DNA of 64,000 bases from Rhizophagus irregularis (taxonomy: Eukaryota > Glomeromycota > Glomeromycetes > Glomerales > Glomeraceae), in the NCBI RefSeq assembly GCF_026210795.1, contig NC_089451.1, positions 124,001-188,000 of the forward strand, in the 5' to 3' direction. Shown one piece after another: positions 1 to 64,000 of this stretch; position 1 is the first letter of the stretch; each line of letters opens with the position of its first letter. The notes under the pieces were generated by a model. It did not search any database, had not been told where the DNA came from, and saw only the letters and a program-made list of their open reading frames with translations. Both the position numbers and the translations under genes were made by a program.

Positions 1-86
1 GTGATTGATATTATGTGATATGTGACATCTGTGCAAAAATTGCCAGTGTTGCTGGGGTAGTTGTGAGGTTTCTTCATAATTTCCCC

Positions 87-263
87 TATACATGCTGCCC
101 AAATTATTTTGGGATGCTATAATTATAATTTGGGATGTCATAATTCATTCGGTTTATATATAATTTACTATGTAAAGTGCCAAAATAATTTGGGATGCCA
201 TAATTGAATTTGGGATTTTACTTATAATTACGGCAGTCCAAAATAATTTGGGTGGCATGTATA
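87..263 (+). mobile_element. MITE, family A, copy 1 (177 bp)
   Basis: Short non-coding element whose ends are inverted copies of each other (TATACATGC..CCCAAATTATTTTGG at the left and its imperfect reverse complement at the right, about 27 bp). The interior repeats the 'AAATTATTTTGG' motif. A second copy of identical length lies at 42582-42758 in opposite orientation. TA-rich ends suggest a TA target, as in Tc1/mariner-type MITEs, but that assignment is inference. Confidence 0.8.
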
Positions 264-267
264 AATT

Positions 268-501
268 TTCCCCAGTATCACCGTAGAAAAATGTCACGTT
301 CACGTGATCATTTTTATTCATCACAACCGTCACACCCCACCGAGTTTCCATTTTCTATAAGTATCTGAGGGACTCAGTTTTTTTTGAGTAGGCAAACCCT
401 TATTCATCGCCCCTTATTCGTCACTATTTATTTTCACGTGTTAGTGCATAACGCCGTAATGCGGGCCAAATGTGACATTTTTCTACGGTGATACTGGGGA
501 A
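268..501. repeat. Perfect 30-bp inverted repeat (268-297 / 472-501)
   Basis: Positions 268-297 (starting TTCCCCAGTATCACCG) are the exact reverse complement of 472-501. The enclosed 174 bp is AT-rich with no ORF worth calling. The left arm directly abuts MITE family A, so this may be a second small element with its neighbour nested at its edge. No clear target duplication was found. Confidence 0.7.
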
Positions 502-733
502 GTTTTTCATCATTTACTGTGCCACATATTACTGCACAAAGTGGACATAAAGTGGTCATGACTTTTCATTATTTAGTAATATGGTTTTACTAAAGATTCT
601 GTATATGGCGATGTGGCACATGTGCAGAAATGATTCGATTATGATATAGTAATCATCGTTATATTGTATTGTAGATTATATTTAAGTGGACTATAAAAAA
701 AAAGTTCTTTTTACCAAGTCTTTTTTATCAGCA

Positions 734-2952
734 ATGTCGGTTAACAAGATACACGAGTTTTTTAATCGCGAGCCTGAGAATTGGAATATTTTGACTTTTT
801 TAGAAGAATGTAATATATCATTATTCAAACAAAAGATAGAGTCGTACCTTACGTCCCTTGAGGCCATTAATGATACTCAAAAAGGCCCAAGACGTGAACG
901 GGCAAAGAACTTACTTGAACAGTACAAACGGGCAAGTTTATCTTCTTTATTTTCTTGTTGAAAACACCGATAAGTTTTTTGGTGGCGTTGGCACGTGTAC
1001 TTTGGGTCATGCGTCAATTAAGTCTTTAGGACAAGCTACGAAGCAGTATTGGGACGCAAGACAATATCTTTGGGAATTTCTTACGTTGAGACTTTGGGTC
1101 GATCTAACACTTGCGTCACTAGGCGTAAGACAATATCTTTGGGAATTTCTTACGTTTGAGACTTTGGGTCGACCTTGTGGGATGCAAAATCGGATAATGT
1201 ATTTTAAAGATAATCAAGAATATTACTAAGTTCGAAATTTATTTTCCAGGGTCCTGATTATGCTCATGCTCGAGATTGGAAGAAGGAAAAGAAAGTTAAA
1301 CCAGTTGATGGAACCTCAGTTCACTTTCACCAAGTTACGAATAGCTCAGTGATCGGGATCAATAATGGATAGTAGAAAGCCAAAGGTACGGATGTACAAT
1401 TTTTATCTTTAGCTATAAGTTGTATTTCTTTATGATGCTAATCGACTGAAACTGATTTATGATTTTTTTTGCATGAAAGAAGTCGACTGGAAAAAGAAAA
1501 TCAATACGTTATCGTTATACTGAAAGTTCAGATGAAGAAGAACATTCGTCTGATTCAGACTACACAGAGAAACCAGAGAGAATAAGTAATTTGATGTTTT
1601 TTCACAGTTTTACACGATTATAAATATTCTTATTCTAATTTTATTGAACTTATCAAGAAACAGGAATCAAGAAGATCAAAGTGATTACGGGGAAAAGCGA
1701 ACTGTGATGATATGGACAAAGGTGACATTATCGTAGAAACTTCAGAGGATGAAAATACATCACGTCTGACTCAACCAACCATGATTTCAAATACCTCTGA
1801 AGATACTACTTTGTGCGAAATTACTTTAAGTACACCCCAGCAATTAAATACTTCAGAAGGTTTCGCAACTTCACGCGAAAGTACACCTTGTCCAACAGTT
1901 CATTCAGCTACAAGCACTTTAATAGCGACACCTAATAAACCCATTATCACGAAATCAACATATGATGAATTTTCTGCACACATAATTTGTGCTTTTAATA
2001 CAACGATACATCTTGTCAAAGAAACGATCGAAGAACCAATATATGAGAGAGTTTGTAATATGCTCCAGTCAAGAAACAAACTGGCTATGAGTGATTCGAT
2101 AATCAAAAAGCTCGAAGACATATTTCAAGCAAATTATTCTGAAATCGAATCTAAAATAATTTCGGAAACAAATATTGGAGATAATCAAACATCGGAAGAG
2201 AATAGATTTATGTTCTTTATACGATGTGCATTACTGGACTTTGTCTTTAGGTTTAGATATTTGATGCCGAAAGTCTTAGATCGAGACATGCTTGAACGAT
2301 CCTACATTGTCGAATGTCTGTCCCCAATTCTGCGAGCATTTCACAATGCTTTTCCTGACGTCAAATACATGTGGTTAGAAAAAGACATAAGATCTATAAA
2401 GGAAGCGAATATCATGTTTACAAGTAGTTTTGGGCAACGAAAAACGGATTTACTCATCCTCCGATTATCAGATGCAAGGGAGCTTTTGAATGTCGAAGTG
2501 TCTGGCCTCCTTACAGATCAATGAAAAAACACACGGTTGGCGATGTCAAAAAACTACTAATTATGGCTATCTGCAGTTTGTGTCGGCTCCTTGGCAATAG
2601 CCTTGATTGCAATATTGAGGACGCAAAAAACGGTAAAACCTATAGTATCCAGGTCATAGATGACCGACTCACGTTGTTTGCTCTTTAGTAGGAAAAAGAA
2701 AATATCTGGCTGTAGAATTGGCTTCCTGTGTGTTTCCATTCGCGTTTGACGCTATCACATGTTACATGAACATTTTTAATTTTTTTTCAGTTATTCGAAG
2801 TGAGTTCGTGGAACAAGAAAAATTACAAAAGAAAATTCGTGGTTTTATTCCAACTGACAAGTTTTCTGGAAATTTAAGAGTGGTTACACCTACCGAACGA
2901 TGACATTTCACTTGTAACAGAAGAAGATATGGACGAAATCTTTATGATGTGA
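734..2952 (+). pseudogene. Decayed multi-exon lineage-specific protein gene, PD-(D/E)XK-like C-terminal region
   Basis: Not assigned to a named family. The coding track starts near ATG 734 (MSVNKIHEFF, helical) and continues through small exon-like blocks around 1234-1387, 1482-1585 and 1665 onward, joined by GT..AG intervals and a Ser/Thr-rich, acidic linker. From 1712 the frame is open to 2524, then shifts three times (near 2505, 2685 and 2880). Each shift resumes a plausible protein in another frame and the last ends at TGA 2950-2952 (..EEDMDEIFMM). Residues in the pattern KTDLL..10..VEVSG resemble the D..ExK core of the restriction-endonuclease-like fold, which is inference only. The three frameshifts argue for a pseudogene, although sequencing error in one of them is possible. 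Confidence 0.6.
1056..1172 (+). repeat. Tandem duplication, about 47-bp unit, two copies
   Basis: The segment beginning GCAAGACAATATCTTTGGG at 1056 recurs at 1125 with a one-base length difference (GTT versus GTTT) and a few substitutions. It lies within the pseudogene at 734-2952, in what was probably a low-complexity coding or intronic stretch. Confidence 0.8.
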
Positions 2953-4133
2953 GATTCTATTTTTTTTATATTGCGATCTCTATCATTTACAAATGTGGTT
3001 GAATTATTTGTAATTTCTTATGTAAAATAATTTATACAGTAGTTATTTGTTGCTGTAATGCGTAACTATTAATAAAGTATCTTTAGTCTGCATACAATTT
3101 TGATTTATGGTGTATATCGGAAATCGGAAAAATAAAGATACTTTATATATGCTTTGTCTAATCTTCAGCTCTTCCCACACAGCCCATAGTTAAATTATGA
3201 GTAATATTTTTGTAAAAAAATTTCAATCATGACTTAAATTTTCTGCCTATCATAATAAAATCCCAATAGTATATAGACGAGAATTTCGTCATGTGAGATC
3301 GATCACCTGCAAAATTCTTGCCGAAGAATAGGGGCTGTGCGACGTGCGAATCGCATATATATCAATGAAAAAACTTTTTTTCCTATTTCCCAAGGTAAAC
3401 GAAATGTCGCAACCCGCAAGTACGAATATTGCAACTATGTAAATAAGCAAACATAACGGGCATACTCACTGCATATCTCAGTGAAAGTGCCAGCGAAACA
3501 AAAGTTAATTAGCGAAGCGTCAGACAAAACATTAGACAATTAAGGATAGGTGTTTACTTTCGGACATTGGCGCTTGTAACTAATATATATAGTTTCCCTT
3601 TCAAGGTTCTCGTTAGCGTCACGACCGATGAAACGGAGGTTAGGATGAAAAACAATGAATATAGTGGGTTATTGGGTGGTGGATAGAATAGACGCAATGA
3701 ACAGACTAGTCTATCATGTATGAAGCGCCTTTCAACTGTAACATAAGCAAAGTCGCTAATTTGTAATTTATCTAATGTATTGCAAATAAAATCTTGCTTT
3801 GATTAACTCTTCGCATATAGATAGCAGACTAGTAATGGACGAATTGATAAGGATTAATTATGCTGATAGTTTGATCGTACTCACACTAATGCAGGGCATT
3901 TAGGGACGAAATCTTAATTCGTGATCGATAAGTTGGATTGTCAACGAAGATCTGGGATTTTCCTTGTTTTGCAACTATCTCTGCAACCCTTAGCGTAATA
4001 GGTGCATCTATTCACACTAATTTCGGGCTATTATTTCACCTGCAGATCAAAGAAAAATCAGATCGAGGGAAAACTGTATAAGTAGGAGACGGGTGTGGAA
4101 GACACATAGGAGCGTTTATTTTCTCTCTACACT
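2953..4133. other. Intergenic region, promoter side of the RING gene
   Basis: No ORF above about 40 codons reads like protein. The last 60 bp before the ATG at 4134 hold a TATA-like CTGTATAAG near 4074 and a pyrimidine-rich leader (TTTTCTCTCTACACT), so this is probably the promoter and 5' leader of the RING-finger gene. Confidence 0.4.
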
Positions 4134-4897
4134 ATGGCTAGTGAACCTTCGAGCACCACTATAGCCAGTGAACCTTCGACCAGCACTTCTGAAATTCGAA
4201 CAGATGCTACGGAGGTTTTCCAACTTGAAGCACTCTCATTAAATTACCTTCGAAATCAAGACATTTCAACTATACCCTACGAGAAAGACCTCCCGAAACT
4301 TAATCCATGTAGTCTTTGCAACAAAGGCATTCTCACGTTTCGATTACAGGCATTTACGGTATTGTCCTGTAGGCACATCTTTCACAGGATATGTCTTGGA
4401 GAATATATTGCACAAGGAGAAACGACAAACCCATTATGTCCTTTGTGTCCCTTCACTATTGAATTGTTTAGAGAAGAAGCAGTACTCGCCTCTGGAAAAT
4501 ATCATCTTCAGATGAAACAAACTGACACTGGACAGGGTGATGAGGAGCTCATGGATTCGCTAGGATTGGTAGAAGATGACTCTCGTGCTGGACAAGGGAG
4601 TCAATCGAAGCAAGTCACTAAGGCTGTGAAGATAGAGTTAAGGCGATTAGGGAAAGTGATAGTAGGTTGAATGGACAGCAGGTCATGACTCAAGTATACA
4701 ATGAGGTTAAGGCGCATCTTCCAGATATTACAATGGCGAATTTGCGTAAGAAAACCCAGAAAGCTAGGGTCATTTACAAGTTATTTGTGAATATTGGAGT
4801 GGGGAAAATTAAGCATATTAAAACATATAGCGCGGATGCCCTTTCAAGACTAACTGACACTCAAATCAACAGTATTATAGCTAACTTCTCAGAATAA
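4134..4897 (+). CDS. RING-type zinc finger protein with helical C-terminal tail
   Basis: Likely a RING-type (E3 ubiquitin ligase-like) protein. The first frame (4134-4670, 178 aa) has a Ser/Thr-rich N-terminus with an imperfect repeat (SEPSSTTIA/SEPSTSTS), then a RING at about residues 62-107: CSLC, then CRHIFHRIC, then CPLC, matching the C-x2-C..C-x-H-x2-H-x2-C..C-x2-C spacing of RING-H2 fingers. An acidic stretch follows. A second frame open from 4622 to 4897 carries a coherent tail (NLRKKTQKARVIYKLF..IGVGKIKHIK). The two must be joined by a frameshift or by a splice I could not identify with clean GT..AG sites, so the gene may be mildly broken. The start is the first ATG after a TATA-like motif. 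RING family membership is clear; function beyond that is unknown. Confidence 0.65.
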
Positions 4898-5533
4898 TCT
4901 TTGCCGATCGCGTGAACAATGTTTACGCCCACGTGACTACTACGCCTCATATCGAAATAATTAATTGCCCATATCGGATTATTTTTATTATAGTCCGTAC
5001 AATAATCATATATACTAGCATAGACGTCATGTATCAAGGGCTACCGTCCCGAACTTTTGTACTTATTTTTTGTGTATTAATAAAAATTGTTTACTTGGCC
5101 GATCATCTCGTGATTTATAGAAACTTACCAGCGCCTGGAACACTCCTAGAACTATCGAGAACTGGGATAGCGCGGCGCTTCATTGAACTCAGGGAACTAG
5201 TGGAGATCACATGCGATACGATATACAGTACATCACGCCACAAACTGATTTTAACAAGATGTGCAAGATACGCGTGTAAATATAAAATTAGCTAGATATG
5301 ACTCTATATAAATCCCTACAATCGAATAAAAATGAATTTGAGTTTAGCAATATGTAGTCTCACTAAATCGGCTACAAATCGATAAAATCGCTATATAGCA
5401 TTAAAACTGCCATAATTCTCTTAACCAGTAAATTTGAATCTGTTATTTATTAGAGTATAATATTGCTAAATCAGCTAAAATCGGCTAAAATCAATAAAAT
5501 CGTTATATTCTGTTATTCTACCAAAACGCTAAT

Positions 5534-6259
5534 ATGGATTTAGATAGTAAAGCCTATTCTAAGCTAATTGATGCATGGAATACTCATGGAGGCTCTGAAG
5601 ATTATAGAAGAATACTTGAAAGATTAGGCCCTTTAACAAAAAGACATGATCACGAAACACCAGAAATGTGGTGCTCTTGTATCCGTGATCCATTTAGGAA
5701 AATACTTGAAGAGAACTATTCTTCGGGGAATAGAATCCTTTCTAAGAATGGATATATTGAAATGTATTGAAAGTTATATGAAAATGGTAAAGTCCACGGT
5801 TATCCAACAAATTATATATATTGCAGTGTATGTGACTCCTTAGTCTTCATACCTTATACTTCTTTAAATGTTCGTATCTATCAAGATAACCACTTGAAGA
5901 GATGCATTTCTGGAAATAGTATTTTGAATGAACATTCAAGAAGAAAAGAAATTCTCAAATCTATTGATAGGAGGGAATTTCAGATCTGGCAATATAAGCA
6001 ATACATATTACAGGAAGAGGCAAATATTAAACATTTCCAACTGGAGCTTTTATCCCAATCTACTCTACACTTGGAAAAGGATAAGCTGGCATCAGTATTA
6101 TATGATCATGATGCGAATTTTACAGCTAGCTATGAAAATTATGCACAATCTAAAGCAAAAGATACTATGCCAAGTGCTCCAAATTTTGAGCCAGCTTATA
6201 TTCCACCTGCCAGGCAAGAAATGGTTTCGCCAATTTCACATCAATCAAAAGTAATATAA
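5534..6259 (+). pseudogene. Unknown protein with C2HC-like zinc site, one in-frame TGA
   Basis: Not recognised. One frame runs from ATG 5534 to TAA 6257-6259 with a single TGA at 5768-5770. Protein-like sequence continues unchanged on both sides in the same frame (..NGYIEMY*KLYENGKVHG..), so this is a stop mutation rather than a frameshift. The second half has CSVC, then 19 residues, then HLKRC, a C-x2-C-x19-H-x3-C arrangement typical of a small zinc-binding unit. A Lys/Glu/Gln-rich stretch (about residues 135-180) follows that could form a coiled coil, then a Pro-rich end. The TGA could derive from CGA by C-to-T change, as in the neighbour at 6681. Stop readthrough cannot be excluded. Confidence 0.55.
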
Positions 6260-6680
6260 GTGAAATATTTATCTCGTCTCGGTATGCAAAACAAAATAAC
6301 TTACTACCATCTATAAATAATCATAATCAGCCCGCATTAAGATTGAAAGATGGGACAAAAATCACATTTGTTTAACTGACTAATTTCGAGAAATATCTTA
6401 ATTATAGACTATTGCTTTTAACTGAAGATTAATATCATTTAGCCAGAAGCGCAATGTATAACTTATACTTTATTTTTTTGCGCTATATAATCTGCATACA
6501 TGATCACCTAGTATAATTGTGAAATGTATCACCTGCATAATTTATGCGGGATAAAAATCACTATGCATGATCCGTCTATTCTGGATTAGATCCTCCAATA
6601 TTGTATAACTATTTTAATAAAGTATTTCAGGAAGATCTATGAAGCGATCTTGGGAATTCTTGATTGCGAAATGATATAAC
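6260..6680. other. Intergenic, AT-rich
   Basis: No coding or structured signal that I can support. It may contain lost 5' exons of the IQ-motif pseudogene that follows. Confidence 0.4.
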
Positions 6681-7238
6681 TATCAGTTTGAGAATTTCTA
6701 TGCAACAGTTATCCAGCGAGCTTACAGGAATTACAAGAAAAGACCTGAATCTTTGGCAAAATGAATTTGGGAGGCGGTGAGGAATGATGGTACTCCTGAT
6801 GAGAAAAAATTTTTGGGTATAAATAACGAATGGGGTTATTCTAATCCTTCAGGACAAATATATGATGAAGATGGTTATTGTTGTCCAGCAAAAAATGACT
6901 GGATAATTGAGAAGAGATACCAATTATGGATACGATTAGCTAATGTAACACACATACTTGTTTATAAAATATTATATCAGCAAGGTTATATAGTTGTTAG
7001 AGGTGCACATTAGCTTATTATGTTAAAATGGCTACAGAATCCTGAACATTATCGTATTAATAAAAAATATAACTTTGAATACTTCATCAGAATTTCAGAT
7101 TGCAAAAAATATAGGAATAAATCTGAAATACGAAACATATGTGATTTACCAACGTTAAGAACATATTATGCTCATCTAGGAAAGTATTTTACTGTGAATT
7201 TCTCAGATTTAGATGATAATTGTGAGTTTGTGCGCTGA
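6681..7238 (+). pseudogene. IQ-motif family protein remnant with two in-frame stops
   Basis: A single frame reads through from 6681 to 7238 and is interrupted only by TGA at 6762-6764 and TAG at 7011-7013. It begins with YQFENFYATVIQRAYRNYKKRP, which contains an IQ calmodulin-binding-like motif (IQRAYRNYKKR). A conserved-looking stretch rich in Trp and Gly follows (WEAVRNDGTPDEKKFLG, EDGYCCPAKNDW) and a tail ending ..SDLDDNCEFVR. The IQ-containing start and the overall style suggest one of the large lineage-specific gene families of these fungi, which is inference. The upstream exon is missing. With two stops it is most likely a pseudogene. Confidence 0.6.
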
Positions 7239-9462
7239 ATTTTCCAGATCAGCCTTGACTAAAACCCTGAATATATCCAGCCACAATGCATGTAGGTGTG
7301 TGTGACATAAATTAGCACATTTTTGATCCTCGTTAAAGTATATATGATGTAATAGGTGATACTCTGCAAATCATCTGTAACTCTGTATGATTGCTTGTGC
7401 GACAAATTAATTTCCACATATAAGAAATCGATCTCCCAAAATATTTCGAATTTTTTCCCTATCTGAATAGCATTTCTAGAGCCGATAGAAACTCTTCTAA
7501 TATAATAAGAAAAAATTAATATTGTTTTTAACGTTCTGTGACCCATACACACATTTCACATGGTTTAGTATTACTTGTATTATATATTGTTATTCTGTCA
7601 ACGATTAAAGCTGACTGAAAAACTTTAACGCTTTAACAGATTAACTGGAGTTTAACTTAATAGGAGAGTTTTAAGTTAATTACAATTAATCACGTGAATT
7701 AATGTTGGATGTTCAGTTAAAAAAAATAGGTTTTTATTAAAATAATGTAAGATTTTAGATACGATGAAAAATATAGATAATCTCTTGGTTGTGAAATTAA
7801 CTATTTTAAATTATACTACTGGGAATAATACTCTTTTCGTATAACTCAAAAACTACAATATGATTCTTAACTATCTGTGAAAATTAACTGTAAAACTTAT
7901 AAACCACTCTTTCAACTTAATCACTATTTATAATAAAATAAAAATTAAGAATATTTGATAAAATAAATAAAACAAATATAATAAATAAATAAAATAAATA
8001 AGATAAAATAAATATATCAAATAAATCGAATATAACAAATAAAATAAATAAAATAAATAAATCAAATTTATCAGATTTATCGAATAAATCGAAAAAATCA
8101 AGAAAATCAAGAAAATCAAGGGATCTACGAAATGATCTACAAAATTGATCTACATAAAATTACTGCGCCACATTTCTATTTTAACAGTATGACAATCAGA
8201 AATCATAATTATTACTAAAATTTAATTAGTGATTTGAGACAAATCGGTCCATATAATAAACAATACTGATTTACTTTTTAAAAGAGAAATTAATTAAATC
8301 CTGATGCTAATTTGATTAATAAAAACCAAGTAAATAAAACAATACCATTTGTTAATATATTTATTGCATAAAGCAAGAACTTTTTTCAGTTAATGGTAGT
8401 ATAATATATTATATATATAGTTGATCAGTATTTAATAATTACTTAGCACAAAGTACTGAGTAACTGTTGTATTTGCAATAAGCAATATGATTGGTAGAAT
8501 TACAGCTCAGCAAATTTCACTAATCATATTCTTATTGCAAATATATGTAAAGCATGATAGTATCACAGTTATAAGGTTACATATGTCAAGTAACTGTTTT
8601 ATCAGGCTTACATAATAGGTATTTTTTTATACAACTTAGTAACTGTTTGTATTAATACAAATCATCAATTAGTAAATGACTGATAAAGTATTTTATCTAT
8701 ACAATCACTTTATAACATAATTTTGGCCAAAAGTCCATTATGATCTATCTAGAGTTCTAATTATACAAAGTAATAGGAAATTTTCAAAAAAAAATTTGGA
8801 TTATACTTTTAAGAACTGGAAATTGGTGTAATTGTATTTTTATATAATATTATAAGGTATTTTCTTATAAAACCAATTGGAACTAAATAATGGTATAATT
8901 AAAGAAAAGAAATAACTATATGGAAAGTAATTATAAAGAGAATCAACTGTATATACTATTAGTATACATTAAATTGAAAAAATTTATGTAATAAATTTAA
9001 TAAATTTAATACTATTTTATAGTTGTTATATTTATTTTTCCTTAATTATAATACTAATATGAATCATTTTAATTTAGATTAGATGATTTAATAAAATTTT
9101 AATATTTTTATCTTTAATTGATGAATATAGTAGTGTTCTTTAGATTGATCCTACTAAAAGATAATATCTGAAATATTTAATCCATAATACTGCAAAATCC
9201 TTATAAGTTTTTACTTAATATTTTGCAGTAAAATTAGGAGACTATTAATTTATATGCTTTATTTCTGCTAGGATATAGATCAATTGATCATTATCTCAAA
9301 TAATAATTACTAGATATAACTTTTGCCAGTTATCAGATAGTTAAATGTGAGAAATTTTTTCTTAAAATATTTAATTCTTAAATAGAAAAAATTCTATCAT
9401 TGTGATTTCGTATTGATGTTATTCCTCAAGATAAAAAATTTTATTAAGAAAAAATGTAAGTA
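7239..9462. other. Gene-free AT-rich region
   Basis: Nothing coding is visible. It contains the A-rich simple repeat at 7928-8119 and a 22-bp imperfect inverted repeat (8470-8492 / 8522-8543, TATTTGCAATAAGCAATATG and its complement) that could be the core of an old MITE. The 3' end runs into the 3' side of the SmF gene. Confidence 0.5.
7928..8119. repeat. Low-complexity (ATAAATAA/ATCAA) simple repeat
   Basis: Degenerate run of AAATAAATAAG, then ATCAAATTTATC, then GAAAATCAA units. The long open frame on the minus strand (Leu/Tyr/Ile-only peptide) is an artefact of this composition. Confidence 0.8.
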
Positions 9463-9921
9463 TTATGTTCCACCCATTTCAACATCTTCTTCAATTCCTC
9501 GGATGTATAAAACGTTATTACATCTAAAAAAAAAATTACCATTAGGGTAATGTGAATAAAATGAAATGAATATATATTATTGAACTAACCTGATCAATAC
9601 TTCACCAAGAGCGCCAGTTGACTGACCATCAACAAATTCTTCGGTATTTGCTAGCTAAAAAATTAGAAAGTAATTTGTAAGTAAGAAAAGTTATATTAGA
9701 ATGCAATATATAAATACATTACCTGTAAATTCATATAAGAGTCTACGGAAACGAGGAACCCTTTATATTCCATGCCCCATTTCAAACGAACCATAACAGG
9801 TTTACCTGTTAATTCTTGTAAAAATGGCTTTGGGTTTACGGGTTGAAACTATTATACCTATGTTCGTTAATCATCAAAATTTGCGTTTGTTTTAGTTTTA
9901 TTAAAATAAACTTACTGCCAT
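9463..9921 (-). CDS. SNRPF: Small nuclear ribonucleoprotein F (Sm protein F)
   Basis: Sm core subunit of the spliceosomal U1, U2, U4 and U5 snRNPs, forming the heptameric ring on the snRNA Sm site. Exons on the minus strand are 9921-9916, 9848-9723, 9654-9590 and 9523-9463, all with GT..AG introns, giving 85 aa, the usual SmF size. The protein begins [20 protein letters not shown] and contains the Sm1 motif (about 11-44, with [17 protein letters not shown]) and the Sm2 motif (about 60-75, [16 protein letters not shown]), ending in a short acidic tail. This matches SmF along its whole length. The first exon is only ATG GCA. A CACGTGA box and an ATTGG motif lie about 80-95 bp upstream of the start. 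Identification is secure; splice sites were read by eye. Confidence 0.95.
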
Positions 9922-11064
9922 GATAGAAAAAATTGAAAAACGAATCCTAAGTTTTTTTCTTCAATAGAAGTTCAAGTTTCATAATTTTTATACAAAAATC
10001 CTATTGGCCATATCACGTGATAACGAATTCGACTGTATATTATGAAAATTTTTACGTTCATTTCCTACTCAAATTATGTTTTTAATGCGTAATTTATTAT
10101 ATTATATTTTATTTCTAATATAACAATTACTGAGTTTAAACTGAAATTATAATCCTTAATTCAATATCATCATCTGCTCTGCTCCGTAATAATTTATGTC
10201 TAAAAAATTATTATGTAATTAATGATATATTGATATAGCACAAAAGAGCCGAAGAAAAAACTTGCATAAAAGAATTAAGATTGAGATAAAAAATTGGTTT
10301 ACCATTATTAAGCTAAATAATATGATAACAGTGTATCAAAATTATTAACAAAAAAAAGCAAATAAATATTTATTTTTCTTTGTAAAAATTTTTGATATTT
10401 TTAACATACGTATGATATATATAGGTAATAAAAAAATAATGTCCCCCGTAGAATTATTTGTAAAATAAGTCTAAAAAAGGTTTAGAAAACAGATTTGTAA
10501 AGTTGTGAATGTGGTATAGGAAACTCTCCAAATATTTAATTTCGCTTTTTTTTAAAAAAATTCTTTTTGTCTAAGAAAAGATTAATATAAAATTACAAAT
10601 CAAAATTAAAAGAAAGAAGTATAAGAGAGTTTTAAGAGTTAAGAAATTAAGATTAAAAAGGAATTTATGATATAGGAAATATAGGGAAGAAAGGTTACAT
10701 ATTAATACATAAAGGAATGGAGTCATTAGTTTTTTTAAGTCTATTTGCAGAATTAGAGGTAAAAAAAGTAAAAACCGAATAAATTATAAAAGGTAAAACG
10801 ATTACGGGGAAATTATTAAGGAAATTTAATATAAATCATTACAAAGACAAAATATTATGTGTCCCAACAAATATTATAAATTTTATATTATCCGAATAAA
10901 TTTAAAAGAAAAGAAAAAAAATTATCCACATAATTAATAAAAGGAACAATATATATTTCCTTTCAAAAGTAAATCCACAATTTACAATACTTAACCAAGG
11001 AAAAAATGAGTTCCCACAAGGATACTCGTTTCTAACACTCATGAAGTTTTATACTTCGCGCAAT
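9922..11064. other. Intergenic: SmF promoter and 3' flank of PH gene
   Basis: AT-rich with no coding signal. The part nearest 9922 is the SmF upstream region (CACGTGA near 10014). The part nearest 11064 is the 3' flank of the PH-domain gene. Confidence 0.5.
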
Positions 11065-12906
11065 TCAATTTTTTTTTGTTTTTTCCAGAGCTACTTTAAG
11101 GGCTGCTAACCATGCAACCTGAGATTCTTCGCCATCAACACAACAGATATATGTACGCTTTGGTGTGATAACTTTGAAACAATTTTGTTTGGATTTAGAA
11201 ATTGGATCTGTTTCAATAACATCAAGAATATCCGCAAGATTGATTTTCAAATGAGGTTTAGGATTCTAATAAGTTAATATAAATACAAATTAGTATAATA
11301 ACATACATTATATGAAAAAATATATATGTATATATATATTTTCTTACCTTGTTCTTATAATTCTTGTAATATAAAAGTTGATCATTCTTCAGCACAAACC
11401 ACCTTTTCTTCCAAATTTTCTATAATACATTTAATAGAATTATCTAGAATGCATAAACGATTTAAAATAAGTTGCCTTTTTCTTTTTCATACCTTATATC
11501 TATCCAATTTGTATACAAGTCCTTTGTGAATTGTGCCATCATCCATCCCTTCATCAATCTCATCATCATCATCTTCCTCTTCCTCTTCAGAGCTAGCCGT
11601 AGGACTACTGTCTTTTCTTTCTGATGCAAATTGTCCTGTAATTGGACTTGAAGGAGGGGAAGCATTATTTGGAATTGACGTGTATGATGATGACGCTAAA
11701 GAATTATCTCCTTCTACGTTATATTCAGATGATGATTTTGGGATATCAATAGCAGCTGTCCCTTTTTCTGGAGACGTTGAGAGAGAACTATCCATGGCTG
11801 GAATCGATTCGGACAAAGGTGATTTATTGGCGATTCGTTTTACTGTAGAAGATTTTCCTTTTATTCCTGACATATCTTCACTATCTGCCTGACTTCCCGT
11901 ATCATCATCATCTAAGAACTCTCTTTCTTGCACAACTTTCTTGACATTATTTATCGCTTCCACCCATTCATCAAGTTCTTTTTTACTCGCAGCCTGAACG
12001 TAATATGTACGTTTATGCGTAACGATACCAAATACATTTTGTTTATTCTTAAGTTTAACTTCAGCTACAGCATGAATATCATTCATATCCAAGATTTTAA
12101 GAAGTTCATATTCCTAAATAATAAAATTTTAAATGAGAATAAACTTAGGTTAGAATTAAAATCAAAGAATAAATGAATTTTATTACCTTATCACTCTTAT
12201 AATATGCTAATTTGGTTGATCTTAGCACAAACCATCTACGTTTCCAATTCTGAAAAAAATAAAATATTGCTGGTTTAATTTATTAGGAAATATTTTAATG
12301 TATTATATAGTAATATTAAAAATCATTATTGTACTTTTCGTCTTTCTTGTTTTTTACTAAGATATCCGGATTTTATTAAATGTTCATGTTGTAGTGTTTC
12401 TCTGGCCTCTTCAGGGTTCACACCACCTTCAGGTTCAGTTTCATATTCTTGACCATATTCGGCTTGGTTAATACCTTCCTGTTCCGAATCAGAAGTATCA
12501 GAGAATGGGGTAATTGTTGTAGTAACAGTAGTAACTGTCTTACTCTATAATTTATTAAAAGATTGACCGATTTAATTATAGAATTAATAGGACTTTAAAA
12601 ATAAATCAAGGATCTATTATTATTCAAATAAGGTAAAAAAAAATAAAAAGAAAAAAACTAGGTAGATCTAAACTTTAAGAAAATAAAAATACCTGTTGTG
12701 CGCTATTAACGTTACCGTTACGTAGAATTCCTACAGGTGTATCCATAGTTTTTTTGTTTACTTCCTTAAGTGCTGTTAAAGCAAAGTAGATGAGTATTTC
12801 ACTTTTCGGTTAAATAGTAAAAAAGGGTGAAAACAAACAAACATAAAAGCAAGCACTTACCAGAAGTCGAATTTACGATTTGGACAGAAGTTGTCAATTC
12901 TGGCAT
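11065..12906 (-). CDS. Tandem pleckstrin-homology (PH) domain protein, Opy1-like layout
   Basis: Probable phosphoinositide-binding membrane adaptor. Exons (minus) are 12906-12861, 12772-12693, 12544-12335, 12249-12187, 12113-11493, 11419-11348 and 11265-11065. All phases agree and the protein is 430 aa. PH1 is about residues 100-195 (IKSGYLSKK.., NWKRRWFVLRSTKLAYYKS, then a strand-rich part, then the Trp-containing C-terminal helix ELDEWVEAINNV). A Ser-rich, then strongly acidic linker (EEEEEDDDDEIDEG) follows, and PH2 is about 329-426 (HKGLVYKLDRYK, KIWKKRWFVLKNDQLLYYK, ending VAWLAALKVAL). Both domains have an intron just before or inside the KxWKxRWFVL strand, suggesting internal duplication. 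Two PH domains and nothing else resembles yeast Opy1 and animal TAPP proteins, but orthology is inference. The promoter region is shared divergently with the SRR1-like gene. Confidence 0.9.
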
Positions 12907-13674
12907 ACTTCTATCAAAAATTTGTCATAACCAAATAAATAACTAAATATTTTTTTTTGAACCGAATGGGAATAGGTTGAGATGTTAAAGTACAAAACCA
13001 CTTAATAATGTTGCAACGATTTAGAAGTTTAAATTTGATTGAACTGTCTCTAGAACACTGCGATGTTAAAAAGATAGTTATTAAAGGTGAACAGAAACGG
13101 AAAGAACGTATGAAGTTAATGAGTAAGTTGACAACTAGAAAAGAAAGAGACAAAAAAATGGGTGAGAGTTGCACAATAATGTTAAGTTTGAGTATCAAAC
13201 TTGCCGATCTGCTGACGCAAAAATCCTTCTTTAGCGTAGGACACATTGGACGAACCAATCAAATTATACTTGTGTATTATTTTTGATCTCCGGAACAAAG
13301 AAGGTAACACCAGAGAGGTCATTTGCTGCGAGAATTCACACTGTGATACATAAATGTTTATCTGTCAAAAGATCGACAGTCAATATTTACTATAAATAAC
13401 GAATAAAACCTTTCTAATAATAGAAAAAAAAAAAATCTAATCCGTAAACATATTTTATTTCTTAATTTCATAATTTCATTAACTTAGAAAAGACCAAAAA
13501 TTTATATTTCAAGTAAAGACATTCAATAGTCTCGTTTTTGACAATTTATGATTTAATTAAATAATTGACTTACTTTTTTATTAATAATTAGAAAATCAAG
13601 TGATAATCATTTCATATTTCCTTAAAACATTGAATCATTATATTAATTTTGATGATTTCCGAATTTTGGTAAGA
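12907..13674. promoter_or_regulatory. Divergent intergenic region between PH and SRR1-like genes
   Basis: The two genes are transcribed away from each other from this 768-bp interval, which must hold both promoters. A 92-codon open frame (13008-13286 +) has no recognisable features and is probably chance. No defined factor site can be supported. Confidence 0.45.
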
Positions 13675-14981
13675 ATGGATGACATTCTAAATGATAAACA
13701 TAATGTTTTTAAATATCGAAATCTTAAATCACAAAGATCTAAAAAAAATCGTCGCGGAAAAAATAAATGGATTTTAAAAGAGAAAACCGCAGTGGATTTT
13801 ATTTCTTATATAGAGGAAAAAAGGTTTTGCATTTATTTAGTGACTTTATAAATGTGGGCCTGACCTATTATTAAATTAATAAGTGTGGCGCATTCTTCTA
13901 GGCAAACTCTTTTACAAAGTGATTTCTTCCAAGAAGTGCAAGGTTTGATAATTTTAAAATTCAATTTAGTTTTAAATTATATAATATAGAAGAGAATGTT
14001 TACATTGAATTAATTACATTGTAGAAACTATCAATAATAAACTTTTCTCTCCACATCGGCCAAAAATCGTGGATATTGTTTGTTACGGAATTGGAAGCAT
14101 TGAAAAATCAATAATATCACAATATCAATTTGCGCTCGTTTTAATTTTGAGAGATTTATTTGAAGTAAATACTAAATAAACCATAATTCACGTGTCTTTG
14201 CAATTATCCTAGAAAATTAAGGTTTTTTTTTACAGATAACAGGAAAAGCTTATGCATACGATCCGGTCTCGACTCCCATTGACTTAGAAATTCTTTTACA
14301 TTATGAGATAAATACGATAAATGCTAATGAAGTATGTTATTTAAATTTGATAAAATAAATCATTCTTCAAATTAATTTTTCTTTTTTAATTTCTTTAATT
14401 ATACAAGAAAGCAAAAAGACCAATCACGAATCAAACTCTTTTTTACATGCCACATTGTCCACTTGGATTATATAATAACGTGATTGCGTCAAACTGGGAA
14501 AGAAATAAGTTGGAAAAGATTATTCTTGTAGGAAACAGATTGGACTTTTACGATGAGACGTAAGGCAAATTTTGAAACGCATGTTGACGTTGACTTATAA
14601 TCATGTCTAATCTAATAATAAACTTTTTTTTTTTTAAAGGATGTCAACGACTTTGCTAAATAGGAAAGCTCCATACATAAGCTCTATATCCTTTCTTCCT
14701 TATATTTATTTTCCACTTCACATTTTTTTCTCTCTATTAGCTATCATCCTTAACTATTCTTTCACGCTTTGACTATTATCCAAAGTGTTCCTTTTCCATC
14801 GATTTATTTGTCACCAAAATATGATGACAATCTTTCGATAAACATGCCAACTGGTACATTTGATAACTTATGTTGGCAATGGTTTCCAATTGATGGGGAA
14901 TTAGAAAAGCTAGATGGAGATATCGAATTTTGGGGCTCAAAAACGACATTGGAAGAAACTGAAGATCTTGAAATAATTTAA
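13675..14981 (+). CDS. SRR1-like protein
   Basis: SRR1-domain protein; the family includes plant SRR1 (phytochrome-clock signalling) and fungal Ber1, and its biochemical role is not settled. Exons are 13675-13823, 13902-13942, 14025-14164, 14236-14331, 14408-14559, 14640-14685 and 14766-14981, giving 279 aa with consistent phases. The N-terminus is Lys/Arg-rich. The SRR1 core covers about 78-175: IVDIVCYGIGS, YQFALVLIL, AYAYDPV, LFYMPHCPLGLYNNV..NW, followed by LVGNRLDFYDE. The C-terminal part has the expected GTFDNLCWQWFP block, which can only be joined by the sixth intron (14686-14765), an AT-AC intron with U12-type sites. The gene converges on PSMG3, with 84 bp between stop codons. Confidence 0.9.
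14686..14765 (+). other. U12-type (minor spliceosome) AT-AC intron
   Basis: The intron begins ATATCCTTT, exactly the U12-type 5' consensus, and ends in AC. A TCCTTAAC branch-point match lies at 14747-14754, with the branch A about 12 nt from the 3' end, the distance typical of minor introns. No GT donor exists between the preceding exon and the needed frame, while this splice gives phase 0 on both sides and recovers the SRR1 C-terminus. Confidence 0.88.
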
Positions 14982-15065
14982 TAATAATTTTTTTTTCTTT
15001 ATTTAAATAAATATTGTAAACTAGTCTCGTACATGTATGCATTCCCAAGATAGAAAAAATAATTA

Positions 15066-15585
15066 TCACCAAACTCTACATTCTTTCACCATTGATTCAA
15101 TTTCATTAAATAATTCTTTGTCTCCAATTTCTTCATCTTGATCTCCGTTATCATTATTATCACTATTTTTCATTAATGCTAACCCTACCACTACAGCTCT
15201 TCCGTCACCAGAATTCTCTGTCGCTATAACAGTAGCTATGTGTGATGCGTATAATTGATATAGCGGAGTAATGGATCCGAGAAGGAATTTTACATTGGTG
15301 GAAGCGGAAGTCGTTACTGAAAGTGGAGAAGGCAATTGTGAGTCAACTGTCACATAAATCTATCAAAAAAGAAAAAGGTTAGAAATAGCTATTATATATT
15401 TTTTTTATTGTAGCATTATCTTTGAGAACTTAGCGTACCAAACTGCCAATTTTCCCGTATTGAGTGACAATTACAAATATTTTGTCACGAAATCCCGTAA
15501 TTAATACTTCCGTATGTATACCGTTAAGTAAACGAGCTGTTTGTCTTGTTTTTAGAGGAAAATCACTTTGTTCGTTCGAATCCAT
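15066..15585 (-). CDS. PSMG3: Proteasome assembly chaperone 3 (PSMG3/PAC3)
   Basis: Assembly chaperone acting with PSMG4 on the alpha-ring of the 20S proteasome. There are two exons (15585-15439 and 15359-15066, one GT..AG intron) and 146 aa. Family signature: TEVLITGFRDKIFVIVTQYG, then KIGSL at the exon junction, then TNVKFLLG..PLYQLYASHIATVI, a GDGRAVVVGLAL strand, and a C-terminal helix ending VKECRVW, which parallels the ..RVCQVW end of animal PSMG3. An acidic, Asn/Asp-rich insert (NSDNNDNGDQDEE) is added before the last helix. The start is the only upstream ATG in frame and is followed directly by conserved sequence. It converges with the SRR1-like gene. Confidence 0.88.
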
Positions 15586-16944
15586 TAGATAAATCTAACA
15601 GAGATAAATTAATCTGATTATTTATACGGAAAAATAAAAATCTTTTTTGGTATTTGATTCACCAATCAAATTAACTGAATGCCGGTGAACCCCGGAAAGA
15701 TGGGACAAAAATAATTAAAGTTCATGCGGCTGTGGCGCAATTTATAAGTTTAAACCGGCATTCAGCCGACCTTGATCATTCAAAAAATGGTGACGAAATT
15801 GTTACAAAAAGAATCTTAGAATTTCCTTTCTAATATTTTATTAATAAATCAAAGAAATTTATAAAGATCCGATTCGATAAACACTGCAGCTTTGCATAGA
15901 TGATTTTCAATAAGGCGAAAATGTGACCGTTATTTTCGAATAAGGAAATAACATAACTATAGATGTTTGAATTGTAAACTTTCTTGAAAGTTAAATATTT
16001 CACTAAAATAGTTATAAAAATTTCGTGTTCAAAGAATTTAAACTAATGTTAACGAGGTGATTTTTTTTTAAAATACAGTAATATTTTAATACCGATAAAA
16101 ATAATTTCCGTGATTTCAGTAATATCGGCCCGTGTAACACCGGACTTTATTCGGCTGAGTTTGCCTAATCGATGAATTCGTTGAACCTTTATTGATATTT
16201 ATGGTCATCGTACCAGATTACAATTTAGTATTGAACACCCTAAACACCCTATTTTTTTTATTCTGACTCACCTCCCCACAACTTCAAACATCGACATTTT
16301 TCTAGCACCTTTAAACAACCGCCCTCCACCAACGCTTGTTACAACATAACTCTCGTAATTAAATATTTTCGCGTCGCTTTGTCACCTATCGCGTGTTTTT
16401 TTTATTTTACAACTACTGTCCAATATATTTATTCCTGTTTCTTTTTTAAAACGAACGCGGACTAAGACTTTAACTTTTTAAAGTGTTCAATAATTGTCTA
16501 ACTTTTGCTTGGTTCGTGAGACTTGACTTTTTACGATCCCTTTTATTAGACTTGCTCTCTTTCCCCTCATCATCAAAAATTCCACCTTGTACTACTAAAA
16601 TAACGACTTGTTAATAAATATATATATAAACACTTAAACGAAAAAGGGCTTATATTTTATTTAATATATTGCGTTGAAGGAGGTGTGGCAAGTTTCACCA
16701 AAAAGATAACAGGATAAAATAAAGTATAAATACCGTTTCATTATTGATCCAGACGGTATTTGACACAAAAAGACGCCACTTTGAGCCAAGAATAAAAAAA
16801 AAAAGCACACAACTTTAACACGCGAATTAAGGTTTTATGTTCACAAAAACTTTCATGTGCTTTTTTAAAAAAATTTTTGGTCTATTTTATTTATATTAAA
16901 AAAAATTAATTAATTTTACTTTTAATAATTTTTTAAAGTCTGCA
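15586..16944. other. Intergenic: PSMG3 promoter, small MITE, SANT-gene promoter and leader
   Basis: Contains the inverted repeat at 15675-15765. From about 16250 it is pyrimidine-rich on the plus strand (CTCACCTCCCC, TCTTTCCCCTCATC), which may be the promoter and a long 5' leader of the SANT-domain gene. No coding signal. Confidence 0.45.
15675..15765. repeat. 91-bp inverted-repeat element (12-bp perfect ends)
   Basis: Ends are CTGAATGCCGGT (15675-15686) and its exact complement ACCGGCATTCAG (15754-15765). The interior includes TGTGGCGCAA, a motif also met (as TGCGCCACA) at about 8163 and 39383. Probably a minute MITE or its relic. Confidence 0.65.
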
Positions 16945-18006
16945 ATGGCTTCGGCCCAACTTTCACAATTCACACATATGTGCTCAATTCCGACCATCCC
17001 AAAAACACCAACTAACACTACAGTATTCCCACTTAAAATACCGATTTATTCAAACAAAATTAATAATAGCAATATTTCACAAGCAACAGAGACGCGAAAA
17101 GAGTCAGAATATCTAGAGGTTCGTAATGAGACCCTAGAAAATGACACTGGTTCAAATTCGTCGCGTACATTACCACGCGTCGTACTTAGTGCTCACTTCT
17201 CACCAAGAAGAGCACCATCACCTAGTGAATTTTCTTCTAGTCCAATATCATATAGTTCTGCAGACGAAGATATTGACGCTATCACAACACTTGCATCTTT
17301 AGCCGTAGAGGAAAGGAAAAAAATACATCTATCGCCCGCGTTTTCATCAGTAGCAAGCAGTGCAGTATCAAGTCCTCCATCCAGTCCTTGCCCTCAAAGT
17401 CCAAGACGGTCTTCACGAAAACCAAAACCAAGCAGTCGTTCTAAAGAACAAATATTAGGCAAGCGACGTTTTTCTGGACCTGCAACGCGTTTAAGAAAAC
17501 ATAAATCTGTTATTACAGAGGATGATGAAAGAGAAGAATATTATCGTGAACGTGGTGCACCTATTCCTTCTCTCGAAGCTCCTTATACAAAGACGAGACG
17601 TATACCTATACCTACTATAGGTAGTGATGGAGTTATTGGATGCGGAGGATATAAATTTATTCCTCCAAATAATCCAAATTTTCCAAATTATCCAATCCCA
17701 CCAAAAAAGAGCGAAATTCTTTTAACATGGTTTCCTATTCAACGTAAAATGTTTCTTGCTTCGTATTTAGAACATGGAAAAGATTTTTCAGTGATAGGTA
17801 AACAAGTAAATAAATCAACTGCACAAGTTGTAGAATTTTATTACTTGATAAAACATACTCCTGAATTTCGAAAAGCAAAAGCCATGAAGAAAGAGCTAGA
17901 GCTGTATGAAGAAGAGGTTAACAAGAATGATGCGCTTATTAAAAATCTCGCAAAATTGGCTTCTGGAAAGAAAGGAGGACGTAAAAAGAAAACAACTCGT
18001 AACTAA
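16945..18006 (+). CDS. SANT/Myb-like domain nuclear protein (intronless)
   Basis: Single exon, 353 aa. The N-terminal two thirds are low-complexity: Ser/Pro-rich with repeated SPxxSP and RRSSRKPKPSSRSK basic patches (nuclear localisation likely). A SANT domain lies at about residues 261-305, with W at its start (LTWFPIQRKMFLASYLEHG), KDFSVIGKQV in the middle and STAQVVEFYYLIKHTPEF at the end. This is the form seen in co-repressor subunits (NCoR/RCOR/MIER-type SANT) rather than DNA-binding Myb repeats. A Lys-rich helical tail (KKGGRKKKTTRN) follows. The lack of introns is unusual beside its intron-rich neighbours. Likely a chromatin-complex subunit; the exact orthologue is not known. Confidence 0.8.
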   Translation: MASAQLSQFTHMCSIPTIPKTPTNTTVFPLKIPIYSNKINNSNISQATETRKESEYLEVRNETLENDTGSNSSRTLPRVVLSAHFSPRRAPSPSEFSSSPISYSSADEDIDAITTLASLAVEERKKIHLSPAFSSVASSAVSSPPSSPCPQSPRRSSRKPKPSSRSKEQILGKRRFSGPATRLRKHKSVITEDDEREEYYRERGAPIPSLEAPYTKTRRIPIPTIGSDGVIGCGGYKFIPPNNPNFPNYPIPPKKSEILLTWFPIQRKMFLASYLEHGKDFSVIGKQVNKSTAQVVEFYYLIKHTPEFRKAKAMKKELELYEEEVNKNDALIKNLAKLASGKKGGRKKKTTRN

Positions 18007-20081
18007 ATATACTTAATGTTTATGAAAGAAACGCGTTCATTATGTTTATTTCTTTTGATCAAAAAAAAAAAAAAAAAAATAATTTTTAGATTAATCAATT
18101 ATTTAAAGTCAATTATTTAAATTCTATTTAGGGAAGAAAAATCTTTAAAGATTATTTGGTTGATTTTTGTTGGAATTTCGGACATTTTTTCCATTTTTCT
18201 TTTATATGTAATTACAATCATAAACAAAAAACAATTCATATTATATATTATTATATAAAATGCCGACCGGCTTGGCAAAAAAAATATTACATCTTCTCTT
18301 GTATTTCCCCTTTCCTTTGTATCTTTAATTAGAGTTATATTTAATTATCTGGGTTTTATAATTTTTTTATGAACTTGATTTTAATTTGTTTAATTTTCTT
18401 TTTTTTTTATCCTTTCTTGTATGTATACTTTCGTAACTTTTCTTAGAATTATATTAATTAATTGCCAAGGTCCCGGTTTGGGAAAAGTTTTCCCCAATTT
18501 ATTATTTTATTTATTTTTTTTAAAAAAAAAAATTTTAAAAAATTTGATATTTAGGTTTTTATCTTTTATGGTGGTTTTCATTTATTTATTTGATTTTTAT
18601 TTTTTAAAATTTTCTTTGAGAGAGAATGACGTGTTGTTTTTTTGAAAAGATGTAATTCGAAAATTTTTTTCAACCAAAAATAAATATAATAGACTTTTTT
18701 ATTATTTTATTGTTTTATATTTATTATTCTATAAAAAGAATTCTTCTCTTTTTTCGGTTCAATAAGGGCGTGGATTGGAAAGATTGCGCTAAAAAAAAAA
18801 TCGCGTCTTTAAAAAAACAGGACTCTAGATTACGTCAGACGTGTTTTCATTTTTTTTTAAAAAAAATTTGGTGTAATGTGCTTTGAACAAAAAAAAAAGA
18901 AAATCGAGATAAATCCGTTAATTTATCTAAGAAAAAATCATTATTTAGTCAGATTGAATAAAACGAAAAAAAAAATTTATTTTATTCACGTGATTTTTTT
19001 CTTTCTACGCGAAATATTGGGTTGTTAATTAATAATTAATATACAATTTTTTTTAAAAAAAAAAAAATTATTACGTAACCATTTTTCCCCGTACATATAT
19101 ATTCATTTGATACCTTTTTTTTGTTCAATTGATTTCATTGATTTTATTTTCCAAAGACAATTTGAGAAGTTAAATCAACATTACTCTCTTAGTTGGCGTT
19201 ATACTATATTAAATAAATCACCATGACGTACATCACATGAAATGGCACAACCATTCATTTGCACCTTTTTTAGAAATAGATTTACTTTATGTCTTTATTA
19301 TTTATCATTTCACATGAAATATAGTAAATACGGGTATATAAATATATATAAGTATATATATATACGCACAAAATGAACCATTTTCGTTTCAATTATATGT
19401 ATAAATTATTTATCATCATTATTCAAAAAAAGACTTTTACTGCCTTTTTTGTTTTAATTTTTTTTTGGTAAATATATATATATTTTTTACCGTTCTTATT
19501 TGTAATCAAAAAAATACTTTTTTTTATTGCTATGACTTTCTTTGTTTCAGTTGTTTCAGTGAATCTTTGTCTCTTCTGCTTTGCATAATAATATATTATT
19601 AGTAAACTATAATAATAAAATATTTACTCATAATAAAATAGAATTCATATGACCTTATAATAAGTATTTTTTTTTTATTCTTGTGCATTCCAAACGCAAC
19701 CACTTTTTAATTTTTTAATATCGAGCACGTGATTAAACGCGTGTTAAAAAAATATATTATTTACAGAGTTTTTAAGTGAATATATGTTTCAATTGTTTCA
19801 TGTTTCTTGCGAACAAGAACAATATCACACGAAAATTATTATTACGAAATTAATTATTAATAAAAATGCTCACGATAATGAAATTATCTACTAAAAAGTT
19901 TTTTCAATTATTGTCCTTTCAAACAATTTTACCCTGCCGAATTCAGATGACTTACATATATGTATGTGTATATACCGCAGGTACCGATAAAAAATTTTGA
20001 TATTAAAAAATTTAAGAATTTAAGCAAAAAATTTTTTTTAAAATCATTCCTTTTACTTTAACGTATCCCAATCCCTATATA
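18007..20081. other. Gene-free AT-rich interval
   Basis: Convergent 3' flanks of the SANT gene (+) and the FYR gene (-). Long A and T homopolymer runs (for example 18060-18079) and no coding signal. The 74-codon frame at 18421 (Phe/Leu-rich) is composition-driven. Confidence 0.55.
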
Positions 20082-21345
20082 TTAATATTTAGCCTTTCTG
20101 TTTGTCTTTCCTCGACCACGAGTACCAATTGGATGCACTTCAAATTCTTGCATCCTATAATTTTTGCATTTATGTGCATTCGGTAGCTCTTGTATCATTT
20201 TTCGGACTGTGGGTTGCGATAACCCAAAATAGTCCGGTCCGGAAGCCGCGTTTGAATGTTTTCTATTTCGAATGCTATTAGCTTGCCTAATAACAGGGGT
20301 CCATGCACCAGTCGCGCTGCTTGCGGTTATTGGGTTTCCAGGCTGATCAGCAGCCTGAACTACAAACTGTAAACAACAAAGTAAACTTAGATCTTATAAT
20401 AAAGGATATTCAAACGGATCAAAATGAATTACGTTACTTACTCTTGGGTTGTCCCCGCCATCTTCAATAGTCGAGGTATATATTGTATCCCGAGTCGGGT
20501 CTATCATACTCAGGTATGGTCTAAACACGTGATAAGATTAACAGTTAGATCGTATTCATGAAATAAAAAAAAAAAAAATTTAATTATTTACCTATGTGTA
20601 GAATACCCGACTGGATATATATATCGATCGTTGTGATACGCAGCACGATCGTATACAACGGTTCCTAAACTAAGGATCGTGTGAAGTCCTACCTCGACCG
20701 GTAAGACATAGTTACCGTTCGTGTCCTTATCAACATGATATGCCTTTACGTTCCTCGAGCTTGCAGGAGGGCGACCAGGACCACGTTTTGCCGCTGATGA
20801 TGATGAAACAGCTGGAATATCGTTTACAATATTCCTTGCAATTTGTGTTGTTGGTCTTTCGTTATAGGCAATAAGGGGATTTTTTAGTCGTCTTTGATGA
20901 TCCATGAATGATGTAGATTCTTCATTAACATAATTTGTGGCCAATTTTTCCAGCAAAGAACTGTAAATTAATCGTAAATAAAAATTTTTAATATTAAAAT
21001 AAAAATAAAATAAAATAAACGTATAACAATATTAATATGTTATATTTACTCTCTTTCATCCTTGCATTTTCTAGCTTCTTTTATGGCGCGTCCGTATTCT
21101 TCATTTAGCTCATTGTTCATCTATAAAAAATATTAAAGAACGCGAAAAAAATAGATTTCAATGTTATGAACTATTATTCGTCTATGCTTCTTTTATTTCT
21201 TATATTTTTCGTGAAAAATTTTACTCGCCTTCTTCAATTCCCTGTATTTACGTTTGATTTCCTTGTATTTTTCATACGTAGAAATAGTAGGGGAACCGTT
21301 TTGCACACTCGTCTTTGATGGTTGGTTCTTTGGATGACGACCCAT
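20082..21345 (-). CDS. FYRN/FYRC-domain chromatin protein (TBRG1-like)
   Basis: Nuclear protein with the paired FYRN and FYRC modules found in TBRG1 and in KMT2-type methyltransferases. Exons (minus) are 21345-21229, 21120-21050, 20960-20592, 20520-20442 and 20366-20082, giving 306 aa. It starts MGRHPKNQPSKTS. A Lys/Glu-rich coiled coil (about 24-63, KYKEIKRKYRELKK) spans the first intron, which needs a GC..AG splice (AAG/GCGAGT) to keep the frame. An AKRGPGRPPA AT-hook-like motif lies near residue 120. FYRN is about 153-186 (LSLGTVVYDRAAYHNDRYIY, PVGYSTHR) and FYRC about 225-290 (TGAWTPVI, SGPDYFGLSQPTVRKMIQEL, HKCKNYRM). With no SET domain, TBRG1-like is the best description. Confidence 0.88.
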
Positions 21346-22598
21346 TTTTTCAGATGCTTGAAATGATAAGAACTTCAAATAATCGAAGGGTTCTGAGAGA
21401 ACCTGACTTTGAGTGTATAAAGTTGTTAGTTTAACTCTTAATGAGAACAAGTTGTTAGGAACGTATAAAGGACACTTACTGAGTACAAGTCCAGCTCAGA
21501 GGAGAGGAATGAAAACCAAGTATGTTGTATATAGGTAAATTCTCTCGACACGTTTTAATAAGTGCGAGAGTCCCGGAGATTTCAAGGTATAGCTTTTAAT
21601 AAAACACTCGGCAAGTACACGTATTGAGAATATAAAGTTTTGCTTGACCGAAATGTATGCTTTGATAATATTAACGAGAATCAAACTAGATCAGTAAGTT
21701 TCAAGGTGTATACTTTTGAATTATAGCAATAATTGCTTAGGCGAGCGCGAATACCTGAAGTCCAAATACTTTATATTTTACTGGCAGTCAAGTTTCCACT
21801 TTCCACACGAATTAGGTAAAATGTTCACTCGACTGAATTCTGAATTATAAAGAGTAAAGAGGTTCAGAGAGATTGGGATGCTTTTCTTGTAGAAATAAAA
21901 ATCGCTTAGAATAACGTAAGGATATTTGTAACAGCCAAGATTCAACACGGAACGAAGTCGGAATTTGTGGTAAACTTTATGTTTAGAATAAATTTTATTT
22001 TTACTTTGGCAAAACTTAGAGTATTTAAAGTTGTTCAGAGAAATTAGACAATAAATTTGTCAGTATTCGGGACTCAACACGAAATGAAAGTAAGGAATGA
22101 ATAAAAAAAAGGAGAAAATATTTAAAACCAATTTCAATCAATGATTTCTTATTTATATAAATTCTTTATCTATTCGATTGGTCTTGTTGTCGTCACACAT
22201 ATCATAGTCAAATATCACATTTTCACGCGATTAAAGTTCGCGACGAACATCCAATGCACAATTTAGTATATTGTAAAATTAAATTAACACATTATTGAAT
22301 ATTATCATATTAACTTAAGTCTTACGTTATATATTAAAGCTTCGCTCCAAGGAACTCTGGGAAATGTGATTTTTTGCCGTTAAATTTTTAAATATCACAA
22401 ATCACATAAATGCAATGCAGAATTTTAACAATGAAGTATCAAAAGTTATCACCAAAGCTCATTAGAAAAATGAGTTACCTGTCCCATTCAAGACGCGTAA
22501 TGATTGGTTCATCTCATCAATGATAACTTTAAAAAGTATTCCATTCCTTAAAAAATAAAAAAAAAATTTTTTACCCTACTTCCCTAAAAGCAGGGATA
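21346..22598. other. Divergent intergenic region between FYR and GatA genes
   Basis: Holds promoters for both genes. Open frames here are short and read like non-coding sequence. No element boundaries were identified. Confidence 0.45.
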
Positions 22599-24960
22599 AT
22601 GTTTTATAGAGCGAAGTTCTTTAATTATTCAAGGAATTATGTAAATGTATCAAAACGTATGCTTTCAAATAGTTCTAAAGATCAAAGAAAGCATTTATGG
22701 TCAATGACAATTATCGAGGTTTTATTTGATTATCAAGAAATTTGTATAATTTCAATCACGTGTTTTGCCTAATTGATAACGTATATATAGGCTGCAAATT
22801 TGCTAAGACAGAAGAAAATTTCAACAGTATCTTTGGTTAAAGAATGTTTTTCTCGGATTTCAAAATATGATGCTGAAATAAACGCGTTTATAGAGGTGCA
22901 AAATGAGAAAAAATTACTTGATAAGGCTCTAGAAATTGATGCTAAAGGTTGAGCTTATAAAAACATATTTGTATTTATGATATCAATGATACTGTTATTT
23001 ATATTTACCTTTAATATTGTAGGATCATTTAATGGTTCTTTAGATGGGATACCTGTTGCATATAAAGATTTATTTTGTACATCTTCCTTATCAACTACAT
23101 GTGGATCTTTTATGTTAAAAAGTAAAAATTTTTTTCTTTAGTTTAATGCACAGTAGTCACGTGATAACATCATTTATTTTTTTTTAGATTTTAAATCGCC
23201 GTTTAATGCTACTGTCATCAATTTTCTTGAAGAAGCGGGTGCTATTATGATTGGAAAAACCAATATGGATGAATTTGGAATGGGGTAAATATAAGAAGGA
23301 ATTGTATAATACCAATCGTTTATTTTTAATATCAATCAAATCTTCAAAGTGCAGCAAACGTATATAGTGTACATGGTCCGGTGTATAATCCTCAATCAAT
23401 TCTTTTTGATGAAAATCATTTTGAAAAGAATGATGGGGATCAACGTGTTGCCGGTGGAAGTTCAGGTGGTAGTGCAGCGGCAGTTGCATCTGGAATGTGT
23501 TTCGCGTGAGTTGATGTTATTGTCCTTGTAAGTTATTTTCTCAGTACTGAAAAAAAAAAAATTTTTTTTTATAGTGCTTTAGGATCGGACACCGGAGGAT
23601 CTGTTCGCCTTCCTGCTTCATATTGTGGCATAGTGGGATTTAAACCTTCTTATGGTCAATGTTCTCGATGGGGACTTATTGCATATGCCAACTCGCTGGA
23701 CACAGTTGGCATCCTGACAAGAACAGTTAGTGATGCTCAAATGATTTATGGTTAGTTTTTTTTTGTATTTTAGATGATTACATTCAATCATTATATACAT
23801 ATTATCATCCGTTTTTAGACGTGATATCAAAATTCGACGTGAATGATTCAACATCAATAACTCCAGAAGTTCGATCCATAAATTCATCCATACCATCATT
23901 TTTTAAATTAAATTCAAACGCTGACGATTTAAGAGGATTGCGCGTTGGTGTTCCCAAAGTAATTGTACTTGTGTATTTATTTTATATTATTATCCTAAAT
24001 CTATGTCTTAATAGTATGTCATGACTATAGGAATATTTTGTTTCAGAACTTGGTGAATCTATTGTTAATTTATGGAAAAAAGGGATTTCTTATCTAAAAT
24101 CACATGGTGCAACAATTGTCTCAGTTTCATGTCCAAGTACAAGATACGCGTTATCAGCTTATTACATATTAGCACCATCAGAAGCTTCTTCCAACTTAGC
24201 ACGGTTTGATGGAGTTAGATATGGTATATTTATATAGATTATAACCTATTCTTTCCAAAAGATTGCAGTAATCCTTTTCATCAATTTTTCTAGGTCATCG
24301 AAGTGAAGAATCGAATAAAAATGATGGCATGCTATATGCTAATACAAGAGGAAGGTTTGGCAAAGAAGTTAAAAAACGTATAATTTTGGGAACTTATGCT
24401 TTAACTGCAGGGTAAATAAAGCTTTCTTTTATCCTTAAATAAGTAAAATTGTTTATGGTATTCTTCCGTTATGATTTTAGATCTTACGGAAATTACTTTC
24501 TTCAAGCACAAAAAATTCGTAGGATGGTAAAATCAGATTTTGATCGAGTTTTTAAAAGACCAAATCCGTTGCGTTTTACTAAAAAAGACTCGGGATGCAA
24601 TGAAAATAAAGTCGATGTTTTAATAACTCCAGTTACTATTTCTACTGCACCAAAAATTGAGGATTGCTTGACGACTAACGTAAACAATTTTATAAATACT
24701 TACGTAAATGATGTTTTTGTTGTACCTGCAAGTTTAGCTGGTAAGCTTAGAATGTCTCCTTTTATTAAAAAGTAACCAATAACTAATATTTAGATGATAT
24801 TTTACTTACAAAATCAGGAATTCCCGCCATTAGTATACCTTTTGGTATATCCTCGATTGACGGATTTCCGATCGGGTTACAATTAATAACACAATATGGG
24901 GATGATGATACTTTATTAGGAGTAGCAAAAGTTCTAGAAAAAGGAGCAAATCAGAAATAG
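22599..24960 (+). CDS. gatA: Glutamyl-tRNA(Gln) amidotransferase subunit A, mitochondrial
   Basis: Amidase subunit of the mitochondrial GatCAB/GatFAB complex, which converts Glu-tRNA(Gln) to Gln-tRNA(Gln). Eleven exons: 22599-22718, 22791-22947, 23023-23121, 23188-23284, 23350-23505, 23575-23750, 23819-23958, 24031-24223, 24294-24411, 24481-24740 and 24818-24960; 552 aa (animal QRSL1 is slightly shorter). The N-terminus ([20 protein letters not shown]) lacks acidic residues and fits a mitochondrial targeting peptide. Amidase signature residues are all present: catalytic Lys107 ([10 protein letters not shown]), [14 protein letters not shown] with cis-Ser195, and nucleophile Ser219 in [13 protein letters not shown]. 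The substrate-pocket region [20 protein letters not shown] and the C-terminal [15 protein letters not shown] also match. All exon phases agree. The gene converges with PRP18, 184 bp apart. Confidence 0.95.
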
Positions 24961-25144
24961 ACCCGATCCTCTGAATTATTTAACATTTTATTATTATTAT
25001 TTTACTGGGTTTTTTTTTTAAAAAAAAAGTAATTAAATTTTTTATTTCTATATAGATCTGTTTTATATTATTAGTATTACATTTCTGTCAACTAAACTAC
25101 GTAATAACGGATTGTGTTATAATGTCTAAAAAGAAGTATGGATT

Positions 25145-26867
25145 TCAACCCATTAGTTGTGAATTGTCTTCTGGCGGGTATTTTGACTGACAAAATGTCA
25201 TTAATCTCTTAATTGATTGAATCCATTTACGCGTTGTCTCATCGTTAAGTACATGAGCGACCTGGGCAGAGAAAATTTTTTCGCGAGCAGAACGTTCGTG
25301 GATACTATACAAAGTAAAAAACATCATTAAGATATCTGAATTATTTGTTGAACAGTATCTTGGTTTATAAATACGTACCCAACCATAGTAACACCTTATT
25401 TTTGGGAATTAAAATAATTTAATTAATCTTGAGAAATAAAATGTAAATTGTAAAAATTCTAAGACATACCAATAGGCCAAGGCGCATTTCCAATAGATAA
25501 TCTTAAATAAGCATCGTTCGCGTTCATATATTCGCGTTTCTGCATATAATGTGTAATTTCTGTTACACGTGCTAGTACATCTGGTTCTATTGACTATACA
25601 AATAAATTTAAATTTCTTAATTTAAATCACTCCAAGGAACATATAATCTTTCTTTATCTACCTTTTTCTTAAGAGTTCTGAAGAAAGGTTGCATGTACTC
25701 GTTTGTTTGTTTTTGTGTAGCGGCAGAAAGTTTACCTTGTACGCTTCTCTTAACATGATCCGGACGATTATTCATTTCTTGTTCCCATTCCCGAATTAAA
25801 CGCTGGTTAAAGAAATATCATTAATCTTATTCACTTAATTGATCAAATTATATATAAAAAACAAACCCTTAAAAACGTATAAATAAGGACAAAGAGTTTG
25901 TCTGGATCCTTTTCTAGGAGTTCAATGCTAATTGGAGTATTATCCTAATATTAAAAATATAAGTTACTATGTAATCACTAATAACGATAAATTAAAAATA
26001 ATGATAATTAGGTATACCAAAACAGAATCTTCAGTTGTCTTCTTTTTCTTGGAAGTTCGACTTTCTTCTTCGTCTTGTTGCTTTTTCAACGCCTCTAAAT
26101 CTAAATTGGTATCCATTTCTTCTAAAGTCCTCATAAAATCGTTACGTTGACCCTTAATATCAGGTATTATTGATAGTTAGAACAAAAAAAAAATGCTTCG
26201 CTGATAATGAAATTAAATAGAGTACTTACCTCTGTTCGCTCTTCGATGAGTTCAAGAGCACGTAACCGTGTTTTACGATCTTTATCAGATTCACCGAAAA
26301 GTCTAATTGGCTGACCTTTCGCTCTTAAACGACGAACTACTTCCTCCGGTGAAATATTAAAAGTATCGCTTCCATCATACTAATCGAAAATAATTATTAT
26401 ATATACTATTAATACTATTAACAATCACAATGACTTGACATACCTCTTCCTTCTGACCTTCACTATCCGAAGCAGATTTTTCTGCCTTTTCTTGTTCTGC
26501 AAGTAACAAGAGCTATTGATTACACAAGAAAGTATTCAAAAAAAAAATTAAAATCGAGTATTATAGATTTAATAAATAAATTTAACCATCAGACTAAATA
26601 CCGTTTTATTCTTTTGTCTTTTTCTTTCCTAAATTTAGTAAAGCATTCCTAATTAATTGATAAGAACAAAAATCAATTACAAAACATTACTTTAAGCACC
26701 TCACGTTTTTTTTCTATTTCCGCTTGTTCGGCTAAATATTGCTGTTCTCTTTTCTTCTCTACATCTGATCGGCGAACATATTTCTTTTTCTTTTGTTCTT
26801 GTTCTTCTGAATGTATATTTTCAAGGAATTTACGCTTATTTTCGATTTCTGCTTTTAAAAAATTCAT
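25145..26867 (-). CDS. PRPF18: Pre-mRNA-splicing factor 18 (Prp18)
   Basis: Second-step splicing factor associated with the U5 snRNP, promoting 3' splice-site ligation. Ten exons (minus): 26867-26691, 26628-26602, 26512-26444, 26379-26230, 26152-26018, 25944-25867, 25802-25662, 25593-25470, 25394-25379 and 25304-25145; 358 aa (human 342). The N-terminal segment [16 protein letters not shown] has the family form. Then come the [21 protein letters not shown] block (about 98-116), the helical Prp18 domain with [14 protein letters not shown], and the invariant loop [18 protein letters not shown] (about 284-302), ending with [24 protein letters not shown]. The ninth exon is only 16 nt but is required: it encodes VTMVG of the conserved core. 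The second and third exons (27 and 69 nt) are less certain. Confidence 0.93.
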
Positions 26868-27964
26868 GGTGTGTTTTTTTTTGTTATTACCCAAAATGAT
26901 TTTATAAAATATCCTTTTAACCTCACGTGACTTGTTAATTCTGGCGGAGTCAGCATAGCGGACATCCCTATTTTATCACAATTTTGACGATCATTTGTCG
27001 ACCATTTATTCAATTTTATCACTTCACTATAATTAAATTGATTGAATAATTCTACATAATAATATGTACTCAAATTTTACAGACAGCTTAATATTAGTTT
27101 GGATTTACTGCAAGTTAAATTTTATTAGAATTGCATCATTATTGAATAAATTTTATTAGTAGTAACTTTAATTTTTAATAAAAATGCATTAGATATAAAA
27201 TTTCAAATTGATTATCTATATTTTATTCTAATCTTTCTAAAATACTTTGCATATTCTCATCATTATTTTCATCTAAACTATCAATTGTTTCTTCTTCAAC
27301 TAAAGGTATTTTATTATCTTTTAGTAAGATGATATTTTTATGAGTATTTCTTTATAAAATTTTAAAGACTATTTATAAAAAATAAACAATATAATTTTTA
27401 ATGATCAAATTTGTTGTTTAAATAAATAAAACAAAAAAAAAATCTTTTTTTAATATATATTTTAATAATATTCATAAATATTCTCTTAATAATAACTTTT
27501 GATTTATCTAAATTTTGCTAGTTTATTTTAGCCATTGATTCTTGAATATCTAAATAATATATTTTGAAAATTTTAAGTTTTATCCATAAATCTGTGGTTT
27601 TGCAGTGGTTTCACCTAAAGTTTGCTTCAAAATCAGGTTAGCAAATGATTGGCAAATAATTGGTAATTATCAAATTATTGGAAATTTCAGTTTAAGGTTA
27701 ATTTTGGCAATACATTTTTTTTTGCCATAATACTTTTATAGTATAATTTTCATAAATTAAACTGCCAAAAAAACAATTAGTATAATTTACCTGAGCATTT
27801 ATGGCTTTACCCAATACTTCAAAGTAGTTATAATATAATATATATAAATAAAATCTGATACTATAATTAGATTTTAATTTTATAAAAATGAATTAAACTT
27901 TATGCATTAAAACTTTAAAAGGAATTGATTTAAAACCTTGCTTACTCCTAATAGAAGTCTTTGG

Positions 27965-28164
27965 GAAAAATTTTAAATTTACTAGTAATTTTACTAGCGA
28001 TTCTATTAGTTAATTGATCTAAAAAAAAAAATCATAACAACTTAGTGTAATATTTCTTTTTTTAAGTGTAATTTATTTATATATAGTAAAATTTTCAAAA
28101 ATTCTCAATTATAAATTTTATCTTAGATTTTTGGTAACCTATCTTATAAGTAAGTAAGGTCCTA
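27965..28164. mobile_element. Degenerate MITE, family B
   Basis: The right half matches other family-B copies: ATCATAACAA.., then GGTAACCTATCTTATAAGTA, ending AGTAAGGTCCT, which is the family's inverted end (AGGACC..). The left part is strongly diverged, so the left boundary is approximate. Confidence 0.5.
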
Positions 28165-29904
28165 TTAATTTATCAAATTAAAAAAATAACCAGAACAAAG
28201 CAATAGTATGAAAAAAGAACCCTAAATAATTATAATAAAAGTCACATTTACAGTACTAATTAAGTATATTAAAGTCATAAATAATATAATCTATAATCCT
28301 ATTCATCTGATTAGTCAATCCTTATAGTCCAGATGCTTATTCTAAATCTCAAATTTGATTGGATAAAATCTGTTATATTTTAAGATCATTTTACAACTAC
28401 ATTAATAGCATTTAGAAAAATTTTTCAATTATGTAACAATTTTTGCTGATTATTTTCTAAAATAGCTGATTAATTTTGGCAATAAAAAATATTTTTTTAT
28501 TTTTCAAATAAAACTTAATATATATTTTATATTAAGGATGTTTATCAAAATTATTTTTTCAAAATTTTAATTTAGTTAAAATTTAATCTGAAACTATTTT
28601 TTATAATAAATTTAATTGTTAAAACTGTTTTTATGCTTTTCTGAAACTAATTATAATTTAGAAAAGTTTCAGATTTACCAATTTTTTTATTAAAAATAAG
28701 ATTTTTGAGTTTTGAATTTTTGAATTTTATCGTTAAATGAGTTTTGAGCAGCAACACTATTTTATACAACTTTAAAATTTACTATAAAAAACTAAAGGTT
28801 ATTCTAAGTAAACTTATAAAATATGAAAACTCTTTTCGCTACTGTTCATGACCATTTTTCTATAAACAAAAAACATAATAATTTTTTTATTTTTTTTACT
28901 TTTGCTTATTTTAACTTCGTTTAAATACACTTATACTTCAAGTTTAACTTGATAAAAATAACTCTTATGAGTTTTTAGTATAGTTTATTTTCCTTTTCCC
29001 TTATTTTTTTACGTGTTTTTATCTTGTACTTTTTGGACTTTATTCATTTTAGCGTATCATCCAGCAAAACAAGATAAAAACACCATCTTAAATATGTGGA
29101 TACCTCAATATTATTAAGTGAACTTATACGAATGGAAGCAATATAGAAAGATGAACTCCTAACGAACTCTTCTTGGACAAAAAGTTCATACAATATATGA
29201 AACTGAATACTTTTACGACAGTAGCCCTACCTACTTTAAAATCTTGGATAATAAAGCTCAAGAGAAATATGAAAAAGCTGCCTGCACCTACAGAAATCTT
29301 ACAGATGATATCTTTACAAGATCTTAAGTGACACTCTGGAACTTTATTGACTAGCTCTCTTTGCACCTACAAAAAACACAATTTTTTTCTCCTTTTCAAA
29401 CCCCTTTCTGAAAAAGGAACATATCAAACTCACAAGAAAATTATCAAATAAACAATTTAGACGTGTTTTTTACTCCTATTGGATGCCTTTTTGAATACGT
29501 TTTGAAACCTCTTTATTCAACTACAAATGATTATAAATACGGAAGAATCCTTCTATATTAGATAACATTTATTAAGCGACATCAGATTTGGAAATTTTAT
29601 TAGAACTAATGGATATTTAACAAGCTGTACATTATGTTTTTCCTGTGGAAATGCATATTACTGTTTTTTTTAAACAACAGACGATATTACAATTTGGCCT
29701 CATACATTTCAACCCATATTCACTAAGGGCCTTCAAGGACAGAGATAAATTGACTTCACCCTCAGACTGCAGAATATTACCAAACCTTTTTATAGATAGA
29801 ATTATAGATTTTTTCTTTTTACTTTTTTTTGTTTTTGCTATTTTCTTTAAATTAGTTTTTAAATTAGTTTTTAAATTTTTAATTATAAATTATATGGATA
29901 GAGT

Positions 29905-30129
29905 AGAATTCTACCTATTACTAAGATATATTACCGATAGAAATTTCACTTTCATATAAAACCTTACCTTAGAATTTGCTTAAATTCTATTGATTAATTG
30001 TCTAAAAAGGAAAAAAATCATAACAATGTAACATAAAATTTCCTTTTATAATAGGATCTTTAAAGAGTTTTATATATAAACCTTACCTTAGACTACAGGA
30101 TGACTTATATTAATAGTAAACAGGGTCCT
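29905..30129. mobile_element. MITE, family B, near-complete copy
   Basis: Ends are AGAATTCTACCTATTACTAA at the left and ..AATAGTAAACAGGGTCCT at the right. The interior (AAATCATAACAATGTAACAT and TTTCACTTTCATATAAAACC) is shared with 57636-57859 and, in reverse, with the complete copy at 60593-60816. Confidence 0.7.
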
Positions 30130-31114
30130 GATTACCTGATAGAGCTTATAATTGGTATTTAGATTTTGTTATTAGGTTTTGGCAACTGCTAGTATTTAGT
30201 TATTTTAGTTGTACATCTAAACATCTGATAGTAAATATCATAGTACTTGATTACAACTTACAAACTCCTTTATGTAAATGAAACCTTCTTTGTCTTTTAC
30301 TAGAGACTACCAGTAAGCATACAGACTCTTCTTTCTACAACTGGTTGGTTTTGATGTATTATGCTGTGCTCATGGAATTCTACAATCTGATTAGATTAAA
30401 TTACCCAACACCAGTTCTAGTTGGATTTACTAAAAAGGGACGATCTGATGGTTTATTTCATTTATTTTACAAGAATATGCTAAATATAATTTTCTTTTTT
30501 GGCTAATCATGATGTAATAGGTCCTGTGATTACCTTGTAAAGAAAGAGGAGTATTTACGCTAAAATAGGATGTTATAAATATTTCTTACTCTTTGAGCAA
30601 AAGTTATTATCTAGTAATGGTATACACGTGAAGTGCTTTAAAGCATGACGAGTGGTTTGGTAGTTAATTATATTAGATCGTTATTTAGAGTTTTATACAT
30701 TTGTAATTAGCTTTAATTTGTATTTAATAAACTACTATTAAATGCATTGCAGTTAAAAAAAAAAAACTTATAGAGCATGTAAAATTATGATATTTAAAAA
30801 AAATATTTTTAGTGATATTTTAGGAAATGATTGGCAAATTATCACATGATCGAAGAATTTTTCTGGATACTGTTGGAATAGTTATCATCTTACTACATCA
30901 CTTTCAACTATATATTTATGATAATACAGGTGATATATTATATAAGTAACAAATAGAAATCAGATTATAAAAAAATTCTGTTACTAAGATAAATATAAAT
31001 AATGTGAACGTAATAGTCACATGAATGGTAATGATTAGATTAAAAATGTTAGCCGTAATTGATTAGTTGATGCCATAATATTATAGCATACAGTATTACA
31101 GTTATGACACTTTT

Positions 31115-31205
31115 CGTAATACTGTAATTAGGCTGTAATACTGTAATTAGGTCGTAATACTATAATTAGATTGTAATGGTATAATTAAACTGTAATGTTG
31201 TAATT
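31115..31205. repeat. 19-bp tandem repeat, about five copies
   Basis: Units of the form TGTAATACTGTAATTAGGC repeat with progressive substitutions (GGTCG, GATTG, AACTG at the joints). Confidence 0.75.
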
Positions 31206-32912
31206 TTTAATAGCATAAAAATTTAAAATAAAAGTAATAAAATTACAATATATAGTTTATATGTCATGTAATTTTAATTTTTAGGAGTACATAAAACGCA
31301 TCATATTTTTTTTTGCATTTTGTATGTGTTTGTGTAAAGAAAAAAATTATATAATAAACTAAAATCCCTATGGTGGATGGTCAGGAATAGAAGGTAGAAA
31401 ATTTTAAATTTTTTTCAAAAAATTTATATTAAATTAGCATAATATCTTTAATAATTAAATAATTTTATGCATAATTTACATATAAACTTTTTTACAAAAA
31501 AAAATTTTTTATTATTTTTTTTTATATTATTTATCCCTTAAAATTGAAATTACAAGTTACATGTTTCTTAAAATCTAAAATCTGAAATCCAAATTTAAAT
31601 ATATAATTTTAGCTGAAAATCATAATTTCAGCTAAAACAGAAATACAGATCTTTCCTTTTTTTGATAATAACATACTGGAATTTTATGTAATATTACTTT
31701 CCTTTTTAGGATATTAGTTAATTTCTGCTAAAATTAAGTGTATAATTCTGGCCAAAATTACATACTTAATTTTAGAATTACGGTATTACGATTGTGATAG
31801 ATTAACACCTAATTACAGTATTATAACTTTTACTTTTTAATGTAGATAAATTGCAATCTATTACATACAACACTGTATCTTAATATTACAATTACAGCTA
31901 ATATCATCTTTAGGTTAAATACAAATATTTTTTTGTTAGTAATATGTATTTCTTATAGTAATTACATATTTTCTATAGATACGTTGATAATTTCTATTCA
32001 TATATATATATATTAACTAAATTATCTTTATCTATAAATTTTAGGTTAAACTATTTTTTTGTAGAATAACTATAGCAAAACCAAAGAAAAACTTATACCC
32101 TATAAAAAATTTTTATCTGAATATTTCCATTATTTCTCCGTGTCTTCCGTAAAAATTCCGTAAAAATGATATATTCACAGATATCTGTGTTAGCAAGATG
32201 AAAATTTCCATGATTTAAAGCTATAAATTCCATGAAAATGATATATTCACAGAAAAAACATGGAAAGATAAAACACAAATCAGATTTTTTACAGGGATAA
32301 TATATGATATAATAGAGTTTGAAAATTGTTAGTTATATTATTTAATAAATAATACACTGCAAGAAATTCTGATGCAACATATTAATGCAGAGGATAAAGA
32401 AAATAAAGACTAAAAATGGAATTTACTTACTCTAATTCATATTTTAAAGTGGTTGAGGTAAAATGTAACAGAATTTCTTCTTAATAGACTATTTTAAAAA
32501 TGATAAATCTTCTTGAAATATTATAAATTGTAAATTTAGTGTAGGTATTTAGTTTATGTTACTATAATAAAAAAATTATGAATAAATGTATATTTTTTTT
32601 TAAAAAAAAATAAATTCTTAAAATTTTCTAAAGTTCATAACAAAATTACATGTCATTTTTCCTAATATGCTCTTTTTATTATTCTCTGATAATACTATCT
32701 GGTTTTATATAAATTTAATTTGATACATATTTTCCTAATCTTCAAGTAAGATATAACTTTTAGTATTATTAATTAAAGAATTTTATTAGAAACTTCACTG
32801 ATCATAGTGAATTATTTGTTTAAATCTATTTTTTCCTGTTAACTTTAAAATAACATTAATATTTATATTTAGCAGAACTGTATTTAAACTTTTCTTCATC
32901 TTTAAATAGATA

Positions 32913-33327
32913 CACAGGTCAAAAAGTGAAAAATCGGCGTAATCGATACCAATCAGGCAGTTTGCTAACTTTTGATCCAGTGATCAGAAAAGAATGAAAT
33001 ATAGCTCATTGGAATCGTCTCAACAAGACGAATCTAATGATAGTAAAATCGCATCTTTAGGATTAATAGTTAATAAAAAATTAAATAAAATATAAATGAT
33101 ACATTTTTATTTTTATATTTTACTTAATTTCTCATCAAGTATTAATCCTAGAAATGCGATTTTACTACCATTAGATTCGTCTTGTTGAGACGATTCCAAT
33201 GAGCTATATTTTATTCTTTTCTGATCACTGGATCAAAAGTTAGCAAACTGCCTGATTGGTGACAGTATTTGGCGAAAATGCCAATCAGTCACCGATTGGT
33301 GCCTGATTTTTCACTTTTTGACCTGTG
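32913..33327. mobile_element. Foldback element (415 bp) with long inverted arms
   Basis: Ends are CACAGGTCAAAAAGTGAAAA and the exact complement at 33308-33327. The arms remain complementary for well over 100 bp (TTTGATCCAGTGATCAGAAA on the left, TTTCTGATCACTGGATCAAA on the right), leaving a central AT-rich loop. Each arm also contains its own short hairpin, GAATCGTCTCAACAAGACGAA, a motif that reappears in the foldback inside the element at 38564-39481. An extra stretch on the right arm (GATTGGTGACAGTATTTGGC) makes the arms unequal. Confidence 0.85.
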
Positions 33328-34369
33328 ATATACAAATATGTTTTCTGAAAATGTTTCGATTGAAAAGTATTTTTTTTCAATAATATGTTAAGAAAACCTA
33401 GTTTTTTTTAATAAAAACTATAAATGAGTTAATGTAATAAGATATTTGTTTTGAAGTAAAATAAAAAAGAGAATAGAAATGGGATATTGTTTTATTGTGT
33501 AAATGTTTATTTTTTTTATAAATAAATAATTTTTGATAAGTTATAAAAATTTTAAAATAAAGCTTACATCAAATAGATAACAGGTTTTCCATTAGGTTGT
33601 GAAAAACTACTGTATAATGATTACTAAATATATATCATATAGTATAAGATATTTGTAAAAATAGAAATAAACAAGATTAAACAGGTAAATCATTTAACGC
33701 TGATGCTATACATGCAATAATTACATTGTTGATCTGTATGATAAAATTGAAGAATAGTCAAATTATCCCATATGGAAAATTGATCAGCCAAAATTAGCCT
33801 AATTCTAGCTGTCACTTTAATTTTGGCCAGATATTACTGTATATTAAATAAAGAAATTAATTGGTTTATAATAGTTAGTTAAAAATAGCTTAATTCTGGT
33901 TATTATAATATTAATTTTAGCCAAAGTTATGTATTATTATAGTTAAAATTACTATATAAAATTAAGAAAATTTTGTTAACTTTTTTGATTGAAAGGTAGT
34001 ATAAAATATATATCAAGAGCATTCTTAATTATAAATGTTGTCAAAATTTTCTAATTATAATATTTCAACATTACAATATATACCGTAAATAATTTTGTAA
34101 TCAAGTAAATGTCATAATACTATAATGCTATAATATTAAATTTACAGTATATCATATGGGCCAATCCTTGGAATCTAATTTTTTTACACAAAAATAATTT
34201 TATTAAAGCAAATATAAATTATCATTTATATAAGAATAATAAATTTATACCAGATAATGCAAAAAAAACTAATTAATTATATAATTTTTAATTTTTTTTT
34301 AATATAAGATATCATTAAAATTTAAAAGATCAAATATAACTCTCATGACAAAATCATTGATAATTCTTC

Positions 34370-34925
34370 GTAGAAATAAGCTATACAAATAAATTTACAT
34401 TCATTTGAAAGAGAAAATCGAGATCTATCTAATGAATCTAAAATCAAGTGAATTGAATCACTAGTTGTTCAGTAATCACGTTCAGTATATTATTGAATTT
34501 TATCTAAATTTGATCATTAATTACTTCACATATAGTGATTCAATTTGAATGATCTTTGCTCCCTAAGGTGATGCCAACTTTTATCTTTAAAATAAATTTA
34601 AAATAATTCGTTTATTATATGTAGATGTTTAGGAATCATCAATTATATTATTAATATAAAATTTTATAAGTTTGATAAAATCTGATATAAAAAAATTTAT
34701 TAAATACCTGTAGATGCAAGCTACACGAATGAAATTATATTCATTTGAAAGAGAAAATTGAGGTCTATCTAATAAGCCTAAAATCGAATGAATTGAATCA
34801 CTGGATTGTGAATAATTACGTCTAATATATTTATTTTTAATTTTTAAATTTGATTTGACTTTGATCGTTAATTACGCCTCATCCAGTGATCCAATTTTCC
34901 TGATCTTTGATTCTTACGATAGAGC
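34370..34925. repeat. Two direct copies of a roughly 200-bp repeat
   Basis: 34370-34565 and 34717-34925 share TTCATTTGAAAGAGAAAATC, then GTCTATCTAAT.., TGAATTGAATCACT and a right end TAGTGATTCAATTTGAATGA versus CAGTGATCCAATTTTCCTGA. Each copy has inverted outer parts (TTGAATCACT..AGTGATTCAA), so these are probably two old MITEs. Confidence 0.65.
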
Positions 34926-36479
34926 AAATTCTCAGCTTTCAAATGAATGTAAAATGATGACGTTAGCATATCTCCAGGAATAATAATGCACGATTTTGTC
35001 ACCTGCATAAAGTCCGATCTGAAAATTTTATTTCTTACCAAAAAATGCTTTCATAAGAGAATCCCAAATTCTTTTACTTTATTTAAAAGATTTTATTTGC
35101 AATTTAAGGATTTTAGTAGAATAAATCTAATAAAATAATTTTAAAAGATAAAAAACAAATATATAATTAGTTATTTTGAAAAAAAAAGAATATCTTATTA
35201 TTCATTTTACAACTATTTTACATCATAATTATTTTTTATTTGCATGTATTTTTTACAAAGAAAAAACAATAAATTAAAGCTAAAAATTATGAAAAAATAT
35301 GTCTTATCTATGTATATAAAATATTAAGTTTTTTCTTTTACTTACCACTTAAAAATAACTGCTATATTTGCTTATAAACTTTTTTGTCATATTTAATAAA
35401 AGTGAATAGAAAAATGATGGAAAAGTGATGGGAGTGATGGGGAAAAAGAAGTGGTTATTACCGTTATTTTTGAATATTGATTAAAAAAATTTTTTTTATT
35501 TTTTATTAAATCTGAGTTACGTAAATATGTAACACATATTTAATTTAGATTTGTGTAATGTTAATCTTACTAAAATATTAAATTTTTATAAAAATCTTAA
35601 TTTAGACTAATTCCAAAAATCGGCACATATGTACTATAAATAGACTTGCGTTAGTTATGTAATTTTATTTTTTAATTAAAAAAAGAAATTAATTTTTTTT
35701 TAGGAATAATCCTGATAGATTTTTTGAACTTTTTGGTAAGTGAAAAAAAGGTTCATTTTTAAGAAACAATGTTAATTTCATTTTTTTATTAATATAAAAC
35801 TTAATTTTTATTTTATTTTTATTTACAGTTAGAATTCTGAATGGGTCAAGTCAGGTCAGGTAAATTGATAAACCTAACCTGAAATTTTTTTTCAGGTCAG
35901 GTCAGGTTAAATCATATCAGGTTATCTATTTAACCTGACTTGAACTAAAACCTGAAAATTTTCAGAATTTATATTAAAAATATCAAAAAAAATGGTGCAA
36001 CTTTTTATATTAAAATTATATAAAAAAGTGAATTTTGATACCGCAATTTACTTTTTATATAAAATTGACATAAAAAAGTGAATTCTGATACCGCAATTCA
36101 CTTTTTATATATAAAATCAATATAAAAAAGTGAATTCTTATATTGCAATTCACTTCATTGGGAAATTTTTTAAGATGCAGAACTGCAAAGATCTGTAAAA
36201 TTAGCAGATCTCCGCATTTTTTTTGTGAATTTATGTGGAAGTCTGCGATTTTGCAGATTTTCACTTTTTATTTTTTACAAAGTTATGCAATAATCTGCAA
36301 TTTTGCATGTTTCCGATTTTTTATGTATGCATTTCTGCAGAAAATCTGCGATTTTGCAGCTTTCTGCTTTTTTTTATGTCAGAATATCAATTTGATTTGC
36401 AATTTTATCACACAATTAACTTTTAACACTTTTAACACTTAAACTTTTAAACTTTGATAAAAACTTGATTTATTACCTA

Positions 36480-36800
36480 AATAATTTTTTTATAACACTC
36501 TTTAAAGAAAAAATTTTACAAGACTTCAAGAAATAATTTTTCACATATTTTAAATTTAAAACTTCAAAGAAAAATATAACACTTTAAAGAAAAAATTTTA
36601 CAAGACTTTAAAGAAATAATTTTTTCTACAACACTTTTTAAAATTTACAAGACTTTAAAGAAAAAATAATTTTTCTACACTTTTTACTAAAGAAAAAACT
36701 TTACAAAATAACTTTTTCTACTACCCTTCAAAGAAAAAATTTTATGACTTTAAATAAATAATTTTTTCCATAATACTTTTTAAAGAAATAATCTGTTAAA
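36480..36800. repeat. Degenerate roughly 60-bp tandem repeat
   Basis: Units of AACACTTTAAAGAAAAAATT, then TTACAAGACTTTAAAGAAAT and a T-rich tail recur about five times with many changes, just before the exon-module array. Confidence 0.65.
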
Positions 36801-38563
36801 GATTTCAAAGAAAAAAAATTTTTATTATTAAGCTTTGAAGCTTGTCAGAGAAATTTTTTTTTTTAAAAAAAAATTTATTTATGAGGTTCGGGCAAATTCG
36901 TCTAATATTCAGCATATAATCTGCAACATGCATATTGGACTAAAAAGACATCAGATTTCATTATCTCCTACTTTCATAAAAAACATTTTACTTCGTAAGC
37001 AGAAGTACTCCATTTCGAAGGTATTTATTCCTTCAAATTTTTTTTATTAATATTATTTAACAAATATTAGCAAACGTTCGTTTTATTAGTCTAGAACACC
37101 AAAGGTATGTTCTGGACTCTCCATTTTTGAAGGTAACCTTCAAAATTTGTATTTTTCTTTTTGTTTCAAGTTCAGGACTCCCATTTCGAAAGTTACCTTC
37201 GAAAAAAATGTTATTCTTATTAATTTTATTAACGAACATTGTTAACGTTTGTTTATTAAGTTCTGAATGCCAAAGTACAGCTTTGGACTTTATTTTGAAA
37301 GTTGGAGTTGAAACTTCGGTAAATATTTTTATTTTTTAGGTCCTGAACGCCGAAGTACGGCTCTGGACTTCATTTTCGAAGGTAAAAAACCTTAAAAATT
37401 TTTTTTATATTTAATTTTAACAAACGTCACTAACATTCATTTTTCATGTTTTTAGGTCCTGAGTGCCAAAGAACGGCTCCAGACATTTATTTCGAAGGTA
37501 AAGTTTACCTTCAAAATATTTTTTTTAATTTTATTTCAACGAACGTTAATTAACATTCATTTTTACGTTTTATAGGTCCTGGACGCCAAAGAATGGCTCC
37601 GGACATTTATTTCAAAGGTAAAGTTTACCTTCAAAATATTTTTTTTAATTTTATTTCAACGAACGTTACAAACGTTCGTTTCTATTATTTTTTAGGTCCT
37701 GGACACCAAAGTACAGCTCCAGATGTTTATTTCAAAAGTAAAGTTTACCTTCGAAATATTTTTTTAATTTTATTTTAACGAACGTTGCAAACGTTCGTTC
37801 TATTATTTTTTAGGTCCTGGATGCCGAAGAATGGCTCTGAACTCTTATTTCGAAGGTAAAAATCTTCGAAATAGTTTTTTTTTTATATTTTAACTTTAAC
37901 GAACGTTAATTATGTTCGTTTTTGTATTTTATAGGTTCTGACACCAAAAAATAGCTCTAGACTCTTATTTCGAAGGGAAAAATCTTCGAAATATTTTTTT
38001 ATATTATTATTTCAACGAACGTTAATTAACGTTCATTTTTATATTTTATAAGTTCTGGACACTGAAGAATGGCTCCGGACTCTTATTTCGAAGATAAATC
38101 TTCAAATTTTTTTTTTTATTTATATTTTAGCAAATGTTACAAAATGTTCGTTATTTTTTTTTAGGTCCAGAACGCTAAAGTTATGTTCTGAACCCATTTG
38201 AAAGTTCTATTTGAAGGTAAAACTTTCAAATTATTTCTTTTAATTAATTTATTAACAAAACATTTATAACGTTTCGTTTTTTTTTTCAGGTAAAGAAAGC
38301 TGAAACAAGTTCTGAACTTCCATATCAAAGGTAAAACAAACCTTCAAAAAATTAATTTTTTTTTAATTAATTTATTGATGAAACGTTTCTAACATTTCGT
38401 CTCTTTTTTTCTAGGCAAGGGAATCTGAAACAAGTTCTGGACTTTCATATTGAAGGTAAAATCTTTGAAAAAAATTAACTTTTTTAATATTTTTATTTAG
38501 CAAAACATTAACTAACATTCCATCTTTTTTTTTAGGCAAGGGAATTTGAAACTGAGTTCCAGA

Positions 38564-39481
38564 TAAAGATGGTCATCGGTCCTAGAAGACCGCGGTCCTA
38601 CGGTCCTACACCATAAAAAGACGGACCAGTCCGTCTTAGTGTAGGACCGCGGTCTTTCGGTCCTGTATCACATATAATAAGACCGTCGGTCTTTTTAAGG
38701 ACCGCAGTCTTTTTTCTTTTTTTTGCAAATAAAAAAAGATTTTCTTCCCTAACTTTATTAGGAATAGCCTTGTTTTATAAATGAACACTAATTGGGATGA
38801 TTTTTAATATAAATTTTTTTTTTTACAATTCACCTGGATATCATCACAACGTCATGCAAAATTTAAAGCTTTGAGAAAAAATACTTCAAAACGCAATATC
38901 TCGCTATTCAGTGATTATAAAAGGATAATTTTACCACCATTCGAATCGTCTCGCTGCGGCGCGTCGAATGGTATCAAAATCATGATTTTAGAATCGATAA
39001 AAAAAAATTACGTCGGCAAAACTATTTGATAATAAATTCAATAATTACTGACTATCTATCGATCCTAGAAACATGATTTAGTCACCATTCGACGCGTCTC
39101 ATTGAGACGATTCGAATGGTGATGGTTTCATCCTTTTATGATTACTGGATGACGAGATATTCCGCTTAAACGCTTTTTTTGGAGTTTTGGAGTTTCAGCG
39201 TTTTGACAAGCAACTCTACAAGTGGGAAGAGTGATTGTCATTATTTATTGGTTTGGAAATGGCTGGTCTTTATATTATTTTATGAAGACCTTTGTCAGAT
39301 TAATAGGTTTATTCAATATAAAAATCATTTATTATATGAAGACCGGTATGAGGACTGGTCGGTCCTCAGGACCGGTCCTACTGCGCCACAAAAAAATGCA
39401 AGACCGCGGTCTGGTCCTACAAGTTCTAGGACCGACCGGTCCAGAACCGAGTATGACCGGTAGGACCGATGACCATCCTTA
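38564..39481. mobile_element. hAT-like non-autonomous element (918 bp) inserted in an exon module
   Basis: Perfect 8-bp target duplication GTTCCAGA (38556-38563 and 39482-39489) and inverted ends TAAAGATGGTCATCGGTCCT / complement of TAAGGATGGTCATCGGTCCT. The ends continue as runs of GGTCCT/AGGACC, CCGCGGTC and ACCGGTC motifs. An 8-bp duplication with TA-ended, short TIRs fits the hAT superfamily. There is no transposase. Removing the element and one duplication restores a 42-nt module (38536-38563 joined to 39490-39503). Confidence 0.85.
38901..39165. mobile_element. Foldback nested in the hAT-like element
   Basis: Arms AATATCTCG..AGTGATTATAAAAGGAT (from about 38901) and its complement ending near 39162. 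Next to the loop each arm has the CCATTCGAATCGTCTC..GACG..TCGAATGG hairpin, the same theme as the foldback at 32913-33327. Confidence 0.7.
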
Positions 39482-41090
39482 GTTCCAGACTCCCATATCG
39501 AAGGTAAGATCCTTCAAAAAAATTAATTTTTTTTAATATTTTTATTTAGCGAAACGTTAACAAACGTTTCATCTTTTTTTTTTAGGCAAAGCCCGCAAGA
39601 AAATCCGAAAACTAGTTCTGGACTCCCATATCAAAGGTAAAACCTTCAAAATTTTTTTTTCTTTTTTTATTTATTGATGAACGTAACTAACGTTCGTATT
39701 TCCTTTTTTTTAGATAAAGAAAGCTGAAAACTCAGATTCCCATACGAAGGTTTTCCTATACGAAAGTAAAACTTTTGTAAAAAAAAATTTTTTTTATTTA
39801 ATTTATTGACGAACGTTAACTAATGTTTGTATTACTTTTTTTTTTAGGCAAGGGAATCCGAAAACGAATTCTGGGCTCCCATATCAAAGGTAAAACCTTT
39901 AAAATTTTTTTTTCTTTTTTATTTAAATGAACGTTAACTAACGTTCGTATTTTATTTTTTTAGGTAAAGGAAGCCGAAAACGAGTTCGGTCTCCCATATC
40001 GAAGGTGAAACCTTCAAAAAAAAAATTTTTTTAATAATTTTACTTAACAAAACGTTTTCTAACGTTCATTTTTGTATTTTGTAAGAACATGGCTCTCTGA
40101 ACGCTCCTGAACAGAATTTTGAAGGTAACCTTTGAAATTCTGTTTTTTTTGTTTTTATTTAAATGAAACGTTAGCTAACGTTTCATTTTTCTTTTTTTTT
40201 GTAGGTTTTGGTACTTCAAGGTTCCCAAAACGGGTACATGGTAAGTTTCGCAACTCTCGTTATGAAACTTTAAAATTTATTTTTTTTTCAAAGAATGTTT
40301 CTAACGTTCTTTATCTATTTTTTTGTAGGTTCCAGTACTCAATATTCCCGAAACTTTAACATGGTAAGTTTCGCAAATGTTGCAATGTCGCGAAACTTGA
40401 ATTTGAATTTTTTTGGTTTTTTTTATTAAGAATATTATACTAACGTTCTTTAATATTTTTTTTGCAGGTTCGGTATTCCAAAGGTTCCAAAAAGCTAAAA
40501 GATAAGTTTTGCAATGTTTCGTTACGAAACTTAATTTGATGACCAATTAATTCATTTTTGTTGCTTTTTTTTATTTTTATAAAAGAACGTTTCTAATGTT
40601 CTTTTTTTTTTATATAGGGATGCTTAGGCTTCTTTAGACGAACCAGACTTGGAGATTTTTTCAGGATTTCGAAGGTATTTACCTTATTTACCTTCAAAAT
40701 TAATTTTTTTTTAATATTTAACAAAACGTTTACTAACGTTTCGTTTGTCTTTTCTTTTTACTTTTTGCAGGTTTACGGCTTCTGGATGGAATTTTGAAGG
40801 TAAAATTCCTTCAAAATTCTTTCATGTTTTTTAATTTGCAAAACGTTTACTAACGTTTCAGTTGTTTTTTTCTGTAGGGGTTTTTTTTCTGACTCCTAGA
40901 CGAAAGAATTAAGGTATATCTTCAAAATTCTTTATAATTTTTTTTTTATTCTTTTTTAACGAACGTTCTACTAACGTTCATTTTTCTTTATTTTTTAGAT
41001 CCTGAGATTTCATGTTAAACATTTCAAAAGTAATAACTTCGAAATGATTTTCTTATTTCTAACAAACATCTCCAATTTTCTATTTTATTT

Positions 41091-41141
41091 GTTGTTTGTT
41101 GGAATCGAACCAACTGGAATAATGTCCAAACCATTAACAAC
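41091..41141 (-). pseudogene. tRNA-like relic lacking a D arm
   Basis: On the minus strand, GTTGTTA (7 nt) can pair at 6 of 7 positions with the 3' AAACAAC. A perfect T arm (GTTGG-TTCGATT-CCAAC) precedes it, and a short TGGA-CATTAT-TCCA hairpin sits where the anticodon arm would be. There is no D arm and no credible anticodon, so this is a tRNA-derived fossil at best. Confidence 0.4.
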
Positions 41142-41575
41142 ATGTAAATTACAGTAGAACTTTAACTATTAGTACATTAATAAAATAGTGTAGCAAAGTG
41201 ATAAATTTGTAATGCGTTTAATTAATAAATTGATGTTAGATAATACTAAAATAAATAACAATCAAAATTTGTACAATTTATTATTCTGATAATTTTCACA
41301 GATTTTTATTTTGTAAAATATGCGCAGAATTTAATAACAAAAATCTGCGCAGAACTTTGTTATTTATAAATCTGCGCAGTTTTTTATTGGATTTTTCTTC
41401 TGATGTTTTGCACCAGGGTATAAGATCTGCGCAGAAATAATTTCTGAAAATCTGTGCAAATCTGCTTTCTAAAAAATTTCCCGATGTTTTATTATATAAA
41501 AACAATATAAAAAGTTAATTATAATACCATAACTCACTTATTATATAAAATCATAGTTTTAGATCAACAGGTCAT

Positions 41576-41854
41576 CACTGGTAAAAAAATGGTCTATCCT
41601 ACACATATCCTACACATATTTTACATATATTGGGTACTCAAAATGTAGAAAATCATACACAAATAATACACATATCATACACATATCGGGTACTTATATA
41701 TATAGTATACTTATCAGGTACCTGATATATGTATGATATATATATTAGTACCCGATATGTGTATGATATGTGTATTATTTGTATATGATTTTCTACATTT
41801 TAAGTACCCAATATGTGTAAGATATGTGTAGGATAAATCATTTTTTTACCAGTG
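41576..41854. mobile_element. CACTA-like foldback MITE (279 bp)
   Basis: Ends CACTGGTAAAAAAATG and exact complement CATTTTTTTACCAGTG, with 3-bp duplication CAT (41573-41575, 41855-41857). It is almost fully palindromic, with repeated ACACATATC / GGGTACT motifs. CACTG ends plus a 3-bp duplication fit the CACTA superfamily. The related sequence at about 63815-63830 lacks it, which provides an empty site. Confidence 0.8.
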
Positions 41855-41985
41855 CATTCAGGTTATATTGATGTTACAATCTGAATTAATGTTGAATTGC
41901 AATTGCTAAACCTGACCTGAAAAATTCAGGTCAACCTATCAGGTTACCTGAATTTGGTCAACCTGTTTGGAACTCTATTTACAGT

Positions 41986-42495
41986 ATTTATTTATTAATT
42001 TTTTTTTATTAGACACAAATTATTTTAAATATTGTTAGAAATTAAATCAACAAAATCATTTATTTAAAATTTGGATTTGTGAAATGTATTGATAAATATT
42101 TACTATAATATTTGCAAATCCAAATTTTTTAATAAATGATTTTGTTAATCCAATTTCTAATAATATTTAAAATAATTTGTATTTAATAAAATAAATAAAA
42201 ATAAATAAATAAATAAATACTGTAAATAAATAAAAACAAAACAAAAATTAAGTTTTAGATTAATAAAATAATTTTAAATATTAAATTCCACTAAATAGAT
42301 ATGTTTATTTAATTTTCATAAATATGTAATATATTAATAATTAAGAGTCAAATCCTTTAATTTTTAAATAATCATTTAGATCAAATAAAAAAAAATAAAT
42401 AAAATTAAAATAAATTTAATGTTAATTGTTAAATTACATTAAATAAATTAAATAAGTATGTTTATTTAACTTTTATAAATATATAATATAGGATT
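41986..42495. other. AT-rich spacer
   Basis: Only A/T-rich sequence with an imperfect inversion around AATATTTATCATTTCAC-like motifs (42070-42180). No gene. Confidence 0.4.
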
Positions 42496-42581
42496 AATTT
42501 TATATTCACTAGTGGTGAATTTACCTTTGGTGAAATTCACCAGTAATATGATAATTTTAGTTTTATAAGTTTTATATTAAT

Positions 42582-42758
42582 TATATATGCCACCCAAATT
42601 ATTTTGGACTGCCATAATTATAAGTAAAATCCCAAATTCAATTATGGCATCCCAAATTATTTTGGCACTTTACATAGTAAATTATATATAAACCGAATGA
42701 ATTATGGCATCTCAAATTATAATTATGGCATCCCAAAATAATTTGGGCAGCATGTATA
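42582..42758 (-). mobile_element. MITE, family A, copy 2 (177 bp)
   Basis: Reverse-complement copy of 87-263, same length, differing at only a few bases. It supports recent activity of the family. Confidence 0.85.
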
Positions 42759-42929
42759 ATATTAATTTTGTTTGTATTACGTTTTACAATTTCATACACG
42801 TAAATAAAAATTTTTTTATGAATTTTTTTAAACTGTAACTTTTTTTCCAAACATACTATTAAACCCATACAACTCAATTTTATAAATTAGAAATGAAATT
42901 TATAGAGAAATTTGTGTTTTTATAACACT

Positions 42930-43860
42930 ACTAACTGTTTAACTCCTAAAGTTTTATATTTTTTATTTAATAACTTTAGAGTGTAATTTCACTACTTTAG
43001 TCAAATGAAATCAATTTCTTTTATTAATTAAAAGTTGTTCAACAGAGCCAAAACTACTTGTATATTATTTTTTATAAGTGTAGGTATAATACATATAAAA
43101 AAACCCATATTTTTCATAATGGTACTAACTTTCAAAATTGTTTTTTCATTTATTAACTTCAGAGCGTAATTTTACTACTTTAGTCAAATGAAATCGACTT
43201 TCTAAATTAATTGAAAATTGTTCAGCAAGGTCGAAACTACGTGTATATTAATTTTCATGGGTGTAGGTATAATATATATGGAGAAACCAACATTTTTCAT
43301 AATGGTACTAACTTTCGAATTTTTTTTTTTCTGTTTACTAACTTTAGAGCGTAATTTCATCACTTTAGTCAAATGAAATCGACTTTTTAAATTAATTGAA
43401 AATTGTTCAGCAAGGTCGAAACTATACTACTTGTATATTAATTTTCATGGGTGTAGATATAATACATATGGAGAAATCTACATTTTTCATAACGGTACTA
43501 ACTTTCAAATTTTTTTTTTCTGTTTATTAACTTCAGCGCGTAATTTCACCACTTTAGTCAAATGAAATCGACTTTCTAACTTAATTGAAAATTGTTCAGC
43601 AAGGTCGAAACTACTTGTATATTAATTCTCATGGGTGTAGGTATAATATATATGGAGAATTCTACATTTTTCATAAGTCATAACGGTACTAACTTTCAAA
43701 TTTTTCTTTTTTCCATTTACTAACTTTAGAGCGTAATTTTACCACTTTAGTCAAATGAAATTTACTTACTTTATTAATTGAAAGTTGTTTAGCAATATAA
43801 AATCTACTTAATATTGTAGGATTTATTCATTTTTTATAATAATACTAACTTATAAATTAT
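42930..43860. repeat. Satellite: five tandem units of about 185-190 bp
   Basis: See the enclosing element. Inner units are closely similar and the outermost two are more diverged, as expected for unequal exchange. Confidence 0.8.
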
Positions 43861-44285
43861 TGTATAATATATTATTATATTTAAACTATATATTTTATAT
43901 AAATATTTTTATTAATAAAATTATTATTTTTTTTCAAAACAAAACAATTTAAATTTTAATAAATTAAATAAATTATGTAATATAGGTGAACTTTACCTTG
44001 GGTGAATTTCACCACTGGTGAGCGTTAAAATCACGTTATAATATATTAATAATTAAAAAAACCAAATCATTTAATTTTCTATTAATTTTTAAAATAATTT
44101 GGATAATAAAAAAAATAAATAAAATCAAAATAAAATCAATGTTAATTGCTAAATACATTAAATAGATTAATAAATAGGATTTTGTAATTTATCAACCTCC
44201 CAATGCATCGACCCCCTATGTGATCAAATCACGAAACATACATATATATAAATAAACCTTTATTTATTAATAATAATAAAAAATT

Positions 44286-44365
44286 GCTCAGTTAGTTCAA
44301 TCGGTAGAATACTTGATAATATACTTTTTATCATAGAGATGCAGGTTCGATTTCTGCACTGGGTC
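44286..44365 (+). pseudogene. tRNA-like sequence in the left end of the MULE
   Basis: A 7-bp acceptor stem (GCTCAGT with ACTGGGT, including G-U pairs), a D arm (GTTCAATCGGTAGAAT) and a T arm (GCAGG-TTCGATT-TCTGC) are present with a discriminator C. The anticodon region is a non-standard TGATAA..TTATCA hairpin, so a charged tRNA is unlikely. A-box and B-box-like promoter blocks are retained. Confidence 0.6.
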
Positions 44366-44524
44366 TTTTATTTGTTTATTTTTTTTTTTAAACATCCGAG
44401 TTTCGTTCAGCAACTAAGTCACATTACATATAACACATAATTAAATATATGCGCATACGTCAAAGCGCATTCAAGAATGATTAACAGTAAAAAAAGCATT
44501 AAAGAATCTTTATTCACTAAAGAA

Positions 44525-46770
44525 CTAAGCATTACAATTCTTTTGATAGTGTTCCAAATTGCCACATTTCTTGCAACGCCTTTGTTGCTTTGTTTTTTCG
44601 CTCTGATCCTTCTCATTCGATGTTTTATACCTTCTTGTACCCGCCGGTCTTCCTTTACCACGCCTTATTTTTGGATTTCCTAGCTGGAATGGGTTTATAT
44701 TCTTCTTGTCACTCTCGTCAAATTCTTCCTCACCTAATCTTTCGTCTTCAGATTCAAATTCGCTATCCTCATTGGCAAAATCCTCTAGAATTTCGATCAA
44801 GCGCAATGAATCTGTCTTCGTCTGTAAAGCTTTTCGCAAAGCTTTTTTATATGTCCCATGAAGTGTACCATACATGATCTTTTCATCAAGAAGATTCATC
44901 CGATGTTCAAGAAGGTCTTCCTTTTCTTTATCAATAGTACATAGATATCCAACATTATTTTCTTGTATCGCATTTGTGGACATTCCGTTTTGAAACTTAT
45001 CAGCAACAATAAATGCTTCATGCGACACGTCTTTATCTTTTTGATACCATCTAGATGGGATAAGTCGAATATAAAACCTAGCTTCACAAGTATTTAACAT
45101 TACTTGAAAATAATGTCTGCAAACTACCCCTTTTTGAATAACCATGAGGCAAGAACACATATGTGCATCGTTCTTTAGGAGAATGACATAATGCTTCGCT
45201 ATTAACAAATTTCCTACTCTAACCGCCCATATTTCCTTTACATTATCACGACCACTAACTTTTATTAATTGTTCTATAGTAGCCTGAGGACTTTCAGCAC
45301 ATTCATCATCATAGGATACTTCATTAATTACAACAATATATTGTTCATTGATCGGATTTGCAGCATAATAGAAGGACTGATTGATTTCATTGCGTTGCAA
45401 CTTTAGGATTGCTGGCGTGAGAAACCTCTGACAATATTTATCCACCTCAGTGAAAAGGAAATTTGCATGCTTCTGATTCTTAACGGAAGGTATTGCGAGC
45501 TTCCAGTATTGATATATGTTTTTTTTATCCTGTTCATCAAGTAACTTATGTATTTCTGACATAAGTTCGCATAGAGAGACGTCAGAGTTGAATAGCATTC
45601 TTTTAATGCATGCATTTACAGATTCAACGCGAGAAGTAGCAATCATTCCTCCAGTGAATCTAAAACTTGTGTATGAATGCGCCCAGTACCTTTCTTTGAT
45701 GTGTATAATCCCTCTAGGTAAGTCTTGCTTTGAGGATAGTCCTCAATCAATTTTGTAAAACAATTGTGAAATATTGTTTGAACAAGGCTATTTCTACATC
45801 GGTAAAAATCTTGAAGAAATTTTTCATAATTATCTCCAAGAGGCTTTCTGAGGTTTTTATGAAGATTTTGCGTTATATGAAATGCGCAATGAACTGGATA
45901 CGTTTTCGTAAATACCTCCTTAACTGCAGCGTCAATGGCTGGATCAGAATCTGTCATAATTACAGTTAGATGAATACCAGTAGCTTCAACAATCTGTCTA
46001 AAAAGCCAAGCGTGAGATTGCTTGCTTTCATCAATGGTTAAATTTTGTGCAAAAATAATGTTTTGCATATTTCGATCGAATTCCACGAAAAAAGATAACG
46101 CCATCCCGTATCGATTCGTTTTATGCGTAATGTCATTGATAATGCAATCGCTGAATTGAATCCAACTCTCTACCTGCTCCGGCGTCATCCATAACAAATG
46201 CGTTAACGTGTTATCGTCATCCCATTTTCGCGCTATGATCCATCTAGAATCTTGTTCTTTTTGCTCATCTAACCAATCTGACATTTGCGCAGCGTCATTT
46301 GAAAGTGACTTCACCGTGAGTCAAAACTTTTTGATCGTTGCATATAAGTCTTGACTGTAAATGGGATGAGAAGGATATTTTCATTCCAAATATCTTCTCT
46401 GCGCGGTCGCTCCCATTTTACAGTGATCGGTCATAAATTGGATATCCCTTACTATTTCATCATTAAACTTCTTATCTTCCCTAAACTTAACTGCTTCGAC
46501 GCTCAGGTCATGATTATGTTCATCCACAATTTTATTAATAAAAATCGCGGAATCTGGATTATTCACTTTAGGACAAGAAGCATTAACATGCCACGGGCAT
46601 AACATCCTTTTGGTGCTAGTTTCTTTCGCAGATTTGCACGTATATTTTTTTTCATGTTCGCATATATACGTCCTTCTCCTTATTTCAACTCCCTCCTTAA
46701 CAATTTTGTCTTTTATCACACCAAAGCCATTAGTCTTACCCCAATTGCTAATGAATTAGTCACATATCGT
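44525..46770 (-). pseudogene. FAR1-type MULE transposase, inactivated
   Basis: Transposase that would bind the MULE ends and excise and insert the element. Reading from 46770 downward: a FAR1/WRKY-GCM1-type DNA-binding region (NWGKTNGFGVIKDKIV.., RRRTYICEHEKKY, HNHDLS), then the DDE core with D in IINDITHKTNRYG, D in IMTDSDPAIDAAV followed by HCAFH, and E in RVESVNACIKR. A SWIM finger (CSC..VVCRHY), an acidic linker and a C-terminal zinc knuckle CKKCGNLEHYQKNC follow. Damage: in-frame TGA at 46381-46383 and 46321-46323 (both could come from CGA), a one-base frameshift near 45695-45705 just before the catalytic Glu, and no clear start codon (a stop lies just upstream of NWGKTN). The long frame 44525-45646 is otherwise intact. 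Confidence 0.9.
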
Positions 46771-47158
46771 CCAGCTCGCAAGTGTCTTTCCCGTATGAAG
46801 GCTCGCTGAGTTATTTTCGATGTTGTAATTCGTTTCCATTGAAGCCGGAAAAAAAGAACAGAAGAAATATTGCAAAGGAAAATGTCGCAACAGTAAAATA
46901 GAAAAGGATGAAATACCGCAAGGAAAGGAAGTATATGTTGCAAGGAAAGGTGAAAAAGGAGGAATAAATGCATCGTGAATAATTAATAATTGCAAAGAAC
47001 GATGAGAGAGAGGGCGTGAGAATGAAAAACGTAAAAAACGGCCCCTACCGCAGCGAAAACGCGGCCGATTATTACTAAAATCGTGTATGCCTATCTGAAT
47101 TAGGTACTACTTTCATAGAGCTATTTTACGCGTCATACAAAAAAATAAACAAAAAAAA

Positions 47159-47230
47159 GCCCAGTGCAGAAATCGAACCTGCGTGGCTGCGTCACTGTAA
47201 TTAAAAAGTAAAAATATCCCGCATTTTACC
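47159..47230 (-). pseudogene. tRNA 3'-half-like sequence in the right end of the MULE
   Basis: Reading on the minus strand it ends GCAGGTTCGATTTCTGCACTGGGC, identical in T arm and 3' acceptor strand (one end base aside) to the left copy, but the 5' acceptor half is absent and a different, intron-like middle (GTGACGCAGCCAC hairpin) is present. Confidence 0.5.
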
Positions 47231-47303
47231 ATTATTAATATGTATAAATTAAACGTTTCACAAAGGGGGTCGATGCATTGGGGGGTTGATAAATTACTTT
47301 TTC

Positions 47304-48602
47304 TTAATAAATAAGTATATTTATTTAACTTCCATAAATATGTAAGTATTAATAATTGAAGAATTTAAATTTCTGATAATTTTTAAATCCAATAAAAAAG
47401 TAAATAAAAAAATAAACAAAAAAATTAATGTTTTATTTAATAAAATAATTTTTAAATAATAATTAAAAGATCTAATTTTCTGACATTATTTTTAAAATAA
47501 TTTATATTTAATAGTAAATTATAATAATTGATATATATAATATAATTATACTGTATATATTATATTAAAGTAAACTTCTAATAAATATGTGATACATTAA
47601 AATAATAAAATATAGTAAGGCGATACAAAGTGGTAAAAATGGTTTTCATATCCCAGCCGGGTTAGTTTTGTTAAGTCAAAAATTTTTTAAAAATTGAAAA
47701 AATTTTACATATAAAATTTTTGAAAAAAAAAATTAAAAGCCGGGTTGCTGGATTATTGATGAAATTTTTATATTATGAAAATCATAAAAGTAAGTTTGTA
47801 TGGCCTAATTATATTAATTATAAATTTATATATATTTTTTTTACAAAATTTTCATATAATATTTATAATTATATACTTTCATATATCAAATAAATTACAA
47901 AAATAATATAAATATTTTTTTATATAATGTCTGATTTTTATTGGATATCTAAATACAATAAAAAATTTTTTTTTTTGGTTAAATATACCAAATTGCTAAA
48001 AGTTAAATTGCATTAACTTGCCATTAAGTTGGATTGTTTTAAGATGTATTAAATAGTAAGAGTTTTATATCTTTAGGATTAACAAATAATAAAATATTAA
48101 CATTTTTTTGAAAAGTATTTTTTTGTATTCTTAAATATTTCCAAATGCTAATAACTTCCCATCTATTGATGATAGAAACCACTATTTAACAATTTAATAT
48201 ATCTTGATGAAACAAAGCTAACAAGTTATAATTATTTTTTTTATTTACTGGATTATGATAAATTAATGCAATTTATAATATTTACATTTATAATACTAAC
48301 CAAATTTACAAAAATGGACATAAATGTCCGTTTTTATAATTCTAGCCCAAATTTTGTTGGACGAAATTATTTTAATTCTGGCCAAGTTTGCAAACCGACA
48401 TTTATATCCATTTTTATAATTCCGGCCAAATTTTGATGGGCGAAATTATCTTAATTCTAGCCAAAATAATGTGTAACCTTAAAAAAATTTTTGCCTTTTT
48501 TATAGTTATAAGGTGATACAAAATGTACGTAATTCAATCCTTACTATGAGTTTATGAGTAAATATCCAGTCAAAAGTTATAAAATTGCCATTTGTAATTA
48601 AA
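47304..48602. other. AT-rich gene-free region
   Basis: Contains a two-copy tandem duplication of about 75 bp (48298-48445, CAAATTTACAAAAATGGACATA..). The motif AAGGCGATACAAAG (47616) recurs as AAGGTGATACAAAA (48508), hinting at repeat ends. No coding signal. Confidence 0.5.
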
Positions 48603-48885
48603 TGTTGGTAAGTTATTTGGACCAATTAGATCTCATGGGCTAATCTGACCCATGGGCAGTTTATAAGCTAGGATGTAGTGCACGCCCACTTAGCTTAGAA
48701 ACTATGTCGATCATTTGGCTGGGACACCTATATGGCTATATCCTTAACTTATACATCATGTATATGATATTAACATATGCACTGGCCGGAGTTAAGTTTA
48801 ATGCTATCAAGTATAAGTGCATAACTCCTAAACTCTGATAGAATGTATGTATGCATGGTAGTAAGAATCGATCCGAGACACAACA
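48603..48885. mobile_element. Possible solo LTR (283 bp)
   Basis: Starts TGTTG and ends CAACA, the inverted termini normal for Copia/Gypsy LTRs. It is markedly less AT-rich than its surroundings and contains TATA-like blocks. No convincing 5-bp target duplication (ATTAA / AATAC), so this stays tentative. Confidence 0.35.
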
Positions 48886-49025
48886 AATACAAAGAAGATT
48901 GGAATTCTGAATTTTCCAAACTAGTATGCATGTGTTGTGAGCGAGCAAAGACTTATTTTAACTCTTATTTTTATTTGATTACTTTTATGATCCATTTAAA
49001 TTAAAAATTTGAAACATAGCATACA

Positions 49026-49175
49026 ATGATCCAATGTTTTGCTTTGTCAGATTTTTACGATCCTCAAGCTTATTATTATTATTACGACAAGCAGATTGAG
49101 ATTTTCAGTGACGATTTATCATCATTATCTTCTATTGGATCTAATAATGGGTTTCAAGTAGATGATAAATTTTGA
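49026..49175 (+). other. Short open frame (49 codons), uncertain
   Basis: ATG at 49026 to TGA 49173-49175; the peptide (DFYDPQAYYYYYDKQIEIFS..) looks more protein-like than its AT-rich neighbourhood, and a TTTGTCAG just before suggests an acceptor site. Possibly the last exon of a lost gene. Confidence 0.25.
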
Positions 49176-49519
49176 ACTTATATAGAAAAAATGGTTAAAG
49201 GAAGCTTATGTTAATATAACCCTCGATATAACCATACAATCAATAAATAGTACTGGTACAATGAATACATTAAAAAAAATATATTTTTTGCAGTCTTTGT
49301 AGTAATAAAATTTTATTGGCATGTTGAATTTTTTTTAGCACAGTAAATGAAAGAATCACAGATGAGAAACTGGATAGTCAGGCAGCGATGGAGTCACTGC
49401 ACATTAACCTAATCTAGTTTAATGTAAAAAAAGAATAATAAAGAAAACCAATAATGCTATATAAATATCGAAAATTTATGATAAAGTTCACTGTAATTTT
49501 CCACAAAATTTATAGATTT

Positions 49520-52500
49520 TTATTTATCATCATTTGAGTCCTGCATCTTTTCCTCGTACGTTACTAATTTTGAATCTTTGGTTTCAAAACTAAACTTAAA
49601 TTTGCTTATTTCATGATTCTTATTTTCTAAAAGTTTAGACTTAACATTCTCTAGGATGTGTTTTGAATTTTCATTCATATCATCAACTTTTTTACCAACA
49701 AATTCTAAAAGTTTTCGAGATAAAATTGGTCTATGTGGATTATCTTTGTATTTAATTTCAATATCGTTAATCTTCGCATGTAATTTATCAACATCAACGC
49801 AATAAAATCTTGTAAAATATTATATTATAAGATATTGTTTTAAGATAAAAGATAAATGTAAAATAAACCAAATAAATAATAGAACTTACATGTGATCAGG
49901 AAACCAACTTTTCCACTGTCTTTGAAAAGGTAACAAACAACATTGCTCAATATCAGCAATTAACTATTTTAGAAAGTAAGAAAGAAAAATTAAAAGATGT
50001 TTTAACAAACTATGTTACATAGTATTTTATATATACAGTAAATATAAACATATTACCTCCGCTTTTTGAACTAAAAACCAAGACTTATCATTACTCTTTT
50101 GAATTTCGTTATTTAATAAACCGATAAACAAATTTAAAAGGTATATTACGGTAAAGAATGAAAAGGAAATCCATAAAACAACAAGTGTTGGATTATCACG
50201 AAATACCCATTGAGCCAGAGAACCAGTATCTCCTATATTTATTGTGGTAGATTTATCGCTTATTTTATATTTAAATTTATCAGATTTAAAAGGTTAGAAA
50301 AAATTATTTGAAATTACAAACCCGTCATTAATTTATATACTGCCAGAAAAGAAGTATCAAAATATTCATATAAATTGGTATTATCTGTTGGTATTTGAAT
50401 AAGTGTTGGATTTGTAGAAACTGTTTTTCCATCAGATGAAAGAGAATTGTAAGTGTTTGTTAAGCTCCAAGGTGAATTTTTATCATTATCATCAAAATTA
50501 GGAGTTGAAGGATTAAATTTGTTCACCGGTTGTAAAAGGGTAAAAAATGCATGCGTATACGCAAGAATAACAAACCACAAAATTAACAAGAAGGAAAAAA
50601 CACTTTTTGCAACATTAAGGATTATTGCAAAATAAACACCAAAATATTCAATTGCTCTGAAAAATAATAGAAATTTTACATCTAAAAATAAGTTTGAAAC
50701 GGCTGAAATCCAAACACGTGTAGAGCCATTTTTTAACCATAAAATGGAAGTTACAATTGGAAAAATATATGCACATAAGTCTAAATAATAAAAAATAATT
50801 ATTTAATTATTGTATATTATAAAAAAAAAAAATTTATATTTTGTAAATAAAAATCGATACTTTACCGAAAAAATTCCATGGATTTAATGTATATTTCTTT
50901 GGATGTCGTAAAAATATTTGAATTTCTAATATAAGTAATTGAAAAAATCCCAATACAACAGAAATGATAAAAAGAATCTTTTGATTGGCTGAAGAGATGA
51001 AACCAGTTGGTTTAGTTGATGCCAAGGTAAATGTTAAAAGGAAGATAGTATATAAAAGCCATATTCCATGATAATAATTTCTCCCAAATTTGAACCATTT
51101 AAAATTAATCAAAGCTTCTCCATTCCAATCCGAATATATATCAGGTATTTGCATATTTACAAAATCATTTTCATTTTCGGGTGGTATTTCTGGTATAGAG
51201 TTAACTAATTTTTCTTTTGAATCACGAAAAGACACAACACCATTCAAAGATGAACCATTGTTACCAATCAAGTTAAGCAATCGACTTAATTCATCATTAA
51301 CGATTTTGGTAATGGTATTCACATTACGTTTCGCCAACTCAATTTGCTCTTTTGAAGGATAAGATGCAAATTGCGGTAAAGGTACATATAAAGAATATTT
51401 TAATTTCAAAGAATTTTTGTCATAGCCAATAAAATATATATAATCTATTATAAAATTCCAAAAAAACAGATTTGATAAAAATTTTCCTAAGAAAAGAAAA
51501 ACATCTAAAAAAAAGTTTGATCTATGAAGATCGCGTTCAAAAGTATAACCAAAAAGATGAGGTGTGTTGATTATACCACGTTTAAAGGTAGGGTCGTCGT
51601 AAGGAGTACTAATTAAATTAGTATAAATAAGAAACTTATTTAAGTGATAAGGATAAGAATCTTGAAGTTCTGAAAGGGATTTTGTAATTATAACAAATAT
51701 GTTGATATGTTCTTGATCTGAACCTTCATTATAATATTTTATGCATTTTTCAATTATTCTATTAATAATTTCAGTTCCTTGAGCTTCAATTGCAGCCTGT
51801 AAAATTTCTGAAGCATGTAAGGTAAATGAAGAGATATCATCAAGATAGAATGAAATTGTTTTTTTGTAACATTCGATCAAATCAGGTTCTTTAGAATTAT
51901 TTTTATTTAAATACTCTAAAATACTTTTAAAATAACTTTTTGAGTATTCGACATCAGTATAGACACATAAGAAATCTATTTTATCAGTTTTAGTATTGAT
52001 GGTAAACCGATATATTCTAATAATTTTATCTTTATCATCTTTTTCAAATATAATTAAATCATCATTTGGTAGTATGAACGCATAAAACAGAAATTTGTGT
52101 AGAAATATATCCTCAATAAAAATGAGAAAGTGAGAACTTTTTGCAGTAATTTGAAGTTCCTTATTTACAATTTTAACTACCCATGATATCGATTTCTCAC
52201 TCTTGTTTTTTTTAATCATTTCAATCATTTCAACCGATTTATTCTCACTCTTGTTTTTTTTAATCATTTCAATCATTTCAACCGATTTTTTCTCTCTCAT
52301 GTTTTTTTCAATCATTTCAACCGAATTACCCTCATAAAGCTTAAAGGATTCATTCTCGTTTTCAATTTTCCATTTTCTAATCGTTTCCATATCATCGAAG
52401 AAATAAATATACTCATATAACTCGATCTTATTATAAAGCTCAAAGGATTCATTCTCTTTTATATTTTCTTTAATTTCTTTAATCCATTTTTTCATTCTAT

Positions 52501-53838
52501 TTATTCTATTTTTATTTAACATGAAACAAATGGGCGTGTCCTTGTATACTTGATTTAACAGATCATTTTTTTCATTTTCTGTTAACAGATCTTCAACTTG
52601 CACTTTATCATCGAAAACCTTAATTAGTTTTTCATCCATTATGAACTGTATTCCATCATTATAATTAAATTGGGTTTCAATTTTTTTTATACTTTGAGAT
52701 TTGTTTCTTGAGAAAGGATTTATTAAATGATAATTACTTTTATTATTATCCTTAATATATTCTTGAACGATTAAAAAATCAAATCCTTTAATTTCACAAA
52801 ATTCAATATTCATTATTTCAAATTCAAAGTGGTGAGAAAAGATAATATCAGTTTCTTTCGAAAACACTGATAAAGATTTACTTTGATACTTTATAATTAA
52901 TAATAAATCTTTACTTTCATTGACTTTAAATGATGATATTGTACTTGCACCATTAAATTGATATGATTTTTCTAAATTTCCATTTATTATATTCCATTGT
53001 TGAATAATACATCCATTTGTAAGAAAAAGGTTTCCTGTTGGAAGTAACATTTCCAATCCAAAGTCACCAGTATTTGGAATCACATAAGAATGTTTTAATT
53101 TTATGTTGTTATTATTGATAGCATATAAATGAATTTTCCCTTTAAAAACCTCATCACAATATATTGCCACATAATCCACGGCTACGGCTTCGGCTTCTAA
53201 AAAGTTCCCAAAGACGTAACTATTCTTTTTATATATTTTATTCATAAGAATTCGCTTTCCATCCACGTCATATATAACTATTATAAAAAAAAAGGTGAGA
53301 AAATTATTATTAGCATAAAAGAAGACAAAGTGTTCTATTGAAATAAGATTTTACTACTAACCTATACGATGATCATAAACTGTAGCGGGTCCAGCTTTTT
53401 TATGTTAAAAAACGTGAAAAAAGATCGTTAGCATAAACGAAGAAAGGTGTTCTATTAAAATTAAAAATTAATTTACTAACCTAAATTAGAGTTAAGCAGA
53501 CCATTAGATAGTTTTGATACTCCTTCAACGTTACGAAACGTAAAAATCAGTAATTTTTCATTGGATATATCATTCAACTGAAAAAATTCGTAATTATTAT
53601 TTAATGGTAATTCCTTAATGTTGACTGTATCCAACTTATTTGGTGAATTGTCTTTATGTTCATCATCAATATTAACTATATGTGACTGATCATCATAATT
53701 TGACGACTTATTTCCTAATTTCCAAATTTCAATAATTTGTCTTTTATAAGTTGCAATGTATTCCCTTTTTGGTGAAACCCGTACTTGTGTCCAATCATCT
53801 CTCGTCTTAGCTTCAACTTGAGGTTCGTTGTCTTCCAT
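49520..53838 (-). CDS. Large ion-transport-domain (TRP-like) channel with N-terminal propeller-like region
   Basis: Probable cation channel. Exons (minus) are 53838-53481, 53394-53362, 53277-50866, 50780-50322, 50232-50057, 49963-49890 and 49808-49520; phases agree and the protein is 1266 aa. The N-terminal ~550 residues are soluble and strand-rich with repeated W/Y-ending units (e.g. LFLTNGCIIQQWNIINGNLE, VSPKREYIATYKRQIIEIWK) suggesting a beta-propeller. A Lys/Glu-rich insert of three SVEMIE..KKNKSE repeats lies near 340-380. Hydrophobic segments follow at about 868-885, 898-920, 935-950 and 985-1020, a pore-loop region (FDTSFLAVYKLMTGDTGSLA, about 1075-1095) and a final helix (VVLWISFSFFTVIYLLNLFI, about 1105-1125). 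The cytosolic tail is charged. Ion selectivity cannot be told from sequence. The start is the first ATG, giving MEDNEPQVEAKTRDDW. Confidence 0.85.
52190..52325 (-). repeat. Coding tandem repeat within the channel gene
   Basis: Three tandem units (about 54-57 bp) containing TTTTTTTAATCATTTCAATC, encoding SVEMIEMIKKNKSE variants. In-frame slippage product; copy number may vary between strains. Confidence 0.8.
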
Positions 53839-55566
53839 TATAAATAAATTAAATATAACTTATTTATTGATCAAAGATGCGGTAAAGAGACTCATTTATA
53901 AAAAAAAAATTCTATACACTATTTTATCACATGTACGTTGTGATAACGTTATCAACATGCATTCGTACATTATCCCAAGAATTTTTTATCGATTATACCG
54001 TAAACCTAGATGAGATGTTAATTGTAACTGTTTAAAAAGGCAAGATTAAATTACGTGATCAAAAAACTATAAATAAATTTGGTAATTGATTGTAATCCTA
54101 ATAACCAAAAAGGAAAAATATAAATCGTAAATTGAGAAACAAAAAAAAGAATAATTCAATAAAAATGCGGCCATTAGCATTTAATTATTACACAAAAAAT
54201 TATTATGCCCGTTTGATATCATGACAAACAATATTAACACATTAAAGGGTTATCTTGAACATTGTGAACATTGAGAAATGATCATCAATTTAAAAAAGTA
54301 CTCATGTTGTAAGATGGCATCACAAAAGAATTTGAATGCAGAACTCCTTTTATTCGAAGATTCTTATGAAAGAAGTAGAATTGTCAAAGAATATTTATTA
54401 CCGACTTAATACTAGGATTTGTAAACTATTCAATGTTTTATTCTTCATTAATTTTTTGTAAAATCGTAGCATTGAGATTAAAAATTTATTAAAAAGTATC
54501 ATACTTTTGCAAGTCAGTTTATTATGGATACAGTAATATTACTAATACAAAGAACAATTATCGGTTAATAAAGTTAGTCAAACAATGTAGACATTATGAG
54601 GAAAGATAATGCGGTGTACAGGTTAAATATAGTTATATTACATATGAAAGAATTTATTCATAATATAAATCATTTGATATATTTATTAAAGTAAGATTGT
54701 TTTATAGCTAAAATTAATGGGGACTTGGCTCGTTAATTCTATTAATCTAATAAAACTTTCCAAAAAAACGTAATTTAGTTGGTATTAATCTGAAATGTTA
54801 ATTTTAAAATTATCTAATATGATTTTTATACAACACATATTTTTCGGAAGTTCATAATTAGATTAATTAGATCCAATGAAAACATTCTTTTCTTCATCGC
54901 TATCGCTTTTTCCATAATGGTGTAGTTAGCCGAAAAACGGAGCCGAATTCCTGATTGCCACGTTGCGGCCAATTATTTTTCGGTTAACTACACCATTATA
55001 CATTTTCCCGATCCTCTATACTTATTAATGTCATCAATTATGGCAAGCCGAGTTGGACAAAAAGATCAGTGCCGGGCAGATCTTTTGTCAGACAAATGAT
55101 CTGACAAAGATCAGCAGAAATCGTCAGCCCAGTTCTGACAACATTGCTGACACAATGTCAACAATGTCAACTTAAATCTAATATGATTTTCTTTTCGTTT
55201 CTAACTTCCCAAATATAGTTAAATCATAATTTTAACATGAATTTTTTATCAAGAAAAAAAATTTCGCGAATTTATATTTTCTTTAAAGGTAAATTCCTTA
55301 ATATATTTCATTAAATAAAAGAGTAAGTAATTTCAATTTTAAACATGATTTTTTTTTAAAAAGAAAAAAGATTTTCACATACAAGTTTAAAACTTTATAA
55401 TTCTTTATCATTTTTCTTAAATAAAGGTAAAAATTTTTGATATATTTTATTAAATTAATGTGAAATTATACATTTTATAAATAAAATTTAACTTGGTTTT
55501 ATTATTAATAGATTTTTTCATTATGTGCAACTATGAAAATTCAAAACTTGGAAATGTTGTTTTTTA
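53839..55566. other. Intergenic region upstream of the channel gene
   Basis: AT-rich; includes the 86-bp MITE at 54914-54999 and a GC-richer block at 55040-55165 with repeated GATCAG / CTGACA motifs of unknown origin. No gene. Confidence 0.45.
54914..54999. mobile_element. 86-bp MITE
   Basis: 24-bp inverted ends with one mismatch (ATAATGGTGTAGTTAGCCGA.. at 54914-54937; complement at 54976-54999, ending ACTACACCATTAT). GC-rich centre of 38 bp. Confidence 0.75.
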
Positions 55567-56270
55567 GAAGGTGGTGAAAGATGTGGGTATCAGTGTTATA
55601 GAGCATATTCACAAGATAATTTCATTTGTGATGTTTGCTTCCACAATAATGGATTTCATGAGAGAGGAAGTGCATCTGCTATACCTACATATGCTATACC
55701 TACATCTACATCTACTGTATCTGCACCTGCTGCTGCACAAAATTCATTGTTAAATCAAGTATTAACAGGCCAAGCATTAGAGGAATAATCTATTGCTAAC
55801 AAGTTAAGTCAAACATTTACTCGTAGAAATTTATCAAATTCTTCTGTTAGATCATCAAGAAGAAATAATCAAGGATCACTTAGAAATTTTGATCCTGTTT
55901 TAAGGAGCAGCCTACTATAATATGCATGTTGGTAGAAATAAGAGGAGAAAAGAATCAGCTAGGGAATCTTTGGTACAAGTTATTCTTTTGCCTGATATTG
56001 GTCGTGAATTATAATCACCTACAGTATGATAACATAAGACAAGTAAGTTACTATTTAATTTATAATTTAAAATTTATTTTAATAAATTATGGACTTTAAT
56101 TTAATTTGTCTTTTATTAGATATATACAAAAAAAATGAATGATGCTGGATATATTAAAGATATCTTATTTAAAGAATCTGATGAAATAGTTCCAAAAATT
56201 GAAGAAGTTTTTCCAGTATTAATAGGAAAACAATGGACATTAAGGATCCACATATTCTCTATTTCTTTTT
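55567..56270 (+). pseudogene. Fragments of an unknown Cys-rich family protein
   Basis: Unrecognised. A first block (about 55567-55785) encodes GGERCGYQCYRAYSQDNFIC followed by DVCFHNNGFHERGS, a cluster of Cys and His that may bind zinc, then a Ser/Thr/Ala-rich tail and a TAA at 55786. After the stop, the same frame continues (SIANKLSQTFTRRNLSNSS). A later block (about 55930-56015, GRNKRRKESARESLVQVILL) and a third (about 56120-56250, MNDAGYIKDILFKESDEIVP, IEEVFPVLIGKQWTL) follow after intron-like gaps. Stops and gaps suggest a decayed multi-exon gene of a lineage-specific family. Confidence 0.45.
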
Positions 56271-57190
56271 AAGAACATAAACTGATTAATAACAAATGAA
56301 TCTAAACGAGTTCTTTGAGGAGTGATTAATTTTTAGCATCAGAAAAAAGCCATTCTGATAGAACTGATGTAGCAGGTATAGAAAGGTATTTCATTACTAA
56401 CTTATGAAGCATTGGATATTGGTTCTTGTTTGTTAGTCATCATACAAAGGGGTCATATTCTTCAAGAGTAGGTAATTCTGATACATTAAGATAATATTGA
56501 AATTTATCTTTAATTGGAGCTGTAATTTTAGCATTCTTTTTTTCCAAAAATTCCCATTGCTGTTGTTAATTCATCAATATTCTTATCAAATATAACAGCA
56601 GATGAACTGGTATGTTTAAAGATTTCAAATTTTGTTTTTAATGGATTAATAATACTATTACACTTTTCTTGAGAATTAATAAAATCTAAACTTTAAAAAC
56701 AAATATCAAAAAATGATCCTTTTAAATATAATTCTTGAGGAAATTTCCATCTTAATATTAAATCTTCCAAAATTACATTTTGACAATTATTTACAGTCTC
56801 CAATAAAGCAAAATCATTTTCAAGTCTTTCTCTTAAGTTATTTAATTATACATGGATATGTAAACCTAATAGTTGAGTCTTTTACACCACTTAAAAAACA
56901 TGTTGCATTTTCAAAGGACTTAAAAGTTCTACTGCTTCTTTGATTATTTTCCATTCATAAGCTGTTGAAATATTCTCAACATTTATATCATTTAAATCAA
57001 AATCATTATTATCATTTATTTCTAAACATTGGTTAATTTGATTTTAAAATTATTCTTCTATATCAACATTTTTATTATTAGTATCTTCATTACTTTCTTC
57101 AGCTTCTATATGATTTAATTCATCATTTCTATTATCACCAAAATCAGTTTTCTTATTTTGTTCATCTAAATTATTTAAATTTAAATGTTA
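56258..57190 (-). pseudogene. hAT transposase relic (C-terminal part)
   Basis: On the minus strand, frames broken by several stops read first an acidic Asn-rich stretch and EWKIIKEAVELL, then LRERLENDFALLETVNNCQN and LRWKFPQELYLKGSFFD. Near 56400-56330 comes YFLSIPATSVLSEWLFSDAK, the dimerisation (hATC) hallmark of hAT transposases (normally ..IPATS..SERLFSDAG), followed by SLLKELV with LDSFVINQ in another frame. The N-terminal zinc finger and the catalytic region are not found. Dead copy. Confidence 0.75.
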
Positions 57191-57199
57191 TTTTGATTT

Positions 57200-58229
57200 A
57201 ATATTAGCTATAGTTGGATTTTAATAATAAAGATTTTTATTTTTGCTATCTATAAGTAATATAAATATGCAATTTAGCTATATTTAATATCCAAGAAAAT
57301 TATATAATTGAATAATGACAATAAATTAATTATTTAAATCTTATTTATATGATAAAATTATTGTTAAAATACATATCAATAAATTTGATTTATTAGGTAA
57401 ATTGGCATAATATTGCATTTTTACAGTTATACTAAATATTTAAACCACTCTAAATTTTTAATTTTATTTTATAATATTTAAGATAAAAAATCTATAAAAG
57501 TAAAAAAAAGAAGTTATGACAGAATTTTCTTTGAAAAAATGATTACCAAAAAAAAAAATAAATAAATAAAAATAATTATACATATATTTTATATTTTAAA
57601 TTAGATGCCTAAGTAATACATAAAAACTACTAATTAGAATTCTGCTTACTATTAAAATATGTTATTAATAGAAATTTCACTTTTATATGAAATCTTATTT
57701 TAGGATTTGCTTAAATTCTATTGATTAATTAATTAAAAAAAAAAAAATCATAATAATGTAACATAAAATTTCTTTTTATAATAGAATCTGCAAAGAATTT
57801 TATATATGGTTTTTATCTTAAACTTAAAGGTAACTTATCTTATAAGTAAGTAAAGTTTTAGCTAAATGGTTTAATTGAAAAATTATGGAAAAAAATTGGA
57901 AACTTTCTAATATCAATTCAACTGATGAAATTTATTTAACTACTTTTGTAATATTAGTAATATTAAAAGGTATAAAAGGATTAAATGTTAATATTTATAT
58001 ATTTAGATTTATAGTATAGACCTGTATAGACCTATGCAAGAGATCTAGCTAATCCTTATGAAAAGTTTTTATACTTAAAATATACTTAAAATTTTATTAA
58101 AATATACTTAAAATAAGTATCAATTTTAATTCACGACATACTTGTAATATACCTAAAATGTGCCTAAAATACTCTTAAAATATACTTTTAAATGTACTTG
58201 TTTTTTGTCCAAGTACTTAAATTATATTT
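57200..58229. other. AT-rich debris
   Basis: Apart from the family-B MITE, only AT-rich sequence. Near 58080-58200 a short motif ATACTTAAAATAT / ATACTTTTAAAT repeats and partly recurs inverted at 60225-60320, flanking the MULE derivative. Confidence 0.4.
57636..57859. mobile_element. MITE, family B, degenerate copy
   Basis: Same order of motifs as 29905-30129 (AGAATTCTGCTTACTATTAA at the left; TTATCTTATAAGTAAGTAAA at the right), diverged by point changes. Confidence 0.65.
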
Positions 58230-58288
58230 AAAAATAGGATTTTTTTTATCGCTATGGCGATATATCGCTAGTCCTCAAATGTCACGTG

Positions 58289-58532
58289 TAAGGTTGCTTG
58301 CCGAAACCTAGGGGTTTAGGCAAAATGGCATTTCGCCGAAAAGCGAAATTCTGCCAAAACTATATTAAAGTTATATTAAAAAACTGGCGAAACTTTGGAG
58401 AAAGGTGAAACTGCCGAAACTTATTATAAATGCCAAAACTGCCGAAACTCTGCCGAAACTATAATAAATCTATAGTAAAATTTTAACGAAACTAATCGTA
58501 GGATTTTGAAGAGGTTTAGACAAGCAACCTTA
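58289..58532. mobile_element. hAT-like MITE (244 bp)
   Basis: Ends TAAGGTTGCTTG and complement CAAGCAACCTTA, with perfect 8-bp duplication GTCACGTG (58281-58288, 58533-58540). The interior repeats GCCGAAACT several times. Confidence 0.88.
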
Positions 58533-58744
58533 GTCACGTGTTTAGACTATTATCATGTGATTAGTTTATCGTTATTTTTATTAAAGCAAAGCAATAACTA
58601 TACAAATTAATTATTAACAATTATTAACATATTACTATTATCTTTCTATTGATACATTCTTTCGATTAATACATTTTTTCTATTGATACATTATTTCTAT
58701 TCATGCATTCTAATTAATTATTCCCGACGTTAAATTTCTTGTTC

Positions 58745-59883
58745 CTAGTAGTTATAGAAATAAAATTTAATGTAATTTGCGTAAGAAACCATAACATTTA
58801 CATACGCTAATAATATAGTACCTTGCAATTTTTTTTTGATAGTGGTTAACCTTCCCACATTTTCTGCAATTTCGTTGGTTTCTTGACTTAGGTTTAGGAG
58901 CCTCAGTGGATGACTTGAACCTTTTAGTACCCAATGGTCGTCCTTTATCACTTCTTTTCTTCGGATTTCGCAATATTGGCATTAAAGGATCAACATTTTC
59001 TTTATCAATTATTTCATCCTCTGGATTAGTTTCATTAATTTCATTCAACTCTTCAAAATCTGATTCCCCATCTTCTGTGAATTCTTGTAACAGATTGATA
59101 AGCTATTCTGATTTAGAATTAGATCCTAAAGCTTTGTTTAACGCTTTTTTATACATTCCATGTAATTTTCCATAGATGAGTTTCTGTTCCATAATTGTTA
59201 GTCTATCTTCACAAAACTCATTATTGTATTGATTAAATAAACATAAAGTCATATTAGAATCGAAAAATCCATCATAATTATAAGTGATATTTTCCTGTAT
59301 AAATTTGTTAGCAACTAAAAACGGTTTTTGCATAGCTTTTTTAACATCTTTGTTGTCATCATATCATCAAGAAGAATGACAACAAACGGACAACCAATTT
59401 TTTTTGTAACAGTGTCTCTAGTAGAATTTGATTCATAGGTACGACTGTGAGAACATATATATGTGCGACGACGGATGATACTTTTTAAACGTACTACACG
59501 ATCCTTAATAATCCGAAAGCCCTGCTGCTTGGCCCACATGATAATAAAATTTTCACAAGCTTCCCATGATTCATACTTCCTTTCCGAATACAATAATGTA
59601 TGGTGATTCTCATTAGACAAGATCATTTCGTTACCTATATTATTGCAATTATCTAAAAAAAAAAAATAATTAATTAGTAAATTATAAAGTCCACATTACT
59701 AACACTAACCCACTATCCTAATCTAACCCTAATCCTAATCCAAACCCTAATCCAAACCCTAATCCAAACCCTAATCCAACATACCTTAACCCTAACCCTA
59801 ATCCTAACCCTAAGCCTATACGTACCATGTGTAAATTCTGAGGTTTGAGTGTTTTCGCTAGACTCTTCTTCCATATTTTCCAT
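58745..59883 (-). pseudogene. Internally deleted FAR1-type MULE transposase
   Basis: Exon 1 (59883-59826, MENMEEESSENTQTSEFTH) is joined by a GT..AG intron (59825-59652) to a FAR1-type DNA-binding region (SWEACENFIIMWAKQQGF, IIRRRTYICSHSRTYES, KKIGCPF) in the frame ending at 59315. The whole DDE and SWIM part is missing: the text jumps to the post-SWIM tail (KKAMQKPFLVANKFIQENI, KLIYGKLHGMYKKALNKAL), then an acidic linker and the zinc knuckle start CRKCGKVNHYQKK. A frame change near 59325, a stop near 59103 and an A-run slip that destroys the last Cys of the knuckle show it is dead. The tail parallels the transposase at 44525-46770, so both belong to one superfamily lineage. Confidence 0.82.
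59706..59818 (-). repeat. Interstitial telomere-like repeats (CCCTAA variants) inside an intron
   Basis: About 18 units of CCCTAA, CCTAAT and CCAAACCCTAAT on the plus strand (TTAGGG on the minus strand). Positioned wholly inside the transposase intron 59652-59825. Confidence 0.9.
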
Positions 59884-60001
59884 AAAGTAGTAAATAAAGT
59901 AGTTTACATTCGATATTAATGAAAAAAAAGGCAATATTAACGAAAAAATAGTGTTTTACGTTTAAATATTAATGAAAGTAATAGCTAAAATGAAAACATT
60001 T

Positions 60002-60002
<1 letters not shown>

Positions 60003-60033
<31 letters not shown>
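60003..60033. repeat. (GA)15 microsatellite
   Basis: Uninterrupted GA dinucleotide run. Confidence 0.98.
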
Positions 60034-60035
<2 letters not shown>

Positions 60036-60449
60036 GTGGAAAATACTGATCTACTTGATAATCAAAAGTTTATTAAAAGTATAATTCACGTGATTATAGT
60101 TTATTTTACATCATTACAATAAAATGATTATGCAAATCCATATCTATTACATAATTAAACTAATCAAATCACATGACAAATGGGGTATAGCGATAAATCG
60201 CATATGCGATAAATCATAATTTTCTTTAAAATATACTTAAACTAAAATTTAAGTACAATATAAATGTATTTTTTGCATGTTTAAAATATTCTTAAAATGT
60301 GCTTAAAATCTACTATTTGGCTTTGAAGATTCTTTTGTCCAAACTCTCATTCATCAGCATAAAGTAAAATTACCACATGTTTTCCAAAAAATTGGAATAA
60401 TTATTCTATTATAAAACAAATTTATAATTACTATTTAAAATGAAGAACA

Positions 60450-62379
60450 ATTGCAAATCTCAATTGGCATCAATTATTTCTTGGTTGGCTTGAACAAGAA
60501 AGTCCAATTATTGAATTATATTCACAATTACAAATTTTATATCCAAATAATCATAAATTTAGTGATCAAGAATTAAGAGCATGGCAATCTATAGGACCCA
60601 CCTACTATTAAGATAGGTCATCCTGTGGCCTAAGGTAAGATTTACATATAAAATTCTTTGAAGATGCTACTATAAAAGGAAATTTTATATTACATTGTTA
60701 TGATTTTTTTCCTTTTTGGTCAATTAACCAATAGAATTTAAGCAAATCCTAAGGTAAGGTTTTATATGAAAGTGAAATTTCTACCAGTAATATATCTTAG
60801 TAGTAGGCGGGGTCCTCAATCTATACTTCGGGATGTTAGTAGCTATAACATAATTTTTTGGTCAAATAAAGAATCAGAGGTAATGTATTTTACAATCTAA
60901 ATTCTATACAAAATAATATTGATAAAATTATATTGATGAACAATTTTTGTTAGTATCAATTTTGGTCTAGATCATCCCAACCTGAACAAGATCGTGCAAT
61001 ACTTCAATAACTTAGCAAAATAGGTTTTCTTATCAGCATCCCATTCACATGCCAAATAAAACTAAGACTTTTTGGAATTTTTTTAGATGTGCATTGGATG
61101 ATAATAAGCAAAATAGTAATAGGGTTTTATCAATTATTGCAGACGAATTTTCTTATTCAAAATTGGAAACAAATTTGAATGTAGATACAAAAATTTTATA
61201 CAATAAAAATTCCTAACTTAATATTGCATTATTTGCATAAATAATAATTAGTTATTACTTTGTGTATTGAAAGGTTGGAAGACATACTATTTCTGAATCC
61301 AGAAAATATGCACAAGTTAATGGTTATGGCGCACCTCCATTATTAAAACCAGTCATTCATCGTATCAAGCTAAAAGAAAAAATGCTAAATCAATTTGAAT
61401 TATTTTTTGCGGATAAAAAAAATGTAAATATAAGTTCGTATAAGACTGATAATAAAAGTGGATTACTTGTATTATATCTTTAAAATTATAAACGGGTATT
61501 ATGGAAAAATTTTCATAAATAATATACTGATGGTATGCAATGTACATTATTTATGACACGTTTAGAAGGAGGGTGCTTCCAATATAAAGAAGATCTTGAA
61601 GGATTATGTATGACATGTAATAAATATGGTTATTTAGTATTTGCTGAAATTGAAAAAATTATCGAAAAGTATGTTATAAATCCAGGTATTCAAGTAAGTT
61701 TATTATTTTATTTCTATTGCATAAAAATTTAATTTAGCATCTTACTAATGTATATAATAAATAATAAAATCAGAAGGAATTAGTAAATGAATCACAAAAT
61801 TTAAAATGATACTTTCACAAGGATTTTGACAAAAAATTACAAATTGATGATATGGGCAATGCTATTCACGTTTCTTGTGTGAGTCATTGTCTTCGACATG
61901 CATTTGGTGATTATAATCGAGATCATCCAAAAGTCTGTGAAAAACTATTTGTATTTTTTGAGAAATTGAAAAACAATCTAAATATAACGCATTATCAAAC
62001 TCTTAAAGAATATCGAAAGCAGCTAATATTCTTTATGTTTCACCATGCCCAAAAGACATATCTAAATGCTCAGTTAAATTCCAATTTACTTCAACTAAAT
62101 TCGGATGGTGCATTATTAATTGTAGACTATAAAATGAGAATTCTGTCAAAAAGTTCAAGAAAAACAAAATCTGAATTTTTTGGCAAACGTGATTGGAGTC
62201 TTCATAGTATACTTGTTTATACTAAAAATTCTAAAACACATAATTTCAACATTCAAGCATTTGACCATTGGTCAAATGACACAAAACAAAATGCCTGGTT
62301 CACTGCTTCATCGTTATATAGCATAATAGAAACTCTTGAAAAGAAGTCATCATGGATTACTACTTTACAGAAACTTTAA
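60450..62379 (+). pseudogene. DDE-type transposase-like gene relic, truncated and MITE-interrupted
   Basis: A decayed multi-exon gene. The first block (60450-60592, LNWHQLFLGWLEQESPIIEL) is split by a family-B MITE and resumes at 60825 (LRDVSSYNIIFWSNKESE) in frame. Further blocks at 61280-61490 (HTISESRKYAQVNGYGAPPL), 61526-61700 (MTRLEGGCFQYKEDLEGLCM, EIEKIIEKYVINPG) and 61852-62379 (GNAIHVSCVSHCLRHAFGD, LNSDGALLIVDYKMRILSKS, FDHWSNDTKQNAWFTASSLY) follow. The VDYKMR segment resembles the first Asp of an RNase H-like DDE core. Coding sequence ends abruptly after SSWITT at a 331-bp palindrome, so any later catalytic residues are gone. The DDE assignment is inference; transposon origin is likely given the surroundings. 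Confidence 0.6.
60593..60816. mobile_element. MITE, family B, complete copy (224 bp)
   Basis: Inverted ends AGGACCCACCTACTATTAAG and complement of AGGACCCCGCCTACTACTAA, with perfect 8-bp target duplication CAATCTAT (60585-60592, 60817-60824). Inserted into the transposase-like relic. Confidence 0.92.
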
Positions 62380-62706
62380 GTTTTCAAGTGATATCATTTC
62401 GATATCATTTCGATATCATTTTAATATAGATTTAATATCGATATGATATCGAAATAAAGTATTATCATTTTGATATCATTTCAATATTAAATCAATATTA
62501 AAATGATATCGAAATGATATCTTTAAATTAAACTTAAAGATGTTGTTTCAATATCATTTCTATTATCATTTCGATATCATTTCAATATTGATTTAATATT
62601 GAAATGATATCGAAATGATAATAATTTATTTCGATATCATATCGATATTAAATCTATATTAAAATAATATCGAAATAATATCGAAATGATATCACTTGAA
62701 AACTTA
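62376..62706. repeat. 331-bp palindrome built from GATATCATTTC units
   Basis: The outer 21 bp at the left (TTAAGTTTTCAAGTGATATC..) are the exact complement of 62686-62706, and the complementarity continues with GATATCATTTCGATATC repeats toward a centre near 62541; the halves are themselves partly palindromic. It abuts the truncated transposase-like relic. A second TTAAGTTTCTGTAAA at 62737 mirrors TTTACAGAAACTTTAAG at 62364, so the whole insert may reach 62752. Confidence 0.85.
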
Positions 62707-62752
62707 ACAATATTGATTTTATATTGATTAAAAATGTTAAGTTTCTGTAAAA

Positions 62753-63639
62753 TTTATAATGATATTATAAGTACATAATTATTAACAGCATGTTAGAAGC
62801 ATTTAAAAATATTCCATAAATAACTACTAATTTTACTTGCATTTAAAATGATTTTAAAAGTTTAATTGTAAAAAAATTTTCCAATATTTTAAAAATATCA
62901 CACTCTTAACAATAAATTTAAAGCATTATGAGAGGTTAAAATGTGCTTTAAGAACATTTTTATGATATTTTAAAAAAATTGGCTTGCCCAGTAAAGTAGG
63001 TTTTAAATTAATAAAAAACTTAGATTAAATGGTTAGTGAATGAGTGTAATAGTTTAATTAAAGTTATATTAATATTCTTGTAATTTAAAAAGAAAACTTT
63101 TTTTAATAAAACTTTAAAAGTTCATGCTTAAATGGTCAATAGAAAAACTTATTTTACACGTTTTTGTTCAAACATAAAAATTTGAAGTTACGTAATTTAC
63201 TGATCTTAGCAAAATTTTAATATAATAATAAATATCACGTGATATGGTGAAATTCACTTCTGGTGAATTTAACCTCCAGTGAGCGTTAAAATGATCCATA
63301 TAAAAATATTACAAAAATTATTAAATTTAAATTTTGCTATTATTGAAATCGCAAGTTCAAATTAGCTTAGAATCTGTCTTTCTCTCAAACTAAAGTCATT
63401 AAAAATATTTTCAAAACAATGATAAAATAGAAATTAGATAACGTTACATCATAATGACTATAATTGGCTAATAAATTGGGTGTGTTACGATGGGTTAGAT
63501 GATCTTTTTATAATGCATCAAAAATGCAATTTTACTAAATGATTTGCAAAAATTTTCCCAATTTAGCATAGTAATTTTCTCCGATTGTTATATGAATCAT
63601 GAATTAAATCAAATTGCAATATTATAACTAATTTTTTTT
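62753..63639. other. AT-rich region with a solo element end
   Basis: At 63233-63287 a solo copy of the GGTGAAATTCAC..GAGCGTTAAAAT end of the satellite-bearing element (42496-44034). Otherwise nothing recognisable. Confidence 0.45.
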
Positions 63640-63932
63640 ATATAAAATCAATATTAAAAAATGAATTCTAATACTGCAATTCACTTTTTATATATAAAAT
63701 TAATATAAAAAAATGAATCCCAATACTGCAATTCACTTTTTATATGTAGAATTAATATAAAAAAATGAATTTCAATATTACAATTCATTATATAGAATCA
63801 ATAGTTTCAGATTAACAGGCCATTTAGATTATATTGATATTACAACCCAAACTGATGTTTAATCACAATTGCTAAACCTGAACTGATAAATTCAAGTTAA
63901 CCTGTCAAATTACCTAACATGTTCAGATTTCT
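63640..63932. mobile_element. Solo right end of the 6.1-kb element family
   Basis: Matches the right end at 41480-41976: repeats of CTGCAATTCACTTTTTATAT, then AGATTAACAGGCCATTTAGA, CACAATTGCTAAACCTGA and a terminal TTCAGATTTCT. It lacks the CACTA-like MITE found in the 41.5-kb copy. Confidence 0.7.
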
Positions 63933-64000
63933 ATTTAATAGTATATTGCTAAGTACTTGGGTAATAAAGGGAAAAAAGATACAGTAGAGAAGAAGGCAAA

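Follow-up and report, generated by a model that had tools for sequence, protein, structure and literature searches.

A tandem array of intron-like units in the interior of a Plavaka-type transposon of Rhizophagus irregularis

Does a long series of short exon-like modules in Rhizophagus irregularis represent a gene or a repeat? The question is raised by a 64,000-nucleotide stretch of contig NC_089451.1 (positions 124,001 to 188,000; hereafter the window, in whose coordinates positions are given), where a sequence-only reading had seen tandem exon-like modules and had proposed either a gene of serially duplicated micro-exons or a repeated intron-plus-exon cassette resembling introner-like elements. 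The tandem modules are real, with 26 of them at 37090-41029 in units of about 120 nt, but they do not appear to make up a protein gene. The main features of the array are these:

37090..41029, plus strand: array of about 26 intron-like/exon-like units, from unit segmentation and module reading
37340..37855, plus strand: run of five 42-nt modules (37340, 37456, 37576, 37696 and 37814) with a period of about 120 nt
38564..39480, no strand assigned: nested 917-bp insertion with inverted AAGGATGGTCATCGGTCCTA-like ends, splitting one module, from sequence reading and a long gap in the unit segmentation

A typical unit consists of a pyrimidine tract ending in YAG, a short GC-richer ‘exon’, a GT lying in a palindrome and, usually, a CTAAC-like sequence, the branch-point motif, in a second palindrome. 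By our reading of the module listing, 22 of the 26 modules in the window follow TAG or CAG and four follow AAG, while 20 end at GT[AG] and the remainder do not, so that the polypyrimidine-AG/GT boundaries described earlier hold for most units. Many modules had been thought to be exactly 42 nt long and in phase 0; this length is found in just six of the 26 (the run of five and the module at 39848), the other measurable modules ranging from 29 to 57 nt without preserving the frame, and the fifth module of the run carries a TGA in phase 0. Around this run, a tandem repeat with a period of 120 extends over 37325-38127 (6.8 copies, 79% matches). The nested insertion, absent from the sequence-only reading, is bordered by a 9-bp duplication, AGTTCCAGA, at 38555-38563 and 39481-39489.

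A dispersed transposon with terminal inverted repeats (TIRs) houses the array, and copies of this transposon on many contigs have common borders and TIRs. In the window, its parts are:

36156..41486, plus strand (an orientation set by the splice-like signals): non-autonomous Plavaka-type transposon, whole copy of 5331 bp, from shared borders in all-vs-all BLAST, TIRs and a 2-bp duplication
36156..36171, plus strand: left TIR, CATTGGGAAATTTTTT, from end comparison across copies
41471..41486, minus strand: right TIR, AAAAAATTTCCCGATG, from end comparison across copies
36500..36800, no strand assigned: left AT-rich tandem repeat within the element, with a period of 46 at 36598-36784
41090..41142, no strand assigned: three-stem, cloverleaf-like motif lying 3' of the array and folding on either strand; several array families show it at their ends

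Genome searches scored about 40 candidates and the copy counts are lower bounds. The 16-bp sequence CATCGGGAAATTTTTT, the commonest form of the left TIR among the element copies printed, has at least 101 exact occurrences in the genome, compared with none for a reversed control sequence, and end probes gave at least 26 same-strand pairs less than 10 kb apart among the matches listed (spacing 3.3-9.8 kb), with one further pair at 10.3 kb. The window element is flanked by TT on both sides. Given 20 copies as input, our script located both ends in 18: the target duplication is 2 bp long in 12 copies, 4 bp in one (13 copies with 2 bp or more) and 0-1 bp in five; the two copies that missed the pattern, L014 and L015, have flanks that read by eye as ta/ta and tt/tt. 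In L018, L019 and other copies, the space to the left of the main array holds another tandem repeat, with a length of about 105 nt. The cloverleaf-like motif has at least 33 genomic matches compared with none for its reversed control; a tRNA-like identity was dropped, as there was no Rfam match at gathering score and no significant fold (z -1.15/-1.44).

The array elements examined yielded no transposase, and L019-L021, which have paired ends and span 6.1-9.8 kb, contain no ORF longer than 93 aa (ATG, GTG or TTG starts). A 6.47-kb element with TIRs identical to those of the array elements does, on the other hand, encode a Plavaka transposase (PF18759, E 1.2e-14), and because of these shared ends we assign the window copy to the non-autonomous Plavaka-type elements. 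PlavakaB elements have target duplications of 2-3 bp and termini of the form CATCA..TGATG, according to PMC12730594. The array elements resemble this lineage of CACTA/EnSpm-related transposons in their CATC..GATG inverted termini (CATCGGGAAATTTTTT..AAAAAATTTCCCGATG), their 2-bp duplications and the PF18759 domain of the same-ended relative, but differ in consisting mostly of an intron-like array and in the fifth base, which is mostly CATCG, with CATCA in a few copies and CATTG in the window. The transposase of same-ended relatives may move the array elements in trans.

The splice-like signals are not peculiar to the window. Dense runs of sense-strand units were present in all 23 loci examined, with 13-24 units each, whereas antisense units were absent from 21 (two in L012 and seven in L019; 0-4 in reversed-sequence controls). 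We asked how often YAG is the first AG after the pyrimidine tract in the window, nine of 22 element loci (L007-L010, L012, L015-L018), nine other arrays and five control arrays, with L034, L047 and L049 left out. This was the case for 139 of 152 hairpin-defined units from 19 exon arrays, including 39 of 43 in the nine arrays outside the main-family copies, whereas the hairpin arrays that lack exons gave 5 of 27. CTAAC, CTAAT or TTAAC occupies the centre of 122 of the 169 distinct hairpins across arrays, but also of 21 of the 27 hairpins in exon-less arrays, so by itself this motif does not single out splicing units. The intron-like segments have a median length of 79 nt (IQR 75-82, n=46), and four fully read actin-type introns measure 69-83 nt; in the five native introns compared, one of them read in part, neither CTAAC (in the stretch checked) nor a donor hairpin was found.

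The palindromes deserve separate attention. Examples from the window are:

37488..37518, no strand assigned: palindrome over the 5' splice-site-like GT (TATTTCGAAGGTAAA g TTTACCTTCAAAATA)
37658..37680, no strand assigned: perfect second palindrome, AACGAACGTT-ACA-AACGTTCGTT, a hairpin at the branch-point position
37777..37799, no strand assigned: second perfect copy, AACGAACGTT-GCA-AACGTTCGTT

Every spacer had been credited with two palindromes, the second of them perfect. The GT does lie in or near a palindrome in most units, but the perfect AACGAACGTT-NNN-AACGTTCGTT is exact only at the two window positions above, and at a minimum of three other places in the genome; other window units have an imperfect palindrome or different arms at the branch-point position. 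Donor regions fold with a mean z of -2.16 over 72 exon clusters (32 of 72 below -2) and whole introns with a mean z of -1.61 (17 of 46 below -2). Outer pairs of the palindromes are Watson-Crick at frequencies of 0.69/0.61/0.66 vs 0.44/0.27/0.39 after shuffling, and the arms of both palindromes co-vary between units, i.e. sequence changes while complementarity is kept, as a trend over units rather than in every unit. On the sense strand, A.C mismatches outnumber G.U in the branch-point hairpin (179 vs 125) and the two do not clearly differ in the donor hairpin (22 A.C, 27 G.U). Since there is thus no G.U excess in the one and no clear one in the other, we do not claim pairing of the sense-strand RNA, which these counts do not specifically support. 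Hairpins within the exons (GTCC..GGAC, GGGA..TCCC) were convincing by eye and were dropped, as the 72 exon types fold with a mean z of -0.15.

A micro-exon protein gene, e.g. for a repeat-rich secreted effector, located in the element or captured by it and built of 14-residue modules such as VLDAKEWLRTFISK, would fit the phase-0 runs of 42-nt modules in some copies, the higher GC content of exons (0.455 vs 0.212 for the 60 bases that begin the introns) and the open stretches of 158 aa in L010 and 166 aa in L009, the latter being the longest and consisting of the 42-nt repeat. Many consecutive exons of less than about 50 nt are also a feature of micro-exon genes, such as the MEGs of Schistosoma and those of plants. 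The array differs from them in its transposon context and in having neither frame symmetry nor a long ORF: module lengths over 72 clusters are distributed evenly modulo 3 (23/25/24 for 0/1/2), showing no preference for exons divisible by three, and each of the three sister copies L016-L018 repeats the lengths 40, 41 and 44, with 43 and 32 found in two. Spliced models, translated for five of the 13 modelled copies, are interrupted by stop codons in all frames; in five copy pairs, the divergence of exons equals or exceeds that of introns; and no Pfam match at cut-off appeared among the 25 of 28 listed. On frame, stops and divergence we reject the serially duplicated micro-exon gene, which we consider very improbable; the ‘exons’ look non-coding. 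We also considered SP7-like effectors, which are dispersed repeat-bearing genes of R. irregularis with an ORF, a signal peptide and, ahead of the first repeat, a conserved intron (PMC11333574); this identity is not supported, the five array models tested having no continuous ORF. A kinase-like exon ending another array (C17, L046) proved to be one more tandem module, and coding-looking exons were noticed by eye near the L036 array.

Alternatively, the array could be a palindromic minisatellite within a transposon, its signals inherited from one ancestral intron, homogenised in tandem and unspliced today, with DNA-level processes such as quasi-palindrome correction keeping the palindromes. This would agree with the G.U and A.C counts, with homogenised runs such as the period-120 run of the window and L009, with exon-less arrays of the same CTAAC-like hairpin motif, and with individual close copies, which look neutral when exon and intron divergence are compared. 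What it does not explain is conservation across arrays, as homogenisation acts inside a single one: YAG is kept across unit types and arrays with widely different exons (the 72 representatives of exon clusters have a median similarity ratio of 0.51 to one another) and is mostly lacking from the exon-less arrays. We rate the minisatellite as rather unlikely. The cassette reading offered earlier came close to what is observed, missing the TIR transposon and its Plavaka-encoding partner. Fungal introner-like elements are symmetric or contain inverted repeats, and together with the symmetrical (stw)introns of Capnodiales and Hypoxylaceae they are short multiplying spliceosomal introns with inverted symmetry (PMC8469720). 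Array units share the internal symmetry and stable structure and, as judged by sequence signals, look like mutually similar spliceosomal-type introns that have a GT, a branch point and a YAG, but they are arranged in tandem inside a TIR transposon and have two separate hairpins, whereas those elements occupy new positions in host genes. A nursery from which single units leave to become host-gene introns would suit the parts of a symmetric intron seen in most units and their sharing a length class with the host introns read. It seems improbable to us given ten hairpin matches outside known copies, inspected by eye over 0.7-1.2 kb, which comprised seven other exon arrays, two exon-less arrays and one isolated hairpin, with host-gene context recognised in none of this small, non-random sample.

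The explanation we favour, and hold to be probably correct, is that the transposon carries serially duplicated introns that are likely to be splice-competent. The cassette that was serially duplicated to fill the element would comprise a spliceosomal-type intron (about 79 nt) and a short exon without coding function. On a single strand, the introns have a putative donor, a pyrimidine tract with YAG and a CTAAC-like branch point, and donor and branch point each lie in a palindrome of its own whose arms co-vary. Because unit numbers differ and there are separate 120-bp and ~98-bp expansions, arrays appear to grow and shrink through tandem duplication of whole cassettes. As the signals persist in arrays with widely diverged exons, we infer selection on the element lineage to stay spliceable when transcribed, either in a transcript of its own or by read-through; splicing would take most of the insertion out of the RNA, which is the likely gain. 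Palindromes over donor and branch point could, as a counterpoint, hinder splicing; the neutral look of close copies and the ordinary folding of exons are further counterpoints. DNA-transposon introners reportedly turn one element into one intron, whereas one array element holds 13-24 or more intron-like units. Both connect introns with DNA transposition and TIRs (Gozashti et al. 2022, PMC9860276); ‘Rhizophagus’ and ‘Glomer’ are absent from the main text of that article. Our literature search recognised no paper describing an array of intron-like units in a transposon.

More tentatively, it is possible that this fungus harbours a whole class of transposon-borne intron arrays, in which structured, splice-competent introns, strung together in tandem with non-coding micro-exons, would form the selfish unit. 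This unit would be kept because piecewise splicing hides the element from any transcript in which it lies, and it may be a reservoir of new introns. If the units are spliced, around two dozen introns subject to element-level selection reside in a single transposon, which would offer a natural test bed for intron multiplication, for the effects of hairpins at donor and branch point and for the limitation of harm by DNA transposons. If they are not, lasting strand-specific splice signals in a satellite would themselves need an explanation. Two-thirds of the transposable elements of R. irregularis are unclassified, according to PMC11075540, and the arrays could give a name to part of this large repeat fraction.

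The array in the window (G000:C23:124001-188000), an AT-rich stretch with a GC content of 20-37% per 2 kb, is the interior of a transposon, and the relevant features are listed below.

Features of the window and of one related element (window positions unless a contig is named)
36156-41486: window copy of the transposon, TT at either flank
37090-41029: array of intron-like and exon-like units
38564-39480: nested insertion of 917 bp, read from the sequence, with inverted ends and a 9-bp duplication (AGTTCCAGA)
41090-41142: cloverleaf-like motif, located 3'-terminally in several arrays, 33 genomic matches
42952-43809: tandem array with a unit of about 183 bp, 4.5 copies
44286-44365, + strand: tRNA gene (ARAGORN, unusual anticodon call 'tact'; Rfam tRNA, 38.6 bits)
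C16:130379-136850: L050, a related element with aa/aa flanks

Within the array a cassette has been serially duplicated, most units consisting of a T-rich tract with YAG, a short module, GT and then a T-rich spacer with a second palindrome. The tandem array with splice-like boundaries described in the sequence-only reading is real, as indicated by segmentation and by a TRF period of 120 nt over part of it. Its count of about 27 modules was close to the 26 we find, but just six have the exact length of 42 nt that many were said to have. TAG or CAG precedes 22 modules and AAG four, and 20 of the 26 end at GT[AG]. A second palindrome, reported as perfect in each spacer, is present in most units, but its perfect form (AACGAACGTT-NNN-AACGTTCGTT) occurs just twice in the array and at three other places in the genome (146,748,485 bases, 32 contigs), each counted on both strands. 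The nested insertion interrupts one module and, given its 9-bp duplication, may be a Mutator-like non-autonomous element.

An 803-bp piece of the array has at least 171 matches on many contigs (best 40 of 188 candidates scored, the window copy lying outside these 40). Among 12 retrieved regions and the window, 12 of 13 share the left homology border (all except L009) and 12 of 13 the right (all except L013), and the borders carry inverted ends that read CATCGGGAAATTTTTT and AAAAAATTTCCCGATG or differ slightly from these. Probes for the two ends gave at least 42 and at least 45 matches, 40 full-size for each, and the matches listed can be paired within the same strand, 26 pairs lying 3.3-9.8 kb apart and one more 10.3 kb apart. 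Sequence was retrieved for 18 of the 26 pairs. Where both ends were recognised (18 copies), direct repeats 2 bp or longer flank 13 (2 bp in 12, 4 bp in one), a 1-bp repeat flanks two and three have none. The 16-bp terminal inverted repeat (TIR) occurs exactly 101 times in the genome, compared with 0 for its reversed control. Directly right of the window element, at about 41575-41854, lies a small palindromic repeat (CACTGGTAAAAAAATG..CATTTTTTTACCAGTG), and a stretch 89% identical to it is found inside another array copy (L008, 4750-5006).

Three convergent TIR pairs, 6.4-6.5 kb apart (C3:1643437, C16:130379 and C17:517465), are absent among the listed matches of the array piece and the end probes. 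The one retrieved, L050, has ends identical to those of the array element and encodes a Plavaka transposase domain (PF18759, E 1.2e-14; score 54.7 bits, cut-off 26.3) as well as an N-terminal C2H2-like piece scoring below cut-off. When L050 was compared by BLAST with L018, a window piece, L035 and L048, similarity was confined to the terminal ~320 bp of L050, and no match to L048 was seen. Given the ends, the duplications and this transposase-bearing relative with matching ends, the most fitting classification of the window element is that of a non-autonomous Plavaka-type transposon, which may be mobilised in trans. PlavakaB elements, according to PMC12730594, carry duplications of 2-3 bp and end in CATCA..TGATG. 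PMC11075540 describes two-thirds of R. irregularis transposable elements as unclassified and Plavaka as prevalent in several strains.

The alternative that the array is a gene of serially duplicated microexons is very unlikely in view of frame, stops and divergence. In 72 exon clusters, built from 253 exons of 20 arrays, modal length modulo 3 shows no frame preference (23/25/24 for 0/1/2). Lengths of 40, 41 and 44 nt are found in each of the three sister copies (L016-L018), and lengths of 43 and 32 nt in two of them. Stops occur in every frame of the five spliced models translated, out of 13, and where reading frames stay open longest, for 166 aa in L009 and 158 aa in L010, they consist of the expanded 42-nt repeat. 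For the 166-aa peptide, all 25 Pfam matches seen, of 28, fall below their own cut-offs. Since exon divergence exceeds intron divergence in five copy pairs, CpG contexts left out (0.023/0.017, 0.036/0.015, 0.050/0.021, 0.049/0.040 and 0.097/0.080), there is no sign of protein constraint. SP7-like effectors are described in PMC11333574.

The main rival to spliced units is an unspliced palindromic satellite with inherited splice-like signals. When units were defined by the second palindrome alone and the first AG within 40 nt was scored, this AG belonged to a YAG with a pyrimidine-rich tract before it in 139 of 152 units of 19 exon arrays, among these in 39 of 43 units of the nine arrays outside the main-family copies, but in just 5 of 27 units of five exon-less arrays with the same hairpin; these counts are not independent, because copies share ancestry. 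CTAAC is the fungal branch-point consensus. Of 169 distinct hairpins, 122 have CTAAC, CTAAT or TTAAC in their middle, 77 of them CTAAC, but exon-less hairpins also show CTAAC-like centres, in 21 of 27. Runs of 13-24 complete units lie on the sense strand of all 23 loci, while the antisense strand has none in 21 (two in L012, seven in L019) and reversed sequences give 0-4 complete units. The median length of the array introns is 79 nt (interquartile range 75-82, n=46), and four fully read actin-type introns measure 69-83 nt, a fifth being typed just in part. Exons have a GC fraction of 0.455; over the initial 60 bases of introns it is 0.212. This strand-specific splice grammar is kept across diverged arrays: by matching-letters ratio, which is not alignment identity, the 72 exon-cluster representatives resemble one another at a median of 0.51 per pair, and for 74 exons outside the main family the best ratio to that family has a median of 0.75.

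Both palindromes co-vary, and sequence comparison makes palindromy of the two sites well supported. In the 169 branch-point hairpins, Watson-Crick pairing at the three positions next to the search core is seen in 69, 61 and 66% of cases, compared with 44, 27 and 39% (sd about 3) for shuffled partners. More than one pair type contributes at each position, A-T 58 and G-C 54 at the first and C-G 41, G-C 33 and A-T 22 at the second. At the fourth and fifth positions, pairing is close to that of shuffled partners (53/36% vs 49/35%). Folding of donor regions is more stable than that of dinucleotide-shuffled sequence (mean z -2.16; z < -2 in 32 of 72), and complementarity of exon end to intron start is 7.36, compared with 5.98 (sd 0.17) for shuffled partners. 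Four window introns fold with z of -5.41, -2.77, -3.17 and -2.40; the 72 exon types fold no better than shuffles (mean z -0.15). The hairpins give no specific support to pairing in RNA of the spliced strand, because G.U pairs are fewer than A.C mismatches in branch-point hairpins of 20 arrays (125 against 179, sense strand) and number 27 against 22 in the donor hairpin. The A.C excess, seen although C>T and G>A changes occur about equally in three exon clusters, would fit opposite-strand pairing or shared ancestry.

The hairpin extends to a wider class of arrays. Its pattern CGAACGTTNNCTAACGTTCG, with at most one mismatch, has at least 94 forward and 83 reverse matches in the genome (reversed control 0), of which 16 places were read, all outside the copies then in hand. 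The first six comprise exon arrays (L031-L034) and mainly exon-less ones (L029, L030); the next ten have exon-type units in seven (L040, L042, L044, L045, L046, L048 and the short L047), two exon-less arrays (L039, L041) and an isolated hairpin (L043). In L029, L030, L039, L041 and L035:3500-4150 the arrays consist mainly of AACGTT..AACGTT-type hairpins, have T-rich spacers and contain little YAG; the intron-like arrays may derive from them or have given rise to them. The first ~750 bases of L049 (C17, minus strand) continue an array with another cassette, ~98 bp long and present about eight times (GTATCGGTTGGGACCTTTGGGCGGAATA followed by GTAAGTTTCG..), in which GTAAGT and TTTTGTAG are again kept. 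The window, L009, L018, L048 and L049 arrays all end in the cloverleaf-like motif, whose minus strand carries a T-arm-like sequence, GGTTCGATTCC, which we take to resemble a Pol III B-box. Near a diverged array, L036 has minus-strand ORFs (254-1492 and 7016-8969) resembling, by eye, a tyrosine recombinase (Crypton-like) and a Sel1-repeat/kinase gene.

Transposon-derived introners have been described, the fungi named in the available part of PMC9860276 being Pezizomycotina and ascomycetes, and internally symmetrical introns are treated in PMC8469720, which also points to inverted repeats in fungal introner-like elements. We recognised no description of intron arrays within a transposon in the literature searched, which mostly did not reach into subscription journals. 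We infer that this element lineage has been selected to remain spliceable, and its units would therefore be spliced in vivo.
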